This document shows positions 1 through 64,000 of a DNA stretch of 64,000 bases, in pieces. Source of the stretch: Balneolaceae bacterium (GTDB taxonomy: Bacteria > Bacteroidota > Rhodothermia > Balneolales > Balneolaceae). A program made the position numbers and the translations under genes. The stretch spans positions 124,001-188,000 of the forward strand of contig JAFIFB010000120.1 in NCBI GenBank assembly GCA_020832285.1, given 5' to 3'. Below the pieces are notes generated by a model that saw only the letters and a list, made by a program, of their open reading frames with translations, had not been told where the DNA came from and searched no databases. Numbering within the stretch: position 1 is the stretch's first letter; the number at the start of each line of letters is the position of its first letter.

Positions 1-1
1 T

Positions 2-505
2 CAGAGTGATACAGAACCCCAACAGCAAACAGCAGATCAGCCGCCGCAAGATCCAATGATGCAAGAGCAGCAGCCCATGGCAGATGCTGATGTTTCGGAT
101 GATGAACTTGAAACGTTTGTTGAAGTGAACATTACCTTCCAGGAAACCCAGATGGGAGCCCAGGAAGAGATGATGGGAATTCTTGAAGAGGAAGATATCT
201 CGATAGAAAATTATAATCAGATTGCTCAGGGAATGCAGATGGGGCAGTCTGAAGAAGACCTGGAAGTAAGCTCTGATGAGATTGATAAATTTGAGCGGGC
301 ATCAGAAAGAGTTGCAGAAATCGAAGAACGCCTGGATGCTGAATTCGAAGAAGCTGTAGCTGCATCTGGTATGGACTCCGAGCGTTTTATGGAAATCAAT
401 ATGATGATCCAGCAAAATCCTGAACTTATGCAGCGTGTTCAGCAGATGATTCAGCAGGAAGGGGGCATGGAAGGTCAGCAACAACCACCTGCCGATGAAT
501 ATTAG
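2..505 (+). CDS. DUF4168 domain protein, 5' end cut by window edge
   Basis: The reading frame is open from the first complete codon of the window, and the residues before the first ATG (Q/P-rich, QQQTADQPPQDP) look like a continuous linker, so the true start lies upstream. The visible part is a glutamine- and glutamate-rich, predicted helical protein with repeated DUF4168-like helices (for example FVEVNITFQETQMG and the C-terminal MQRVQQMIQQEGG). DUF4168 proteins are mostly small exported proteins of unknown function; a signal peptide would be in the missing part. It ends just before a hairpin with a T-run. The assignment rests on sequence character and remembered family pattern; the function is unknown. 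Confidence 0.7.
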   Translation, partial: QSDTEPQQQTADQPPQDPMMQEQQPMADADVSDDELETFVEVNITFQETQMGAQEEMMGILEEEDISIENYNQIAQGMQMGQSEEDLEVSSDEIDKFERASERVAEIEERLDAEFEEAVAASGMDSERFMEINMMIQQNPELMQRVQQMIQQEGGMEGQQQPPADEY

Positions 506-540
506 ACTTTAAATTTTAATAAATTCAATAAAATCATCAG

Positions 541-574
541 CGCCATTCCTGGTATCCGGGGATGGCGTTTTTTT
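541..574 (+). terminator. Rho-independent terminator-like hairpin
   Basis: CGCCATTCC (541-549) pairs with GGGATGGCG (559-567), with one T-G wobble, around a 9-nt loop and is followed by seven T residues. It lies 35 nt after the DUF4168 stop codon, and the leftward kinase gene ends on its other side. Confidence 0.8.
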
Positions 575-590
575 ATACCTGGTTATTATC

Positions 591-2045
591 CTAAAGTGGA
601 AGCGTAACAGTAAAGATCGCACCGCCTTTTGCAGAATTTTTTGCAGAAATGGTGCCCCCGTGCTGATGAATAATGTCACGGGAGATGGACAGGCCCAGTC
701 CCAGTCCGAATTTCACTTCCGATTTTTTTGTGGAGAAGTTCGAATCAAAAATTCTCTCAATAATCTCTTCATCAATTCCCGGCCCGGAGTCTCGGATTTC
801 AACCCAGAGGGTTTCCTGATTATTGTTGCACTGGATAGAAAGTGAGCCGTTTTTACCCATTGCATCGGCAGCATTCAGAATGATATTGGTCCAGACCTGG
901 TTCAGTGCTGCTGCGTTAGCACGGATCATCGGTACTTCAGGCAGGTCCAGGTCAATGTCGTAATATTTGATTCGGTTGCTGGTCAATTGCAGCGTATCGT
1001 GAATACCTTCGCGGATGTCGATTTTTTCCCACTCACGCTCGGTGTCGGTACGGCTGTAGCTCTTCAGGCTTTTTACAAGGCCTGCAATCCTGTTCCCGGA
1101 TGATTCAATATTCTGGAACATTTTACCCAGTTCAAATTGGTTCAGGTAAAAATCGAGTTCCTCCCCTTTCAGAACTTTATTCTCCAAAAGCCGGGCAGTT
1201 AAACTTTCCGGAACCTGTGCCAGTAACCTCAGTTGTGCAGGTGTGGCCTCAGTGAATGATTCTTTCAACTGAGCTGTTAATTCCCGGAGTGTAGCCGTAT
1301 CGGGATAGCCCGCTTTTCGGCCGGCATTATACAGGCTGATGAAAAAATCAAGATCGTCGGGTTCTTTCTCAAGTAGTAACATCAGGCTGGAAATGCGTTC
1401 CTCAAGCGTTTCTGTAGAGCGGAGGAGTGAGGCTGTTGGATTGTTTACTTCATGAGCAAAACCTGCCACAAGCTGACCCAGTGTCGCCATTTTTTCCTGA
1501 TAGATAAGCCTGTCCTGTGCTTCTTTTAGTTCACGGTAGGCTTTCTGCAGTTCGTTTCGTTCTTCTCTCAGCTTGTTATTGGCCGAATTGAGCTTTATCT
1601 GCAGGATGATGGTATTTCGGAACCGGTCCAGAAGATTGGCCAGAATCAGCTCGTCCATATAATTTCTGAACTGTTTATTTTTTTTAAACAGGGAACGGAC
1701 CTCCTCATCAGGGATCTTCAGAAGCACAGAAGGTGCCGCAGCTACGGCTGTAGTCAGGGACGGTTCGCCGGTCGTAAATGCGATAATGCCGATAAACGAT
1801 CCAGCCTCAAGCCGTGCAATAGGAAAATCGGTATCGGTATCAGGCTTTTTCTTATAAAGTTCGACAGATCCTTCCAGGAGGAGAAAAATATCTTCCAGTG
1901 GATCTCCCTCCTTCAGCAGTACCTCTCCCTCAGCTACACTTTTTAAAAATCGTTCGGAATGACCCGAATCATCAAAAAGCCTGCGAATGAGCTGAACCAC
2001 CCGGTTTCTGTCGTCAATCCACTGTTTTCCGAGTTTAAATTTCAT
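591..2045 (-). CDS. Cytoplasmic sensor histidine kinase with N-terminal cyclic-nucleotide-binding domain
   Basis: A 484-residue soluble kinase without membrane segments. Residues about 35-130 form a cNMP-binding-like beta-roll (LLKEGDPLEDIFLLLEGS, then the LEAGSFIGIIAF turn), as in Crp/Fnr effector domains. A coiled coil (about 150-185) leads to the H-box GFAHEVNNP with phospho-acceptor His198. The ATPase domain carries the N-box around N387-N391, G1 box DSGPG (419-423), F-box IFDSNFSTK and G2 box GLGLGL (447-452). The spacing between the H-box and the helix at 310-330 is about 100 residues longer than in ordinary HisKA dimerisation domains, so an extra helical insert is present. The receiver-domain gene lies 9 bp upstream and is the likely phosphotransfer partner. 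The signal is unknown; the pocket may bind a nucleotide or simply be structural. Confidence 0.9.
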   Translation of the reverse strand: MKFKLGKQWIDDRNRVVQLIRRLFDDSGHSERFLKSVAEGEVLLKEGDPLEDIFLLLEGSVELYKKKPDTDTDFPIARLEAGSFIGIIAFTTGEPSLTTAVAAAPSVLLKIPDEEVRSLFKKNKQFRNYMDELILANLLDRFRNTIILQIKLNSANNKLREERNELQKAYRELKEAQDRLIYQEKMATLGQLVAGFAHEVNNPTASLLRSTETLEERISSLMLLLEKEPDDLDFFISLYNAGRKAGYPDTATLRELTAQLKESFTEATPAQLRLLAQVPESLTARLLENKVLKGEELDFYLNQFELGKMFQNIESSGNRIAGLVKSLKSYSRTDTEREWEKIDIREGIHDTLQLTSNRIKYYDIDLDLPEVPMIRANAAALNQVWTNIILNAADAMGKNGSLSIQCNNNQETLWVEIRDSGPGIDEEIIERIFDSNFSTKKSEVKFGLGLGLSISRDIIHQHGGTISAKNSAKGGAIFTVTLPL

Positions 2046-2054
2046 AATCTGCCT

Positions 2055-2555
2055 TTATCGGTCAGTGATGCCTCTTCCTGTACGGATATGTTCGGCGATC
2101 CTTTCGCCATCCAGTACCTGCATATATTTCAGTGGTGCTTCTACATGATCAATCACATAATCCGTCAGCAGTTCTTTTGTGATCTTTGTCAACTCATCTT
2201 TTTGCCATGGTTTGGCTATGTAATGTTTCAGATCGGCTTCATTCACAGCCCTGACTGTTTCCTGCAGTCCGGCCTGTCCGGTAATGAGTACTTTTTGGGT
2301 GTCTTCGGTCTCGGCCCGGTTTTGCATTTCTACGAGTAATTCTACACCGTTATCACCGGGAAGTACGTGGTCACATAAAATCAGCCCGATTTGATCATCT
2401 TTTTCGAGGATGGAATCGATCAACTCACGTGCTTCTTCAGCAGAATCGGCCATTTCAATCGGGAAAAATTTTTCAAAAACGGTGATATCCCGAACAATCG
2501 AATCGAGCACATCAGGCTCATCTTCCACTACCAGTATATAAATTTTTGTTTCCAT
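2055..2555 (-). CDS. Response regulator receiver-domain protein
   Basis: A 166-residue protein with one CheY-like receiver domain: acidic pocket E11-D12, phospho-acceptor D62 (LILCDHVLPGDNG), T92 (VLITGQ) and K115 (IAKPWQ). About 45 residues follow the receiver, without a recognisable DNA-binding or enzymatic output domain. It could act as a phosphorelay intermediate or by protein interaction; the pattern DHVLPGDNG with KPW resembles receivers of RpfG/HD-GYP-type proteins that have lost the output domain. It is translated 12 bp downstream of the SLC13 symporter and 9 bp before the histidine kinase, so the three probably form one leftward operon. Confidence 0.9.
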   Translation of the reverse strand: METKIYILVVEDEPDVLDSIVRDITVFEKFFPIEMADSAEEARELIDSILEKDDQIGLILCDHVLPGDNGVELLVEMQNRAETEDTQKVLITGQAGLQETVRAVNEADLKHYIAKPWQKDELTKITKELLTDYVIDHVEAPLKYMQVLDGERIAEHIRTGRGITDR

Positions 2556-2567
2556 AATATTATTGGT

Positions 2568-3959
2568 TTAGAGTATGTACGGCCAGTATATGACCGAAAG
2601 AAGCATTATAAGTACAAGACCGATCACACCGATGATCAAACCGGATGTGATCATATCTTTAGTTTCCAGCAGGCCGGTGCTTACAGCGATGGCATTGGGA
2701 GGAGTGGAGATTGGAAGCACCATTGCAAAACTGGATGCAAGTGCAATCACCAGTCCGATCATCATCATCCCGAAAACCTGGCCTTCCATAATACCTGACA
2801 TCGCCAGAGATATTCCCAGCGGAATCAGAAGCGATGCGGTTACAGTGTTCGATAAAAAGTTAGACATCAGCAGGGCCACGGTTCCAAAAACGGCTAGCAA
2901 CATTAAATAGCCGAACTGATCCCATGAAATGGCACCTACCATCCATTCGGCCAGGCCGGTCTCTTTCATGGAGATACCCAGTGCAATTCCTCCGGCGATG
3001 AGCCAGAGTACTTCCCATGGCAGTTTTCGGATATCCTGCTTTTCGAAGGCAGATGTAAGCGTGAGAACCGCTACAGGGATGAGTGCAACAATACTGCTGC
3101 GGATGCCGTGAATGCCCTCGGTGATCCACAATAATACAGTTATGGCAAAAGTAGCGTAGAGAACTATCGCGTTGGGTGAAGTTTTCAGTTTGCTGTCGAG
3201 CGTTAGTGAAATAATGTCCGTAGCAGGGGGATAGAGTCGCAGGAGAACCTTCCAGGCGATGAAGAGCATCACCACGGCAAGAGGTGCGGCATAGATCATC
3301 CAGCTGCTGAAAGCAACCTGCAGTCCCTGCTGGTTCAGAGCGGCAATCACCACAGCATTGGGTGGTGTGCCGATGGGTGTGGCGATACCCCCGATATTAG
3401 CAGCGAAAGGGATGCAGAGAACAACTCCGATCCTGGCAGGATCACCCGGCTCCATCCGTGCAATAATAGGCAAAATCACAGTGATCATCATAGCAGTAGT
3501 TGCTGTGTTACTCATAAAGGCCGACAAAATAGCTGTGACCACCATCAGTCCGAGTATAATATATTCCGTGCGTGAGCCGAACGGTTTTAACAGAACACGA
3601 GTGAGGTTTTTATCAAAGTCGTATTTTACAGAGGCATCGGCCAATACAAATCCGCCCAGGAAAAGAATGATGATGGGGTCGGCCAGTGTGGCGATAAAAT
3701 GATTGAAGGGAAGTGGGTCGTACGGCGCCGCCGAGTAGTCGATAAAGCCTTCCGCACTGAGCAGAATTACCTGGAAAAAAATCACCAGAATAGAGGTGGA
3801 GTAGATGGGAATCGTTTCAAACATCCAGAAAACGGCAGCCATCAGAAAAATACTCATCGCAAAATGGCCGGCGAGTGATAGACCCGGGAAGGTGTAAACC
3901 AAGGGCGTCAAAAAACCTGTAACTCCCAGTATTAAGCCTGTCCATTTTAATTTCGACAT
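2568..3959 (-). CDS. DASS/SLC13-family sodium-coupled anion symporter
   Basis: A 463-residue polytopic inner-membrane protein with the duplicated hairpin motifs of the divalent anion:sodium symporter family: SNTATTAMM at about 150-158 and LSNTVTASLLIP at about 366-377, plus the family-type TPIGTPPNA and ISTPPNAIA loops. Family members import C4-dicarboxylates, citrate or sulfate with sodium; the substrate here cannot be read from the sequence. The start ATG at 3957-3959 lies downstream of a non-coding stretch that carries a perfect 22-bp tandem duplication. The receiver and kinase genes follow with gaps of about 10 bp, which suggests that the two-component pair senses the transported nutrient or its metabolic effect. 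Confidence 0.92.
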   Translation of the reverse strand: MSKLKWTGLILGVTGFLTPLVYTFPGLSLAGHFAMSIFLMAAVFWMFETIPIYSTSILVIFFQVILLSAEGFIDYSAAPYDPLPFNHFIATLADPIIILFLGGFVLADASVKYDFDKNLTRVLLKPFGSRTEYIILGLMVVTAILSAFMSNTATTAMMITVILPIIARMEPGDPARIGVVLCIPFAANIGGIATPIGTPPNAVVIAALNQQGLQVAFSSWMIYAAPLAVVMLFIAWKVLLRLYPPATDIISLTLDSKLKTSPNAIVLYATFAITVLLWITEGIHGIRSSIVALIPVAVLTLTSAFEKQDIRKLPWEVLWLIAGGIALGISMKETGLAEWMVGAISWDQFGYLMLLAVFGTVALLMSNFLSNTVTASLLIPLGISLAMSGIMEGQVFGMMMIGLVIALASSFAMVLPISTPPNAIAVSTGLLETKDMITSGLIIGVIGLVLIMLLSVIYWPYIL

Positions 3960-4060
3960 GATTAACAGGTCCCCTTTGAATGAAATATTTTTCTTATAGT
4001 AAGTTAAAAAAAAGTGAGGTCAGAATTTAGTTCTGATTCTATTTTATACTTTATGCCTGC

Positions 4061-4104
4061 CAGGGAGAAAAGTTAGTTAAAGCAGGGAGAAAAGTTAGTT
4101 AAAG
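4061..4104 (+). repeat. Perfect 22-bp tandem duplication upstream of the SLC13 operon
   Basis: Two adjacent identical 22-bp copies (4061-4082 and 4083-4104), each starting CAGGGAGAAAAG and ending GTTAAAG. They lie about 100 bp upstream of the symporter start. Their position would suit a double binding site for a regulator, but a replication-slippage duplication is equally possible. Confidence 0.9.
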
Positions 4105-4244
4105 AAAAGACTTTTACGGGTTTTGCGCTTTGAAATAAAGAGACAGATAGTACCCACCGGATCTGTCAGCGTTGTAAACCATAATAATAACTATTGCCAC
4201 TTGACATTGGAGGCCATATATATGTTATGTCAAAAAACCGATGG

Positions 4245-4547
4245 TTACCGTGATTTCAAAATGTCTATGTGAAGCAGCTGTTCTTCCCTGATCACGTGGA
4301 TGATGTACACGATGTTATCAGCTACCCGATAAAAGATTCTGCCAGGCGGCAATACGATTTCTCTATAAACAGATACTTCAAATTCCTCAACAAGCTTACC
4401 ACTTTTTGGATGGTGAGCTAAATAGTCCACACGTTCGAAAGCCTTACGAACCAGTTTTTTTGCTGCTGTTGGATTATCCAATGAAATATAATCGGCAATT
4501 TCATCCAGCTCCTGAAGGGCAGGTTCGGTCCAAATTATTCGAGCCAT
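4245..4547 (-). CDS. ParE/RelE-superfamily toxin
   Basis: A 100-residue protein with the ParE-like pattern: WTEPALQELDEIADYI in the first helices, AHHPKSGK in the turn, EIVLPPGRIFYRV in the central strand and IIHVIREEQL near the C-terminus. Family toxins inhibit DNA gyrase (ParE) or cleave mRNA on the ribosome (RelE); this one looks closer to ParE because it lacks an obvious catalytic His/Lys/Arg set of RelE, but I cannot settle that by eye. Its ATG lies inside the end of the antitoxin gene (13-bp overlap), giving translational coupling and the usual antitoxin-first order. Confidence 0.88.
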   Translation of the reverse strand: MARIIWTEPALQELDEIADYISLDNPTAAKKLVRKAFERVDYLAHHPKSGKLVEEFEVSVYREIVLPPGRIFYRVADNIVYIIHVIREEQLLHIDILKSR

Positions 4548-4792
4548 CGCGCCAAGCGCTTTTTGGCATCAGCATGCGGAACAACCCGATCTTCAAGAAT
4601 GGCTTTTTCACCCCTGGCTAAGCCTTCCAGCAATTTTAATTTCCTTTGAATGTGTTCAAAATGGTCCACATCAACAAGGTACGCAGACGGTTTCCCGTGT
4701 TCAGTAATCAATATCGGCTCTTTTTCCTCTCTGAGGTCCTTTAAGAGTTTTGTTGCCTGGCGTTTGAGTGTTGTAACAAGTTCTGTTTTCAT
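4535..4792 (-). CDS. Phd/YefM-family antitoxin
   Basis: An 85-residue protein with an N-terminal Phd/YefM DNA-binding module: a short helix (LKRQATKLLKDLREEKEP), then ILITEHGKPSAYLVDVDHFE, the hallmark strand-turn of the family. The charged C-terminal part (EKAILEDRVVPHADAKKRLA) would wrap the toxin. It is expected to neutralise the ParE-like protein encoded by the overlapping downstream gene and to repress its own promoter, in keeping with a perfect inverted repeat directly before its start codon. Confidence 0.88.
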   Translation of the reverse strand: MKTELVTTLKRQATKLLKDLREEKEPILITEHGKPSAYLVDVDHFEHIQRKLKLLEGLARGEKAILEDRVVPHADAKKRLARWLE

Positions 4793-4812
4793 AGTGATAC
4801 TAAAGTATCACT
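4793..4812 (-). promoter_or_regulatory. Palindromic operator of the toxin-antitoxin operon
   Basis: AGTGATAC (4793-4800), four bases, then GTATCACT (4805-4812): a perfect 8+8 inverted repeat that touches the antitoxin ATG. The site occupies the place where a ribosome binding site would be, and none is recognisable there, so the mRNA may be leaderless or poorly initiated. Binding by the antitoxin is inferred from the usual Phd/YefM autoregulation. Confidence 0.75.
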
Positions 4813-5440
4813 TTTCAAAATTTTTGGCAACTCTCTTAAATCATTGGCATAACATAGCTCAAATTCCGAATAATCTTAAAAATCAACCACTATTATCTTT
4901 AAACAACGTTTTGTAGTGCTACATCCATTATTTTAATAGCGAGCATGAAAAATAAACGCCATTCATTTTATCTAAGATCTACTGTTTTTAAAAGTAGTGA
5001 AGGAACAACGACAAGCTAAACCAATTTTTGCAGATGAAAAGTTATGGCATAAACTATTTCTATCACTTTTAAATGAAACTAATTTTGTAGCCACTACATC
5101 GCTATTTTTCGGAACTTGAGTTATTTCAAAGTTTTCAAGAATGTAGTAATGCTTCGATGAGCAGCCCGGGGCACAGTGAGCAGCGCGAACGACGCCCTGG
5201 GATAAAATGGAATCCATAAGCACCCCGAGGCGAGTAGTTTTGAAAATGGAGCACGCAGTTTCGAGGGGTAGTCGTTGGAACCCGGAAAAGGTATCAAAAT
5301 TCCTTTTAACGAGCTCTTAAATCTATTGGAGAAGGGATGAAGAGCTCTTTGTGAAATTAAAATGGGAGAATGCTATTCCAAATTAAAAATAACATTCTCC
5401 CTTCGTTCAATTTAAAAAAGATATAATAAAGCTTACAGCA
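4813..5440. other. 628-bp intergenic region without a convincing gene
   Basis: AT-rich sequence with a GC-rich patch near 5160-5240. That patch has a possible hairpin (CCCGGGGC / GCCCTGGG with one wobble). An 83-codon leftward open frame at 4972-5223 has no recognisable protein pattern and I do not support it. The right end holds the terminator-like hairpin at 5364-5401. Confidence 0.5.
5364..5401 (-). terminator. Terminator-like hairpin downstream of the TIM-barrel gene
   Basis: GGGAGAATG (5364-5372) and CATTCTCCC (5393-5401) are perfect complements around a 20-nt loop. Read leftward, the stem is followed by an ATTTTAATTT tract and lies 40 nt after the stop of the sugar isomerase-like gene. 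The T-run is weak and the loop long. Confidence 0.5.
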
Positions 5441-6403
5441 CTATACTGTAAAAGCACCTCTTAGCAGATCGATGCTGTCTGCGACAGCCTCTTCGTTGGT
5501 TGCATGTCCTTCAAATTCGATGGAGATGTAGCCTTTGTAGTTTGCATCCCGAAGAATTCGGGCAATGCGCTCATAGTCGAGATCGAGTGTATAGAAGCGC
5601 CCGCCGCCATAGTAGGTTTTTGCCTGAATGAAAACTGTGTAGGGAGCAATTCTTTCCAGTTGTTCATATTTATCGTCCAGAAAGTTGCCGGTGTCCATCA
5701 ACACACCCAGCCAGGGTGAATCCACAGCATTGAAAAGGCGGAGCAAACCATCGGCCGTGGTTGTGAGTCCCCAGTGATTTTCAAGCCCGAGCATTACACC
5801 GTGCTCTTCAGCTACTGGCACAAGCTGTTCCAGTGCGTCAACACACCATTCAAATGCATCTTCATCCGTGTATCCCTCAATAGGCGGTTCGATTCCCCTG
5901 AGATCCATCAGTTCGGAAAAGGAACCTGTTGTTCCCCATCGGCCGGTACTGATTCGAATACAGGAAGCACCCAGGTCACGGGCTACCCGAATAAAGCGTT
6001 TGGTATCATCAATACTTTGCTGGCGCTCCTCACGATCGGGGTTTAAAAATCGCTGATGAGTAGAAAGACAGTTGAGGTGAACACCATGAATCAGGGCATG
6101 TTTCTTAAGATCATTAATATAACCCGGGTCTTCACTTTCAAGCTGACGGTGAAGTACATCTACTCCGTGTACACCGAGCCTGGAGGCTTCTTCGATCACA
6201 TATCGAAGGGGTGTTCGTTCTGAGTAAAAGTGCCAATAGGAATAACTTGAAATTCCGAGAGTTACGTGATTTCCGTTATTGACTGCAGAAGAAGATTTTC
6301 GTTCAGCCAGTGCAGATAGTGGAATAAGAGCGCCGCCTGCCACACCAGCAGCAAGTTTTTTCAAAAAAGAACGGCGTTGATTATTGTCGGGATGTTGATT
6401 CAT
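5441..6403 (-). CDS. Tat-exported sugar phosphate isomerase/epimerase-like TIM-barrel protein
   Basis: I choose the ATG at 6401-6403 because it gives a 320-residue protein that starts directly with a twin-arginine signal (NQRRSFLKKLAAG, then a hydrophobic stretch ending ALAER); the longer frame back to 6517 runs into the adjacent MITE-like element. The mature part is a xylose-isomerase-like / AP-endonuclease-2 barrel, with the metal-site patterns GLENHWG, VLMDTGNF and SIEFEGHA. Family members isomerise or epimerise sugars and inositols, often on oxidised sugars. Tat export means it would fold with its metal in the cytoplasm and act in the periplasm. The substrate is unknown. A second Tat-exported sugar enzyme of the Gfo/Idh/MocA family lies at 26.8 kb and may belong to the same kind of pathway. 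Confidence 0.85.
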   Translation of the reverse strand: MNQHPDNNQRRSFLKKLAAGVAGGALIPLSALAERKSSSAVNNGNHVTLGISSYSYWHFYSERTPLRYVIEEASRLGVHGVDVLHRQLESEDPGYINDLKKHALIHGVHLNCLSTHQRFLNPDREERQQSIDDTKRFIRVARDLGASCIRISTGRWGTTGSFSELMDLRGIEPPIEGYTDEDAFEWCVDALEQLVPVAEEHGVMLGLENHWGLTTTADGLLRLFNAVDSPWLGVLMDTGNFLDDKYEQLERIAPYTVFIQAKTYYGGGRFYTLDLDYERIARILRDANYKGYISIEFEGHATNEEAVADSIDLLRGAFTV

Positions 6404-6503
6404 TATTTTTTCGGATGTGTTAGATTGTTTCAAAATGGAAAATAAAAAAAAAGGGGTGGTTTTCAACCTGTCATTTAGTAAAAGGTGGTCAAAAATAAAA
6501 AAA

Positions 6504-6743
6504 CCTAACTGCATCATTCACCAAGAAATTTGGTTGTGGACAAGGCGTCTCGAAAATGGTGGCGGAAACGTCCGACGGCTGTCGGACGTTGAGTAAACCA
6601 TTTTTGAGACAACGCAGTCCACAAGTAAATTTCGCAGCTCGTGACAATTCGTTGAATAAATATTAATCTTTGTTTGATGTATCATACTGATGGACATAGA
6701 GATAAAATTAATCAACTATTATTTGTGAATAATGCAGGCTAAT
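6504..6743 (-). mobile_element. MITE-like palindromic element, copy A
   Basis: This about 240-bp stretch matches, in opposite orientation, the element at 39731-39962 over nearly its whole conserved core. Ends are inverted repeats: TAACTGCATCATTCAC (6506-6521) and GTGAATAATGCAGGCTAA (6725-6742). Inside, arms such as GTCTCGAAAATGGT and ACCATTTTTGAGAC pair across a central hairpin (GTCCGAC / GTCGGAC, 6570-6587). No transposase is encoded; the 65-codon leftward open frame is a by-product of the repeat and has a look-alike in copy B. The element occupies the space just upstream of the Tat TIM-barrel gene. Confidence 0.75.
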
Positions 6744-6773
6744 AAAATAACCCGTTCGTTAACTATTTATTTC

Positions 6774-7148
6774 TCAGCTCTCTGTTTCAAATTCTTTCTC
6801 ATTCCACTCTCTCCACCCGCCGGCCATTGAACTCAAATTACTGTACCCCATCTTCTTAAGATTGTCTGCAGCCAGGGCAGATCGGTACCCGCCGCCACAG
6901 TAGAGCACAATCTCTTTTTCGGTGTCAGAAACTTTCTTCTCGATGTCCCGCTCTATAACACCTTTGCTCAGATGAATCGCATTTGGCAGATGTCCTGCGT
7001 TAAATTCATGTTCTTCACGGGTATCTACGAGCAGGAAATCTTCGTTATTCTGAATTTTATGGAAGACTTCATCGGTTGAAATTTCCGGAATTCGTTTAAG
7101 TGCATCATCTACCAGTGCAATGAATTTTTCAGAGTGTTTTTTAGACAT
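6774..7148 (-). CDS. Rhodanese-like domain protein
   Basis: A 124-residue single-domain rhodanese: about 20 N-terminal residues, then ISTDEVFHKI, the conserved LLVDTREEHEFNAGHLPNA, and the active loop VLYCGGGYRSA with the persulfide-forming cysteine. Such proteins carry sulfane sulfur between donors and acceptors in the cytoplasm; there is no signal peptide. It lies 66 bp downstream of recN on the same strand, and the spacer is almost entirely an AAGTGAA heptamer repeat that occupies the 5' leader. Confidence 0.92.
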   Translation of the reverse strand: MSKKHSEKFIALVDDALKRIPEISTDEVFHKIQNNEDFLLVDTREEHEFNAGHLPNAIHLSKGVIERDIEKKVSDTEKEIVLYCGGGYRSALAADNLKKMGYSNLSSMAGGWREWNEKEFETES

Positions 7149-7153
7149 TTTTT

Positions 7154-7206
7154 AAGTGAAAAGTGAAAAGTGAAAAGTGAAAAGTGAAAAGTGAAAAGTG
7201 AAAAGT
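7154..7206. repeat. Heptanucleotide microsatellite (AAGTGAA)n
   Basis: About 7.6 uninterrupted copies of AAGTGAA fill 7154-7206, between the recN stop codon and the rhodanese start codon. On the coding strand it reads as TTCACTT repeats ending five bases before the ATG, leaving no Shine-Dalgarno sequence. Copy-number change would alter leader length and recN-rhodanese spacing without touching either reading frame. Confidence 0.97.
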
Positions 7207-7214
7207 TGTCTTTT

Positions 7215-8921
7215 TTAATTTCTCATTTCGCTGCGCTCGATCAGTTCTCGGGCACTGCTGAGGGCAGAGGCGGTAATTTGTTCACCGCTCATTAATGCAG
7301 CAACTTCACGAATATGTTCTTCTTCCGAAAGCGGTTCAATTCGTGTTGTCGTGCGTTCACCATCGTCGGATTTCTGAACGCGGTAGTGGCGGTGAGCCTG
7401 ACTTGCAATCTGCGGCTGATGGGTGATTGCCACAATCTGGCAATATTCGGAGAGTTTGCGCATTTCACGGCCTACTTTTTCTGAAATCTGTCCGCTGATG
7501 CCGCTGTCGATCTCATCAAAAATCATTACCGGCAGGTGGTGCTCTTTGGCAAGAATCGATTTCAGTGAAAGCATCACCCGGCTGATCTCTCCGCCCGATG
7601 CAATTTTAGCAAGTGGTTTGGGCTCTTCACCTTTATTGGTAGAGATAAAAAAGCGCAGATCATCGCAGCCATCTTCAAGGCACTCTATGGGTTGTCCGTC
7701 GATCTCAATCCATCCATTTGTGGTTACGCGCCAGGCCACATCCACCTCAAACCGGCCGTTGGGGATTCCCAGGTTCTTAAGAGCAGTTACAATATCGGCA
7801 GAAAGAGTCCGCCCCGTTGAAATTCTCTTATCGTGAAGTGCAATCGCTTTTTCCTTCAGCTGTTCAGCTTGTGTCGATATTTTATTTTCAATTCGCTCGA
7901 TTTCAAGGTCAAAATTTTCGGCAACGTTCAGCTCTGTTTTGATTTCGTTAAAGTAGCTGATCAGCTCAGGAATGTCCCGCCGGTACTTTTTCTGTAGCCG
8001 GTTTAGTTCGGCCTGCCGCTGCCTGAGTGTTTCAAGGCGATCAGGATTAAACTCAATCCGGTTGCGATAGCGCTCGGCAAAATGGATGGTTTCCTGAATG
8101 CTGATGCGTGCGGTGGTCACTTCCTGCAGGTACGATTCAAACTCCGGCTCAATTCGTGCCATATCTTCAAGGTGCAGCTTGATGGTGTTGAGCATATCCA
8201 TCAAACTGATTTCATCACCGTTACCAATTTCAGTAATGGCTGCTGCTTTTTGATCCAGATCTTCGGCGTTGTCGAGAAGGTTCATTTCGGCATTCAGTTC
8301 ATCTTCTTCATCGGCATTCAGTCCGGCAGTTTCAAGTTCTTTTACCTGGAACTGGTAGAGTTCGGTTTTTTCTTTTAGTTCGCGTTCCCGGTTTTTCAGT
8401 GTACGAAGCTCTTTTTGAAGGCTGCGCATCTTTTCAAATTCTTCGCGGTAAGCGTTAAGCACAGGTTTTACAGTGTCGAATTGATCGATTACAGCGAGGT
8501 GGTTTTCATCCTTGAGCAGAAGCTGGTGGTCATGCTGACCGTGAAGGTCCACAAGCTGATCACCCACCTGTTTAAGTACGGAAATGTTCACCGGTGTATC
8601 ATTGATGAAGGCCCGGCTCCCGGTCTGGCGGATCTCCCGGCGAAGGATCATCTCCTCACTGAAATCCACTGCACTTTCTTCTAAAAACATTTTGAGCCAT
8701 TCATTTTTGCCGACCATTATGGTTGCTTCGGCGATCGCTTTATCAGCTCCCTGGCGTATGACTTCTGTGTCTGCCCGTTCACCCAATATCATGTTCAGTG
8801 CTCCGATGATAATCGATTTACCCGCACCGGTCTGACCGGTGAGTACATTCAGGCCGTGTTCGAACTGCACGTCCAGTTCATCAATCAGTGCAAAATCTTT
8901 GATGTAGAGAGATTTGATCAT
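7215..8921 (-). CDS. recN: DNA repair protein RecN
   Basis: A 568-residue SMC-like ATPase of recombination repair, near the usual RecN length. The N-terminus is typical (MIKSLYIKDFALIDELDVQF), Walker A is GQTGAGKS at about 31-38, two long coiled-coil arms span about 150-370, the ABC signature is ASGGEISRVML and Walker B is MIFDEIDSGISG near 480-490, followed by the AITHQPQIASQA switch. RecN tethers DNA ends at double-strand breaks. It appears to be the first gene of a short leftward unit with the rhodanese. Confidence 0.97.
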   Translation of the reverse strand: MIKSLYIKDFALIDELDVQFEHGLNVLTGQTGAGKSIIIGALNMILGERADTEVIRQGADKAIAEATIMVGKNEWLKMFLEESAVDFSEEMILRREIRQTGSRAFINDTPVNISVLKQVGDQLVDLHGQHDHQLLLKDENHLAVIDQFDTVKPVLNAYREEFEKMRSLQKELRTLKNRERELKEKTELYQFQVKELETAGLNADEEDELNAEMNLLDNAEDLDQKAAAITEIGNGDEISLMDMLNTIKLHLEDMARIEPEFESYLQEVTTARISIQETIHFAERYRNRIEFNPDRLETLRQRQAELNRLQKKYRRDIPELISYFNEIKTELNVAENFDLEIERIENKISTQAEQLKEKAIALHDKRISTGRTLSADIVTALKNLGIPNGRFEVDVAWRVTTNGWIEIDGQPIECLEDGCDDLRFFISTNKGEEPKPLAKIASGGEISRVMLSLKSILAKEHHLPVMIFDEIDSGISGQISEKVGREMRKLSEYCQIVAITHQPQIASQAHRHYRVQKSDDGERTTTRIEPLSEEEHIREVAALMSGEQITASALSSARELIERSEMRN

Positions 8922-9281
8922 TCGTTCAGCAGGTTGTTTGATTTTGTTTGAAAATAGCGATCTCGAGATGAAGAATCATGGGTGAATTTTTGTTCCGGTG
9001 TTATACCATTTCTCTTTCTCGCAGATTATCGCTGAGTTCGGCACAGATTTACGCAGAAAAACTGCAAGAAAAAATGATCGTAAACCACTCAAGAGGGGAC
9101 TGCAGGGGCTATAATATACATTTGCCCACAACAATTTCCGTAAAATCTCTGAAATTATATTCAAACTACGGTGTTCTCACAAAAATCCGATTACTCCTTA
9201 ATGAGTATGGTTCGCTGTAAAGTTTCCGGGTGAAAAATCAGGCTTAAAAGCCCAGGGAACGGGTCGGCGTCACGGTGTGCA
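8922..9281. other. 360-bp intergenic region upstream of recN
   Basis: No supported gene. It must hold the recN promoter and the 3' end of the pyr operon. Around 9019-9060 there is a CGCAGAT-rich imperfect inverted/direct arrangement (CGCAGATTATCGCTG, then GCACAGATTTACGCAG) that resembles the short repeats often scattered in Bacteroidota intergenic DNA. No LexA-type box was identified. Confidence 0.4.
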
Positions 9282-10235
9282 TTAGATTCTGGTTCCCCCG
9301 CTCAGGAGATAAAGTACTGCCATTCGTACGGCAAGGCCATTGGTTACCTGGTTCAGAATTACGGCGCGGTTGCTGTCGGCCACATCGCTCTCCAGCTCCA
9401 CACCACGATTGATAGGGCCGGGATGCATGATCGTAAAATCTGGATATTTTTCAAGGTGAGCCATTTTTATGCCAAAAAGCTCATGGTACTCCCGCAGGCT
9501 GGGAAACTGATCGGTTACGGCACCCATCCGTTCCATCTGAATTCGCAGTGCCATTGCCACATCACACCAGGCGAGGGTTTCTTCAAGATGGTAGCTGACA
9601 TTTACACCCAGTGTTTCTACGAACGCAGGCATCAGTGATTTGGGGCCGCAAATTGTGACTTCAGCTCCCAGTTTGATCAGCCCGACAATGTTGGAACGAA
9701 CCACCCGGCTGTGGCTGATGTCTCCGATGATAGCAATTTTTTTACCTTTCAAATCAGGATAAATCTGCTGCATGGTGAACATATCGAGCAGGGCCTGGGT
9801 AGGGTGTTCATGCGCACCATCTCCAGCATTAATGATGGCGGCATCCACACATCGTGTTAGAAAATGAGGAACACCGGGGCTTTCATGTCGAACTACCACC
9901 ATATCGATTTTCATCGAACTGATGTTACGGATCGTATCTTTCAGCGATTCACCCTTCCGTGTGCTGGAGGTGCCGGCAGAAAAATTCACCACATCTGCAC
10001 CCATTCGTTTTTGGGCCAGTTCAAACGAGAGGCGTGTTCGGGTGCTGTTTTCATAAAATAGGTTCACGATCGTCTTATCGCGAAGAGTAGGTACTTTGGG
10101 AACGGGACGGTCCAGGACTTCACGGAAGGTCTTGGCCTGTTCCAGAACAAAACGGATGTCATCGGCAGAATAGTTAAAAAGTCCCAGCAGGTGTTTTTGA
10201 TTGAAATTGTAATCTATTAACTGCTGATCAGGCAT
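9282..10235 (-). CDS. pyrB: Aspartate carbamoyltransferase catalytic subunit
   Basis: A 317-residue enzyme for the first committed step of pyrimidine synthesis, joining carbamoyl phosphate and aspartate to N-carbamoyl-aspartate in the cytoplasm. The carbamoyl-phosphate loop STRTRLSFELA, the SSTRKGESLKDTIRN loop, HPTQALLDMFT and the aspartate-site HPGPINRG are all present. Its start overlaps the end of pyrR by 8 bp, so the two are translationally coupled. No regulatory subunit gene is adjacent, as is common for the short unregulated class of the enzyme. Confidence 0.97.
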   Translation of the reverse strand: MPDQQLIDYNFNQKHLLGLFNYSADDIRFVLEQAKTFREVLDRPVPKVPTLRDKTIVNLFYENSTRTRLSFELAQKRMGADVVNFSAGTSSTRKGESLKDTIRNISSMKIDMVVVRHESPGVPHFLTRCVDAAIINAGDGAHEHPTQALLDMFTMQQIYPDLKGKKIAIIGDISHSRVVRSNIVGLIKLGAEVTICGPKSLMPAFVETLGVNVSYHLEETLAWCDVAMALRIQMERMGAVTDQFPSLREYHELFGIKMAHLEKYPDFTIMHPGPINRGVELESDVADSNRAVILNQVTNGLAVRMAVLYLLSGGTRI

Positions 10236-10758
10236 CGGCCCTCCTTCCTTTTACGATGTAAACAGCATCTTCGCCGTCCAGTTCTTTTACCTTTACCATC
10301 ACTTCTTCATCGGCATGGGTGGGAACCGTGAGGCCAATATAATCGGCGCCGATGGGCAATTCCCTGTGGCCCCGGTCAATCATACAGCAAAACCGGATAG
10401 TTCGCGGCCGGCCGTAGGCCATCAGTGCATCCATTGCCGAGCGAACCGTACGTCCGGTGTAGAGCACATCATCTACCAGAATTACATCACGGTTGTAAAG
10501 GTCGAAGGGGATTTCAGTGACTTTGACCTCGGGCATTTTCAATTTAGAGCGGAAATCATCACGATAAAAAGTAACATCGAGAGCACCAAAGTCGGGGCGC
10601 ACGTTGATTTTTTTTTCGATGATCTGTGTTATTCTGCGGCCCATATATACACCGCGTGTCTGCATACCGATAATTGCCGGTTCGGAAGGATCGTCGTATG
10701 GCTCAAGAAACTGATGAGCAAACCGCAGATAGGTGCGGTTAAGATCCTCTTCCGTCAT
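10228..10758 (-). CDS. pyrR: Bifunctional pyr operon regulator / uracil phosphoribosyltransferase
   Basis: I choose the ATG at 10756-10758 (MTEEDLNRTYLRFAHQFLE), which gives 176 residues, the normal PyrR size; the 32 residues of the longer frame to 10854 lack family character and would overlap the divergent transporter's leader. The PRPP loop VILVDDVLYTGRTVRSA, the MQTRGVYMGRR substrate loop and the C-terminal RGHRELPIGADYIG match PyrR. In other bacteria PyrR binds an anti-antiterminator hairpin in pyr mRNA or acts as a weak uracil phosphoribosyltransferase. I did not find a convincing attenuator hairpin in the short leader, so the regulatory role is inferred from family and position before pyrB. 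Confidence 0.92.
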   Translation of the reverse strand: MTEEDLNRTYLRFAHQFLEPYDDPSEPAIIGMQTRGVYMGRRITQIIEKKINVRPDFGALDVTFYRDDFRSKLKMPEVKVTEIPFDLYNRDVILVDDVLYTGRTVRSAMDALMAYGRPRTIRFCCMIDRGHRELPIGADYIGLTVPTHADEEVMVKVKELDGEDAVYIVKGRRADA

Positions 10759-10893
10759 GATTTTGGCTTGTTCCAAAGATACCTCGGAGTAATTTTTATA
10801 TACAAAATTAGGAATTGCCAGATTGGAAAACAATTGAAATGAATATTCGTACATTTGGGGCTGAACAAAACCTGCTTGAAACTTCGTTTTTCT

Positions 10894-12066
10894 ATGTCAC
10901 CCGAACAAAACCAGAAAGTAGTACTTCTTTTGGTGATTATACTTATTTCTCTCAATCTGCGTCCTGCTATTACCGGGGTAGGGCCGCTGATTGGTGAAAT
11001 CCGCCTGGACACCGGACTCTCCAATTCCGTAATCGGACTTCTGACCACCCTTCCTGTTCTTGCATTTGGCTTTTTTTCAGTGCTTACACCGCTCTTTACA
11101 AGAAGATGGGGTACGGAAGGCACAATGGCATTCGCTCTCTTTATACTAAGCGCCGGAATTTTATTACGGGTTATACCGCTGAATTCTGCACTTTTTTTGG
11201 GAACGGCTATTCTTGGAGTGGGGATCGCCCTTGGTAATGTTATGCTGCCGGGAATTGTAAAAAAACAGTTTCCGCAGCGGGCTGGCTGGCTAACCGGTGT
11301 TTATACAGCCATGCTGGGAGTGGGTGCAACAGTGGCATCGGGTATCAGTGTGCCGCTGTCTGAAGGTGCAGGTTTTGGCTGGCGGTGGGCACTGGGAGTC
11401 TGGGCAATTCTCTCGATATTTGCTTTCATTGCCTGGCTTCCGCAGATGAAGGTGAATATGCCTGTAGTGAACCGAAAAAGTTTTAAAGAAGCTTTGACTC
11501 AACTCGGGAGGTCGAAACTGGCCTGGATGGTAGCCGTATTTGTGGGATTGCAATCCCTCACATTTTACACGCTTACAACGTGGCTGCCCGAGATTTTGAT
11601 TGACCGTGGGATGAGCTCATCAAACGCCGGATGGATGCTGGCCCTGAAACAGGGTGTGGGAGTGTTGGGTTCTTTTATTTTTCCCGGCTGGGCCGCAAAA
11701 ATGGATCGTCAGCGGTTTTTAGTGGTTTTAATTGTGGCGTTTGAACTGATCGGGCTGCTCGGCCTGATGTTTGCTCCTATATCGTGGGTGGTGGTTTGGG
11801 TGTCCATTTTGGGATTCTGTCTTGGCGGAAGTTTTGGGCTGGCGTTATTGTTCATCATTTTGAGAAGCCGGGATACAGAATCGGCCAACGAGCTTTCGGG
11901 TATGTCGCAATCCATCGGGTATACCATTGGCGCAACAGGCCCGATTCTTTTCGGTGCGCTGTTTGATTTCGCGGGTAACTGGCTGATACCTCTTGGGTTT
12001 CTGTTTTTAATAGCAGTTATTAAGCTCTGGTGTGGCTGGATTGCGGGCAATGACAAAATTGTTTGA
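10894..12066 (+). CDS. CynX/NimT-like MFS transporter
   Basis: The ATG at 10894 (MSPEQNQKVVLLL) gives a 390-residue, about 12-helix major facilitator; the frame upstream to a TTG at 10855 adds 13 non-family residues. The first helix carries the subfamily motif SLNLRPAITGVGPLIGEI, and the inter-helix loop has FFSVLTPLFTRRWGTE. CynX (cyanate-associated) and NimT/YeaN (2-nitroimidazole export) are the named relatives; the substrate is not predictable. It diverges from pyrR with about 135 bp between the two starts, so the promoters probably face each other there. Confidence 0.88.
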   Translation: MSPEQNQKVVLLLVIILISLNLRPAITGVGPLIGEIRLDTGLSNSVIGLLTTLPVLAFGFFSVLTPLFTRRWGTEGTMAFALFILSAGILLRVIPLNSALFLGTAILGVGIALGNVMLPGIVKKQFPQRAGWLTGVYTAMLGVGATVASGISVPLSEGAGFGWRWALGVWAILSIFAFIAWLPQMKVNMPVVNRKSFKEALTQLGRSKLAWMVAVFVGLQSLTFYTLTTWLPEILIDRGMSSSNAGWMLALKQGVGVLGSFIFPGWAAKMDRQRFLVVLIVAFELIGLLGLMFAPISWVVVWVSILGFCLGGSFGLALLFIILRSRDTESANELSGMSQSIGYTIGATGPILFGALFDFAGNWLIPLGFLFLIAVIKLWCGWIAGNDKIV

Positions 12067-12349
12067 CGAAAGGTTTCCAGTAAGATGCATTTCTTTGCGA
12101 ATAGCAGATTTTTTCTATGGGATCCGGCTGAATATTTTGAGGTTTTACAAAATATTGGGCGCAGCCAACCGCGTGTTCAGTTGATTTAAGAAACCACAGT
12201 TGACTTCAGGCCGTGAACCCGGCACCGTGAATGAAAAAACAGTCAACGATTCCCCTTCACCAACTGTTCTACCAAAGCAAACCTCTTGAAAACAGGCGAT
12301 TTTGCCAGTGTTTTTATGTATCTTTCAGGATTTGCAAGGAAACAAAATT

Positions 12350-15172
12350 ATGTCAAAAACCGACACCTCTGCTACAGAGAAAATTTCTAAAAACGGTACA
12401 TCCACATCTGACCGCCCGATCATTGTAAAAGGGGCAAGGGTACACAACCTGAAGAATATCGATGTTGAAATTCCACGTAACAAACTGACGGTGATAACCG
12501 GTGTATCCGGGTCAGGTAAATCGAGCCTCGCATTTGATACGATCTATGCAGAAGGCCAGCGGCGGTATGTGGAGAGCCTTTCGAGTTATGCCCGGCAGTT
12601 TCTGGAACGAATGGATAAACCCGATGTGGATTTCATGCAGGGAATCTCCCCGGCGATGGCCATTCAGCAGAAAACCACCAGCAGTAACCCGCGCTCAACT
12701 GTGGGTACATCCACCGAAATTTACGATTACGTGCGGCTGCTGTTTGCACGGATCGGAAAAACCATATCGCCGGTGACGGGTAAAGTGGTGCAAAAAGATA
12801 CGCCTGAAACGATTATCCGTGAACTTTTCGGTGAATTTGATGAGAAAACAAAGTTTTACGTGCTTTTTCCCTATGAATTGAGAGAGGGACGGAAGCAGGA
12901 AGAGCAGTTTGCCGTGCTGAAGGAGAAAGGGCTTACCCGGCTGCTTCATGTGGAAGATGAAACCCTTACCGATCTCACACGGGATGAAGTGGACCCGGCA
13001 TCCATCAAACCGGAAACCCATCGTGTGCTGGTAGACCGCCTGGCCATTAAAAAAGATGATGCCGCACGCAGCCGAATTGCCGAATCACTGGAAACGGCTT
13101 TTCGTGAGGGTAACGGACGATGTTCCATCAAAATAAGAAATGGTAAAGAGCTGAATTTCAGTGAACGGTTTGAGCGTGACGGTATCGAATTCTTGGAGCC
13201 CACACCACAAATGTTCTCCTTCAATAATCCGTTCGGAGCCTGTGATGCGTGTGAGGGATTCGGCAGGGTATCCGGTATTGAAGAGGACCTGGTGATCCCC
13301 GATCACGACAAAACGATCAGAGGCGGGGCCGTTGCTCCGTTTGACTCTCCCAAATTTGGAAAGTACCTTCGCGATTTTGTGCGTGTTGCCGCTGAGGAAA
13401 AAATCCCAATTGATGTGCCCTATCGTAATCTGAGTAAAGAGGCAAAACGGATTTTGTGGTACGGAAAAGGCGGCTATACAGGAATCCACGGATTTTTTGA
13501 GGATGTTAAAAGTCAGTTTTACAAAGTACACATGCGCGTACTCTATTCGCGCTACCGCGGATACAGCCGCTGCCCGGAATGCGAAGGATATCGTGCCCGT
13601 AAAGATGCACTCTATGTGAAAGTTGGAGGTCTGCACATCGGTGAAGTTACCGAGATGACTATTGGCCATGCACGAACTTTTTTTGATGAGCTTAAAGTAA
13701 CTGAGTTTGAAAAGTCGGTAGCAGGACAAATTCTGTTTGAGATTCGCAAACGCCTTAAATACCTGGATGAGGTTGGGCTCGATTATCTCACGCTCGACCG
13801 CCTCACGAACACCCTCAGCGGAGGAGAGTCGCAGCGCATCAGCCTGGCGAACTCTCTGGGCAGCTCTCTCATCGGCAGCTTGTATGTTCTGGATGAGCCA
13901 ACTATTGGCCTGCACCCTCGCGATAACGACCGCCTCATCAATATCCTGAAATCACTGCGCGACATTGGCAATACAGTACTGGTGGTTGAACACGATCCCG
14001 AAATGATCAAGGCAGCCGATAACATCATCGATATTGGCCCTTTTGCGGGGACCCATGGTGGCGAAGTGGTTTTTGCAGGCCCGTACGATGAGCTGATCCG
14101 GTCAAACACTCTTACCGGAAAATACATCAGCGGCAGGAAAGAGATTGCTATTCCCGAAAAACGGCGGAAGGGAAACGGTAAGTCGCTTCTGGTAGAAGGT
14201 GCCTCGGAGCACAATCTCAAAAACCTCGATGTGGAATTTCCGCTCGGAAAACTGGTGTGTGTAACGGGTGTATCCGGATCGGGTAAATCTACGCTGGTTC
14301 ACGACACACTGTTTGGAGCTATTCAGAAAAAACTGGGTACCTGGAAAGAGAAGGTGGGCCGGAATCGCGGTGTGAGCGGTATCCGGTATATTGAAGCCGT
14401 GGAGATGGTAGACCAAAGCCCGATCGGGCGCTCCACACGATCAAATCCCGCTACTTATACGAAAGCCTTTGACGGCATACGTGACCTGTTTTCGAAAACA
14501 CGGCAGTCCAAAATTATGGGCTACACACCCGGCCATTTCTCCTTTAATGTGCCAGGAGGGCGGTGCGAGGCGTGCCAGGGAGAAGGTGTTCAGAAAATTG
14601 AGATGCAGTTTATGGCCGATATCGAACTGGTTTGCGAGGAGTGTGGCGGCACACGGTTCAGAAAAGATATACTCCAGATTAAATATCGCGGGCAGAACAT
14701 CCACGATGTACTGGAAATGAACATAAGCGATGCAATTGAGTTTTTTGTGGATGAGAATTCCATCACCAACAAACTTCAGCCGATGGAAGATGTAGGGCTG
14801 GGCTACCTTCGGCTGGGGCAAAGTGCCACAACACTGTCGGGCGGGGAGGCTCAGCGTGTGAAATTGGCCAAGTTTTTATCGAAAACCAATACTGAAAAAA
14901 CGCTCTATTTTTTTGATGAACCAACCACTGGCCTCCATTTTGAGGATATTTCCAAATTGCTGAAATCGTTTAACGAACTGGTGGACAACGGCCATTCAGT
15001 CATTATTATCGAACACAATCTGGATGTGATCAAAGCGGCCGACTGGATTATAGATATAGGTCCTGAGGGCGGTTTTGGCGGGGGGCAAATTGTAGGCACC
15101 GGAACTCCGGAGGAGATTGCCGCCATCGAAGAGAGTCATACCGGCCGGTTTTTGAAAGAGATTTTTGATTAA
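12350..15172 (+). CDS. uvrA: Excinuclease ABC subunit A
   Basis: Starting at the ATG at 12350 (AGGA about 10 bases upstream) the protein has 940 residues, a standard UvrA length; the 16 extra residues of the longer frame are not family-like. Duplicated ABC ATPase halves: Walker A GVSGSGKSSLAF and GVSGSGKSTLVHD, signature LSGGESQRISLA and LSGGEAQRVKLA. Zinc-finger cysteines CDACEGFG, CPECEGY, CEACQGEG and CEECGGTR are intact. UvrA scans DNA for bulky lesions and loads UvrB in nucleotide excision repair. Its neighbours are unrelated and no SOS box was recognised in the upstream 280 bp. Confidence 0.98.
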   Translation: MSKTDTSATEKISKNGTSTSDRPIIVKGARVHNLKNIDVEIPRNKLTVITGVSGSGKSSLAFDTIYAEGQRRYVESLSSYARQFLERMDKPDVDFMQGISPAMAIQQKTTSSNPRSTVGTSTEIYDYVRLLFARIGKTISPVTGKVVQKDTPETIIRELFGEFDEKTKFYVLFPYELREGRKQEEQFAVLKEKGLTRLLHVEDETLTDLTRDEVDPASIKPETHRVLVDRLAIKKDDAARSRIAESLETAFREGNGRCSIKIRNGKELNFSERFERDGIEFLEPTPQMFSFNNPFGACDACEGFGRVSGIEEDLVIPDHDKTIRGGAVAPFDSPKFGKYLRDFVRVAAEEKIPIDVPYRNLSKEAKRILWYGKGGYTGIHGFFEDVKSQFYKVHMRVLYSRYRGYSRCPECEGYRARKDALYVKVGGLHIGEVTEMTIGHARTFFDELKVTEFEKSVAGQILFEIRKRLKYLDEVGLDYLTLDRLTNTLSGGESQRISLANSLGSSLIGSLYVLDEPTIGLHPRDNDRLINILKSLRDIGNTVLVVEHDPEMIKAADNIIDIGPFAGTHGGEVVFAGPYDELIRSNTLTGKYISGRKEIAIPEKRRKGNGKSLLVEGASEHNLKNLDVEFPLGKLVCVTGVSGSGKSTLVHDTLFGAIQKKLGTWKEKVGRNRGVSGIRYIEAVEMVDQSPIGRSTRSNPATYTKAFDGIRDLFSKTRQSKIMGYTPGHFSFNVPGGRCEACQGEGVQKIEMQFMADIELVCEECGGTRFRKDILQIKYRGQNIHDVLEMNISDAIEFFVDENSITNKLQPMEDVGLGYLRLGQSATTLSGGEAQRVKLAKFLSKTNTEKTLYFFDEPTTGLHFEDISKLLKSFNELVDNGHSVIIIEHNLDVIKAADWIIDIGPEGGFGGGQIVGTGTPEEIAAIEESHTGRFLKEIFD

Positions 15173-15382
15173 TGATAAGTTCAATGTCGGATCTTGGAAA
15201 CTCTCATAAAGGCTGTCATGGGTTGGAATAGAACTCACTTGTAATCTGAGGTCTTGAAAAACTTAAAGTAGAGGGGATATTTTGTGATTATGCAAAATCA
15301 GAATAAGACTGAAATATCTGGTAAAAAATGCAGATATTGACCCAACTGAAAACCGGATCATTTTGTGAATCTATTTATTGAT

Positions 15383-16513
15383 ATGAGGATTTTTAAAATC
15401 ATCGTCCTGACGGCTTTCCTTGTTTTTTGTTCGGGATTATCTATGCTTTATGCACAAGCTGAGCTTGATCGAATTTCTATTGCTGAACGGGCCGATGGAT
15501 TGGGATATGTGGTGCGATTTCATTTATCAGAGATGGTAGGTGCGTATAATTTGTCCCAGCCAGAAACAAATTTGGTTCAGATGGAGCTGCGTTCACCAGC
15601 TCTCAGGACTATTGACACGGTTCCGATTACCGAAACCGATTTTGTAATCGATTTTAACCTTACGACCCGTCCAAATACCATTCGGGCCAAGGTTCGTTTT
15701 GCGGAAGGTGTCTATTTAAAATCCAGTGCCTATCCTGATGTGAATGGCCGGGATCTGTTGCTCTCTCTTGAGTATGCAGACAGGTCTGAAGTTGAAGCAA
15801 TAGCAGCAGAATCTGTATCGCTTTTTCCGTTTGACCAACAACCGGAAGAAGCAGTAGCCGCGCGCCCGGCAGATGAACCGATTCAGATTGAAGAAATTGC
15901 ACCTGAACAGCCGCGGCAGCCGGTAGTATCAGCCGATAGGGATATAAACGTTTCAATCGGATTTATGACTGGTTTGAGTATGGCTGCGGTTTCCAGTAAC
16001 ACATTTTCTAAAGATTTCAGAGAAGGTATTGCCATTGGAATGGCGTTTGATATTCGGCTCCCGTACGAGTTACCCTATACCATTCAACCCGGCATTGAAA
16101 CCGGTGTTTATTACGCTCAAAAAGGCTTTGTAAATCCAAGGCCCGATTTTTTAAATGCTGAAACTGTTGAATTCGATTATATTGAGATTCCGGTAATGGG
16201 TAAATTCAGCTATGAGATTCTGGACTTTGTTTCTCCTTATTTACTCATCGGGCCATTCGCAGGTTTTATGATTAATGCAGAAAGAGTCGGGTCGGATGGC
16301 AGCAGAAATGATCTCGACGATCAAACCAACAATATGATTTTTGGAGGGCTGGCTGGAGCAGGTGTGGATGTGAATGTAATGAATACAATTCTTAGTGCAC
16401 AGATCAGAGGATCAATGGATTTCTCGAATGTTTTTAATAACGAGTTTGATAATGATCAGATTGGCCATTTTAAAAACCGTTATTTATCCGTTCTGATTGG
16501 GGTTCGGTTTTAG
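15383..16513 (+). CDS. Outer-membrane beta-barrel protein with N-terminal AMIN-like domain
   Basis: The ATG at 15383 gives a clean signal peptide (MRIFKIIVLTAFLVFCSGL, cleavage near YAQA); an in-frame GTG at 15365 is less likely. The mature protein of about 355 residues has two parts. Residues 25-125 are a beta-rich domain that recalls the AMIN fold (ELDRISIAERADGLGYVVRF), which would bind peptidoglycan or outer-membrane partners. An E/P-rich linker follows (about 150-175), then a C-terminal PorT/OMP_b-brl_2-like barrel (FDIRLPYELPYTIQPGIETG, terminal YLSVLIGVRF ending in phenylalanine). It probably sits in the outer membrane; the function is unknown, and the AMIN comparison is a low-certainty inference. 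Confidence 0.7.
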   Translation: MRIFKIIVLTAFLVFCSGLSMLYAQAELDRISIAERADGLGYVVRFHLSEMVGAYNLSQPETNLVQMELRSPALRTIDTVPITETDFVIDFNLTTRPNTIRAKVRFAEGVYLKSSAYPDVNGRDLLLSLEYADRSEVEAIAAESVSLFPFDQQPEEAVAARPADEPIQIEEIAPEQPRQPVVSADRDINVSIGFMTGLSMAAVSSNTFSKDFREGIAIGMAFDIRLPYELPYTIQPGIETGVYYAQKGFVNPRPDFLNAETVEFDYIEIPVMGKFSYEILDFVSPYLLIGPFAGFMINAERVGSDGSRNDLDDQTNNMIFGGLAGAGVDVNVMNTILSAQIRGSMDFSNVFNNEFDNDQIGHFKNRYLSVLIGVRF

Positions 16514-16703
16514 ATTAAAAAATCCTGTTTGTACAAAAGATTGAAAAGACTATTCACGGCCGATTATTTTGATTAATTATCGGGCGCAAAAACAGTTAAA
16601 CACAAGTAAAATAACTGTGAAAAATGTTTGCTGAAATGAGCGGCAGATGTTTTACTCTAATTACTTTTAACGATTTTGACCCAATACGGTGGCAGGTTTT
16701 TAA

Positions 16704-18230
16704 ATGCTGAAAAGGTTTGCAATATTAAACGCAAAACTATGGTGGCGCTCTCTGCAGGGGCTTGAGGTGGCGGCTATTCTGTTCTACTCACTTTTTATCC
16801 TGCTTGTAGTGGGGCAGTTTTTAGGGGTTATTCTCATTTTACTGTTCACTTCCGATGCAGAACAGGCGCAGCATTTCTATCCGTGGATAACCCCTGAAAT
16901 CCAGAAAATGTCCAGCTTGATTTTTGTTAATGCTCTCTGGTTTTCACAAATATTCTTCACAAAAATAAATCGTCTTCGTCTTAATGATAATCGCAAACTC
17001 CTTGCTCTTGGTTATCCCGTAAATAAATTATCCAACTATCTGAATATTGCCGGTTTTTTCCATCCCGTTAATTTGATGTTCCAGTTTTTCTGGCTCGCCT
17101 ATCTCATTTTTCTGGCGGATTCGTACATTCAGGTTATAGCCGTTTTTATGCTGATACTTGTAAATTACGGACTGATCAATTCCCTGAAATGGCGATTTCG
17201 TATCTACTTTGCCGATAAATTCAAACATGTCGGGGGGATCGCAGTTACCCTCGTTATTCTGATTATCATACTCGCAATAAATATCGATTTTACCAGGTAT
17301 ATCCAGTCACCGCAAGAAGCAGCAGATACTTATTTAGGCTGGTTTTACTACACGCCCGGTTACATTTTTTACTATATTGCTGCCGAACTTACCTTTCGAT
17401 TTGAACAGATTTTTGTTTTAATAATTCTGTTGATGCTTCTGTTCATGCTGCATCAAGATATGTACCTGAATACAAAGAAAGCACTTCTCACACCAGCACA
17501 GACATCTTCAAAAAGAAGTAAAAGCCGCCTGGCAAGCTTTACCAAATGGCTGGGGCACGAAGGGGGTAAGTATTTCTACACGGTATGGAGCCATAAGTAC
17601 AGCAAAATTCAGCTTTTAATTACATACATTTTTGTATTTCCTTATATCATTCTGCTGGGTGACGGAACCTACATTATTGGGGTTTTTCTTACGCTGATCC
17701 CGATTATTTTTCTGATGGTGCTGATGACAAACATGTATGGATTTGAAAACCGCGAATTGCTGCTCTCACTTCAGCTTCCGATGAAAGTGAACGACATTGT
17801 GAACCAGCGGATTTATGCAGCACTTTTGGTTACATTGGGTGGTGCATCAATCGTATTGATTGCCGTGCCCGTTTTTATCGAGTCTATTCCAGTGATGATC
17901 CAGACTCACCTTGGTATCTTTTTGATTGCACTTATCTTCCTTCACTATATTTTGAGCAGTAGTATCAACAACTATAGTAAAATCGAAGAGGTAAGTGTTA
18001 TGTCGGTATCGAACCCGGTACTTCCGGCCTCTGTTACATTTTCGTCAGTATTTATCGTGATGATTCTGGGGGTGTTTACATTTTTGGTGATAGAAAATTA
18101 TATCTGGTACCACATTCTGACTCTCTTTATTCTGAATATTTTGATGGCGATCTCTTTGAGAAAGAAAATGAAGACACTTGAAGGGTCTTTTAAACAAAAA
18201 GTTATTCCCAAATTATGGAACGAGCTTTAA
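16704..18230 (+). CDS. ABC-2-like exporter permease
   Basis: A 508-residue protein with about a dozen hydrophobic segments, beginning with LEVAAILFYSLFILLVVGQF and ending with a basic tail. It has no recognisable enzymatic domain. The following gene encodes an ABC ATPase whose start lies 16 bp inside this gene's end, which identifies this protein as the membrane partner of an ABC exporter. The large repeated membrane halves (two sets of six helices with a cytoplasmic linker around 255-285) suggest a full-length pseudo-dimeric permease. The cargo is unknown. Confidence 0.8.
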   Translation: MLKRFAILNAKLWWRSLQGLEVAAILFYSLFILLVVGQFLGVILILLFTSDAEQAQHFYPWITPEIQKMSSLIFVNALWFSQIFFTKINRLRLNDNRKLLALGYPVNKLSNYLNIAGFFHPVNLMFQFFWLAYLIFLADSYIQVIAVFMLILVNYGLINSLKWRFRIYFADKFKHVGGIAVTLVILIIILAINIDFTRYIQSPQEAADTYLGWFYYTPGYIFYYIAAELTFRFEQIFVLIILLMLLFMLHQDMYLNTKKALLTPAQTSSKRSKSRLASFTKWLGHEGGKYFYTVWSHKYSKIQLLITYIFVFPYIILLGDGTYIIGVFLTLIPIIFLMVLMTNMYGFENRELLLSLQLPMKVNDIVNQRIYAALLVTLGGASIVLIAVPVFIESIPVMIQTHLGIFLIALIFLHYILSSSINNYSKIEEVSVMSVSNPVLPASVTFSSVFIVMILGVFTFLVIENYIWYHILTLFILNILMAISLRKKMKTLEGSFKQKVIPKLWNEL

Positions 18231-18976
18231 TTATAAAAAACCTTACCAAATCCTACGGCCGCGCGCCAGTATTGAAACAGCTTGCACTGGATGTGCCTGC
18301 AGGAAATATTTTCGGTTTGATTGGCCCCAACGGAGCAGGCAAAAGTACACTGATTGGAATTTTGACCGGACTTCTTGAATATGACGATGGAGAGATCATC
18401 ATAAACGGGCTGGAACTAAACCACTCTAATGAAATTGAGATCAAAAAAAATGTGGCTTCTGTTTTGCAGCCACCCTTGCTGTTTGAAAATTTTACCAGTT
18501 ATGAATTCGTGAAATATGTCTGCGAAGTGTATAGGGAGACACCTGCCAACCTTGATAATAAAATCGCAACGCTCTTCTCTTATTTCGAAATTGACGAATT
18601 CAGAAATGTTCAAACCAAACAGTTATCCTCCGGAAGCCGCAAAAAGCTGGGTTTTTGTGCCGCTATTTTGACCAATCCGAAACTGCTCTTCCTGGATGAA
18701 CCGTTCGAAAGTGTGGACGTGATCTCCATCGGCAGGATGAAAACCATTATCAGGAAACTGAAAGATAAAGGTGTAACAATCTTCATCACAAGCCATATCC
18801 TGGAAATTGTTGAGAACCTCTGCGATGATATTGCCATATTGAATAAAGGAGAAATATTAGCTTATCTCGACTCTGCATCGAGGCGTCAGCTTCAGAAAGA
18901 TTCATCCCTTAATGAAATATTTGAACAATATGTAGAAGTAAACACTACCACGATAGATCATCTCGAATGGCTTTAA
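18215..18976 (+). CDS. ABC transporter ATP-binding protein
   Basis: A 253-residue cytoplasmic ATPase: Walker A GLIGPNGAGKST (about 36-47), Q-loop VLQPP, signature region LSSGSRKKL, Walker B LLFLDEP followed by FESVD, and switch histidine in ITSHIL. The signature has S-S-G-S-R in place of the usual LSGGQ; glycine at the key fourth position is retained, so activity is plausible. It overlaps the upstream permease gene by 16 bp and the two should form one exporter of the ABC-2 drug/lipid class. Confidence 0.93.
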   Translation: MERALIIKNLTKSYGRAPVLKQLALDVPAGNIFGLIGPNGAGKSTLIGILTGLLEYDDGEIIINGLELNHSNEIEIKKNVASVLQPPLLFENFTSYEFVKYVCEVYRETPANLDNKIATLFSYFEIDEFRNVQTKQLSSGSRKKLGFCAAILTNPKLLFLDEPFESVDVISIGRMKTIIRKLKDKGVTIFITSHILEIVENLCDDIAILNKGEILAYLDSASRRQLQKDSSLNEIFEQYVEVNTTTIDHLEWL

Positions 18977-19066
18977 TTCAAGCCGTTCAAGTTGTATTTT
19001 AGCGCCAGAATTTTAAACCTGAATTATTCAGATTAAAACAATTATCACATTAACAAATCAAAGAAC

Positions 19067-19960
19067 GTGAGCGAGATAAATATTGCCGTTGTACCGGTTG
19101 CCGGAATGGGCACCCGGCTGCTGCCTGCCACCAAATCACAACCCAAAGAGATGCTGCCCGTTGGCCGGAAACCTGTTGTACAGTATGTAGTGGAGGAACT
19201 GGACAGGGTGGGGGTAAACCGCCTCCTTTTTGTAACAGGACAGGGTAAACATTCTATTGAAAACCATTTTGACCTGAACCCTGACCTTACCCAGATGCTT
19301 CGTGAAGATGGTAAAGAAGATCTTTTGGCCGAGTTATCCTTTATTCGTGCACCGATGCAGTACTTTTATACCCGCCAGCGGCAGTTGCTGGGACTGGGCC
19401 ATGCCATTTTATGCGCCGAGGCATTTGTGGGCAACAAGCCGTTTGTGGCAGCGCTGGGCGACTCAATCATCGGCATGAATGCCAAGAGCCGCATTGTGGA
19501 ACGAATGATGAAATGTTATGCTGATAATGATGCGGATGCCGTAATTGCATTCGAAGAAGTCCCTGCCGAAGAAACCTACCGTTACGGCATTGCCGATCCC
19601 AAATCGGATACCGACATATTTGAAATGAACGATCTGGTAGAAAAACCTCAGGTGAGTGAAGCTCCAAGTAATCTTGCGATCGCCGCGCGATATGTGCTCT
19701 CCCCGAAAATTTTTGAAGCCCTGAAGGAAACCAAGCCCGGGGTGGGTGATGAAATTCAGCTTACTGATGCCATCCGCCTGTTGCTTAAAAATGGCGGTAA
19801 GGTGTATGGCGTTCGTCTGAAAAAAGAGGAAAAACGGTATGATATCGGCAATTTCAGCTCGTATTTTCAGGCATTTACCGAATTTGCACTGGCCGATGAA
19901 CATGTGGGCCCTGAACTGAGAACCTATCTAAAAAAATTACTCAATGAAGATCATCCGTAA
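19067..19960 (+). CDS. GalU-like UTP--sugar-1-phosphate uridylyltransferase
   Basis: A 297-residue nucleotidyltransferase that starts with GTG (no ATG fits the family N-terminus). The UTP loop VVPVAGMGTRLLPATKSQPKE, metal-binding ALGDSI and the VEKP and YDIGN motifs match GalU/GtaB enzymes that form UDP-glucose from UTP and glucose-1-phosphate. The coding end overlaps a glucuronokinase-like gene by 17 bp. That coupling makes it possible that this enzyme acts on glucuronate-1-phosphate or has a broad sugar range, as plant UDP-sugar pyrophosphorylase does; sequence alone cannot separate this from ordinary GalU. Confidence 0.92.
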   Translation: MSEINIAVVPVAGMGTRLLPATKSQPKEMLPVGRKPVVQYVVEELDRVGVNRLLFVTGQGKHSIENHFDLNPDLTQMLREDGKEDLLAELSFIRAPMQYFYTRQRQLLGLGHAILCAEAFVGNKPFVAALGDSIIGMNAKSRIVERMMKCYADNDADAVIAFEEVPAEETYRYGIADPKSDTDIFEMNDLVEKPQVSEAPSNLAIAARYVLSPKIFEALKETKPGVGDEIQLTDAIRLLLKNGGKVYGVRLKKEEKRYDIGNFSSYFQAFTEFALADEHVGPELRTYLKKLLNEDHP

Positions 19961-20966
19961 AAAAGCCCACGCCCGTGCCGGATTTCTTGGTAACCCTTCC
20001 GACGGCTACAACGGGAAAACCATCTCCCTTATCATCCGGGACTTTTCGGCTGAAGTGGTGTTGTATGAGTGGGGTCAGGTTGAAATTGTGATGGCCGAAC
20101 AGGATCGCGGCCGGTTCCGGTCGGTTTATGACCTGGCCAATGACGTAAAACTGCATGGATATTATGGGGGTATCCGGCTTATTAAAGCAACCATCAAACG
20201 GTTTGTGGAGTATTGCGAGGAACGGCAAATACCACTCCATTCACAGAATTTTTCCATACGGTACAATTCTGACATTCCGCGGCAAGTGGGTCTTGCAGGT
20301 TCCAGTTCCATTATTGTGGCCACGCTCCGCTGCCTGATGGAGTTTTACGATGTTAAGCTTCCCGAAGAAGTTCAGCCCTCGTTTGTGCTATCTGTGGAGC
20401 AGGAGGAACTGGGTATTTCAGCTGGATTGCAGGATCGTGTGATCCAGGTGTATGAAGGGCTGGTTTTTATGAATTTTGACAAAAGTGTGGAAAAAACCGT
20501 GAGCGGGTATCGCTGCTACGATTACGAAAGGCTAAATCCGGCACTTCTGAACAATGTGTACATAGCCTGGCACGACGGGCTCAGCGAACCCACGGAGGTG
20601 TATCACAACGATATTCGCGGACGCTTTCTGAGGGGAGAGGAAAAAGTGGTGAATGCGATGAAACGATTTGCCTCCATCGCCGCTGAAGGAAGACAGGCCC
20701 TGCAGAACGGCGATCAGGAAACTCTGGCAAAACTGATTAATGAAAATTTCGACCTGAGGCGTTCCATTTCAAAACTTCCGGAGTGGCAGGAGGAGATGGT
20801 GGAAACGGCGCGTTCGTGTGGTGCCAGTGCTAAATTTGCCGGATCTGGCGGGGCGATTGTAGGGACCTATCGCGATAAAGAGATGCTTGGTAAAATGTCT
20901 GAAAAACTTTCGGAAATGGAAGTTCGAACGATTTTACCGCAGGTTGAAGCGGATTTGAACCTTTAG
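19944..20966 (+). CDS. Glucuronokinase-like GHMP kinase
   Basis: A 340-residue GHMP-superfamily kinase. The N-terminus KAHARAGFLGNPSDGYNGKT strongly recalls plant glucuronokinase (GlcAK), which phosphorylates D-glucuronate at C1. The ATP loop is VGLAGSSSIIVA (about 115-126) and the C-terminal GHMP motif is AKFAGSGGAIVGT (about 292-304). The gene begins 17 bp inside the uridylyltransferase gene, so the two products are made together. Inferred role: ATP-dependent formation of a sugar-1-phosphate that the neighbour turns into a UDP-sugar, a salvage route to UDP-glucuronate or a related sugar. The substrate assignment rests on recalled N-terminal similarity and needs an alignment. Confidence 0.78.
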   Translation: MKIIRKKAHARAGFLGNPSDGYNGKTISLIIRDFSAEVVLYEWGQVEIVMAEQDRGRFRSVYDLANDVKLHGYYGGIRLIKATIKRFVEYCEERQIPLHSQNFSIRYNSDIPRQVGLAGSSSIIVATLRCLMEFYDVKLPEEVQPSFVLSVEQEELGISAGLQDRVIQVYEGLVFMNFDKSVEKTVSGYRCYDYERLNPALLNNVYIAWHDGLSEPTEVYHNDIRGRFLRGEEKVVNAMKRFASIAAEGRQALQNGDQETLAKLINENFDLRRSISKLPEWQEEMVETARSCGASAKFAGSGGAIVGTYRDKEMLGKMSEKLSEMEVRTILPQVEADLNL

Positions 20967-21029
20967 CTCTACATAACCTTCGAAACTTTAAACTTGACAC
21001 GGCACTACGTATTTAACAGTTCAATTTTT

Positions 21030-21056
21030 GCCTGATTACTCATTTTGGCAGGCTTT
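21030..21056 (+). terminator. Weak terminator-like hairpin after the GHMP kinase gene
   Basis: GCCTG (21030-21034) pairs with CAGGC (21049-21053) over a 14-nt loop, followed by only three T residues. It lies 64 bp after the kinase stop codon; support is thin. Confidence 0.3.
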
Positions 21057-21185
21057 CAGCTATCAACAGGTATCAAACCAGTACTGGGGAGCTGATAACT
21101 GAAGGCGGAGAGTTTTATCAACTTTTACCAGGATGTCTCGGCTCTTTATGCTTTTAACCACGAAATTTTTTCAGTTTAAAAAACA

Positions 21186-22931
21186 ATGAAGATCAGATAC
21201 ATCTTAGTTTTACTGCTGATGGTCTTTTTCGGCTGTCAGTCCGCTGACGGTCAATTACAGGCCCTGTTCGACGATCATTGGGAGTACAGCCTTCAAAGCA
21301 ACCCCCTTTTTGCCACTGCACAAAGCGACCATCGATTTAACGATCGTTTGCCCGAAACCGGGCTTGAGGCGATGGAACTCAGGTACCAGGCAAACAGGGA
21401 TTTTCTCGAACAGCTGCAGAACATTTCGAGGGAACGACTGACTGATGAGAGCCGCATCAATTACGACATTCTCGAAATTCAGCTCCAAAATACTATACGT
21501 GCTTATGAAGTGAACGATCACCTGCTGCCGCTGAATGGTTGGTGGGATTATCACGCAACTTTTGTTGACCTTGGCAACCGGATGCCGTTCAACAACACCG
21601 AAGATTTTGAAAAATACCTGAGCCGCCTCGAAGCATTCCCGGAGTATAACAGCGGATACATCGAGCGGATGCGGAAAGGAATGGAGCAGGAATTTGTACG
21701 TCCGCAGGTAGTGTTTGATGATTACCTTGCCTCAATCGAAGCACACATCAGCGATGATGTTTCAGAAAGCCTGCTGTTTGAACCGTTTTTGGATTTTCCC
21801 GGTTCTGTTGATGATGAAGATCAGGAAAGGCTGACAGACAGAGCGGCTGAAATTCTGGAGGATGTTGTGATTCCTGAGTTCGTGCGACTTCGCGATTTTT
21901 TGCGGGATGAGTACATTCCTGCCGCTACCGAAACTATTGGAATTACCGAAGTGCCCGGCGGAGAGGAGTATTACAACTATTTGGTTCAGTACTACACCAC
22001 GATGGAAATAAGCCCGGCAGAAATCCATCAAACCGGACTGGATGAAGTAGAGCGTATTCGCAGCGAAATGATGGAGATTGTGGATGAAGCCGGCTTTGGG
22101 GACGATTTTGATGGATTTGTGGAGTTCTTGAGAAACGATCCGCAATTTTATGCAGAGACTCCCGAAGAATTGATGAAAGAGACCGCCTACGTTCTCAAAA
22201 AGATGGACGGGAAACTGCCGGAGCTGTTTAAAACGCTGCCGAGGCTTCCCTACGGTATTATGGAAGTGCCTGATTATCTGGCACCCCGAACCGCCACAGC
22301 CTATTACAGCCGGGGCGCTGCAGATAGAACGAGAGCTGGTTTTTACGCTGTGAATACGTACGATCTTCCCAGCCGTCCGCTATACGAAGTGACGGCCCTC
22401 TCACTTCACGAAGCCGTTCCGGGACACCATCTGCAGATTGCGCTTCAGCAGGAGCTCGATGATCTCCCCAAATTCAGAACGGTGGCCGGATTTACTGCTT
22501 ACGTAGAAGGATGGGCACTCTATTCGGAGTGGCTTGGGCTCGAAGCGGATATGTACGGAGATCCCTACAGTAATTTTGGCCGGCTGAGTTACGAAATGTG
22601 GCGCGCACTGCGCCTGGTGGTGGATACCGGAATGCACGCCAAAGGGTGGACCCGTGAAGAAGCGATCGATTTTATGGCTGTGAATTCAGCACTTTCCATG
22701 CATAATATCCGCTCGGAAGTGAATCGCTATATTTTCTGGCCGGGTCAGGCACTCGCCTACAAGATGGGTGAGATCAAAATCCGTGAACTGCGTACTGAGG
22801 CCGAAGAATCTCTGGGCGGTGCTTTCGACCTCCGTGAATTTCACGATGTGATTCTTCTGAGCGGCAGCGTTCCGCTCAGTGTACTGGAAGATAATGTGAA
22901 AAAGTACATTGAAGAGGCCACAACAAATTAA
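21186..22931 (+). CDS. DUF885 family lipoprotein, putative metallopeptidase
   Basis: A 581-residue protein with a lipoprotein signal (MKIRYILVLLLMVFFGC; lipobox FFGC with Cys at 17). DUF885 proteins carry a gluzincin-type zinc site: here SLHEAVPGHHLQ, with HEAVPGHH near residue 407, and a downstream glutamate in the helix ending VEGWALYSEWL. They are usually annotated as uncharacterised peptidases. Lipidation would anchor it at the periplasmic or outer face. It is transcribed toward the leftward M48 protease gene, with a tandem repeat array between the two ends. Confidence 0.9.
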   Translation: MKIRYILVLLLMVFFGCQSADGQLQALFDDHWEYSLQSNPLFATAQSDHRFNDRLPETGLEAMELRYQANRDFLEQLQNISRERLTDESRINYDILEIQLQNTIRAYEVNDHLLPLNGWWDYHATFVDLGNRMPFNNTEDFEKYLSRLEAFPEYNSGYIERMRKGMEQEFVRPQVVFDDYLASIEAHISDDVSESLLFEPFLDFPGSVDDEDQERLTDRAAEILEDVVIPEFVRLRDFLRDEYIPAATETIGITEVPGGEEYYNYLVQYYTTMEISPAEIHQTGLDEVERIRSEMMEIVDEAGFGDDFDGFVEFLRNDPQFYAETPEELMKETAYVLKKMDGKLPELFKTLPRLPYGIMEVPDYLAPRTATAYYSRGAADRTRAGFYAVNTYDLPSRPLYEVTALSLHEAVPGHHLQIALQQELDDLPKFRTVAGFTAYVEGWALYSEWLGLEADMYGDPYSNFGRLSYEMWRALRLVVDTGMHAKGWTREEAIDFMAVNSALSMHNIRSEVNRYIFWPGQALAYKMGEIKIRELRTEAEESLGGAFDLREFHDVILLSGSVPLSVLEDNVKKYIEEATTN

Positions 22932-22983
22932 GTTGCCAAATGAACCAGGCCACAATTGAATTAATCTTTTTCCAGTTAAAAAC

Positions 22984-23640
22984 CCGTACAACGGGTCGCT
23001 GACCCGTTACTCAGACACCCGCAAATCCAGATTTCCCCCAAGGAATAAAATATCATCCATGCTCAAGATTTCCAGCCTATGCGATGGCCCATGGGTGTCG
23101 AACAAGCTCTCCACCGTACAACGGGCAGCCTGGCCGTTCCTCAGATACCCGCAAAACCAGATATTTCCCCAGGGAATAAAATCTCAGCTATGCTCAAGAT
23201 TTCCAGCTTATGCGATGACCCAGGGGTGCCGAACAAGCTCTCCACCGTACAACGTGCAGCCTGCCCGTTCCTCAGATACTTGCAAATCCAGATTTCTCCC
23301 AAGGAATAAAATCTTAGCCATGCTTAACACTTCCAGTCCATGCGACGACTCAGAAGTGACGGAAAAACTGTCACGCGTAAAAAGGGAAGACTGCCCGTTA
23401 CTCAGATACTTGCAAAACCAGATGTTTCCCCAAGGAATAGAATCTTAACCATGCTTAACACTTCCAGTCCATGCGAAGACTCAGAAGCACCGGGCAATCT
23501 CTCCACCGTACAACGGGCAGCCTGCCCGTTCCTCAGACATCCGCAAATCCAGATGTTTCCCCAAGGAATAAAATCTTAGCCATGCTTAACGCTTCCAGTC
23601 CATGCGAAGACTCAGAAGTGCCGGACAAGCTGTCCGGCGT
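22984..23640. repeat. Tandem array of five ~130-bp hairpin units
   Basis: Five consecutive units begin at about 22984, 23114, 23245, 23375 and 23506, with a period of 130-131 bp, and the array ends directly before the stop codon of the leftward M48 gene. Each unit has a hairpin (ACGGGCA / TGCCCGT in the best copies), a CTCAGATAC-CGCAAA segment, a GGAATAAAATCT segment and a second hairpin-prone segment; the last unit has GCCGGACA / TGTCCGGC, a perfect 8-bp stem. Units have diverged by scattered substitutions. The period is not a multiple of three, so the open frames that cross it (for example 23059-23448) shift between units and are not convincing genes. Confidence 0.95.
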
Positions 23641-23642
23641 AC

Positions 23643-25574
23643 TTAACCCATTGCACCCAGAGGTATAGGACTGTCAAGGGCTTCGGAAATGGCTCGTGTA
23701 AGTTCCTTCTCTCTTGTAGTGATTTTTTTATCGGACGTGATGCAGTGAATGACCGCACTGAGGATATATTTTTTTACCGGGTTCGCTGAGGCTGCCAGTT
23801 CATCCAGTGCTTTATCCAATTGATTGAGGCCGCATTCTGCTTTGGGCAGCAGTTTCATTCCGTCGGGCATCACCTTCTCAATCGGTTTGATTCCCGCCTT
23901 CCACGCCTCTTCTGTGTCTGTGGCAGAGCTGTGGGATAAGGCCGAAAGCAAAACAGAGAGCTCCTTTTCAAGTGATTTGAGATTGTGATGGCGAATATCG
24001 GGCTTTTTAACCTTTGCAAAAGCGACATCAAGCTGATGGATTACCATTTTATCGAGTGCAAATCCGAACAGGTTTTCTGAATCGGTTTCCAGAACCATCT
24101 GCTCCATAATGGCACGGAAAGTTTTGTATTGTGCCTCACTCATATGGCGGAGCGATGGGAGTGCGAGCTCGGCAAGGGGCAGATACCATTCCCGTTTGCC
24201 CGTTTGAAGTTCTTTTAATAAGGTCAGAACCTGCTCTGACATTTCTTCTCCGGCTTTTTCCATGAACCAGTCGGGCAGTGATGAGCTCTTCTGGTCTCCG
24301 TTCGCTGAAGCAAATAAGAGTCCGTAAATCAACGCTTCAGCAGCCAGAGGTTCATGGGCTGCTTCCCGAAGGGATACAGGAATTTCCCGGAGAAGCTCTC
24401 CTGCCCGGCTCACGTTTTGTCCGCCGAGGGTACCGATTGCACCCAGAATGACTTCCGGGGTAAGCGCGGCATGGCCTTTGACACCTTTTGGAGTCTCTGT
24501 TGTTCCGCCTGAAACATGATCCTGCTGAAACTGCTGCCGGATTTTTGAGGTATCTTTCTTTTTGCCGTGGCCATAAGAAGGGCTTATGGCTTTAATGCGG
24601 TCCTCAATAGGAGGATGGGTTGCAAAAAGCATGTCCAGCGCAGAATGGAAACTGCTGGCGAAAAAGAGGTGGCTCATCTCCATAGCGTGGCCATCTTTGA
24701 TTTCTGCGCCTTTTTTCTTCATCCCTATTTTATTGAGTGCTCCTGCCAGCCCGTCTGGATTTCGGGTGTACTGAACGGCAGCGGCATCGGCCAGATATTC
24801 GCGCTGGCGAGAGATTGCAGACTGAATCATCCGTCCGAACAGCATCCCGATGTATCCGATAATTACCAGTGCAAGGCCAAACAGAATCATCGCCATCGCA
24901 GAATTTCCGCTTCCTTTTCCACCGCGACCGCCCCGCATGGCACCCGAGTAAAGTGTACTGCGCATCAGAATCATTCCCATGATGTGGATCACCAAAATAC
25001 CATTCAGAATTCCAATCAACCGGATATTGAGGCGCATATCACCATTAAAAATGTGGCTGAATTCGTGTGCGATGACTCCCTGAAGTTCATCGCGATTGAG
25101 CTGTTCAAGACAACCGCGGGTTACACCTACAGCCGCATCGTTGGTGCCGAAACCCGCTGCAAATGCGTTGATGTTTTCTTCCCGGTCCAGAATGAATACA
25201 TCGGGTACAGGCAGTCCCGAGGCGATCGACATCTCTTCCACAATATTCATCAGCCTGCGTTCCGCCTGATCTGTGGTGGATGGATTTACACGCCGGCCGC
25301 CAAGCAGCTCAGCCACTGCCGACCCCCCTTTTCGGAGTTGTGAAACGCGGTACACCGTTCCGATCCCGATCATAATCAGTACCATCACCGATACGGTCGT
25401 CAGCCATCCGGGATACCAGAACGAGACCCCTCCATCAACAGTTGTTTGCGAATGAAACAGGATAAGTGTGACCAGGTAAACGGAAAGTATTATCCCGATG
25501 ACAGCGAGTACGTAGAGGAGAATCAGTTTGCCGGTGTTGCGTTTGGCACGATCCTGCGCTTCAAAAAAATCCAT
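23643..25574 (-). CDS. M48-family (HtpX-like) membrane metalloprotease with long C-terminal extension
   Basis: A 643-residue protein. Two N-terminal membrane helices (about 17-40 and 57-78) precede the catalytic domain with zinc motif HEFSH (170-174) and the third ligand region REYLADAAAV; two more hydrophobic segments (about 183-203 and 225-247) lie between them. This is the HtpX arrangement, which degrades misfolded membrane proteins at the cytoplasmic side. HtpX itself is about 290 residues; here roughly 300 extra residues of soluble helical sequence follow, without a motif I recognise. The lemA-like gene lies 44 bp upstream on the same strand, a pairing common among M48 proteases. Confidence 0.92.
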   Translation of the reverse strand: MDFFEAQDRAKRNTGKLILLYVLAVIGIILSVYLVTLILFHSQTTVDGGVSFWYPGWLTTVSVMVLIMIGIGTVYRVSQLRKGGSAVAELLGGRRVNPSTTDQAERRLMNIVEEMSIASGLPVPDVFILDREENINAFAAGFGTNDAAVGVTRGCLEQLNRDELQGVIAHEFSHIFNGDMRLNIRLIGILNGILVIHIMGMILMRSTLYSGAMRGGRGGKGSGNSAMAMILFGLALVIIGYIGMLFGRMIQSAISRQREYLADAAAVQYTRNPDGLAGALNKIGMKKKGAEIKDGHAMEMSHLFFASSFHSALDMLFATHPPIEDRIKAISPSYGHGKKKDTSKIRQQFQQDHVSGGTTETPKGVKGHAALTPEVILGAIGTLGGQNVSRAGELLREIPVSLREAAHEPLAAEALIYGLLFASANGDQKSSSLPDWFMEKAGEEMSEQVLTLLKELQTGKREWYLPLAELALPSLRHMSEAQYKTFRAIMEQMVLETDSENLFGFALDKMVIHQLDVAFAKVKKPDIRHHNLKSLEKELSVLLSALSHSSATDTEEAWKAGIKPIEKVMPDGMKLLPKAECGLNQLDKALDELAASANPVKKYILSAVIHCITSDKKITTREKELTRAISEALDSPIPLGAMG

Positions 25575-25618
25575 TTTTTATGAGTTTGGAGGACTAATGT
25601 AGTTTTTTTAAATGGGGA

Positions 25619-26206
25619 TCAAAACGATACTTTCGGAGCTTCCCGCTCTTCGGCCGATTCAATGACAAACTGCTGGGCATGTGTGAAGTTGAACATACCG
25701 GCGAAAATCACATTCGGAAATTTTTCACGGTAGATGTTGTAGTTCATTACCGCATCATTGAATGCCTGCCGTGCAAAGGCAATTTTGTTTTCCGTGGATG
25801 AAAGTTCTTCAGAGAGCTGCATCATATTCTGGTTGGCTTTCAGGTCGGGGTAGTTTTCCGATAATGCGAAGAACCGTCCCAGCGAGCCGGTAAGTGCCTG
25901 TTCGGCACCCATCAGGTTTTTGATTGCATTGGGATCCTCGGGATTTTGTGAGGCTTTTTCTTCGGCCTGCTGCGCCTGGTTCCGTGCCTTAATAACAGCT
26001 TCCAGGGTTTCTCGCTCATGTTTCATATAACTTTTGGCAATTTCAACGAGGTTGGGAATCAGGTCGTAGCGGCGTTTCAGTTGTACATCGATCTGTGCGA
26101 ACGCATTCTTGAACCGGTTTCTCAGAGAGACCAGCGAGTTATAGATGCCTACAGACCAAAACACAAGAATGGCAACGATCACAAGTAAAATAATCAGTGC
26201 GGTCAT
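25619..26206 (-). CDS. LemA family protein
   Basis: A 195-residue membrane-anchored protein: one N-terminal helix (ALIILLVIVAILVFWSVGIY) and then the LemA signature YNSLVSLRNRFKNAFAQIDV, RRYDLIPNLVEIAKSYMKHE and FALSENYPDLKANQNM, with the C-terminal YNIYREKFPNVIFAGMF. LemA proteins form helical assemblies of unclear function in the inner membrane. The gene precedes the M48 protease by 44 bp and both are probably cotranscribed, suggesting that LemA works with the protease in envelope quality control (inference). Confidence 0.95.
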   Translation of the reverse strand: MTALIILLVIVAILVFWSVGIYNSLVSLRNRFKNAFAQIDVQLKRRYDLIPNLVEIAKSYMKHERETLEAVIKARNQAQQAEEKASQNPEDPNAIKNLMGAEQALTGSLGRFFALSENYPDLKANQNMMQLSEELSSTENKIAFARQAFNDAVMNYNIYREKFPNVIFAGMFNFTHAQQFVIESAEEREAPKVSF

Positions 26207-26824
26207 GATGGAATTAGATTTATTTGGGTTAGCGGAATCAATCGAACAACTGTCATGTCACGTAAAATGACGGGTATCTGATCGGAAAAGTCCCTGAGGA
26301 ATCACCACATTCATACGATACTGCTCATTTTGTCAAAAAGCTCATCCGATGATTATTTCTGTACTCGCATTTAACCAAATGACACAACATGATATTAATT
26401 TCATGAATATACGAGATGTGCAGCGCGCTGCAAACCGGAAGAGAGAAAATGTATGATATTTTCATAGTCAGCCCGGCAGTTGGGAAATTTACTGCCTGCT
26501 TAAGATCAAAGGAAAGGGTAAGGCAGCTCATTGTTTTCGGATGGTTCATTCTTTTTTCAAAAACTCTGTCGCAAAAAGTTTAAATCTTTAAAAGAAACCG
26601 GCATTTTTTGAGTTATTAATGACAGATTCACAATTTCAAATTGAATCAAATAGCATTTGCGTCCCTGGCTTCATTCCGGCGGGTCAAAAAGTGAAGGAAA
26701 AACTCTTTGAAGGCATGAGTTTTTTAATATGTACCAAACTTTACGTTTTTGGAATGAATTGTGCATATTTGGGGATGAAGGAAAGTCATCTTGAACAGAA
26801 ATGGTAAAAAAAGATCACAAAATT
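26207..26824. other. 618-bp intergenic region between divergent genes
   Basis: Contains the promoter regions of the leftward lemA-M48 unit and of the rightward Gfo/Idh/MocA gene. I see no supported gene; short open frames at 26325-26549 and 26619-26807 have no family pattern. A perfect 14-bp palindrome, TGCAGCGCGCTGCA, at 26419-26432 stands out in AT-rich surroundings and could be a transcription-factor site. Confidence 0.45.
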
Positions 26825-27922
26825 ATGTCGAAAAATATTTCCAGAAAGCGTTTTTTGCAGGTAACCGGTTCTACTCTTGCCGCTGCATCATTCGGGTTTC
26901 CCTCCATCATCATTCCAAAGCGAAAAGAAAAACTGGGTGTGGCGCTGGTAGGACTGGGACGGTATGCGGGAGGTCAGCTCGCGCCGGGATTGCAGGAAAC
27001 CGAGCATTGTGAATTGCGCGGGATTGTAACCGGAACCCCCTCTAAAATACCGGAATGGCAGGGGCAGTATGGTATTCCCGACCGGAACGTGTACAATTAT
27101 GAAAACATGCACGAAATTGCCAATAATGACGATATTGATGTGGTTTATATTGTAACCCCGCCCGGAATCCATGCAAGAGATGCCATCGTGGGTGCAGAGG
27201 CCGGAAAACATGTTTGGTGCGAAAAACCGATGGCGATGGATGAAGAGGAGTGCCAGGCTATTATTGATGCAGCCAGTTCAAATCGGGTACAGCTTACCAT
27301 CGGTTACCGGATGCAGCATGAGCCGAATACTCAGACGATTATCGGTTTTGGTAAAGAGAGAACTTATGGCAGAATAGTGAGCTTGAGCAGCGGAGCAGGT
27401 TACAGCGGCAGCCATCCCGATCCCGAGAACTGGCGCCGAATTCCCGATCTTGGCGGTGGTGCTCTGTATGATATGGGTGTGTACCCGATTAATGCCATCC
27501 GGCATGCAGCACAGCTGGAGCCGGTAGCCGTGAGAGGGCGGCAGTGGTCCGAACGGGAAGAGATGTACAGCGGTGTGGATGAATTTACCGATTTTGAACT
27601 CCGGTTTGAGAAAGGCCTGGTAGCAACCGGTGAAACCAGCTTTGGTAAATCCACAAATTACCTGGATGTGGAGTGTGAAGATGGCTGGTACCGCCTGAGG
27701 CCGATGCAGCCATACCGCGGCGTACAGGGAGAAACCAGTGATGGCGTTGAGCTGCCTCCCGATCCAAATCACCAGCAGGCCCGGCAGATGGACAACGACG
27801 CCCTTGCCATCAAAGAGAACAAAAATCCGATTGTGCCCGGTGAGGATGGCCTGGCCGATATCCGGATTGTGAAGGCGATCATGGAATCCTCTCGCCGCGA
27901 CGGGGAGTGGATTGAGCTTTAG
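26825..27922 (+). CDS. Tat-exported Gfo/Idh/MocA family oxidoreductase
   Basis: The ATG at 26825 gives a 365-residue protein with an N-terminal Tat-like signal (ISRKRFLQVTGSTLAAASFG); the first in-frame ATG at 26801 adds eight residues. The NAD(P)-binding fold starts GVALVGLGRYAGG, with the family motif WCEKPMAMDEEE and the C-terminal substrate domain GGALYDMGVYPINAIRH. The closest well-known relative is glucose-fructose oxidoreductase of Zymomonas, a periplasmic enzyme with tightly bound NADP. Exported members oxidise and reduce sugars without free cofactor. It is monocistronic here; palindromic repeats begin 28 bp after its stop. Confidence 0.9.
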   Translation: MSKNISRKRFLQVTGSTLAAASFGFPSIIIPKRKEKLGVALVGLGRYAGGQLAPGLQETEHCELRGIVTGTPSKIPEWQGQYGIPDRNVYNYENMHEIANNDDIDVVYIVTPPGIHARDAIVGAEAGKHVWCEKPMAMDEEECQAIIDAASSNRVQLTIGYRMQHEPNTQTIIGFGKERTYGRIVSLSSGAGYSGSHPDPENWRRIPDLGGGALYDMGVYPINAIRHAAQLEPVAVRGRQWSEREEMYSGVDEFTDFELRFEKGLVATGETSFGKSTNYLDVECEDGWYRLRPMQPYRGVQGETSDGVELPPDPNHQQARQMDNDALAIKENKNPIVPGEDGLADIRIVKAIMESSRRDGEWIEL

Positions 27923-27949
27923 GGTATGTGTAATGAAAAACCGGGTGGT

Positions 27950-28038
27950 GAACTGTGATTTTATTGATGGGCTGTGATTCCTTGTGATGGATCATTTTAA
28001 TCACAGTCTATCATAAAAATCAGCGAAAATCACAGTTC
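27950..28038. repeat. Palindromic GxxExxY-associated repeat, left copy
   Basis: An 89-bp nested palindrome: outer arms GAACTGTGATTTT (27950-27962) and AAAATCACAGTTC (28026-28038) are perfect complements, and inner arms CTGTGATT / AATCACAG pair again. A near-identical sequence in the same orientation lies at 37249-37337. It sits between the oxidoreductase stop and the GxxExxY start. Confidence 0.92.
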
Positions 28039-28143
28039 AGACGGTATGGGTTAAGTGAGAGGTACAGAAGTAAATACTCTTTGATTTTTTTATTAATTTC
28101 TCAAGATTTCATCAAAAATATCAGAGTTCAAGTGGAGGGATGA

Positions 28144-28542
28144 ATGATCAATGAAAATTATAAATATTCAGCGTTGACAGGTGAAATCATTGGCTGTGCA
28201 ATGGAAGTGCACAATACACTTGGCAACGGATTCCAGGAAGTAATTTACCAGCGCGCTTTGGAAATAGAATTTATAGAACGCAATATGCCATTCAGCCGGG
28301 AGTATGAGATGCCCGTAAATTATAAGGGCGTTCAAATAGGAACACGTCGTGTCGATTTTCTTGTAAACGGACTTATTTCTGTTGAAATCAAAGCAGTCAT
28401 TGAAACGCAGGATGTTCACCTCGCACAGGCCATAAATTATCTGGAGGCCTATAATCTTGAAATTGGATTGCTAATCAACTTTGGAAGTAAAAGCCTTGAT
28501 TTTAAACGGTTGATAAATGCCAAATTTAAACCCGGTGTCTGA
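28144..28542 (+). CDS. GxxExxY family protein, PD-(D/E)XK nuclease-like
   Basis: A 132-residue protein with the family name motif G29-F-Q-E32-V-I-Y35, preceded by GCAMEVHNTLGNG. A PD-(D/E)XK-like core is visible: D71 (TRRVDFLV) and E81-x-K83 (SVEIKAV), then the helix VHLAQAINYLEA. The ATG has a good ribosome site (GGAGGG, 7 bases upstream). GxxExxY proteins are short, widespread and have no proven function; their fold suggests a nuclease. Palindromic repeats lie on both sides, the right-hand one overlapping the last codons, so gene and repeats may move as a unit. Confidence 0.92.
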   Translation: MINENYKYSALTGEIIGCAMEVHNTLGNGFQEVIYQRALEIEFIERNMPFSREYEMPVNYKGVQIGTRRVDFLVNGLISVEIKAVIETQDVHLAQAINYLEAYNLEIGLLINFGSKSLDFKRLINAKFKPGV

Positions 28543-28628
28543 AACTATGATGTATGTGATTAATCTGAAACACTATGATTATGTTAATCATAGTAAATCA
28601 CAAAATCAGCGAAAATCACAGTTTAGAC
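28537..28628. repeat. Palindromic GxxExxY-associated repeat, right copy
   Basis: A 92-bp element from GTCTGAAACT to AGTTTAGAC with a central perfect hairpin CTATGATTA / TAATCATAG. It begins within the last codons of the GxxExxY gene. The remaining 225 bp to the type IIG gene have no supported gene and should hold that gene's promoter. Confidence 0.9.
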
Positions 28629-28853
28629 GGTATGGATTGAGTGAGGAGGTTAATCTTTCAACAACGACATATTATACAGCCCCAAATTGACTCACGGAAG
28701 AGCTTACAGTTACAATACTTGGCCAAACAGGTTCAGGTGCTCAACCTGCACAGACTGGATAAAGTCCTGTAGTAGAATTCAACTTGCGATAAGCGATTTT
28801 TTCTGATACTCTCTGATAGAGAAAATAAAAAATAAAAGGCTTAGAGCAGAGGT

Positions 28854-31805
28854 ATGGCGCTATTTCAGCAATCGGTACTGACTACTTATTTGGCGGGGAT
28901 AGATGAACAAATAGTTGATGAAGCATGGGAAATCTTCATCTCGCATTTTCACGACCCCGAAATTCAGCAGAATATTCGCAACTCCAAAGAGGAAGAGTAC
29001 CAGGACGGATTTCTGACTGATCTTTTTGTGAACGTGCTGGGATACACCAAATACCCGGCTCCGGGATTTAACCTGCGAGTGGAGCAGAAAGATGCAAAAG
29101 GCTCGAAAAAATCAGACGGTGCCCTGCTGAAAAACGACAAGGTGGTTGGAGTGATTGAGCTGAAGGGAACCGATACCACCGATCTCGACAAAGTGGAACC
29201 GCAGGCGTTCGGCTACAAAAACTACCATCGCCACGCCGATTATGTGGTGATCTCCAATTTTGAAAAACTCCGGTTCTACATCGACAATGCTGTGGATCAC
29301 CTGGAGTTCAACCTGTTTGAGCTGACCAAAGAGGAGTTTAAGATTTTATGGCTCTGCCTGGAACAGAGTAACTTTGAAAAAGGGCTGCCGAAAACCATCA
29401 AAGAGGCATCGCTTACCCAGAACGAAGAGGTAACCAAAAAACTTTACGCAGATTACTCGGCGTTTAAAGATGCCATATTCAAGAGTATAGTTGAACACAA
29501 CCCCGATTACGACAAGCTCCGGCTTTTCAAGAAAACCCAAAAACTGCTCGACCGTTTTCTGTTCATCTTTTTTGCGGAAGACCAGCAGCTACTGCCGCCC
29601 AACTCCATCCGAAAGATTATTCAACAGTGGCAGGATTTGCGGGATGAGTACGACATTGACGTCACCCTCTATGAACGGTTTAAAAAATATTTCGGCTACC
29701 TGAACACCGGGCACAAAGGGAAAGAGCACGAGATTTTCCCTTACAACGGCGGGCTGTTTGCCGTTGATGAAGTTCTGGACAACATCACCATAGACGACGA
29801 GCTGCTCTACAAACACGCGCTGAAACTGAGCAGGTACGATTTCGCCTCGGAGGTAGACGTAAACATCCTGGGCCACATTTTTGAGCACTCGTTGAACGAG
29901 ATTGAGGAGATTACCGCCGAGCTGGAAGGCCAGGATTTGGACCGCTCCAAAACCCGCCGCAAGAAAGACGGGGTTTATTACACGCCCAAATACATCACGC
30001 AGTACATTGTGGAAAACACGGTCGGCAAGCTGTGTGAGGAGAAGAAAACTGAGCTCGAAATAGAAGATGAAGAGTACACTCCCAACCGGCAGAAAGCGAC
30101 CAAAAAGAAGCTGCTGAAAAAACTGGACACCTACCGCGGCTGGCTGCTGGGCCTCACCATCTGCGACCCCGCCTGCGGAAGCGGCGCGTTCCTGAACCAG
30201 GCACTGGAATTTTTAATTGAAGAGCACCACTTCGTGGATGAACTTCAGGCCAAACTGCTGGAAGAGAGTATTGTGTACCCGGATGTGGAGGCGAGCATTT
30301 TAGAGAACAACCTGTTTGGGGTGGATATTAACGAAGAGTCGGTGGAGATTGCCAAACTCTCCCTCTGGCTCCGTACAGCCCAAAAAGGACGGCGGCTCAC
30401 CTCACTCAACAACAACATTAAATGCGGCAACTCGCTGATTGATGACCCGGACGTGGCCGGTGACAAAGCTTTTAACTGGGAAAAGGAATTCCCGTCTGTT
30501 TTTGAAAAAGGCGGGTTTGATGTAGTGATTGGGAATCCGCCTTATGTAGTATATATCAAATCAGTTTTTGGTGAAAAGGTAGTGAATTACGTAAATGAGA
30601 GGTATAAATATGCAGAATACAATCCTAATACCTATGCTTTATTTACTGACTTGGGTTTAAATCAAATCTTAAAAACAAAAGGTCGACTTGGATTTATAAT
30701 TCCTAACTCTTGGATGGAAGGAAAATATTTTTCCAAAATGAGAAAAGAGCTTTATTTCAAGAATGTTGACGAAATTGTTTATTTGAAAGACACTGTTTTC
30801 GATGAGGTTGTAGAGACTTTGATATTACTTGTAGAGAATATTGAGGCAGAAAACGACAGTATTAGATTATCTGAAGACATTATTGAAGGAATTTATGATG
30901 AGATAGAATTTAATCAGGATAAGTTGAGTGCTGGATTTAACCCATTCATCTCCAAGGAAAATGCACTTACCAAAAGATTAGAAATGAATTTTAAAACACT
31001 TGACGATTTTGCAATTGTTTATAGAGGGTTAGAAACCAGAAATAATGACAAATGGCTTTCTGAGAAGAAAGAAACAGAACGCCACAAACCAATTCTACTT
31101 GGAAGAGACGTAAATAGATATTCATATGAATATAGCGGTACTTTTGTTGATTTTATAAAAGATGAAATGAAGAGTAACGCTAATCTTGAGATGTATGAAC
31201 AACCAAAAATTCTAATGAGGAGAACTGGATCGAATATCATAGCCGCAACGGATTTTGAAAATCAGTTGGCACTCAAGAATCTTTATTTAATCATTCCAAA
31301 TAATGGTGTAAATATATATTGCTTAGTTGCTGCTATAAACTCAAAGCTTATGAATTATTTACACACACTTCGTAAGAGTGGTGAAAATAAAGCATTTGCT
31401 CAATTCAGTGGGGTATATATAAAAAGTTTTCCTTTTAAAAATTCAGACAATAAAAACTTCGAGTTTTTAGTAAAGAAAATTACAAAGCAGAAAGGAAATT
31501 TAAATAATCATATCAATCAATTTACAGAATTGATCTTGAGCAAATTCGACATCGAAAAACTCAGCCGTAAACTCGAAAACTGGCACGAGCTCACCTTCAA
31601 GCAATTCCTGGCCGAGCTGAAAAAGAAAAAGGTAACCCTCTCCCTCAAAGAAGAAGCCGAATGGATGGAGTACTTCAACGAACAGAAAGCCAAAGCCGAA
31701 GAACTGAAATCCCAAATCGCCCGGACGGATTCCGAGATTGATGCGATGGTTTATGAGCTATATGGGTTGAGTGAGGAGGAGATTGGGGTTGTGGAGGGGA
31801 GTTAA
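28854..31805 (+). CDS. Type IIG restriction enzyme/N6-adenine DNA methyltransferase
   Basis: A 983-residue single-chain restriction-modification protein. The N-terminus has a PD-(D/E)XK-like nuclease core: D88 (KSDGALL) and E102-L-K104 (VIELKG). A helical connector follows. The methylase has the AdoMet loop DPACGSGAFL (about 438-447) and catalytic NPPY (about 560-563). The C-terminal 350 residues should recognise the target sequence, and a coiled segment (KAEELKSQIARTDSEID) ends the chain. Codon use and base composition change sharply: up to about 30535 and after about 31545 the DNA is GC-richer, while the part between is strongly AT-rich, as if the recognition region had been exchanged. Similar to Eco57I-class enzymes; a BREX PglX is less likely because no other brx gene is nearby. 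Confidence 0.9.
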   Translation: MALFQQSVLTTYLAGIDEQIVDEAWEIFISHFHDPEIQQNIRNSKEEEYQDGFLTDLFVNVLGYTKYPAPGFNLRVEQKDAKGSKKSDGALLKNDKVVGVIELKGTDTTDLDKVEPQAFGYKNYHRHADYVVISNFEKLRFYIDNAVDHLEFNLFELTKEEFKILWLCLEQSNFEKGLPKTIKEASLTQNEEVTKKLYADYSAFKDAIFKSIVEHNPDYDKLRLFKKTQKLLDRFLFIFFAEDQQLLPPNSIRKIIQQWQDLRDEYDIDVTLYERFKKYFGYLNTGHKGKEHEIFPYNGGLFAVDEVLDNITIDDELLYKHALKLSRYDFASEVDVNILGHIFEHSLNEIEEITAELEGQDLDRSKTRRKKDGVYYTPKYITQYIVENTVGKLCEEKKTELEIEDEEYTPNRQKATKKKLLKKLDTYRGWLLGLTICDPACGSGAFLNQALEFLIEEHHFVDELQAKLLEESIVYPDVEASILENNLFGVDINEESVEIAKLSLWLRTAQKGRRLTSLNNNIKCGNSLIDDPDVAGDKAFNWEKEFPSVFEKGGFDVVIGNPPYVVYIKSVFGEKVVNYVNERYKYAEYNPNTYALFTDLGLNQILKTKGRLGFIIPNSWMEGKYFSKMRKELYFKNVDEIVYLKDTVFDEVVETLILLVENIEAENDSIRLSEDIIEGIYDEIEFNQDKLSAGFNPFISKENALTKRLEMNFKTLDDFAIVYRGLETRNNDKWLSEKKETERHKPILLGRDVNRYSYEYSGTFVDFIKDEMKSNANLEMYEQPKILMRRTGSNIIAATDFENQLALKNLYLIIPNNGVNIYCLVAAINSKLMNYLHTLRKSGENKAFAQFSGVYIKSFPFKNSDNKNFEFLVKKITKQKGNLNNHINQFTELILSKFDIEKLSRKLENWHELTFKQFLAELKKKKVTLSLKEEAEWMEYFNEQKAKAEELKSQIARTDSEIDAMVYELYGLSEEEIGVVEGS

Positions 31806-31834
31806 TTATCATTCTAAATGATTACATTTGAGAT

Positions 31835-34519
31835 ATGAATAAGAAAACCCATACATACGACGTCTTTAAACACGGGAGTCAATGGCTTAGGGCTGATTTC
31901 CATTTACATACCAAAGCCGATAAAGAGGCTTTTAAAGATTGGGATGAAACCGGAAAAAAGTCATTTAAGCAGGAATATGTTGGCCGATTAAAAGAGAAAA
32001 ATATCAGTGTTGGCGTAATCACCAATCACAATAAATTTGATGTTGGCGAATATAAGTCACTGGCAAAAGAGGCAAGAAAAAATGAAATTTTCTTATTGCC
32101 AGGTGTAGAGTTTTCTTTGAATGACGGCCAAAGTGGGGTGCATGTTTGTATTGTGTTTGACCCAGAGAGTTGGCTAACCGATGGTGACGATTTTATACAA
32201 AGGTTGTTAAACAGAGGTTTTCCAGACTTAACAAAAGAACAAAGAGAGAATAGAAATGCCCATAGTGATTGGGGATTAAAAGAATTATTAAAGAAACTGG
32301 ATGAAGAAAAAAGACATCACCATCGTGAATCTTTTGTTGTATTGGCACATGTAAACCAGGAAAAAGGTTTTTTTAACGAAATTAAGAAAACAAGAATTAT
32401 TGATATTTTTGAGGAATCTTTTTTTAAAGAATACATATTGGGATTTCAAAAAGTTACTAGTAAAGATTCCTTACAACTCATTAATGAGTATTTGGGGAAT
32501 TCTTCTCCAGCTTTGGTAGAAGGTTCGGATTGTAAAACCTTTGATGAAATAGGCAAAACTAGAAATTTGGAAGGTAAAGAACAGAAAAGCTTCATAAAAA
32601 TTGGGGATTTTAATTTTTTGTCTGTTAAGTATGCCTTGATGGATAAAAAGAGAAATACGATAGCTGCTTCTAAACCGGTGCCTACCCATTCAAGAATAAA
32701 AAAAGTTTGGTTTGAGACGGCCTCCGGTGCCCCGCTATCTGGTAAAGAACTTTTTTTGAATAGTGACCTGAATTCGTTGATTGGCATCAGAGGCAGCGGC
32801 AAGTCAACCATATTAGAAACCATCAGGTTTGGGGTAGGAAAGAATATTGACACTCAGTCAAGCAAAGATGTGGAATATAAAAATCGTATCGTTCAACGAA
32901 CTCTTAAAAGCGGAGGAAAAGTAATTATTGATATTGAAACAAAACATGGGCAGAATTACCGGATTGAACGAATATTTGGTGAGCGTCCGTCTATATTCCG
33001 GGATGGGGTGAAACTGCCAGAATTTACTGTTGATGAAAATCTTTTAAGTGTACTTTACTTTGGGCAAAAAGACCTTTCGGAAATTGGAACCGAAGGGTTT
33101 AGTCAAAATTTAATGGAAAAGTTTTTCGGAGAAAATGTAGGCCCTGTCCGGGATAAAATTGATGATAAGGTAAAAGAAATTCTTCGGTTGATTACTGAAA
33201 TAAATCAGCTAAAAGAACTCTCAGACACCATTCAGGAGACCAGAGAAGAAATCGCTGCATTGAAAGAGAAAATGGAGATTTTCAAAAAGAAAAAAATTGA
33301 CGAGAAACTTCAACGTCAGGTTAAGTTTATTAAAGATCGGAATCATTTAAAGCAGATGGTTGAAACCGGAGAAGGCTTTGTTTCGGAATTGAGGACAACC
33401 ATTTCAGAGTATCAGGAGGGAATAGAAGAATTAAATAATTATATCAGCAAGGAAAATGCGGAATTGTTTCAAAAAGCCTTTAAAAGCTGGGACTCTTTTA
33501 TCAAAAACATTAACAAGATAAAAACTATCCTGGATAGTATTGATAAAGACTTGTTAGAAATTAAAACTTATGAAGCTGAGCTTAAAAAACGAACAGAAAA
33601 ATTACAGGATGAATTTGCTGAAATTAAAAGGTCCATTGATTTAAAAGATATGAATCCTGATGACTATGTGAAATTTAGTAAGCGGCATAACCTGTTAGAA
33701 ACCAAATTAAAAGAGTTAATCAAAAAAGAAAGCAGAAGAGAAGATTTGAGAAAAAGGCTTGATGGTGAGTTGAGCCAACTCAGAAGTTTATGGCACGACG
33801 AGTACAAGACGTTTCAAGATTCGATTGACGAGTTAAACAATAGAGATTTGTCAATAAAAGTCGAGTTAATTTACAGAGGAGATAAATCTTCGTTTCAGGA
33901 ATTTTTAAAAAATACGGTGCAGGGATCTGGTATTACCAGTAGAAAGATTGAACAATTAATCCAGAAATTTAATGACCCGATAGAAATATACTTTGATTTG
34001 GATGAGGAACGTTCGGAACTGTATCAAATACTTTCTGGGGGTTCTCATTTGGAAAAATTCAAAGAATATTTCCAACAAAATCTGAGCGCTGCACTTACTT
34101 TTCAAGTGCCAAATCGGTTCGTGTTACGATATCATGGAAAAGATATCAAAGGTCATTCTTTAGGCCAACGAGCCTCTGCTATAATGGTTTTTTTACTCGC
34201 CCGGCAAGAAAATGATGTGATTATAATCGATCAACCTGAAGATGATATTGATAACCAGTCGATATATCGTGATGTTATAAGTGAGCTGAACAACTTAAAG
34301 GGGAAAACGCAATTTATTTTTGCCACTCATAATCCAAATATTCCAGTGTTAGGTGAAAGTGAACAGGTATTTGTTTGCGATTTTGAAGAGGATACATTGA
34401 CGGTTGATACGGGAAGTATCGATACGGGAAAAATACAAACTGCTATCATAGACATTATGGAAGGTGGAAGAGAAGCGTTTGAACAACGGAAAAGAAAGTA
34501 TAAGGAATGGATGCATTAG
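31835..34519 (+). CDS. PHP phosphoesterase-SMC-like ATPase fusion (TrlF-like)
   Basis: An 894-residue protein starting 29 bp after the type IIG gene. Residues about 18-250 form a PHP-type metal phosphoesterase: DFHLHTKAD (H23, H25), VITNHNKFD, PGVEFS and VLAHVNQ. Then an ABC/SMC-type ATPase follows, with Walker A GIRGSGKST (about 317-325), a long coiled coil (about 430-690), signature-like SLGQRASAI (near 772), Walker B VIIIDQPEDDID (near 788) and switch FATHNPNI. This layout matches TrlF-family AAA-like ATPases and resembles RecF/RloC-type defence proteins in which an ATPase senses DNA and a nuclease acts. The gene overlaps the next one by 13 bp. Substrate of the PHP domain (DNA, RNA or nucleotide) is unknown. 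The whole gene is AT-rich compared with flanking core genes. Confidence 0.88.
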   Translation: MNKKTHTYDVFKHGSQWLRADFHLHTKADKEAFKDWDETGKKSFKQEYVGRLKEKNISVGVITNHNKFDVGEYKSLAKEARKNEIFLLPGVEFSLNDGQSGVHVCIVFDPESWLTDGDDFIQRLLNRGFPDLTKEQRENRNAHSDWGLKELLKKLDEEKRHHHRESFVVLAHVNQEKGFFNEIKKTRIIDIFEESFFKEYILGFQKVTSKDSLQLINEYLGNSSPALVEGSDCKTFDEIGKTRNLEGKEQKSFIKIGDFNFLSVKYALMDKKRNTIAASKPVPTHSRIKKVWFETASGAPLSGKELFLNSDLNSLIGIRGSGKSTILETIRFGVGKNIDTQSSKDVEYKNRIVQRTLKSGGKVIIDIETKHGQNYRIERIFGERPSIFRDGVKLPEFTVDENLLSVLYFGQKDLSEIGTEGFSQNLMEKFFGENVGPVRDKIDDKVKEILRLITEINQLKELSDTIQETREEIAALKEKMEIFKKKKIDEKLQRQVKFIKDRNHLKQMVETGEGFVSELRTTISEYQEGIEELNNYISKENAELFQKAFKSWDSFIKNINKIKTILDSIDKDLLEIKTYEAELKKRTEKLQDEFAEIKRSIDLKDMNPDDYVKFSKRHNLLETKLKELIKKESRREDLRKRLDGELSQLRSLWHDEYKTFQDSIDELNNRDLSIKVELIYRGDKSSFQEFLKNTVQGSGITSRKIEQLIQKFNDPIEIYFDLDEERSELYQILSGGSHLEKFKEYFQQNLSAALTFQVPNRFVLRYHGKDIKGHSLGQRASAIMVFLLARQENDVIIIDQPEDDIDNQSIYRDVISELNNLKGKTQFIFATHNPNIPVLGESEQVFVCDFEEDTLTVDTGSIDTGKIQTAIIDIMEGGREAFEQRKRKYKEWMH

Positions 34520-35673
34520 AACTTCTAGAAATTATTGAGCGAGGTGAAGATTCCCGACATCAATTTAAACGTACAATCAATCATGAAATCTCTATGGCAA
34601 CGGAACTTGCTGCATTTTCCAATTCTCAGGGAGGACTATTAATTATTGGTGTAGATGATGATGGAACGATAGCAGGTTTGTCAAATGAGGACATTGGAAG
34701 ATTAAATAACATGATTTCTAATGCATCATCTACGCATATTAGAAATCCGATTAATCCAACAAATGAAAACATAATGTTGGAAGATGGATTAGTGATGGTG
34801 GTAACTATTCCTAAAGGTTTGGACAAACCATATATCACTAATGACGGTGCAATTTGGGTTAGAAGCGGTGCTGATAAAAGAAAGGTTACATCCAAAGAAG
34901 AAATTAGACGTTTATTTGCAGAAAGTGATCTTCTTCATGCCGGGGAAACACCAATTAATGATTCTACAAGTAATGATTTAGACGAGGATTTTTTTGATGA
35001 ATTTTATCAAGAGGTATATGGAATATCATTGACAGATGAGGGAAAACCACTATTGCAATTATTGCAAAACATGAATTTAGCGAAAGGTGATCATCTGAAT
35101 TTAGCGGGATTGATGCTCTTTGGTAAGAATCCTCAAAAATTCAAGCCGCAATTTATTGTGAAAGCTGTTTACTTTGATGGGAATGAGTCTACTGTCGATA
35201 AATATATTGACAGCGAAAATATTGAGGGTAGATTATCGAAACAATTTGCTTTGACATTAGCTTTCTTGAAAAGAAATCTTAGAAAAGTCCAGAATGGTCA
35301 AGGCCGAAATACAACTGGAGTACTTGAAATACCTGAAATTGTTCTTGAAGAACTGTTGGTAAATGCCATCATTCATAGAAATTATTTCATAGATGCTCCA
35401 ATTCGTGTTTTTATGTTTCATAACAGAATTGAGATTATTTCACCCGGTGTACTCCCAAATCATATGAATGAAGAAAACGCTAAAAGTGGAGTTTCAATAC
35501 AACGTAATCCTGTAATTTCATCATTTGCTACAAAAGCAAAACCACCTATCGGCTTACCCTACAGAGGTATTGGTACAGGAATTCAAAGAGCGTATCGAGA
35601 ATTTAAGGATATTGAATTATTCAATGATCAAGATAACAATCAGTTTATTGTCACAATTAATCGAAAAAGATAG
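34507..35673 (+). CDS. AlbA/Schlafen-domain protein with GHKL ATPase-like C-terminus
   Basis: A 388-residue protein. Residues about 10-125 are an AlbA_2/Schlafen-like domain: EDSRHQFKRTINHE, LAAFSNSQGGLLIIGVDDDG and IWVRSGADKRKVTS. The C-terminal part has the HATPase_c_4-type motif LEELLVNAIIHRNYF (about 279-293) and RIEIISPGVLPNHM. These proteins are often called ATP-dependent helicase RecG-like or transcriptional regulators, but their activity is generally unproven; Schlafen domains in characterised proteins cleave tRNA or rRNA. It overlaps the PHP-ATPase gene by 13 bp, so the two are made from one message and probably work together. Confidence 0.88.
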   Translation: MDALELLEIIERGEDSRHQFKRTINHEISMATELAAFSNSQGGLLIIGVDDDGTIAGLSNEDIGRLNNMISNASSTHIRNPINPTNENIMLEDGLVMVVTIPKGLDKPYITNDGAIWVRSGADKRKVTSKEEIRRLFAESDLLHAGETPINDSTSNDLDEDFFDEFYQEVYGISLTDEGKPLLQLLQNMNLAKGDHLNLAGLMLFGKNPQKFKPQFIVKAVYFDGNESTVDKYIDSENIEGRLSKQFALTLAFLKRNLRKVQNGQGRNTTGVLEIPEIVLEELLVNAIIHRNYFIDAPIRVFMFHNRIEIISPGVLPNHMNEENAKSGVSIQRNPVISSFATKAKPPIGLPYRGIGTGIQRAYREFKDIELFNDQDNNQFIVTINRKR

Positions 35674-35793
35674 TTTTTAAAAAAGTGCCTTCGAGTCCCA
35701 AAATCTTGGCAGTTGAAGGTGTCGATTCATTTTTTCAATTTCACCGGAAAATGACACTTTCCATATCCAATATTTATTTTAAACAAGTCAAAC

Positions 35794-35844
35794 ATGTACT
35801 ACCGCAGAAAAATGATCCTGGCACTGCTTGAACGGTTTGGCGGG
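35794..35844 (+). pseudogene. N-terminal remnant starting MYYRRKMILALLERFGG
   Basis: Seventeen codons that look like the first residues of a conserved accessory protein whose members (from memory) begin MYYRRK and continue with a LQKLLFL helix. Here the similarity stops at the double glycine, where sequence belonging to a PIN-domain gene on the other strand begins. The short frame runs on to a TAA at 35914-35916 only by chance. The identity of the parent family is uncertain. Confidence 0.5.
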
Positions 35845-36029
35845 GGAACCGGAATGAGGCATTCGGTGATAACAGGTGTGGGTAACAAAATAATCTTTCC
35901 ACTTTTATCGAGATAATCGACCAGTTCCTTAGACTTCTCAACCTTGCTTTAATCATCAGGATGTGCATCGTCTCTCAATGCAAAAGCAGTAATGTTATTG
36001 TCGAGACAAACTACTTTAGATTTTACCAA
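35845..36029 (-). pseudogene. Degenerate PIN-domain gene fragment
   Basis: Read leftward from 36029 the frame begins KSKVVCLDNNITAFALRDD, which fits the first strand and acidic residue of a PIN nuclease. It meets an in-frame TAA (35949-35951) and continues in the same frame with SKELVDYLDKSGKIILLPTP and VITECLIPVP, a good match to the second PIN strand with its glutamate. Similarity ends at about 35845, where the MYYRRK remnant begins, so the gene is both interrupted and cut. PIN proteins of this size are usually VapC-like toxins. The fragment starts just after the stop of a leftward gene that may have been its partner. Confidence 0.65.
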
Positions 36030-36055
36030 AACGTTCTATCGTTAATTTACCCATT

Positions 36056-36805
36056 TTAAAACGAACCGTACTTTTCCGAGTGAGCCCCTAAAGATTGCCT
36101 TAATTCTCCAAACAGCTTGCTGTTCGGTTGTACTTTATGCGGCTCTACGTGTAAAATTTTTATGCTTCTGATTTCGGAAGCAGTCGGATCCCATTTTATT
36201 TCAGCTTTGATCTTTACCGTCTGATATAGCATTTCCGCTATTTTTCGGGTTAATTCTTTAGATGCTTTTCCATCATATAATGTACCGCCGAATGTTCTGA
36301 ACCTTATCTTGGGCTCTGAACCTCCAACTCGTGTTATTTCTCCATAGAAATCTTTGACATCGGTCAGTAAAACTTCTTCCGGTATAATGAATGTATCCTC
36401 AGGCGTAATAACTGCTCTTATTCTATCCGGTAATGATTCTGAAGATAGCTCTGCATTGCACTTTTTCTTTTTCGTGAGGGCCGAAATGCGTTTCATCCCG
36501 TCAAAAGCATTTCGGGGCAGTCCATATAGATGTTTGTTCTCAGCTGCTTTTATCATTAATGCATATCCATCTTTTGCTTTTGGATAACCTGATGCAAAAC
36601 TTAAGCTATTTGATTTGTTTTCAACATTTACAAGACTGAGGATTTTTTCAGATCCGCTCCATTTTTTGTCACCAAAATATTCTGCAAAAGCAGCCATACT
36701 TTTCTGCAGATCTACAAGCAGTTCTCCAAGCTCCCTGGCAGTAAAACTCCGCGGAGTAATTTCCTTGCCTGTAAATCTTAATTTGAAATATGGAATGTTT
36801 TTTAT
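36056..36805 (-). pseudogene. Hypothetical protein gene lacking a start codon, probable partner of the PIN fragment
   Basis: The first usable ATG (36697) gives 213 residues, but protein-like sequence continues upstream in frame (IPYFKLRFTGKEITPRSFTA, then RELGELLVDLQKSM) to a TGA at 36806-36808 with no ATG, GTG or TTG between. So the true 5' end has been lost, or the short form is used. The protein has no motif I recognise; it is mixed alpha/beta and basic near residues 75-80 (KKKK, counted from the internal ATG). It lies directly upstream of the decayed PIN gene on the same strand, the order of an antitoxin or regulatory partner followed by a toxin. Confidence 0.6.
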
Positions 36806-36965
36806 TCAAGAAAATATTACTTCGTGAGATTTTGGGTATGTGAATATAGTTTGTACAATTTTGTAACGCAATTATGCTGAATTATATTGATACTTCACTG
36901 CTATTATGATCAAAGAGAAGATTCGTAAAGAGATTTCATGACCCTTCGGATTCTTGAACTCGGTG

Positions 36966-37337
36966 TCTAAACTATGATGAATGTGATTTATCTGATGCGC
37001 AGTGATTATTTAAATCATAGAAAATTCCGAAATCAGCGGAATATCCAAAAAGCTCAGGCTGTATGGGTTGTGATTAACTATGATGGATCATTTTAATCAC
37101 AGTCCATCATAAAAATCAGGTAAAATCACAGTTAAAACCGGTGACTGCACTGTGATGAAAATGATTTACCTGATGCACTTTGATTTTTTAAATCATAGTA
37201 CATCCCGCAAATCAACGAAAATCAAAGTTCAGATTGTATGGGTTGGGTATGATTTTATAGATGGGCTGTGATTCCCTGTGATGGATTTTTTTTAATCACA
37301 GTCCATCATAAAAATCAGCGAAAATCACAGTTTAAAC
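36966..37337. repeat. Cluster of four GxxExxY-associated palindromic repeats
   Basis: Four related units in a row: 36966-37060 (degenerate), 37069-37136 (left part missing), 37147-37231 and 37249-37337. All share AATCACAG / CTGTGATT arms around ATGGAT-type centres, and several end with the same GTATGGGTT junction. The last unit is nearly identical to the repeat at 27950-28038 and in the same orientation. The cluster ends 13 bp from the stop codon of the DUF5916 gene. Between 36809 and 36965 I see no gene. Confidence 0.93.
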
Positions 37338-37350
37338 AATGTACTATTTT

Positions 37351-39609
37351 TCAATTAAACCAGTAGTTCATTTTGAAAACCACACCACGGTTACGGGCGG
37401 CCATGGTTTCGGGGAAGTAGTTGTCGGTATAGACTATAAATATGTCGGATACGGGGCTGTACCTCCACTGGAACCGGCTGTTGATGTTGAGGTTGTCGAG
37501 CTGTTCGTTATACTGGATAAAGGTTGTGAAAAAGAGGGTATTGGTGAAGGTGATATCGAACCTGGGGCCAACCAGCCAGAATGAATGTTCATTCCAGGGA
37601 TCGGGCAGGTCCAGATGGTTGTAGGAAGCAAATAGAGATACACTCCCGTAGGGCTGATAGCGATAGTTGATGTCTCCTTCAACAAACCAGCGGTTTCCAT
37701 TATAAAATCCGCCATATCCGGTTGTAAGTGTGTATCGAAAAAGATTTCTCGTGTCAGATCTGTACTGAATCATCGCGTCGAGCCAGTTGTATTCGGTTCC
37801 TTCCTCCAGGAATTGGAGGCCGGTATTGGTGGGATCAAAGGGATTGCGAAGCTCCACAAAGTTTTGGTTCACGGACATTTCTATGCGGCTCAGGTTGTGG
37901 AAAGTGATGTAATAACTCAGGCTGGTCACGCGGTCCGTCATGCTGAAATCATTCGGACGGAAAAAACTGTTGAGCTGCAGATTCATCCCGTGCTGTTCAA
38001 TACTGGATTGATCGGGATAGAAACGGTAGGTGAACCGGGGGCGCAATTGAAAAAAATCGGTTCTGGGTACAAATCCGGCTTCTGCAATGTAGCTTTCTCC
38101 GACATAATACTGATCAAACCTCAATTGGTATTTCTGCCGGTTGTAGTTCAGTTCCACACCCTGTGAAAATTCAGAACCGTCATCCTCCCGGTCGGAGAAG
38201 GATCGAAATGCAAACACCCGGCCGGTCCAGAAATTATCCTCGCTGGCAAGATTGAACTGAAGTCCGCCGGTTCGGTTGTAGGAATTTCCACTCCACTCAT
38301 CCGGCTGCCGGAAGTTTTGTCGGTCTGCCAGAATAGCCGAGAGGTTAGACCGGGAAAACATTTTTCTTTGGGCGGTGGCCACAAAAAAGTTACTTGATGG
38401 ATGTACATCTGTATCCTCTGTGTACATATTCATCACACCAACCCGCCAGTCACGACCAATATTGCCGCTGAGCCTCGCTCCGGCCAGAACCGGCGCATCA
38501 ATCCCGATTCTTCGTGAGAAAAAAGGGCGGATGTTTTGTGTCCCGAAATTGGCGAAGAGGTCGGAATTTTCGAGGAAGAACTGTCTTTTTTCAGGGAAAA
38601 ACAGCTCAAACCGATCGAGATTCGTGATCTGCTGATCCACATCCGCCTGGGAAAAGTCGGGGTTGTAGGTGAGGTCAAGGTTCAGCGATGAGGAGATCGC
38701 CAGTTTCGAATCAAAACCGAAATCTGTACGGTAATTAGTATCATCCGTTGTTTCAAAATCGTGAGAGGCAGATCCGAATATATAGGGAATGAAGGATAAC
38801 TGAAGGCCGGGATCGGGCGGGGGCTGATCCCACTGAAGGGTGCCTGTGTAGGCCAGTGCGGCTGAAGGAAACTGCCTCGGTACCGGCGCCCACGACGATT
38901 TTTCGTTAATACTCAGATCCAGCCGGGAGAAGTTGATGTTCCAGCGGTCTGAACCTGTATCGTATCGAAGTGACTTGAATGGAATACGCATCTCGGCCAC
39001 CCAGCGGTCGTCATAGTTTTTGGTGACCGATTCCCATTTTGTATCCCAGGCAAGATCAACCGCATACCCGTCACTCATAGTGCCGTCCCAGCGCGCCCCG
39101 GCCGCGTTTACTCCGAATGAAAAACCGGTGGTGAGATCGTTGAAGGGATCGATAAACATCAGGAAGTTATCGTTCGCACCAAATCGAAAATCAGGCCGGA
39201 GCGATTCCACAACACGGGGAGCATCCTCAACGGCATCGTAAAAAATAAGTGCGAGGTATAGCGCGTCATCGTCGTAAGTCATTCGAATTTCTGATTTCGC
39301 AACACTGTAACTTGTATCGTAGGGAGTAACCATGAAAAAATTATCGGCCACATCTGCCCGGATCCAGTCGTCCTCATCAATCACACCGTCGAGTATAATT
39401 TCTCCTTCCATTTTTTGAATGTGGAGTACATAATCACTGTTCAAACCGGCTGCGCCATTGCGTTCAGCCATGCCGGGCTGGACCTGGAATGCGTGTGAAG
39501 AAGGAGTGCCTGAGAAGAATAGTATCAATAAAAAGAGAGCGGTTAAGGTATTTAAAGCAGCGGTATGAGCCATTAAGATTTTTATGGGAAAGATTGATCT
39601 GAAAGTCAT
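37351..39609 (-). CDS. Outer-membrane protein with CBM9-like domain and DUF5916 barrel
   Basis: A 752-residue exported protein. The signal sequence may start at Met1 (basic FRSIFPIK before the hydrophobic stretch) or Met13 (39571-39573); the first gives a better n-region. Residues about 60-245 form a carbohydrate-binding family-9-like domain (LDGVIDEDDWIRADVADNF, then FSFGVNAAGARWDG). The rest is the DUF5916 domain, an outer-membrane barrel with the typical PDFSQADVDQQITNLDRFE and FPEKRQFFLENSDLF, ending in aromatic KMNYWFN. Members are common in Bacteroidota, often near peptidases; function is unknown. A repeat cluster follows its stop codon. Confidence 0.92.
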   Translation of the reverse strand: MTFRSIFPIKILMAHTAALNTLTALFLLILFFSGTPSSHAFQVQPGMAERNGAAGLNSDYVLHIQKMEGEIILDGVIDEDDWIRADVADNFFMVTPYDTSYSVAKSEIRMTYDDDALYLALIFYDAVEDAPRVVESLRPDFRFGANDNFLMFIDPFNDLTTGFSFGVNAAGARWDGTMSDGYAVDLAWDTKWESVTKNYDDRWVAEMRIPFKSLRYDTGSDRWNINFSRLDLSINEKSSWAPVPRQFPSAALAYTGTLQWDQPPPDPGLQLSFIPYIFGSASHDFETTDDTNYRTDFGFDSKLAISSSLNLDLTYNPDFSQADVDQQITNLDRFELFFPEKRQFFLENSDLFANFGTQNIRPFFSRRIGIDAPVLAGARLSGNIGRDWRVGVMNMYTEDTDVHPSSNFFVATAQRKMFSRSNLSAILADRQNFRQPDEWSGNSYNRTGGLQFNLASEDNFWTGRVFAFRSFSDREDDGSEFSQGVELNYNRQKYQLRFDQYYVGESYIAEAGFVPRTDFFQLRPRFTYRFYPDQSSIEQHGMNLQLNSFFRPNDFSMTDRVTSLSYYITFHNLSRIEMSVNQNFVELRNPFDPTNTGLQFLEEGTEYNWLDAMIQYRSDTRNLFRYTLTTGYGGFYNGNRWFVEGDINYRYQPYGSVSLFASYNHLDLPDPWNEHSFWLVGPRFDITFTNTLFFTTFIQYNEQLDNLNINSRFQWRYSPVSDIFIVYTDNYFPETMAARNRGVVFKMNYWFN

Positions 39610-39730
39610 AAGGGAAGAGAAGGGAGGAGTCGCTGTGGCGTAAGAACCGCTGCAGATTTATCCGTCTTTTCTTCACTATTACGGCTGAAAACTATTCAAA
39701 GATGTGATATGAAACAAAGCAAATAGGTCA

Positions 39731-39962
39731 TTAACCTGCATTATTTACAAAAAAATTGATTGGTTTTATCGCAATTTTCATCAGTAACTTATGCCAGAAG
39801 AAGGTTGAAACTTTATTCAACGTATTGTCACGTACTGCGAAATTTGCCTGTGGGCTGCGTTGTCTCAAAAATGGTTTACTCAACGTACTCAGGTACGGTT
39901 CCGCCACCATTTCTGAGACGCCTTGCCCACAAACAAATTTCTGGGTGAATAACGCAGGTTAA
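39731..39962 (+). mobile_element. MITE-like palindromic element, copy B
   Basis: A 232-bp element bounded by inverted repeats TTAACCTGCATTATTTAC (39731-39748) and GTGAATAACGCAGGTTAA (39945-39962). The interior is a long imperfect palindrome (GTCTCAAAAATGGT / ACCATTTCTGAGAC) around a CGTAC / GTACG hairpin. It is the inverse of copy A at 6504-6743; the central hairpin differs in sequence but is self-complementary in both. No transposase is present. The two overlapping open frames in it are by-products. The element lies between the divergent DUF5916 and channel genes; the remaining intergenic DNA on both sides shows nothing else. Confidence 0.8.
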
Positions 39963-40138
39963 AATGCCTGAAATTGAACGTTGAGCAAATTTTAAAACAG
40001 GACTGTTTGATTCTAAAAGGTTTACATAGCTTGTTTATTTCTTATGTCAATGGGGACAGGATAAATCGTTTGCCTCAGTGCGGTTAAATCACATACATTA
40101 TTTGCCGAACAGAGACATAATAATATTCTTGCAATCTT

Positions 40139-41236
40139 ATGTTGAAATATCTTTCTGCCGCTGCATTTTCATTAGTAATCTTATTTTCTTTTCTAACTCA
40201 TCAGGTCAACGCTGAGACTGTTTATGAACAGGCCGGACAGGACAATGAGGAGCTTGTGATTGGCACGCGTGTGGTGCCGCCGTTTGTGATGGATGAAGGG
40301 GATGGCGTGTACAGCGGCATCACCGTTACACTGTGGGAGCAGATTGCCGGTCAGCTCGGACTGGAATATCGCTTTGAGGAGACCGATATCCAGGGAATGC
40401 TGGATGGTGTGGCCGATGGTTCCTACTTTGCCGCTGCTTCAGCGCTGACGATTACATCGGAAAGAGAGGAAATGGTGGATTTTACCCATCCGTTCTATGT
40501 GACTGGCCTGGGAATTGCGGTTCCGTACAGGCCTTCGGGATTGATGGGGGCGTTGCGGGCACTCTTTTCTCCCGATTTCTGGTGGGTGGTGCTGCTTTTG
40601 TTTGGATTGCTGCTTTTTTGGGGTTTGCTTGTCTGGATTTTTGAACGAAAGGAAAATACCGAAGAATTTGGAGGGTCTGCGGCCGAAGGTATTGGCAGCG
40701 GATTCTGGTGGGCGGCGGTTACGATGACCACTGTTGGCTACGGTGATAAATCACCCCGCACGATTGGCGGCCGAATTGTAGGCTTTATCTGGATGTTTAC
40801 CGCAATTATTGTGATTTCGTTTTTTACAGCTTCCATCGCCTCGAGCCTGACGGTTACCCAGCTCGAAACCCGGGTGAGCGGCCCGCAGGATCTTCCCCAA
40901 GTACGCGTAGGCGTGCTCGATCAATCAGCGCCTCAATCCTATATGCAGTCTGACAATATTCGAGCGCAGGCTTATTCGACGCTGGAGGAAGGCTTACAGG
41001 CAGTTCAGGATGACGAGATCGATGCATTCGTGCACGATGCACCGATCATTGCCTACATTATACAGGAAGAGTTCAGAAATCGTGTGAGAATGCTCCCGAA
41101 TACATTCAACGATCAATATTACGGTATAGCACTGCCGCTGGACAGCGAATACCGAAACCAAATCAACCAGGTGATACTCGAAAATATTAATAGTGATGAA
41201 TGGGCAGAGATGCTGATTGATTATTTTGGTGAATAA
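40139..41236 (+). CDS. GluR0-type ligand-gated potassium channel
   Basis: A 365-residue protein with a signal peptide (cleavage near VNA-ET) and a solute-binding domain of the glutamine-binding type split by a channel. The first lobe has LTITSEREEMVDFTHPFY with the conserved ligand-binding arginine. Then helix FWWVVLLLFGLLLFWGLLVW, pore loop with T198-V-G-Y-G-D203, and a second helix IVGFIWMFTAIIVISFFTA. The second lobe resumes at PQDLPQVRVGVL. This is the architecture of prokaryotic ionotropic glutamate receptors such as Synechocystis GluR0, with an intact potassium selectivity filter. It would sit in the inner membrane with the ligand domain in the periplasm. An ATP-grasp gene starts 3 bp after its stop. 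Confidence 0.92.
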   Translation: MLKYLSAAAFSLVILFSFLTHQVNAETVYEQAGQDNEELVIGTRVVPPFVMDEGDGVYSGITVTLWEQIAGQLGLEYRFEETDIQGMLDGVADGSYFAAASALTITSEREEMVDFTHPFYVTGLGIAVPYRPSGLMGALRALFSPDFWWVVLLLFGLLLFWGLLVWIFERKENTEEFGGSAAEGIGSGFWWAAVTMTTVGYGDKSPRTIGGRIVGFIWMFTAIIVISFFTASIASSLTVTQLETRVSGPQDLPQVRVGVLDQSAPQSYMQSDNIRAQAYSTLEEGLQAVQDDEIDAFVHDAPIIAYIIQEEFRNRVRMLPNTFNDQYYGIALPLDSEYRNQINQVILENINSDEWAEMLIDYFGE

Positions 41237-41239
41237 AAC

Positions 41240-42430
41240 ATGACTAAAAAAAACAGATCTTTGAATTTAAAAAACATAGTAATCAGTAATGCTGTCAGGG
41301 TTTTGCGGAAGTCACCGGAAATTGTTCAGGAAAAGGCTGTTCCATTAGAAATAAAATACCAGTTTAAAAAAGCTGAAAGATACTTTCAGGATCAATCTGT
41401 TATAAAGAAAAGAAGTTCTGAATTTCAAAATGAGGTTAAGGCTTTCTGGAAAAAGCATTTGGGGATCCGAATAAATCCGGCATGGCATTTTATTTATGCC
41501 AATTTTACCGGAAAAGAAGATGTACGATTTTTGTCTAAACGGGTATGGCTTGATCATATTCATGATACTTTAAACGATCCGTCTTATCTGAGCCCTGTTT
41601 TTCGGGATAAAAATTTCACAGATTTTATCATAGACAAAAAATATTTGCCTAAAACGGTGTTTAAAGTTGTTCGGGGCAGATTTTATGATGATGAAAATAG
41701 TGCGATCGATCAAAAAAAAGCTTTCTTGAGACTCCACTCAGATGAAGAAGATAAAATATTAAAGCCAAGCAAGGGATTGAAAGGTATTGGGGTTCGGAAA
41801 TTGGAGGTACAGGGAAAGACTGTTTATTTGGATGAAAAAGAGATTACGGCTGATCAATTGATGGATTTTACAGGAGAAGACGCAATTGTACAATACAGGG
41901 TCAAACAACATTCGTCACTTGATGAAGTACACGCCAGTTCACTCAATACAGTCCGGATATATACCATTCGATTACAAAATAAAATACATAATTTGTCTTC
42001 TGTAATGAAGTTTGGAGGGAATGGAGACACTGCAGATAACACAAACAATGGCTATCTGAGAGGTGTAAATGAGGATGGCTCACTTAGAGCTATTATATAC
42101 GACAGAAAATTATCTCCTGTTGAAAGGCATGGCACGACCGGTTTTGACTTTCAGAAATTGAAAAATATTCCGGCTTTCGAAGAGGCACTGCTGCTTTGTA
42201 AAAAAAGCCATGAAAAGATCTTACACCTGGACTTTGCTGGCTGGGATGTAGCTATAACCAAAGAGGGAAAGCCCTTGATCATAGAGGTAAATTCAAACCC
42301 GACTGTGGAAGTGTTTCAGCTTATCAACCAGCGCCCGATGTTTGAAGATTTTACAGAAGAAGTTATTCATTTTGCACGTGACAGAGATGCGCTCTCCCGG
42401 CAAAGAAGTAGCTTTTCTGTGTTAAAATAA
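41240..42430 (+). CDS. Sugar-transfer-associated ATP-grasp family protein
   Basis: A 396-residue soluble protein without signal peptide. The C-terminal half is an ATP-grasp domain: lysine-bearing LKPSKGLKGIGVRKLE, then HLDFAGWDVAITKEGKPL and the metal-site IIEVNSNPTVEVF. This matches the ATPgrasp_ST family, found in capsule and exopolysaccharide loci, where it is thought to ligate an amino acid or related acid to a carrier or sugar. The N-terminal 100 residues are helical and basic. The gene begins 3 bp after the GluR0-type channel gene, so they are cotranslated, a pairing I cannot explain from known pathways. Confidence 0.82.
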   Translation: MTKKNRSLNLKNIVISNAVRVLRKSPEIVQEKAVPLEIKYQFKKAERYFQDQSVIKKRSSEFQNEVKAFWKKHLGIRINPAWHFIYANFTGKEDVRFLSKRVWLDHIHDTLNDPSYLSPVFRDKNFTDFIIDKKYLPKTVFKVVRGRFYDDENSAIDQKKAFLRLHSDEEDKILKPSKGLKGIGVRKLEVQGKTVYLDEKEITADQLMDFTGEDAIVQYRVKQHSSLDEVHASSLNTVRIYTIRLQNKIHNLSSVMKFGGNGDTADNTNNGYLRGVNEDGSLRAIIYDRKLSPVERHGTTGFDFQKLKNIPAFEEALLLCKKSHEKILHLDFAGWDVAITKEGKPLIIEVNSNPTVEVFQLINQRPMFEDFTEEVIHFARDRDALSRQRSSFSVLK

Positions 42431-42552
42431 AGCACGGATTAGCTGAAATATTTGTGGGTAAACTTCCTTTTGGCTGAAACGGAAAATTTCAGTTTGTAGT
42501 TTTATGAGTGAAATTCTGCAATTTGCTGAAGGAAAATATTTAAAGCCCTGAA

Positions 42553-44913
42553 ATGACTAAAAGACTATTCACCGGATGCTTCTTTTTCAGTATACTATTT
42601 TTATTGGTTTTAGATCTCTGCGCTCAATCTACAGGTTCACTCAATGGTTATGTGAGGGATGCACGAACGGGTGATCCTTTGATTGGTGCGAATGTAGGGC
42701 TTGAAGGAACGACTCTTGGAGCCAGTACGGATCCCGACGGGTATTATGAAATTAAAAATATTCCTCCGGGAACATACACGGTTTTGGTTTCCTATATTGG
42801 TTATGAACCTCAGCAAAGATCAAATATTAGTGTCCGCTCTGCCGGAACCAGAGATATTCATTTCGAGCTTGAACCCACAGCAGAACAACTGGAAGAAGTA
42901 GTTGTAACCATTTCTGATCCCCTGCGCAGCCCTCAAGAAACCCCGGTTTCATATAAAAGCCTTTCCCCCGAAGAAATTTCTACCTATCCGGCGGGCAACA
43001 GTGATATCGCAAAAGTGGTGCAATCGCTTCCGGGAGTATCCGGATCGGTTACAGGTTTTCGAAATGATGTGATTATTCGCGGCGGTGCCCCCAATGAAAA
43101 CGTCTATTTTCTTGATGGAATTGAGATCCCAACCATCAATCATTTTTCAACACAGGGTAGCGCAGGAGGCCCTGCCGGTTTGCTGAATGTGGCCTTTTTT
43201 GATGGCGTTGAGCTAAGTACAAGTGCCTTCAATGCCGGAGCTGCAAATGCACTTTCGGGAGTCCTGCAGTTTAATCAGCGCAGAGGTAACGACAGGGAGT
43301 TCCGGACAAACTTTCGGGTTGGAGCCAGTGAAGCTGCACTGACCACGGAGGGGCCTCTTTTTAAAGGAGATGAACGGTTCGCGAATACCACATTCATTGC
43401 ATCTGTGCGCCGTTCGTACCTTCAGCTGCTTTTTGACCTGATAGATCTTCCGTTTCTGCCCGATTATTGGGACTACCAGTACAAACTCGATCACGATTTC
43501 AATTCCAGAAACCGACTTTCGCTGACCGGAGTTGGATCGATTGATGATTTTCGAATCAATGTGCCCGATGATACTGATCCCAATCAACAGGCTATTCTTG
43601 AACAGGTTCCTGTTATACGCCAGCAGTCGAATACAACCGGTATTTTGTGGCGTCACCGACTTCGTGATGGAAATGGCCTCGTGCGAACAAGCCTCGCGAG
43701 AAGCTGGTTTTATAATGATTTTATGAGATATCGCGACAATGAAGCCCAGGAAGATCTCTTTTCAAGAAACCGTGCAAGGGAGTGGCGAAAAACCGCAAGG
43801 AGCGAACTTCGGCTTTTCCGTGAGAACTTCACATTTACAGCAGGAATGCAGGGCAGGGTCAATATTTTCAGAAACGATTTTTTTGATGATAATACCGGTG
43901 TGGCGTTCGACAGCGATTTGACGTTCCTGTCGTATGGAGGTTTTGCTCAATGGTCATGGGATGGAATTGCAGAAAATTTTGATCTTACAACCGGTTTCCG
44001 CTTTGATGGAAATACATTTACCGATACAGGGAATGAAATCTGGAGAACCTTTTCACCAAGAGCTGCGCTCTCTTACAATTTTGGCGAAACCGGCCGTTGG
44101 CAGTCGGTAATTGCGGTAGGCCGGTATTTTAAAAAACCACCAATGAACCTGCTCGGATATCAGGAGAATGATCGGTTTGTGAATCGGGAAACATCCTACA
44201 TTCGGTCCGATCATGTCACGGCAGGTGTGAACTTCTTTCCGAGAGCAAGCACAAAGTTTTCAGTTGAAGGTTTTTTAAAGCTTTATGAGAATTATCCGGT
44301 TTCCGTGAGAGAAGGGGTTAGCCTTGCTAATCTCGGAGGTGGTTTTGAAGTGCTGGGTAACGATGATGTGGAATCAGCGGGAAGGGGCAGGACGTATGGG
44401 TTTGAGTTTCTGGCTCAGCAGACATTCGACGGAAATTATTATGGTATTCTGGCTTACACTCTTTTTTGGAGTGAATTTACCGGTTTTGACAGAGAGACGT
44501 ACCTGCCCTCTGTATGGGACAGCCGGCACCTGCTTACATTTACAGGCGGATACCGGATCAGTAACTCCTGGGAGTTCAGCCTGCGAACGAGGTTGCTGGG
44601 CCGAACGCCTTATGCGCCGGTGAACGAAGAACGAAGCCTCGAAACCTACCCGGCTTTCGTATTTAATTACAACGCACTCGGGAATGAAAGGCTGCGTCCA
44701 TTTAATGCAACCGATATTCGAATTGACCGAAAATGGGATTTCACAAATATTTCGCTCGACATCTACCTCGAAATTCAAAATGTATTTGGCCAGAATACAC
44801 CGTCTGAACCCAGCTATTTGCGGGAAAATGGGAACGAACCCCGTCTGACAAGGGTGGATCAGCTCAGTGAATCATCCATTTTGCCAACTATTGGGATAAT
44901 TCTGGATTTTTGA
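42553..44913 (+). CDS. TonB-dependent receptor with carboxypeptidase-regulatory N-terminal domain
   Basis: A 786-residue outer-membrane transporter. Signal peptide to LCAQS, then a CarboxypepD_reg-like domain (about 28-115: LNGYVRDARTGDPLIGANVG, GYYEIKNIPPGTYTVLVSYIG), the plug (VVQSLPGVSGSVTGFRNDVI with IRGGAPNENVYFLDGIEIP) and a 22-strand-type barrel ending in GIILDF. It lacks the SusC-specific length and has no SusD partner, so it is more like siderophore, cobalamin or peptide receptors. The substrate is unknown. It converges with the sodium:solute symporter gene with 27 bp between the stops. Confidence 0.93.
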   Translation: MTKRLFTGCFFFSILFLLVLDLCAQSTGSLNGYVRDARTGDPLIGANVGLEGTTLGASTDPDGYYEIKNIPPGTYTVLVSYIGYEPQQRSNISVRSAGTRDIHFELEPTAEQLEEVVVTISDPLRSPQETPVSYKSLSPEEISTYPAGNSDIAKVVQSLPGVSGSVTGFRNDVIIRGGAPNENVYFLDGIEIPTINHFSTQGSAGGPAGLLNVAFFDGVELSTSAFNAGAANALSGVLQFNQRRGNDREFRTNFRVGASEAALTTEGPLFKGDERFANTTFIASVRRSYLQLLFDLIDLPFLPDYWDYQYKLDHDFNSRNRLSLTGVGSIDDFRINVPDDTDPNQQAILEQVPVIRQQSNTTGILWRHRLRDGNGLVRTSLARSWFYNDFMRYRDNEAQEDLFSRNRAREWRKTARSELRLFRENFTFTAGMQGRVNIFRNDFFDDNTGVAFDSDLTFLSYGGFAQWSWDGIAENFDLTTGFRFDGNTFTDTGNEIWRTFSPRAALSYNFGETGRWQSVIAVGRYFKKPPMNLLGYQENDRFVNRETSYIRSDHVTAGVNFFPRASTKFSVEGFLKLYENYPVSVREGVSLANLGGGFEVLGNDDVESAGRGRTYGFEFLAQQTFDGNYYGILAYTLFWSEFTGFDRETYLPSVWDSRHLLTFTGGYRISNSWEFSLRTRLLGRTPYAPVNEERSLETYPAFVFNYNALGNERLRPFNATDIRIDRKWDFTNISLDIYLEIQNVFGQNTPSEPSYLRENGNEPRLTRVDQLSESSILPTIGIILDF

Positions 44914-44940
44914 GGTGGGAAATGTCTGTTGATTCAGGAA

Positions 44941-46437
44941 TCAAGAGGTATACTCGTCAATAGCATCACTCAGCTCCACATCTTTTTCGTAGAATTTCTC
45001 CCACTTTTTTTTCGGATCGGGTGGTGTTAAAAGTGAGACAACGATCAGGGCTGTGATGGAAAGGCTCGCGGCCGGAAGGACTATATATTCAAACGGAATA
45101 AGCGGTTCAGATCGTACTGAATTGATGATTGTAATAAGCAGTGTAACTCCCATACCCGTCGCAATAGATGCAACACCTCCGGCAGTAGTCACCCGTTTCC
45201 AGAGAAAAGCAGCAAGCAAGGCAGGGGTAAGTCCGGAGCCTACCATCGTGTAGGCCGTAAAGGCCATATCCAGAATAGTGCGGAACTGAGTGAGAAGCAG
45301 CCAGGCAAGGATCCCAAGCAGAAGAACCATCAGCCGCTGAAAGAGTACAATCGTTTTTTCAGACGCATCGGGGTTGATAAAACGCTGATAGATGTCACGT
45401 GTTAGGTTGGTGGACGGTGTCAGCAGAAAACTGTTTCCCGTAGAGGTGATAATAGCCACGGCCGCGCAGATGAGTAGCAGCCCCCCGGCAAGCGGTACCC
45501 CCACTTCGGTGGCGAACCGGGCAGTGTGAAGGATAATCCGTTCACTGTCTTCTGCGGCCAGGTGCATGATACTTGAAGGATCCAAAGCGTTAAAATGACT
45601 GAAAGCCAGGATAGCAAGCGATGCGATGGCAGTTTCGATAATAATGGTTCCGACGACCCACCATATGACAGCAGTTTTAGCGGCTTTTTCGTTTTTGGCC
45701 GAATAAAATTTTTGATACATGTTCGACTCACCCAGAAGCAGCAGAAATGTAGGGAAGAATACGCCCATCACCCAGATCCAGTTGTGGCCTCCCAACAGAT
45801 CAAAAAGCTGCGGGTCCAGTTCCATCGCCACATACTCCATTCCGCCGAGGTTCATAAACACAAGCGGAACCGCAAAAAGCACTGCAATCGTGATGATCGC
45901 TCCGTTGATGATGTCAACTGAAACTATGGAAAGCATTCCGGCAAATGCAGTAAATGCAATGATAAAACCAGCTGTAAGCAGTACCCCCTGCCATTCAGGA
46001 ATACCGGCTACCAGGTTCAATACAAATCCACCTCCTCGAAATTGGTACCCTACAATGGTGGTATAAGCAATGACAATAACAATGGTACCCAGAATTCGGG
46101 CCCATTTATTATATCGAAGCTCCAGGATATCGGGTACGGTGTATTGAGCTATTCGCCGGACACGGGCAGCCAGAAAAAAGACAATTACAATGCCAATCCA
46201 TGCCCCTGCTGCCAGCCATAATTCAGAAATTCCCACACGTGCGGCAAGGCCAGCCCCTGCAAGCAGTGTGCCTGAGCCAAGCCAGGTACAGAGAAGGGTT
46301 CCTACAAGTTTATAGGTTGGAACTTTACGTCCCGCCACCATAAAATCTTCCTGATTTTTTATGGCACGGCTCTTCCAGACGGAGATGCCCATCAGCAGAG
46401 AAAGGTAAAAAATGACAATCCAGAAATAGATGGACAT
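44941..46437 (-). CDS. Sodium:solute symporter family (SSS) transporter
   Basis: A 498-residue inner-membrane protein with about 13 helices. The second segment carries FMVAGRKVPTYKLVGTLLCT, typical of the SSS family entry region, followed by WLGSGTLLAGAGLAARVGIS; helix 8 has STGNSFLLTPSTNLTRDIYQ with the serine-threonine pair of the sodium site. Family members import sugars, amino acids, nucleosides, vitamins or carboxylates with sodium; I cannot assign the substrate. The C-terminal tail (DPKKKWEKFYEKDVELSDA) is cytosolic. Confidence 0.92.
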   Translation of the reverse strand: MSIYFWIVIFYLSLLMGISVWKSRAIKNQEDFMVAGRKVPTYKLVGTLLCTWLGSGTLLAGAGLAARVGISELWLAAGAWIGIVIVFFLAARVRRIAQYTVPDILELRYNKWARILGTIVIVIAYTTIVGYQFRGGGFVLNLVAGIPEWQGVLLTAGFIIAFTAFAGMLSIVSVDIINGAIITIAVLFAVPLVFMNLGGMEYVAMELDPQLFDLLGGHNWIWVMGVFFPTFLLLLGESNMYQKFYSAKNEKAAKTAVIWWVVGTIIIETAIASLAILAFSHFNALDPSSIMHLAAEDSERIILHTARFATEVGVPLAGGLLLICAAVAIITSTGNSFLLTPSTNLTRDIYQRFINPDASEKTIVLFQRLMVLLLGILAWLLLTQFRTILDMAFTAYTMVGSGLTPALLAAFLWKRVTTAGGVASIATGMGVTLLITIINSVRSEPLIPFEYIVLPAASLSITALIVVSLLTPPDPKKKWEKFYEKDVELSDAIDEYTS

Positions 46438-47156
46438 AGCCGGGTTGAAATAAGTTTACATGTTTACAGAATAGATAAAATTAGTGGATGAAAGTAGTTT
46501 CTCTGCGCAGAAATTTCAAGAAAATGAAAAGCTGACAAAGGATACAAATTAAATTGAAATAGCAATTATTAAGATAATTATTCAATCTGGTGTTATTGAA
46601 ATAGCGTTGTTGTTGCGATTTGAGAATTGTGAAATAATTAAGGTTAAATCAGGAATATGAAGAAAAATTATTACGGTTTCACGTATAAGAATAATTCCTT
46701 TTATATGAATATAAATTAATAACTTAATATACATCCAGGTTGAGATAAAATTATTTGAGAAAAGATTAATGGATTGAAATTTCAGGTTCTTAGGAAAGCG
46801 GTTTTTAACCGGTGAACAGCCAAACATTTTGAGTAGAAAATGAGAACTTTAATCATCTCCTGAGTGTGTTAATTCTCCGGTAACAATTAAATAAAGAAAA
46901 GTTATTAATTACCTTGTTTCAGTATTTAACATGTTTTAAATTCTTTGAAATCATGTAAAACTATTTTTCAATCAATTCCGGTTCAGGGTATAGGTCAGGA
47001 AGTTTAAACAAAAACATTCAATCTCGGAAGTACTCTCCTAAATATGAAGACATGTTCAGATTCTGTCTGAACCATATTCAATATTTCAATTCACAGAAGA
47101 AAAGATTGTTGCGATTCTTTTCAATTCACAAAAACAAATAACTAATGAGGTCTTAT
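46438..47156. other. 719-bp AT-rich region upstream of the first SusCD locus
   Basis: No supported gene; an 81-codon leftward frame at 46582-46827 has no family pattern and a low-complexity AT-rich composition. The region holds the divergent promoters of the symporter and of SusC-1. A perfect 7-bp hairpin, GTTCAGA / TCTGAAC (47054-47072), lies about 85 bp before the SusC-1 start, probably within its leader. The ribosome site GAGGT (47147-47151) decides the start at 47157. Confidence 0.5.
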
Positions 47157-50100
47157 ATGAAATATAAGCTACTTACTATGTTAGTATGTGCCTGCTTTGT
47201 TTCGCTAAACGCATTTGCGCAAGTGAATATAACAGGTACTGTAACAGACGCAGAAAACGGCGAGCTTTTGCCGGGTGTAAACGTAGTCATTCAGCAGCTG
47301 CAACGTGGCGATGCTACGAATGTTGATGGTGAATTCGCGATAAACAATGTTGAGACAGGCACTTATACGCTTGTAGTCACATTTATAGGTTATAACCGCT
47401 ATCAGCAAACTATTGAGGTGGGCAATACCGACCTGAACCTATCTGTTGAGCTTGTGCCTTCAGTAACAGCACTTGATGATGTGGTTGTAACAGCTTTCGG
47501 TGTACAGCGGGAACAGCGTTCCCTGGGGTATGCTTCTCAGAGTGTATCGTCCCAGGATATTATGAATACCCGTGAAACCAACTTTGTAAACACATTGCAA
47601 GGTAAAATGGCTGGTGTTGAGATTACCGGTTCAAGCGGTTCACTTGGCGGTTCATCCAGAATTGTACTCAGGGGTATGAGCTCACTTACCGGTGAAAACC
47701 AGCCGCTCTTTATTGTGGATGGTGTTTATATCGATAACAGTAACTTCGATCCCGGAGGAGAGTTTGGCCAGGGTGCAGATTACGGGAATGCCGCAATGGA
47801 TATTAACCCAAGCGATATTGAATCGATTACTGTACTAAAAGGCCCAAATGCTGCGGCTCTTTACGGCTCACGGGCAGCCAACGGAGCCATTGTGATTACC
47901 ACCAAAGATGGCCGTACAAGTCAAGAGGGACTTGGAGTCACAGTCAATTCCATGGTTACGTTTGAGGATATCCTCATCCTGCCAAGTATGCAAAACGAAT
48001 ACGGACAGGGCCAGCAAGGCCAATTTGAGTGGGTTGATGGCCGTGGCGGCGGTGTATTTGATGGTGGTGATGAAAGCTGGGGACCACCTCTTGACGGACG
48101 AATGGTGCCTCAATGGCCGGACGGCTCACCACGGGAATGGATTGCAAGGCCTGATAACGTTCGGGATTATTTCGATACAGGTGTATCTTTTAACAACAAT
48201 GTTTCCGTTGCAGGAAATTACGATCAGGCGAATTTCCGTTTTTCATTCACCGATCTTCGCCAGGACGGAATGTTTCCTGCTGAATCACTCGACAGAAATA
48301 CAGTAGGACTGAATGCGGGTGTACAACTCAGTGAGGATCTGCGTGTTGATGCACGTGCCAACTACTTTAAACTGATCGGAAGAAATCGGCCATCAGTAGG
48401 ATATGCAGGGGATAACCCGATGCAGCAGTTAACACAGTGGTACGGGCGCCAGCTTGATACCCAGTTGCTTCGTGAAAATTATATTGACGAAGCGGGCCGC
48501 CCCATCAACTGGAACTACAACTATTTCGATAATCCATTCTGGATACAGTACATGAACGGAAACCGACAGGAGCGGGATCGTTTTCTGGGGAATGTAACCT
48601 CCCGTTACAATGTTTCTGACTGGATTTCACTTTCCGGTATGGTAGGTACAGACACCTATACGGAGCGCCGACAAGACTGGACTGCCGTATTCTCCGTAAC
48701 TGATCCGGATGGCCGTTACTATGAAGATGTTCGGTATGTAAATGAGCTTACAGCCAATTTCATGGCAGAGTTTGAGCAAAATATAACACCGGATTTTTAT
48801 GTATCAGGCCGTGTGGGAACGGAAGTTCAAACAAGAAGGTACCGTATGAATTCAGCTGAGGCCCCTGGTTTGAGTGTGCCTTATGTTTACTCAATCTCCA
48901 ACTCATCTGTTCGACCGAATGTGAACGACAGGAAAGAGAATAAACGAATCAACAGTCTTTTTGCTTCTGCAACGTTCGGTTTCAGGGATTATATCTATCT
49001 GGATGTAACCGGCCGGAATGACTGGTCTTCAACTCTTCCCGTAGAAAATAATTCATATTTTTATCCTTCAGCGAGCTTAAGTTTTGTATTTACAGATGCA
49101 TTTAATATTACAAGCAATTGGCTTACATACGGTAAGCTGAGAGGTGGATGGACCAAGGTAGGTAACGATACCGATCCCTATCAGCTTCAGGCCGTATTTA
49201 ATGCAGCAAGTCCGTTTGGTGATACACCTTCGTACTCACTTTCTAACACCATTCCCAATATTGAGCTTGAGCCAGAGTCTATTTACTCAGTTGAACTGGG
49301 TGCAGACCTTCGTTTCCTCCAAAATCGTTTGGGCCTGGATGTAACTCTTTATAATCAAAGAACTGAGAATCAGATACTTGCAGCGGATATTTCCAGGGCT
49401 TCCGGATATACTTCGCAATACATCAATGCAGGAGAAATTCAGAACAGAGGTATTGAAATTGCACTGAGCGGTGCACCGGTTCAGACCTCACGCTTTTCCT
49501 GGAATGTGAATGTAAACTGGGCGAAAAATCAAAATGAGGTCATTGAACTGATTGATGGTCTGGATGCATTTATTCACTACAGTTCATGGGATGTAAGATC
49601 CGAATCTCGTCCCGGCATGGCTGTGGGAACATTGTTCGGCAGCGGATTCATGCGTGATGACGACGGCAACATCATTGTAAACGATCTGGGAATTCCGATG
49701 GTTGATTCGGAACTTCGTCCGTTTGGGAGCTATCAGGCTGACTGGACTGGCGGAATCATGAACACGTTCAACTATCGTGGACTTGAATTTTCATTCCTCA
49801 TCGATGCCAAATACGGTGGTAAACTCACTTCAACAACTTACATGTTTGGCCGGTACACCGGCATCCTGGAGGAAACTCTTGAAGGCCGTGAAGGCGGGCT
49901 GGTTTTCGATGGCGGAAGATGGGCCAACGGTGCTGTGAAGCAAGATGGTACTCCGAATGATATTGTTGTAGATGCACAGACATTTAACGAGCGAACATTT
50001 TTCGGAAATGCTGAATCGCACATTTTTGATGCCACATACGTGAAACTGCGTGAATTGAGATTGGGTTATTCACTCCCGGCAAACTGGCTGGCCAATTTCC

Positions 50101-50273
50101 CGCTGAACTCCGTTGATGTAGCGCTTACGGGACGAAACCTGTGGATTATCCACAAAGAAGCTCCGCACATCGATCCGGAAACTGCTTTTAACAGCGGTAA
50201 CATTCAGGGATTTGAATCCAACCAGTTTCCTTCCACCCGCAGCATTGGTTTCAATGTACGATTCACACTTTAA
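47157..50273 (+). CDS. SusC/RagA-family TonB-linked outer-membrane protein 1
   Basis: The ATG at 47157 is preceded by GAGGT with 5-nt spacing and gives 1038 residues with a signal peptide (KYKLLTMLVCACFVSLNAFA); the first ATG at 47145 would contain that ribosome site. A CarboxypepD_reg-like domain (VTDAENGELLPGVNVVIQQL) and the SusC signature ALYGSRAANGAIVITTKDG follow, then the barrel ending in FNVRFTL. SusC proteins form the outer-membrane channel capped by a SusD lipoprotein and driven by TonB. The next gene, 23 bp away, encodes the SusD-like partner. No glycoside hydrolase or peptidase gene is linked, so the substrate cannot be inferred. Confidence 0.95.
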   Translation: MKYKLLTMLVCACFVSLNAFAQVNITGTVTDAENGELLPGVNVVIQQLQRGDATNVDGEFAINNVETGTYTLVVTFIGYNRYQQTIEVGNTDLNLSVELVPSVTALDDVVVTAFGVQREQRSLGYASQSVSSQDIMNTRETNFVNTLQGKMAGVEITGSSGSLGGSSRIVLRGMSSLTGENQPLFIVDGVYIDNSNFDPGGEFGQGADYGNAAMDINPSDIESITVLKGPNAAALYGSRAANGAIVITTKDGRTSQEGLGVTVNSMVTFEDILILPSMQNEYGQGQQGQFEWVDGRGGGVFDGGDESWGPPLDGRMVPQWPDGSPREWIARPDNVRDYFDTGVSFNNNVSVAGNYDQANFRFSFTDLRQDGMFPAESLDRNTVGLNAGVQLSEDLRVDARANYFKLIGRNRPSVGYAGDNPMQQLTQWYGRQLDTQLLRENYIDEAGRPINWNYNYFDNPFWIQYMNGNRQERDRFLGNVTSRYNVSDWISLSGMVGTDTYTERRQDWTAVFSVTDPDGRYYEDVRYVNELTANFMAEFEQNITPDFYVSGRVGTEVQTRRYRMNSAEAPGLSVPYVYSISNSSVRPNVNDRKENKRINSLFASATFGFRDYIYLDVTGRNDWSSTLPVENNSYFYPSASLSFVFTDAFNITSNWLTYGKLRGGWTKVGNDTDPYQLQAVFNAASPFGDTPSYSLSNTIPNIELEPESIYSVELGADLRFLQNRLGLDVTLYNQRTENQILAADISRASGYTSQYINAGEIQNRGIEIALSGAPVQTSRFSWNVNVNWAKNQNEVIELIDGLDAFIHYSSWDVRSESRPGMAVGTLFGSGFMRDDDGNIIVNDLGIPMVDSELRPFGSYQADWTGGIMNTFNYRGLEFSFLIDAKYGGKLTSTTYMFGRYTGILEETLEGREGGLVFDGGRWANGAVKQDGTPNDIVVDAQTFNERTFFGNAESHIFDATYVKLRELRLGYSLPANWLANFPLNSVDVALTGRNLWIIHKEAPHIDPETAFNSGNIQGFESNQFPSTRSIGFNVRFTL

Positions 50274-50296
50274 GATTCTGCAAAAGAGGAAAAATT

Positions 50297-51904
50297 ATGA
50301 AATTCAGTAAAATTCTATTTAAGTATACTGCAGCCCTGTTAATAGCGGGCGTTATGCTAAGTTCCTGCGATACCGGCCTGGAGGGTTTGAACGATGACCC
50401 AAACGCGCCAACGGATGTGCCTGTAGAGCTGATTTTGCCACAGGCCACTGAAATCTCGATGAACCGCCTCTATAGCATGAGTGGCGTAAACGGGTATATC
50501 GGAGCAATTTGGGCGCAAAGTTATGCCAAGATTCAGTACACCGATGAAGACCGGTACGACTTTTCAGGTAGAATTGCCTTGATTAATAATATATGGCAAA
50601 GCTATTACGCAACCACCCTGAAAGATCTCAATGTGATCAGGCAAAAGGGAATTGATGAAAACTTTCCGAATGCCCAGGCTATCGCAGAGATTTTAATGGC
50701 ATGGAACTACCAACAGATGACAGATCTTTGGGGTGATATTCCATTTTCGGAAGCACTGAGAGGTTTGGAGGCAGACCCTGAAAACAGAACAATTACTCCG
50801 CGATATGATACCCAGCAAGAGGTGTATAGCGGAATTCTGGATATGCTCGAGTCGGCTGTCAATCGTATTGATCATGGCGGCCGAACTGTAGGCAGCGCCG
50901 ATCTTATTTTTGGCGGCAATATGTCTCAGTGGGAAAAGCTGGCAAACTCCTTGCGCCTGCGGGTCTATATGAGAATGTCGCATGCCGACGAAGCAACTGC
51001 TTCTGCAGGTATTTCCGGCATCATTTCATCCGGTGCTCCGCTTATGGAAAGCCACGATGATAATGCCCAGCTCAATTACCTGCCCTATCCAAGTAATAAC
51101 CCGGTGAATGATTTTGCACGAACTCGGGAAGATCATAAAATCAGCCACACTACTCTTACATGGCTGAATGAGCTGAACGATCCGAGAATGAGGATTTATG
51201 CAGCCCCGATGAGAAACCAGGCAGCTGAACCTACAACCGAGGTATACACAGCAACCAACGGATTGAATTACCAGGGTGTGATTAACGGCAGTCCCGATAA
51301 CAGTATCGGTTTGGCCCAGGCCTCAACCATGGGACACTATTTTGTTGCTCCAACGTCGCCCGGCCGTATCATGACCTACAACGAGGTGCTCTTTATTCGT
51401 GCTGAAGCTGCCGCAAGAGGCTTTACCGGTGAAAATGCCGAAGCACTCTATCATGATGCCATTGCTGAATCGATGAGGCTTTATACTCAGGATCGTATTG
51501 AACCTGTATTGAGCAGTTTTCCCGGTGATGTTGCATTTAATCACCAGGGTTTCAATGCCAGTCAGTTTCCTGATGGAATTACCGAACAGGAAATTGCCGA
51601 TTACCTCTCTCAGTCTGATGTTGCCTGGGTTTCAGGAGAAGGGTGGAGCCAGGAAAATCAGCAGCGACTGGCAGTTCAGAAGTGGCTTTCACTTTACAGC
51701 CAGGGTCTTGAAACCTGGAGTGAATGGCGAAGATTCGGTTATCCGGAACTTACACCCGGACCAGTAGCTGTTTTGCCTGAAGTTCCAAGGAGAATTGCAT
51801 ATCCTACTACAGAGCAGTCGCTGAATAGTTCAAATCGCCAGGAAGCTGTTGCAAGACAGGGTGATGACAACTACCTAACAAGAATGTGGTGGGATGTTAA
51901 CTAA
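50297..51904 (+). CDS. SusD/RagB-like outer-membrane lipoprotein 1 (SusD_2-type)
   Basis: A 535-residue lipoprotein with signal MKFSKILFKYTAALLIAGVM and lipobox LSSC (Cys about 24). The mature protein begins LEGLNDDPNAPTDVPVELIL and has the alternative SusD-like pattern of SusD_2 (PF12771-type): YIGAIWAQSYAKIQY, MAWNYQQMTDLWGDIPFSEA, and a C-terminal WLSLYSQGLETWSEWRRFGY. It forms the surface lid of the neighbouring SusC channel. A strong terminator follows 33 bp after the stop, closing the two-gene unit. Confidence 0.93.
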   Translation: MKFSKILFKYTAALLIAGVMLSSCDTGLEGLNDDPNAPTDVPVELILPQATEISMNRLYSMSGVNGYIGAIWAQSYAKIQYTDEDRYDFSGRIALINNIWQSYYATTLKDLNVIRQKGIDENFPNAQAIAEILMAWNYQQMTDLWGDIPFSEALRGLEADPENRTITPRYDTQQEVYSGILDMLESAVNRIDHGGRTVGSADLIFGGNMSQWEKLANSLRLRVYMRMSHADEATASAGISGIISSGAPLMESHDDNAQLNYLPYPSNNPVNDFARTREDHKISHTTLTWLNELNDPRMRIYAAPMRNQAAEPTTEVYTATNGLNYQGVINGSPDNSIGLAQASTMGHYFVAPTSPGRIMTYNEVLFIRAEAAARGFTGENAEALYHDAIAESMRLYTQDRIEPVLSSFPGDVAFNHQGFNASQFPDGITEQEIADYLSQSDVAWVSGEGWSQENQQRLAVQKWLSLYSQGLETWSEWRRFGYPELTPGPVAVLPEVPRRIAYPTTEQSLNSSNRQEAVARQGDDNYLTRMWWDVN

Positions 51905-51936
51905 AGAGCACTTCATCTGATTAACACTTTGCAAAA

Positions 51937-51971
51937 CCCGCCTGAAGAATCGTTCAGGCGGGTTTTTTTTT
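51937..51971 (+). terminator. Strong Rho-independent terminator of SusCD locus 1
   Basis: CCCGCCTGAA (51937-51946) and TTCAGGCGGG (51953-51962) are perfect complements over a 6-nt loop, followed by nine T residues. Confidence 0.95.
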
Positions 51972-52728
51972 GTTAAATATTTTCCAAATCGATCAGAAGA
52001 GATTTCTGGAATCATTCTGTCAGAAAAGGTATAATGGCAATTAAAATTAATTTTCATTAATTTTTTATTCACAAATGTAAATTGAACTTGGCTTTACTAA
52101 TGCAAATTCAATCATACATCTATAAAAAGCAGTAGATAGAAAAGTACAAATATTTATAATTTAATTATTAATTAAAATAAAACAATTACTTGGGGTCATG
52201 TTTTATATATTTGGTTGAGGGTATATATGTTGTATTTGAGTATTTATAACAATTTTACAATTTGATTGAATTAATCGTAATCTTGTTCTAAATTTATAGG
52301 AAACAACATTGTAATCTGTTCTGAGTACGGCTTCAATATTGCTCAATTATAATGATAACCATCTTGAATCTTTTTGTGTGCAATGTTTACTTTAAACATT
52401 GTTCTGTAAATGATATTTAATCCCGGATATCTTTCCAGGATTTTTTGTTCCTCAACAAACCCGAGAGCGCTCGGAATAAAATGACAGCGTAATCGTCCGA
52501 CGATTGTCGGGCGTTGAGTATGGCTTTTTAGTTTGAATAAAGCTGAGAAAAAATTCGCTGCACAACAGAATGTTTTTTTCAAAACACAGAGATATCGATT
52601 TTTTGTGAGATACCAGGGTTAGTTCTCTACACAAATCAATTTTATTGATTGTGAATTTAAAAGTAAGAGGGGTGTGTGAAGATTTATCATTCTTTTTACT
52701 AAACACTTACCAAACAGAGGTCATATCT
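51972..52728. other. 757-bp AT-rich region upstream of SusCD locus 2
   Basis: No supported gene. The first 350 bp are extremely AT-rich and should hold the promoter. Around 52460-52530 there is a diverged relative of the MITE-like element: GTCCGACGATTGTCGGGC followed by GTTGAGTA matches the centre of copy A with three differences, and the left flank aligns loosely. The ribosome site AGAGGT lies at about 52716-52721. Confidence 0.55.
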
Positions 52729-55704
52729 ATGATTAAAAAGCTACTTTTGAGTATGCTGTTGAGTCTGTTTTTGGTTCCATTTGCTATGGCGCAGGTGGGT
52801 TCTATTACAGGCCAGATAACTGACAGCAGAACAGGCGAGGCATTGCCTGGTGTGAACTTATACATATCGCAGCTGGAGCGAGGTGCTGCAACTGATTTCG
52901 ATGGGAATTATTCAATCCAGAATGTACCCTACGGTACTTACAATGTGAGAGTAACTTTTGTGGGTTATCTTTCCGTTACACGCAGTATAGAGGTTGAAAG
53001 TGACGAGAACACCCTCAATATCGAGTTGCGGGAAGACCTGATCGGGCTCGAAGAGATCGTGGTAACCGGCTATACGGAGCAGAGCCGTAACAGAATCACC
53101 GGTTCTATTACAACAGTCTCAACACAGCAGATTGAAAATATTCCAGTTGCTTCTTTTGAACAGATGCTTCAGGGGCGGTCACCCGGTGTATTTATTTCAA
53201 GCGGATCGGGTCAGCCGGGTGAAGCATCAACGGTTCGGATTCGGGGTTCAGGTTCAATCACAGGTGGGAACAACCCACTTTATGTAATGGATGGAATTCC
53301 CATTAATGCGAATGATTTTGCTTCTATCAATCCATATGATATTGAAAGCATTTCTATTTTAAAAGATGCAAGTGCAACCTCGCAGTACGGTTCAAGGGGT
53401 TCAAACGGGGTTATTCTGGTTACAACCAAGCGGGGACGCGCAGGGCAAAACCAAATTCGTTATAGTGCGCAATTTGGTGCTTCAGTTACCGGCAATATGC
53501 CTTTCGAAATGATGAACACTGAAGAAAAGCTTCAGTTTGAAGAGACACTTCGTACAGGCCGGGGCTGGGCATCATCTCCTGATAACCCGAATGCCACATT
53601 GGACAGAAGTGAACTTCTGGCTGCTAATAATGACTGGACAGATATATTCTTCAGAACCGGTTACACTCAGTCACATGACTTAAGCGTATCAGGCGGAACA
53701 GAAACGATTCGCTATTTTGTATCTGGTAATGTTTTTGGTCAGGAAGGTATAGGCATTCGTTCTTCATTAGATCGTTATTCACTTCGTTTAAATACTGATA
53801 TAAATGCAAACGATTATTTCGATTTCGGCTTCAACGGACAGGGCTCCTACAGTGAGTCTTCATTTCCTCCGGGCCCGGGAGTAAACCTCGCAAATCCGTT
53901 TGCAGCTGCTTACCTTGCCAATCCATATGAGCGTTTATACGATGATGATGGCAATGTTGCTGTTGGTTCCGGAAATACTGGCGCAAACGCATTCGACCGT
54001 CTTGATAAAGATATCAGTGATCGTAACGAAATCAAGTTTGTTGGACAAACTTATGGACGATTTAATATAGATCGATTCGCTGTAACCCAGGAAGTTTCCA
54101 TGGACTTTCGTGAAAGGTATATAACCGGCTGGACCAATCCCAATTCATATGCAGGGCAGCTGGTCTCCCAAGGAAACTCGGGATCGCTTAACCGGGCTAC
54201 AAACCGATTGACACAATTTACCTCTAATACAAACGTGCGTTTTCGTGATGAGATCGCCGAAAATCATCAAATTGATGTTTACGTAGCGAATGAGTTTATT
54301 CGGAATCATTTTGAAGGTTTTGGTTTTACTGGTTTTGGGCTAAACCCCAAACTTGGGCCAACTCCGGCTTCCATAACACCGGGAAGCCCAACAAATAACA
54401 TGATTCCTACAGTACCGGGTGGACAAAATTTTATTACCCAAAATACACTGTGGTCAGTTTTTGGTATTGCGGATTATTCATTTGATAACACCTACAACCT
54501 GAAGGCAACCCTTCGGCGCGATGGTTCCTCTCGTTTTGGTGTTGGCAATCAGTTTGCATGGTTGTGGTCATTTGGTGCTTCATGGGTTGCATCAAATGAA
54601 GATTTTATTTCCAATATCGATCCGATTTCAAGCCTCATTATTCGGGCAAGTTATGGCAAAACAGGTAATCAATTTGGTATTGATGATTATCAAAGCCTGG
54701 CAACTTTTGCTACATCAAGTTTTGACGGACAACCAACCATTTTTCCGAATGCACCGGGTAACCGGGACCTTCAGTGGGAAACTGCATACAAACTGAATAT
54801 TGGTGTAGACTTCTCCTTGTTTGATGACAGGCTGACCGGTTCGGTTGATGTGTACAATGAAAATACTGAAGATCTGTTTATCGACCAGGAACTCTCACGC
54901 ACATCCGGTTTTACAAACCTCGAGATCAATGCCGGTAGCATGAGGAACCGTGGAATTGAGCTGAATATTGCAGGTGATGTGATCAGAACCAGCCGATCTG
55001 TACTAAACCTAAATTTCAATTATGCCTACAATTCAAATGAGATTACCGATCTTGGACAGGTTGATGAATTTGAATTGGGTACATCCATTATTCGTGAAGG
55101 CTTGCCTTTGGGTACTCATTATGTGGTAGAGTGGGCCGGAGTGGATCCAGCAACAGGAGCTCCACTTTATGTAGATCTGGACGGTAATGTAACTACTCAG
55201 TTTTCCGATTCATTCGCAAAAGCAGAATTTGGAACGTGGATGCCTCATACTACCGGGGGTTTTGGCTTGGATTATTCATACAGAGGACTGGCGGTGAGAG
55301 CACAGTTTAACTACTCGTATGGTAACAACCTCTTTAATAACCAGTCATTTTTTACGGAAAATCACGGTTTTGCCCAGTTCAACCAGAGCAGGGTTATGCT
55401 AAATATGTGGCAGCAGCCTGGTGATATTACCGAAATACAGTCCAATCAATATCCGCGTCAGTTTACTTCGAAAGATATTGATGATGCCTCATATATTCGA
55501 TTCCGAAATCTGATGGTTTCTTACACTGTCCCCGGAAGTATTTTTAACGATCAGGTTCGAAATGTGAGAGTATTTGTTCAGGGACAAAATTTACATACCT
55601 GGACCGCCTTTACCGGCTTTGACCCGGAAGATTATAATAATATTGCGCAATACGCATACCCGCTTCCAAGGATATTTACTGCCGGTATAGATATTAATTT
55701 CTAA
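52729..55704 (+). CDS. SusC/RagA-family TonB-linked outer-membrane protein 2
   Basis: The ATG at 52729 has GAGGT seven bases upstream and starts a typical signal peptide (MIKKLLLSMLLSLFLVPFAM, cleavage after MAQ), giving 991 residues; the 28-residue longer frame has no signal character. The pre-plug domain (ITDSRTGEALPGVNLYISQL), plug with DASATSQYGSRGSNGVILVT and a barrel ending in FTAGIDINF are complete. It is followed after 5 bp by a SusD gene and then by an accessory lipoprotein gene. The variant signature S-Q-Y-G-S-R-G-S in place of the usual A-x-Y-G-S-R-A-A is a small subfamily difference. Confidence 0.95.
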   Translation: MIKKLLLSMLLSLFLVPFAMAQVGSITGQITDSRTGEALPGVNLYISQLERGAATDFDGNYSIQNVPYGTYNVRVTFVGYLSVTRSIEVESDENTLNIELREDLIGLEEIVVTGYTEQSRNRITGSITTVSTQQIENIPVASFEQMLQGRSPGVFISSGSGQPGEASTVRIRGSGSITGGNNPLYVMDGIPINANDFASINPYDIESISILKDASATSQYGSRGSNGVILVTTKRGRAGQNQIRYSAQFGASVTGNMPFEMMNTEEKLQFEETLRTGRGWASSPDNPNATLDRSELLAANNDWTDIFFRTGYTQSHDLSVSGGTETIRYFVSGNVFGQEGIGIRSSLDRYSLRLNTDINANDYFDFGFNGQGSYSESSFPPGPGVNLANPFAAAYLANPYERLYDDDGNVAVGSGNTGANAFDRLDKDISDRNEIKFVGQTYGRFNIDRFAVTQEVSMDFRERYITGWTNPNSYAGQLVSQGNSGSLNRATNRLTQFTSNTNVRFRDEIAENHQIDVYVANEFIRNHFEGFGFTGFGLNPKLGPTPASITPGSPTNNMIPTVPGGQNFITQNTLWSVFGIADYSFDNTYNLKATLRRDGSSRFGVGNQFAWLWSFGASWVASNEDFISNIDPISSLIIRASYGKTGNQFGIDDYQSLATFATSSFDGQPTIFPNAPGNRDLQWETAYKLNIGVDFSLFDDRLTGSVDVYNENTEDLFIDQELSRTSGFTNLEINAGSMRNRGIELNIAGDVIRTSRSVLNLNFNYAYNSNEITDLGQVDEFELGTSIIREGLPLGTHYVVEWAGVDPATGAPLYVDLDGNVTTQFSDSFAKAEFGTWMPHTTGGFGLDYSYRGLAVRAQFNYSYGNNLFNNQSFFTENHGFAQFNQSRVMLNMWQQPGDITEIQSNQYPRQFTSKDIDDASYIRFRNLMVSYTVPGSIFNDQVRNVRVFVQGQNLHTWTAFTGFDPEDYNNIAQYAYPLPRIFTAGIDINF

Positions 55705-55709
55705 AGAAT

Positions 55710-57113
55710 ATGATGATGAAAAATCTAAAACAGATTATGGCGGCAGTTTTCGCATTTGCTTTATTATTAGGATGTGAAAGCGAACTGAATTTGTCGCCTT
55801 TCGACTCGATTGATGCAGAGGCAGCGTATCAAAACACAAATGATCTGAACGCAGGCGCACTTGGAGCATATGGGACCATATCAGGCCAAAATATTTATAA
55901 TATCAATGCCCTGATGACAGATAATCTTAGAAGAGCTTCAAGCAACACAGGCCAGGGAATGCAGTTATTCAACCACAATGTGGTTTCCGGTGACGGAACT
56001 GCTTTAGGGGCATGGCAAAATGCCTATGTTGCGATCGATCGGATTAATCGCGTCATTGATGCCTCGAATAACATAGAGCCCGCTACAAATGCAGAATCGG
56101 ATCTTCTTAACAGGATTCGTGGTGAAATGTTTGGCTTACGGGCCTGGCAACATTTCGATCTGTTCAGAATCTTTTCCAGTTACGGTCTGAACGGAACCGA
56201 TCTTGCAGTACCTTACATGTTGCAGTCCGATATTGGCAAGCCTGCCCGTACCACTAAAGATGAGTTTTTCAATTTGCTTTTAAGTGATATCGACCAGGCT
56301 ATTTCATTGCTTGGGCCGGCAGGTTTTCACAGCAACAGAAGGCTTAACCTGCACGCTGTTGAAGGCCTTCGCGCAAGAGTTGCTCTTTATCGCCAGGATT
56401 GGTCTGCGGCGATCGAATATGCCTCACGCGTTATTGATGCATTAAACCTGACACCATACGATGAGTATGCAGGATTGTGGGACGACAGCAATCAGGGTGA
56501 GGTAGTTTTTAAACTACCTCGAAATACAGCCAGTGATGGTGTTATTGAACTGACTGAGCGGGCCACAAACCCCGACATTTTCTTCTTCGCATCGAACGAT
56601 CTTGTGAATCAATTCGATACGGAAGGAGATATTCGTTTTCAGACCTGGTTCGAGATTTTAGAGCCCGGCCGGGTTCGTGTGATGAAATACAATCAGCGTC
56701 CCGGACAGAAAAATGTGGCTGATATAAAAATGCTGAGAGTTTCTGAAATGTATTTTATACGTGCAGAAGCGTATGCACAACCCGGTTCGCAGCAAAATCT
56801 TGAAGCGGCTGCATCTGATATAAATGCGATCAAGGAAGTTCGCTACCAAAATCCGGAAATGGTTGGTTTCAGCAGCAGCGAACAGGCTCTTACCGAAATT
56901 CGTGCAGAAAAAAGGCTTGAGTTTGTTTATGAGGGACACCGATATTTCGACCTCAAACGTGCCGGATTACCTGTTCAGCGCTTACCTGAAGATATAGACG
57001 GCGCTACAACAAGTGATAATCTGCCCGCAAACAGCCATATGTTTGTTTTTCCAATACCACAGGCAGAAATTTTTGCAAACGAAAACATGATTCAAAATCC
57101 GGGGTACGAATAA
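55710..57113 (+). CDS. SusD/RagB-family outer-membrane lipoprotein 2
   Basis: A 467-residue lipoprotein (signal MMMKNLKQIMAAVFAFALLL, lipobox LLGC). The mature start SELNLSPFDSIDAEAAYQNT, the TPR-like region FGLRAWQHFDLFRIFSSYG, and the C-terminal ERLEF-type motif AEKRLEFVYEGHRYFDLKRA are canonical for SusD, which binds the nutrient at the cell surface. Three consecutive ATG codons start the frame; any may be used. The stop overlaps the ATG of the next lipoprotein by one base (TAATG), so the three genes of this locus are tightly coupled. Confidence 0.95.
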   Translation: MMMKNLKQIMAAVFAFALLLGCESELNLSPFDSIDAEAAYQNTNDLNAGALGAYGTISGQNIYNINALMTDNLRRASSNTGQGMQLFNHNVVSGDGTALGAWQNAYVAIDRINRVIDASNNIEPATNAESDLLNRIRGEMFGLRAWQHFDLFRIFSSYGLNGTDLAVPYMLQSDIGKPARTTKDEFFNLLLSDIDQAISLLGPAGFHSNRRLNLHAVEGLRARVALYRQDWSAAIEYASRVIDALNLTPYDEYAGLWDDSNQGEVVFKLPRNTASDGVIELTERATNPDIFFFASNDLVNQFDTEGDIRFQTWFEILEPGRVRVMKYNQRPGQKNVADIKMLRVSEMYFIRAEAYAQPGSQQNLEAAASDINAIKEVRYQNPEMVGFSSSEQALTEIRAEKRLEFVYEGHRYFDLKRAGLPVQRLPEDIDGATTSDNLPANSHMFVFPIPQAEIFANENMIQNPGYE

Positions 57114-57922
57114 TGAAAAGTTTAAAATTTTCAATTCTACTCAGTTCAGCCTTTTTGACACTACTGCTGCTGACAGGTTGTGATGCTCTGGATTTTTCAG
57201 CACCGGATAAAACCTATCAGGGTGATCAAAAAGTGAAATTTGTTGAGGCATCATCTGCATTAACAGCTTTTGAACCTGTAGATGTAAAACAGATTGCAAT
57301 TTCACACCTTATTGCAGTTAGTTCCAATACCAGCTACACAGTTTCGGTGGATACTGAACTATCAACTGCTCAGGAAGGTATTCATTTTAATCTTCCGGAC
57401 AACTCGGTAACAATCCCTGCCAATGAATATATAGGCCATCTTGTTATCGAGCTTTTACAGGAAGAACTTTTTGAAGAAAAAACCCTCGTACTTAATCTGG
57501 ACTCACCTAATACGGTGGTATCTCACAGAAGTATCACCCTCAGTTTGGCTGCATTCTTCGAGTTCGAAAGAGATAATTTCCTGGGCGAATGGGAGTTGGA
57601 ATATTCCTGGTTTTACGGTCCGGGTACATCCAACTATATAGCAGTGGAAGGAACTGCCGAAAACTCAATAATTGTTCAGGGAATGCTTGATGGGACAGAT
57701 GTCGAAATCTTTTTTGATGACTCGGACCCCAATAATTTCCGTGCTGAAATACCCACCACACCCGGTGCATGGCAGCATTCAGAGGGTCCCGTTTCTGTGG
57801 AGGCAAGTGGTACATTTAGCACCGTTCCCGGAAGTGAGACAATCGAAATGTCGATGTTGCACTTTATTCCGGGCGTTGGAGGATTTGGAGATCCAACACC
57901 TTTCGTTTTGCGGAGGCCTTAA
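57113..57922 (+). CDS. Surface lipoprotein of SusCD locus 2, Calx-beta/DUF4843-like
   Basis: A 269-residue lipoprotein (signal MKSLKFSILLSSAFLTLLLL, lipobox LTGC). The first half is beta-rich with a Calx-beta-like pattern (TAQEGIHFNLPDNSVTIPA, ELFEEKTLVLNLDSP); the second half is another beta domain rich in aromatic residues (GEWELEYSWFYGPG). In SusCD operons the third gene commonly encodes a surface binding protein of the SusE/SusF position; that role is inferred here from location. I do not recognise a specific binding family. Confidence 0.75.
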   Translation: MKSLKFSILLSSAFLTLLLLTGCDALDFSAPDKTYQGDQKVKFVEASSALTAFEPVDVKQIAISHLIAVSSNTSYTVSVDTELSTAQEGIHFNLPDNSVTIPANEYIGHLVIELLQEELFEEKTLVLNLDSPNTVVSHRSITLSLAAFFEFERDNFLGEWELEYSWFYGPGTSNYIAVEGTAENSIIVQGMLDGTDVEIFFDDSDPNNFRAEIPTTPGAWQHSEGPVSVEASGTFSTVPGSETIEMSMLHFIPGVGGFGDPTPFVLRRP

Positions 57923-57959
57923 CCATTTTCCATAGTTCCTTAAACAGCATTATTAATAC

Positions 57960-57994
57960 AGCCTTTCTGTTATTAAACAGGAAGGCTTTTTTTT
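57960..57994 (+). terminator. Rho-independent terminator of SusCD locus 2
   Basis: AGCCTTTCTGTT (57960-57971) pairs with AACAGGAAGGCT (57976-57987), one mismatch in twelve, over a 4-nt loop, and the stem is followed by a run of T residues to 57994. It lies 38 bp after the lipoprotein stop. Confidence 0.93.
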
Positions 57995-58490
57995 GTACAC
58001 CGGTTATGCATTATTAAAACGCGATAATCAATTAGCTGAACTTTAAAATACATTGTTTGAAATAGAATATGTATTCAATCATCGAATATTGATGCAAAAT
58101 AACCACAGGATTTAACCTTAATGGCTTCTATTCTTTGGAGATTAACGTAAATAGTTGTCAATCAGATCAAGATTACTAACATGAATTAATCAGGAGTGAA
58201 AATATTAAATCAAGTAAATTGATTTAATTCAGGTATTTATTAATTCAACTTTCTTCTTGGTATTGTTTTATAACAATTTACGATTGTTAAGCCACCTCTA
58301 ACTCGCTTTACAGTTAAACGGAATAGGTTTAGTTTTGAGCATCTAAAATTCTTTACATCAATTTGACTATTCCAGTGCGTGTTCTTTCTCCCTCCGCTTA
58401 GCTGACGAAACGGCTTGCTGGCCATTGGATTCTTTTTCTGCAAAAGGTGTAAAGTAAAGTTAAATCAAAACATCTGAGGTTATATAAATT
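57995..58490. other. 496-bp region upstream of SusCD locus 3
   Basis: AT-rich DNA without a supported gene; a 67-codon leftward frame at 58240-58443 has no family pattern. It must contain the promoter of SusC-3. A TGAGGT ribosome site precedes the ATG at 58491 with a spacing of about 13 bases. Confidence 0.5.
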
Positions 58491-61400
58491 ATGAGTAATA
58501 AGATACTACGGCCTTTGTCGTGTGTGCTTGCTATGTTCGTCTTTACAGGCGTTACCATGGCACAGACAGGTACATTGACAGGGACTGTTACTGATTCTGA
58601 AATCAACGAACCCCTACCGGGTGCAAATATTCTTCTCGAAGAGATTGAAAGAGGTGCTGCATCGGATCTAAACGGGGAGTTTACACTTGATAATATACCG
58701 TATGGCACATATACGGCAGTTGTAACATTTATAGGATATAGTACAACAACGATAGAGATAACCATAGACCAGGACGTTGTTCAACAGGATTTCCAGATTG
58801 AACCAGACCATCTTGGGCTTGATGAAGTAGTGGTTATTGGATATGGTACACGTGACCGAAGAGATTTAACAGGATCGGTTGCCAGAGTAAGTGCTGAAGA
58901 CCTCGCGAGCTCTCCTTTGTCTAACCTTGAATCAGGGCTTGCCGGAAGAGCAGCAGGTGTGCAGGTATCTACAGCATCGGGTTTGCCTGGTGGCGAGGTG
59001 GCTGTTCGGGTACGAGGTGCAGCGTCAATTGGTGCTGGAAATCAACCATTGTACGTTGTTGATGGAGTTCCTATTACTACAAGGACTACATCGAGCTCTT
59101 TGGCGGGTAATGCATCTGAGCATACAACATCTGCTCTTGCAGATCTGAACCCTGCAGATATTGAATCTATGGAAGTTCTCAAAGATGCCGCAGCAACAGC
59201 TATTTATGGTTCAAGAGCAGCAAATGGTGTTGTATTGATCACAACAAAGAGAGGCATTGCACAACAGACTGAAATTTCCGTCAATCACTATTCCGGTATT
59301 GCTACCGAAACGGAAAGATTGAACATGCTCGATGGCCCGCAATATGTAACAGTTACCCGTGAGGCCGGAGTGGCCGGTTCTGATGCATTCCCTGACCCAA
59401 ATAATGCCCCTACATATGACTGGGCCGATGCAGTACACCGTTCAGGATATAATACTCAGACAGACATTTCTTTGAGAGGTGGAGATGAGAATACAAGATT
59501 TTATGTGGGCGGTACTTTTTTCAGTCAGGAAGGCTATTTAATTGAAAATAAATTTCAAAGATCATCTGCCAGAGTTAACCTCGACCACTCTGTATCTCCC
59601 GATTTTCGGATTGGTGCGAACTTCAGTGTTTCTCAAGTGGATAACAATCGTGTAGGAAGTGATAATCTTGTGATGGGATTAATTACATCATCTGCACTAA
59701 ATGCACCGATCAGGCCCATTTATCTTGACGATGGTTCATTTAACACAAATCATATTTTTACAGATGCGGATGGAAATGTTATGCCTGGCACAATTCAGGG
59801 TAATATTGCATTTAATACCGTTCAGGAAGCTGTAGATAATAGACGTGAACTTGAATCACTAAGGTTAATTGGTGGTAGCTTTTTTGAATGGGACATCGCC
59901 AGCAACCTGGAGCTCAGAGGTAGTTTTTCTGTTGACAATTTGGCGGCCGATGAGTTTTACCGATACTTATCTCAAACAGGTTCTGGTGCACCAGATGGAG
60001 ATGGTCAGAGAAGGAATGAAAGTACGATGAACTGGATTGCTGAAGCTTACCTTACTTATATAACAGATCTTTCGGAAAGACAAAGCTTGAATGCTGTTGG
60101 TGGGTTAAGTTATCAGTCTTATAGAACTGAAGGAATCTATGTTTCAGGTACCAACTTCCCGAGTGATTTATTTCCAAATGTAGCTTCAGCTGCAGAAATG
60201 TCATCTTTTACGGCATATACTGACGAGCAGTGGGGAATTGAGTCTTACTTTTCACGACTTACTTACAGCTTTGACGACAGATACATACTGGAAGCTTCTG
60301 CCAGGGTTGACGGTTCTTCAAGGTTTGGAGCTGACAATCAGTACGGTTTTTTCCCGGCTGGATCATTTGCATGGAGACTTACCAATGAATCATTCATGCA
60401 GAATCAATCATTTTTTGATGATTTGAGGGTCAGGGCAAGTTATGGTCTCCTTGGTAATGACAATATCGGAGATTTTGCTTCCAGAGGATTGTGGGCAGGT
60501 AATGCAAACTATGCCGGACAGCCCGGATTGCAGCCCAGTCAGCTTGAATCACCAGAGCTGAAATGGGAGCAGACATCACAACTTGATGTAGGGCTTGATC
60601 TTACTACATTGAATGAAAGGTTAGCCTTTTCGGCAGACTACTATTATAAGTATACAACCGATATGCTCCTTGATGTACCATTACCTTACACAAGCGGATT
60701 CAGCAGTGTGCAGGATAACATCGGGGAAATGAAAAATTATGGGTTTGAATTTACTCTGGATACACAGAATATTACAGGTGCTTTTCAGTGGACAACCAAC
60801 TTCAATATTACATTCAACAGAAATGAAGTTGTTAACCTGGTAGGTGATGAGCCAATTCTTGGTATTCAAAACCAACGCGCTGAAGAAGGCCACCCACTGG
60901 GTGTATTCTATCTTCAGGAATGGGCAGGTGTTGATTCAGAAACCGGGTTGCCGCAATGGTACGTGGTTGATGAAGAGACCGGGGATCGCACTACTACTAA
61001 TAACTACGGTGAAGCAACCCGCCAGCACGTAGGAAGTGCACAACCTGATTTCTTTGGCGGTTTCACGAATACATTCTCGTATGCCGGTTTCGATCTGTCT
61101 GTGTTTTTCCAGTATGTTTACGGAAACAAGATTTACTGGCAGGATGGTACATTCCTTCTGAATCCTGTTACAAGCTTCAACAAATCAACAGATATTCTGG
61201 AAAGATGGCAATCACCGGGAGATGTGACTGATGTCCCGCGATTCAGAGATGATGATGGAAATCCGGTTGCTTCAACTCAGGCTTCAACGAGATTTTTACA
61301 GGATGGCTCCTACCTGAGATTAAAAGATGTAACACTGAATTACAGCTTTCCGGCAGGGTTGGTTGAAAATTTAGGTTTGAGAAATGTAAATGTGTATCTA

Positions 61401-61550
61401 AAAGGTGTGAATCTGTTGACATTTACAAGTTATGAAGGGTTAGACCCTGAGCTTGCTGGCCATGGAGACACAACTCTTGGACAGGGTGTTTCATTCTTTA
61501 CACCACCGCAGGGCCGAACAATCATGGCAGGAGTCCGCTTTTCACTCTGA
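58491..61550 (+). CDS. SusC/RagA-family TonB-linked outer-membrane protein 3
   Basis: A 1019-residue protein with signal peptide (LRPLSCVLAMFVFTGVTMAQ), a CarboxypepD_reg-like domain (VTDSEINEPLPGANILLEEI), TonB-box-like EVVVIGYGTRDRRDLTG, plug signature DAAATAIYGSRAANGVVLIT and a barrel ending in IMAGVRFSL. This is the classical SusC signature, closer to the usual consensus than SusC-2. The next gene, 62 bp downstream, is its SusD partner. The substrate is unknown because no degradative enzymes are linked. Confidence 0.95.
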   Translation: MSNKILRPLSCVLAMFVFTGVTMAQTGTLTGTVTDSEINEPLPGANILLEEIERGAASDLNGEFTLDNIPYGTYTAVVTFIGYSTTTIEITIDQDVVQQDFQIEPDHLGLDEVVVIGYGTRDRRDLTGSVARVSAEDLASSPLSNLESGLAGRAAGVQVSTASGLPGGEVAVRVRGAASIGAGNQPLYVVDGVPITTRTTSSSLAGNASEHTTSALADLNPADIESMEVLKDAAATAIYGSRAANGVVLITTKRGIAQQTEISVNHYSGIATETERLNMLDGPQYVTVTREAGVAGSDAFPDPNNAPTYDWADAVHRSGYNTQTDISLRGGDENTRFYVGGTFFSQEGYLIENKFQRSSARVNLDHSVSPDFRIGANFSVSQVDNNRVGSDNLVMGLITSSALNAPIRPIYLDDGSFNTNHIFTDADGNVMPGTIQGNIAFNTVQEAVDNRRELESLRLIGGSFFEWDIASNLELRGSFSVDNLAADEFYRYLSQTGSGAPDGDGQRRNESTMNWIAEAYLTYITDLSERQSLNAVGGLSYQSYRTEGIYVSGTNFPSDLFPNVASAAEMSSFTAYTDEQWGIESYFSRLTYSFDDRYILEASARVDGSSRFGADNQYGFFPAGSFAWRLTNESFMQNQSFFDDLRVRASYGLLGNDNIGDFASRGLWAGNANYAGQPGLQPSQLESPELKWEQTSQLDVGLDLTTLNERLAFSADYYYKYTTDMLLDVPLPYTSGFSSVQDNIGEMKNYGFEFTLDTQNITGAFQWTTNFNITFNRNEVVNLVGDEPILGIQNQRAEEGHPLGVFYLQEWAGVDSETGLPQWYVVDEETGDRTTTNNYGEATRQHVGSAQPDFFGGFTNTFSYAGFDLSVFFQYVYGNKIYWQDGTFLLNPVTSFNKSTDILERWQSPGDVTDVPRFRDDDGNPVASTQASTRFLQDGSYLRLKDVTLNYSFPAGLVENLGLRNVNVYLKGVNLLTFTSYEGLDPELAGHGDTTLGQGVSFFTPPQGRTIMAGVRFSL

Positions 61551-61612
61551 TGAAAAAGCTCACTGTTTTCTATAACAAATTTTGCTTAAAAATTTTCTAA
61601 ATAAAATTACTT

Positions 61613-63025
61613 ATGAAGAAGAAAAGTTTAATTGTCTTACTGGCACTCACATTTGGACTATTTTCGTGTGATGTGTTGGATGTAGAGCCGGAGCAATCAA
61701 TCTCCTCAGAGGTTGTTTTTGATTCGGTCGAAAATGCACGTGGTGCAGTTACAGGAATGTATCAGTCCGTACGATTTAGCAGCGGTTATGGTGGTTTTTC
61801 CATGATGGCATCTGAATTTGTAACTGATAATACAGATTTCCAGGGTTCCTTTACTACCTGGCAGGAAGTAGCTCAATACGCCATTCCCACTAACAATGGT
61901 ACGATTACAGGACAGTGGGAAGATCTTTATGATGGAATTAACAGGGCAAACAACGTATTGGCAAACGTTGCCGATGTACCCGATATTCCTCAGGAGCAGG
62001 CTGATCAATGGATGGGGGAAGCATATTTTGTGCGTGCAATACTCCACTTTCAGCTGGTCAGATACTTTGCCCAGCCTTACGGCTTCACAGAAGATAACAG
62101 CCATCTTGGAGTTCCTTACTTAACAGAGCCCGGTGAAGGTGCAGGAGATCAGAATTTGGTTTCAAGAAATACAGTTGCAGAAGTTTATGATAATATTTTG
62201 TCAGACTTGCAACAGGCAGAAGCTCTTGTGCCCGAATCATTAGATTCTGATGAAGCTACACGGGGAAGGGGCTCCCTTAATGCTGTTCGTGGATTTCTTT
62301 CCAAAGTATATCTTCATATGAGCGACTGGGAAAATGTTGCCAGTTACACAAACCAGGTCATTAACAGCGGTAACTACAGCCTGAGCTCAGTAACTGGTAT
62401 TTTTGGAACCGGTAATTCCTCTGAGGATGTATATGCTGTACAAATGACATCAGATACTAATCCCGGTGTGAATGCGGCAATGGCTGCTTTGCATACACCG
62501 GCACCCATTGGCCGAGGAGATATTAATCCGACCGAAGATTTGCTCAACGCTTTTGAGGATGGAGATTTACGCCGTGATGAGCTGATTTACGAAGATGGCG
62601 GACAGTTATGGACTGCCAAATACAGCAGTTCAAATAATGATGACAATGTCAGAGTTATTCGCTATGCATATATTTTACTTAGCAGAGCGGAGGCTTTGCA
62701 GGAAATAGCAGGGGCTTCTGTTGATGGCGAAGCACTCAATTTGGTCAACCAAATAAGAAACAGAGCCGGAATTGCTGATCTTGAGGAAGGAACTGACTTC
62801 ACAAATGGAGAAGAGCTTCTCGAATGGATATTGCATGAGCGGCGTCTTGAATTTGCTTTTGAAGGCCATAGAAAATGGGACTTGCTCAGGAGAGGTGAAG
62901 ACCTGGTTAATCTCAGATCAACCTCGAATGTGCCTGTTGAATATGGTTCTGATAATGCCATTTTCCCAATTCCTCAAAGAGAAATTGATGTAAATGATAA
63001 TCTAATTCAGAATCATGGCTATTAA
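61613..63025 (+). CDS. SusD/RagB-family outer-membrane lipoprotein 3
   Basis: A 470-residue lipoprotein (signal MKKKSLIVLLALTFGLF, lipobox LFSC with Cys about 19). The mature start DVLDVEPEQSISSEVVFDS, the helical AYFVRAILHFQLVRYFAQPY and the C-terminal ERRLEFAFEGHRKWDLLRRG with IFPIPQREIDVNDNLIQNHG are canonical SusD. A bidirectional terminator-like hairpin begins 19 bp after the stop. Confidence 0.95.
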   Translation: MKKKSLIVLLALTFGLFSCDVLDVEPEQSISSEVVFDSVENARGAVTGMYQSVRFSSGYGGFSMMASEFVTDNTDFQGSFTTWQEVAQYAIPTNNGTITGQWEDLYDGINRANNVLANVADVPDIPQEQADQWMGEAYFVRAILHFQLVRYFAQPYGFTEDNSHLGVPYLTEPGEGAGDQNLVSRNTVAEVYDNILSDLQQAEALVPESLDSDEATRGRGSLNAVRGFLSKVYLHMSDWENVASYTNQVINSGNYSLSSVTGIFGTGNSSEDVYAVQMTSDTNPGVNAAMAALHTPAPIGRGDINPTEDLLNAFEDGDLRRDELIYEDGGQLWTAKYSSSNNDDNVRVIRYAYILLSRAEALQEIAGASVDGEALNLVNQIRNRAGIADLEEGTDFTNGEELLEWILHERRLEFAFEGHRKWDLLRRGEDLVNLRSTSNVPVEYGSDNAIFPIPQREIDVNDNLIQNHGY

Positions 63026-63043
63026 ATTTTAAGCCGAATAATC

Positions 63044-63080
63044 AAAAGGCCACTGTTAACCTGATTAGCAGTGGCCTTTT
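63044..63080. terminator. Bidirectional terminator between SusCD locus 3 and the ABC1 kinase gene
   Basis: AAAAGGCCACTG (63044-63055) and CAGTGGCCTTTT (63069-63080) are perfect complements over a 13-nt loop, with A and T tracts on the two sides, so it can work for both convergent genes. Confidence 0.85.
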
Positions 63081-63165
63081 CTGTTTGAAGGTTTTTCCAA
63101 TGGCATATTAAATCTGCCTATTCACAATAGGATAATATTTATCCTTTGAAAAGAGTGTCCACTTA

Positions 63166-64000
63166 CTAACCAGAATTTCTCAAAACATCTTCCACCGCTT
63201 TTTTTGATCGAACTGTAGAAACCACAGCACCCAGTTTCATTAAAAAATGATATAGTCCCAGATGGACCCTGGTCGTATAAATGAAGTGCTTGTTTCCTCT
63301 GGGTTCATTGGTTAAAGGTGCATTTTTTGTATAGCCGCGGATCAGTTTTTTGTACTCTTCATCCCCGAAATCAAACCGGTCTTCCACATAGGGCATGGCA
63401 AATGTGAAGCCGTAATTCTTACAGAATTCATACATCCTGCTTTCCTTACTGTCGGTTTCGGGATCATCTTTTAAGACATCCAGCCGGTAATAGAGTTCTT
63501 TGATAGCATCTTCATCCCGCTGAAGATGGGTGGGCAGCAGCTGCAGGTAGTCGATAAAAAAATCATCGGGAAAAGTTTTAACACATCCGAAATCTATCAC
63601 ACCGAGCTTGCCATCTGGAGTAAACAGAAAGTTTCCGGGGTGGGTGTCGGCATGAATTTCCTCCCGCTCGCGAACCTGGTCGTGAAAAAAATCCCAAAGC
63701 AGCTGACCGAAATGGTTAATCTGTTTTTGAGATGGAGATGAATCCAAAAACTCATACAGGTGTACACCCTCAATAAAAGTCATTGTAAGCACTCGCTCAG
63801 TGGATAATTCCGGCAGCCACCTCGGTGTGATCACACTATCAGAGTGAAAACGTGTATGAAAACGTTCGATGGACCGGCCTTCAGTAAGATAATTGGTCTC
63901 TTCCAGAAGTGTGGATTTAACCTCTTCCATATACTCATCCATTTGCACTGAATCGGAAACAATCTGCCTGAAGAGTGTCCTTGCAAGGGCGAGGTCTGAT
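63166..64000 (-). CDS. ABC1/AarF/UbiB-family atypical kinase, N-terminal part beyond window
   Basis: The frame stays open leftward from the right edge of the window (SDLALARTLFRQIVSDSVQM before the first internal Met), so only the C-terminal 278 codons are visible. The kinase-like core has EVKSTLLEETNYLTEGRSIE, the catalytic HADTHPGNFLF and metal-binding GVIDFGCVK. Members of this family (UbiB, ADCK3/COQ8) support quinone synthesis or lipid handling through ATPase activity rather than protein phosphorylation. The alanine-rich loop and KxGQ motif that define the family lie outside the window. The C-terminal 100 residues are helical. Confidence 0.9.
   Translation of the reverse strand, partial: SDLALARTLFRQIVSDSVQMDEYMEEVKSTLLEETNYLTEGRSIERFHTRFHSDSVITPRWLPELSTERVLTMTFIEGVHLYEFLDSSPSQKQINHFGQLLWDFFHDQVREREEIHADTHPGNFLFTPDGKLGVIDFGCVKTFPDDFFIDYLQLLPTHLQRDEDAIKELYYRLDVLKDDPETDSKESRMYEFCKNYGFTFAMPYVEDRFDFGDEEYKKLIRGYTKNAPLTNEPRGNKHFIYTTRVHLGLYHFLMKLGAVVSTVRSKKAVEDVLRNSG

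Follow-up and report, generated by a model that had tools for sequence, protein, structure and literature searches.

A TrlF-TrlG gene pair often embedded in restriction operons: a candidate growth-arrest back-up of restriction systems

The gene pair trlF-trlG was found in the window, the whole 64,000-nt stretch of Balneolaceae DNA analysed here, and its homologues are often built into restriction operons of several types, which is the new observation of this study. Judged by sequence, the two genes are the trlF and trlG known from the TRL ("temperature restriction locus") operon of Photorhabdus. We propose, with a probability of about 0.6, that TrlF-TrlG is coupled to a restriction or restriction-like system and backs it up by arresting growth, the partner in the window being the upstream type IIG enzyme. 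On our best reading, such a module would resemble PrrC in its logic.

The trlF gene (31835..34519, plus strand) encodes 894 aa, with an N-terminal PHP phosphoesterase followed by an SMC/Rad50-like ABC ATPase with a coiled coil. The trlG gene (34507..35673, plus strand) encodes 388 aa, with one Schlafen/AlbA_2 lobe (residues 14–127) and a GHKL ATPase domain (about 277–388). The 3′-end of trlF and the start of trlG overlap by 13 bp (34507..34519, plus strand; ATGGATGCATTAG). Both reading frames and their overlap had been placed at these positions by the sequence-only reading, which also described the pair correctly as AT-rich and as lying directly behind a type IIG enzyme. The GC content is 0.345–0.36 over trlF-trlG and mostly 0.43–0.50 outside the stretch of about 31–37 kb. 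The IIG gene (28854..31805, plus strand) is intact and ends 29 bp before trlF; its 983-aa product has an Eco57I-type methylase and a TaqI-like specificity domain (PADLOC REase_MTase_IIG, 1015 bits; Pfam Eco57I and TaqI_C). The decayed toxin-type genes expected downstream came down to one reduced gene, of DUF488 type and of no toxin family. In the sister locus G005 this gene is complete; in the window, similarity is lost after its start (35794..35844, plus strand; tblastn 17 aa, 65%, E = 0.013). The blastn alignment to G005 ends at 35813, about 20 nt into this gene; DUF488 scored 85 bits in locus L026.

A segment of approximately 9.2 kb (27943..37132, ends ± about 10 bp) carrying the pair is missing at the same site of the sister genome G017. 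In blastn, the window positions 26515–27942 and 37133–39734 match adjacent stretches of the G017 sequence L190 with 93–94% identity. A 76-nt interspersed repeat of family D1 lies at the left edge (27967..28042, plus strand), and a direct copy (87%) lies at the right edge (37063..37138, plus strand). This repeat has 12 matches across the genome, and the empty site in L190 has matching repeat sequence. The distribution of TrlF is patchy, and the TrlF search found it in 2 of the 28 genomes of the genus. A single-sequence query returned no relatives among IMG/VR viral contigs, and phage genomes held a full-length relative in two Listeria records (LM 4-14-1 and LM 4-11-1) and partial matches in five others. 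With so few phage and viral matches, the module was not handled as a phage gene. The results support a horizontally mobile module that is tied to restriction/defence operons.

TrlG adjoins 78 of the 87 high-scoring window-type TrlF genes, which occur in many bacterial phyla and in archaea. The overlap among these 78 pairs was 13 bp in 27, 22 bp in 25, and 19 bp in 10. The TrlF and TrlG trees agree (Mantel r = 0.81; maximum of 2000 permutations 0.16), indicating co-divergence, and a dN/dS of about 0.055 between the window and G005 indicates strong purifying selection. The pairing is thus near-obligate for window-type TrlF, far beyond chance, and the two-gene module suggested earlier is conserved across distant phyla instead of being confined to close relatives. 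In the sampled phylum, TrlF-family proteins from beyond the window-type clade mostly lack TrlG, and so do the plasmid trlF genes L022, L023, and L025; our claim of pairing therefore covers only that clade and the branches close to it.

R-M or BREX genes lie within 5 kb, often 0–20 bp away, in 19 of the 25 TrlFG loci whose two flanks were each available over 4 kb or more, which bears out the restriction/defence neighbourhood proposed for the pair. The density of R-M ORFs per 10 kb was 1.57 within 4 kb of TrlFG and 0.23 at 4–8 kb. It was 0.025 in control DNA of relatives, namely 20 stretches, each 20 kb long, taken from contigs of five related genomes, all of the same phylum and mostly carrying TrlF elsewhere. 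TrlFG is embedded in type I, type III, type IIG, and BREX operons, most commonly between the modification and restriction genes, in orders such as hsdM-hsdS-trlF-trlG-hsdR, mod-trlF-trlG-res, and PglX-trlF-trlG-PglZ-BrxL; an N4-methylase/helicase/PglZ system is another setting. The order in E. coli and Klebsiella is HTH-hsdR-trlF-trlG-hsdS-AAA-hsdM. Tn7-like tns genes precede it in two records, and one example with Tn7-like transposition genes ahead of it is carried by an IncC plasmid. The R-M genes are joined into one operon with TrlFG by gaps of 0–20 bp and by 4-bp overlaps between subunit genes. The R-M type changes at least seven times on the TrlF tree, a count that excludes weak helicase-fragment labels (L083, L109, and L117; 56–106 bits). 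Some TrlFG loci stand among ordinary genes, so R-M is not obligatory. The IIG gene of G005 is broken and its TrlFG is intact, indicating that the partner can go without loss of the pair.

TrlF scored 491.8 bits to the NCBIfam family NF045780 TrlF over residues 13–890, above the curated cut-off of 350, and TrlF of the genus Photorhabdus (L116) scored 571.5 bits. Its AlphaFold model (pLDDT 86.6) matched JetC, SMC, MukB, RecF, Rad50, and Lamassu LmuB in Foldseek. The PHP residues H23, H25, D29, H65, E92, H103, H172, and D232 and the Walker residues are invariant in 68 sequences.

TrlG has the Pfam domains SLFN_AlbA_2 (14–127) and HATPase_c_4 (297–372). Its AlphaFold model (pLDDT 88.2), built from the window and GTDB-locus rows, matched 3lmm, SLFN14, SLFN11, and SLFN13 in Foldseek, and histidine kinases weakly. 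The Schlafen fold rests on a Foldseek probability of 1.00 to the three SLFN proteins; the TM-scores are low because one lobe alone aligns. The active site of SLFN13 consists of three carboxylates (E205, E210, and D248), and the alanine mutant of the second Glu (E210) is inactive. E14 of TrlG aligns with the first Glu. The position of E210 is occupied by Gln (Q19) in 71 of the 74 TrlG proteins, including that of the window, and the Asp position is variable. Window TrlG thus lacks the canonical three-carboxylate site of Schlafen RNases, and an RNA-targeting role for TrlG is therefore not established. This Glu-to-Gln replacement at the second catalytic position raises the biochemical question of what such a domain does.

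Hapeshi 2020 (PMC7554251) described the TRL operon of Photorhabdus laumondii, trlR-trlF-trlG, which lies between polA and dsbA, as a temperature locus. TrlG is needed for the growth arrest of Photorhabdus at 36 °C, trl deletion or trlG mutations restore growth at this temperature, the operon is induced by temperature upshift, and the authors read the arrest as life-cycle control (PMC7554251). In both TRL and the window, trlG directly follows trlF, and the domain architecture is equal: AlbA_2 at 14–128 and HATPase_c_4 at 298–365 in TRL TrlG, 14–127 and 297–372 in window TrlG. All reported TrlG residues can be aligned, and of the 11 missense sites in that report, 9 have the identical residue in the window. 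The arrest-abolishing sites A36, P317, N334, and G358 (window numbering) are invariant and R125 is kept in 71 of 74 sequences; all are kept in the window. Window TrlG is 50% identical to that of Photorhabdus caribbeanensis. TRL has trlR (HTH_73, PF24718) upstream, whereas the window has the type IIG gene there, and no HTH_73/trlR was seen by eye among the listed short ORFs before it; HTH_73 was confirmed in L079 and L116. The earlier remark that no described system was known to pair these proteins was thus overtaken by TRL. PMC12839542 cites the ABC ATPase survey of Krishnan et al. 2020 and a preprint of 2025 about the part of bacterial Schlafens in anti-phage defence, and either may mention the pair already. 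A search of the literature turned up no phage or defence assay of TrlFG, and the only published phenotype is the thermal arrest, which speaks against the back-up reading.

The arrest suppressors comprised 16 distinct trlG events and none in the larger trlF (PMC7554251). If hits spread by length and if trlF loss is viable and relieves arrest, the chance of zero trlF hits is about 6 × 10−9. This published genetics makes TrlG the likely arrest effector, and TrlF as an obligatory activator is therefore doubtful. TrlG-like proteins without TrlF also sit between hsdS and hsdR. The earlier view of TrlF as sensor and TrlG as executor is thus only half supported. The defence-module idea as a whole fared similarly: a real, conserved, mobile module tied to R-M was supported, and the undescribed pairing and a canonical RNA-cleaving Schlafen were not.

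PrrC/EcoprrI, an anticodon nuclease whose gene lies inside a type Ic R-M operon, is a close parallel, as is RloC (PMC3710099). The likeness is one of logic, an SbcC/Rad50-like ATPase linked to a growth-stopping effector and encoded within an R-M operon; the same adjacency was found here, with the window IIG gene at 29 bp and 19 of 25 full-flank loci near R-M. PrrC is held by R-M and released once a phage inhibits R-M, which we propose for TrlFG by analogy. In PrrC a single protein carries the HEPN RNase, whereas TrlFG comprises two proteins, PHP-ATPase and Schlafen-GHKL, and is found with other R-M types besides type I. Scans against Pfam, NCBIfam, and PADLOC detected no HEPN domain in the window pair, only PHP/ATPase and Schlafen/GHKL. 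Schlafen-minimal histidine kinase-wHTH proteins, proposed as back-up suicidal RNases of BREX and BREX-related systems in at least 1017 taxa (PMC12839542), also combine Schlafen and GHKL beside or within BREX, like TrlG. The searched text of that source describes association with BREX and BREX-related systems only and mentions no PHP protein or TrlF as partner, whereas TrlFG also occurs with type I, III, and IIG R-M. PARIS, as described in the same source, is likewise a two-gene ATPase and effector module beside restriction-like systems. It is triggered by the anti-restriction protein Ocr and differs in its AriA ATPase of another type and its TOPRIM nuclease AriB as effector.

We infer R-M control, a phage trigger, a role for TrlF, and a molecular target, arranged as follows. 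In healthy cells, the R-M complex, and possibly TrlF too, would hold TrlG quiet. The trigger would be a phage that evades restriction, shuts it down or causes DNA damage, and TrlF, as an SMC/Rad50-like DNA-engaging ATPase with a PHP phosphoesterase, may detect that state. TrlG would then be released and stop growth via its Schlafen lobe, with the GHKL ATPase as the switch.

The nearest relative of TrlF annotated as anti-phage is Ppl (NF042955, PADLOC PDLC02208), which also combines PHP with an SMC-type ATPase at similar length. A stand-alone defence of this kind is rather unlikely. The PHP domain of TrlF would then degrade the nucleic acid of the phage or block it, TrlG would assist or regulate by binding nucleic acid with the help of ATP, and R-M would be mere defence-island company. 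This reading would fit the eight invariant PHP residues, the incomplete carboxylate triad of TrlG, and the many TrlF genes without TrlG, since TrlF can then act alone. The resemblance itself amounts to 117 bits to PADLOC Ppl and 178.1 bits to NF042955, whose cut-off is 1000, and the window protein belongs to NF045780. However, the R-M genes share one operon with TrlFG and are not loosely near, TrlG-like proteins can stand between hsdS and hsdR with no TrlF, and the Photorhabdus arrest maps to trlG.

That arrest could also reflect a temperature or stress growth checkpoint, as proposed for TRL, with the defence linkage secondary; growth at 36 °C after trl deletion or trlG mutation and induction by upshift agree with this. 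We consider it improbable, because the patchy distribution, the clean insertion with its empty site, the plasmid and Tn7-like carriage, and the several restriction types as hosts are unlike a housekeeping thermal checkpoint. Photorhabdus TrlF also nests within a TrlF clade embedded in type I R-M, so the thermal arrest may be leakage of a partnerless module. An addiction-like pair, with TrlG as toxin, TrlF as neutraliser or controller, and R-M proximity stabilising both against loss, would account for the overlapping two-gene operon, for the need of TrlG alone for arrest, and for the lack of trlF suppressors, expected if trlF loss is lethal (PMC7554251). This is very improbable, given that known antitoxins are much smaller than TrlF, that TrlF also exists on its own, and that TrlG-like proteins occur inside R-M operons without TrlF.

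Extending the restriction back-up reading, we speculate that TrlFG may be a second-line cassette of general use that can be exchanged among type I, III, IIG, and BREX systems, where it is placed between modification and restriction genes; it would read a signal shared by all of them and arrest growth when restriction is blocked. The Photorhabdus "temperature restriction" would then be a misfire after loss of the R-M partner, and TrlG a Glu-to-Gln Schlafen effector gated by its GHKL ATPase. We hold this extension only tentatively. If the back-up reading is right, what a single paper of 2020 presented as a thermal growth switch would be a widespread restriction back-up layer, carried by E. coli and Klebsiella within type I R-M operons. 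The odd halt of growth of some Photorhabdus at 36 °C would be explained, and a laboratory-ready operon would be at hand for asking how type I, III, IIG, and BREX machines control one effector cassette.

Some minor features of the window were also annotated. The promoter scan, with 31 hits against 26.9 expected, gave no excess over shuffles. The 213-aa minus-strand ORF (36056–36697) had no match in Pfam, NCBIfam, or PADLOC families. The methionine-rich tandem small ORFs near 28.5 and 37.1 kb are translated dispersed repeat and were not counted as genes. A GxxExxY / PD-(D/E)XK_3 protein gene (28144..28542, plus strand) lies within the inserted segment, with 128 bits to Pfam PF13366 and 136 bits to NCBIfam TIGR04256.

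The TrlF gene lies at 31835-34519 on the forward strand, and its product matched the NCBIfam TrlF family with 491.8 bits (cut-off 350). The TrlG gene follows on the same strand at 34507-35673, and its product combines a Schlafen/AlbA_2 domain (residues 14-127) with a GHKL ATPase domain (residues 297-372). The two genes overlap by 13 bp (ATGGATGCATTAG), and a complete type IIG restriction-modification (R-M) gene at 28854-31805 ends 29 bp upstream of trlF. The GC content across the pair was 0.345-0.36, against mostly 0.43-0.50 beyond the stretch of about 31-37 kb. The sequence-only reading had given the same two overlapping ORFs, their AT-richness and their position directly behind a type IIG enzyme. 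It named no described system that pairs such proteins. One exists: Hapeshi et al. (2020, PMC7554251) described the same operon, trlR-trlF-trlG, from Photorhabdus laumondii under the name temperature restriction locus (TRL), and the window holds a further, type IIG-linked instance of it.

The pair came in as part of an inserted segment. In G017, a genome of the same genus with flanks about 93% identical, the genes matching 26801-27922 and 37351-39609 are neighbours. Window positions 26515-27942 and 37133-39734 align to adjoining stretches of the G017 contig, and the intervening 9.2 kb is absent. Both edges of the insertion are marked by a dispersed 76-nt repeat in direct orientation (27967-28042 and 37063-37138, 87% identical), which has 12 matches in the window's genome, several of them in tandem pairs. 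The repeat family (76-93 nt) occurs in the window at 27967-28059, 28527-28645 and 36954-37354 and is also found at the empty site of G017. It is possibly a recombination or insertion target. A 213-aa ORF of the inserted segment (36056-36697, reverse strand) had no match in Pfam, NCBIfam or PADLOC.

Within the genus, the full-length pair was confined to two of 28 genomes, the window's own and G005. The G005 locus comprises IIG-TrlF-TrlG, a DUF488 gene and a gene of unknown function, and outside the IIG-trlG stretch it had no significant similarity to the window save one short 56-bp match. The G005 IIG gene is broken by many stops across its specificity region (L026, 9073-10236), with N-terminal and C-terminal parts remaining. 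TrlF and TrlG are nevertheless intact, and their dN/dS values against the window were 0.057 and 0.054, respectively (rough ratios, as dS is about 1.4). The decayed toxin-type genes proposed behind the pair come down to one DUF488 gene: homology to the G005 copy ends about 20 nt past the start of that gene, and the family is not a toxin family.

Pairing was examined in 80 GTDB loci retrieved with a seven-sequence TrlF alignment, together with the window, G005 and plasmid records. TrlG lay directly downstream on the same strand in 78 of the 87 high-scoring TrlF genes, with overlaps most often of 13 bp (n = 27), 22 bp (n = 25) or 19 bp (n = 10). The hosts include Bacteroidota, Desulfobacterales, Gammaproteobacteria, Planctomycetes, Spirochaetes and Acidobacteriaceae, as well as the archaeal ANME-2 and Altiarchaeales, so the homologues are adjacent far beyond close relatives. 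The TrlF and TrlG trees agreed in their pairwise distances (Mantel r = 0.81, permutation maximum 0.16, 74 pairs). In an independent set of annotated plasmids, 57 carried a TrlG relative at 80% query coverage or more, and most of the 40 listed among them were annotated as overlapping a TrlF gene. In the phylum, 35 of 394 sampled genomes had a TrlF-family protein above the cut-off. Among 30 fetched loci, all six of the window type, its own included, were paired, against about six of the other 24, with a more distant TrlG. Pairing therefore characterizes one clade and some of its neighbours rather than the TrlF family at large. On the Vibrio tubiashii plasmid p123 (L025), an operon that encodes a SMEK-domain protein and a RecB-like nuclease of the TM0106 type ends in a trlF that lacks trlG, possibly another TrlF partnership.

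The pair is often built into restriction operons. Flanks of 4 kb or more were available on both sides of 25 pairs, and 19 of these had an R-M or BREX subunit gene, found by profiles and checked against Pfam, within 5 kb, often at a spacing of 0-20 bp. Among all 78 pairs the figure was 37, most of the others having short flanks. The density of R-M ORFs per 10 kb was 1.57 in the nearest 4 kb and 0.23 at 4-8 kb; control DNA of five related genomes (400 kb) gave 0.025. The arrangements were hsdM-hsdS-trlF-trlG-hsdR (L079, L085, L087), mod-trlF-trlG-res (L040, L047, L058, L066, L091), BrxC...PglX-trlF-trlG-PglZ-BrxL (L081, L103), N4-methylase-trlF-trlG-helicase-PglZ with DUF6079 (L082, L046, L074) and the type IIG-linked pair (window, L026, L043). 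E. coli and Klebsiella carry HTH-hsdR-trlF-trlG-hsdS-AAA-hsdM with 4-bp overlaps between subunits; a near-full-length copy was present in 38 of 5,426 complete E. coli genomes. Tn7-like tns genes lie directly upstream of this operon on an E. coli chromosome (L193) and the IncC plasmid pNDM102337 (L194), where it appears to be transposon cargo. The R-M type changed at least seven times on the TrlF tree (shuffled labels: mean 17, minimum 13), indicating that types are inherited within clades yet also exchanged. Some loci sit among ordinary genes, e.g., one on a Pseudomonas plasmid. This wide embedding across restriction types is new as far as the literature searched goes.

The published TRL data bear on the role of TrlG. 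In Photorhabdus laumondii TrlG, AlbA_2 spans 14-128 and HATPase_c_4 spans 298-365, and growth at 36 °C is permitted by trl deletion or trlG missense changes (PMC7554251). Distinct events numbered 16 in trlG and none in the 2.3-fold longer trlF (PMC7554251), with a probability of about 6 × 10−9 by length alone. This argues that TrlG is the arrest effector and that TrlF is dispensable for arrest, or that its sole loss is not tolerated. Photorhabdus caribbeanensis TrlG (L116), identical to the published wild type at all 13 positions, served to map these positions. A36, P318, N335 and G354 (Photorhabdus numbering) are invariant in 74 TrlG proteins, R126 is conserved in 71, and the window TrlG shares the residue at 9 of the 11 missense sites. 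Photorhabdus TrlF is nested within a type I R-M-embedded clade. Yersinia ruckeri has a weak HsdM-like remnant (56 bits) between trlR and trlF, two small R-M genes having been noted at this locus (PMC7554251), and HTH_73 (trlR) precedes hsdM in L079. TRL may thus be an R-M-embedded module whose partner was lost, a re-reading that is new within the literature searched.

The predicted TrlF structure (pLDDT 86.6) matched SMC/Rad50-type heads, namely Wadjet JetC, SMC, MukB, RecF, Rad50 and Lamassu LmuB. The PHP residues H23, H25, D29, H65, E92, H103, H172 and D232 and the Walker motifs were invariant in 68 sequences. The TrlG model (pLDDT 88.2) matched 3lmm, one lobe of SLFN14/11/13 and, weakly, histidine kinase domains. 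SLFN13 requires both E205 and E210, with a further contribution from D248 (PMC5862951). In the SLFN14 alignment, the two catalytic glutamates correspond to TrlG E14 and Q19. E14 is conserved in 71/74 proteins, position 19 is Gln in 71/74 and the Asp site is variable, so the canonical RNase triad is not intact. The suggested Schlafen domain is present; the RNA targeting attached to it is weakened by this incomplete triad.

TrlFG probably follows a logic like that of PrrC (PMC3710099), with restriction first and a growth stop in reserve. The restriction machine would be the first line and restrain TrlG, which would halt growth once restriction is blocked or overwhelmed. TrlF may be a DNA-engaged sensor, a controller or an extra nuclease. 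The arrest-effector role of TrlG is published (PMC7554251), the putative R-M coupling is read from gene order, and the phage trigger and the target of TrlG are presumed. A separate study independently lists Schlafen-histidine kinase proteins of at least 1017 taxa as BREX-adjacent back-up effectors, and the parts of its text searched make no mention of a PHP partner (PMC12839542). TrlG-like proteins without TrlF were found at eight loci of one genus of the same phylum (L157-L159, L161-L165), with hsdR downstream in all eight and hsdS confirmed upstream in L157. This suggests that TrlG, rather than TrlF, is the component that talks to R-M. These loci are a one-gene version of the module, and most of their TrlG-like proteins have a C-terminal extension (457-481 aa).
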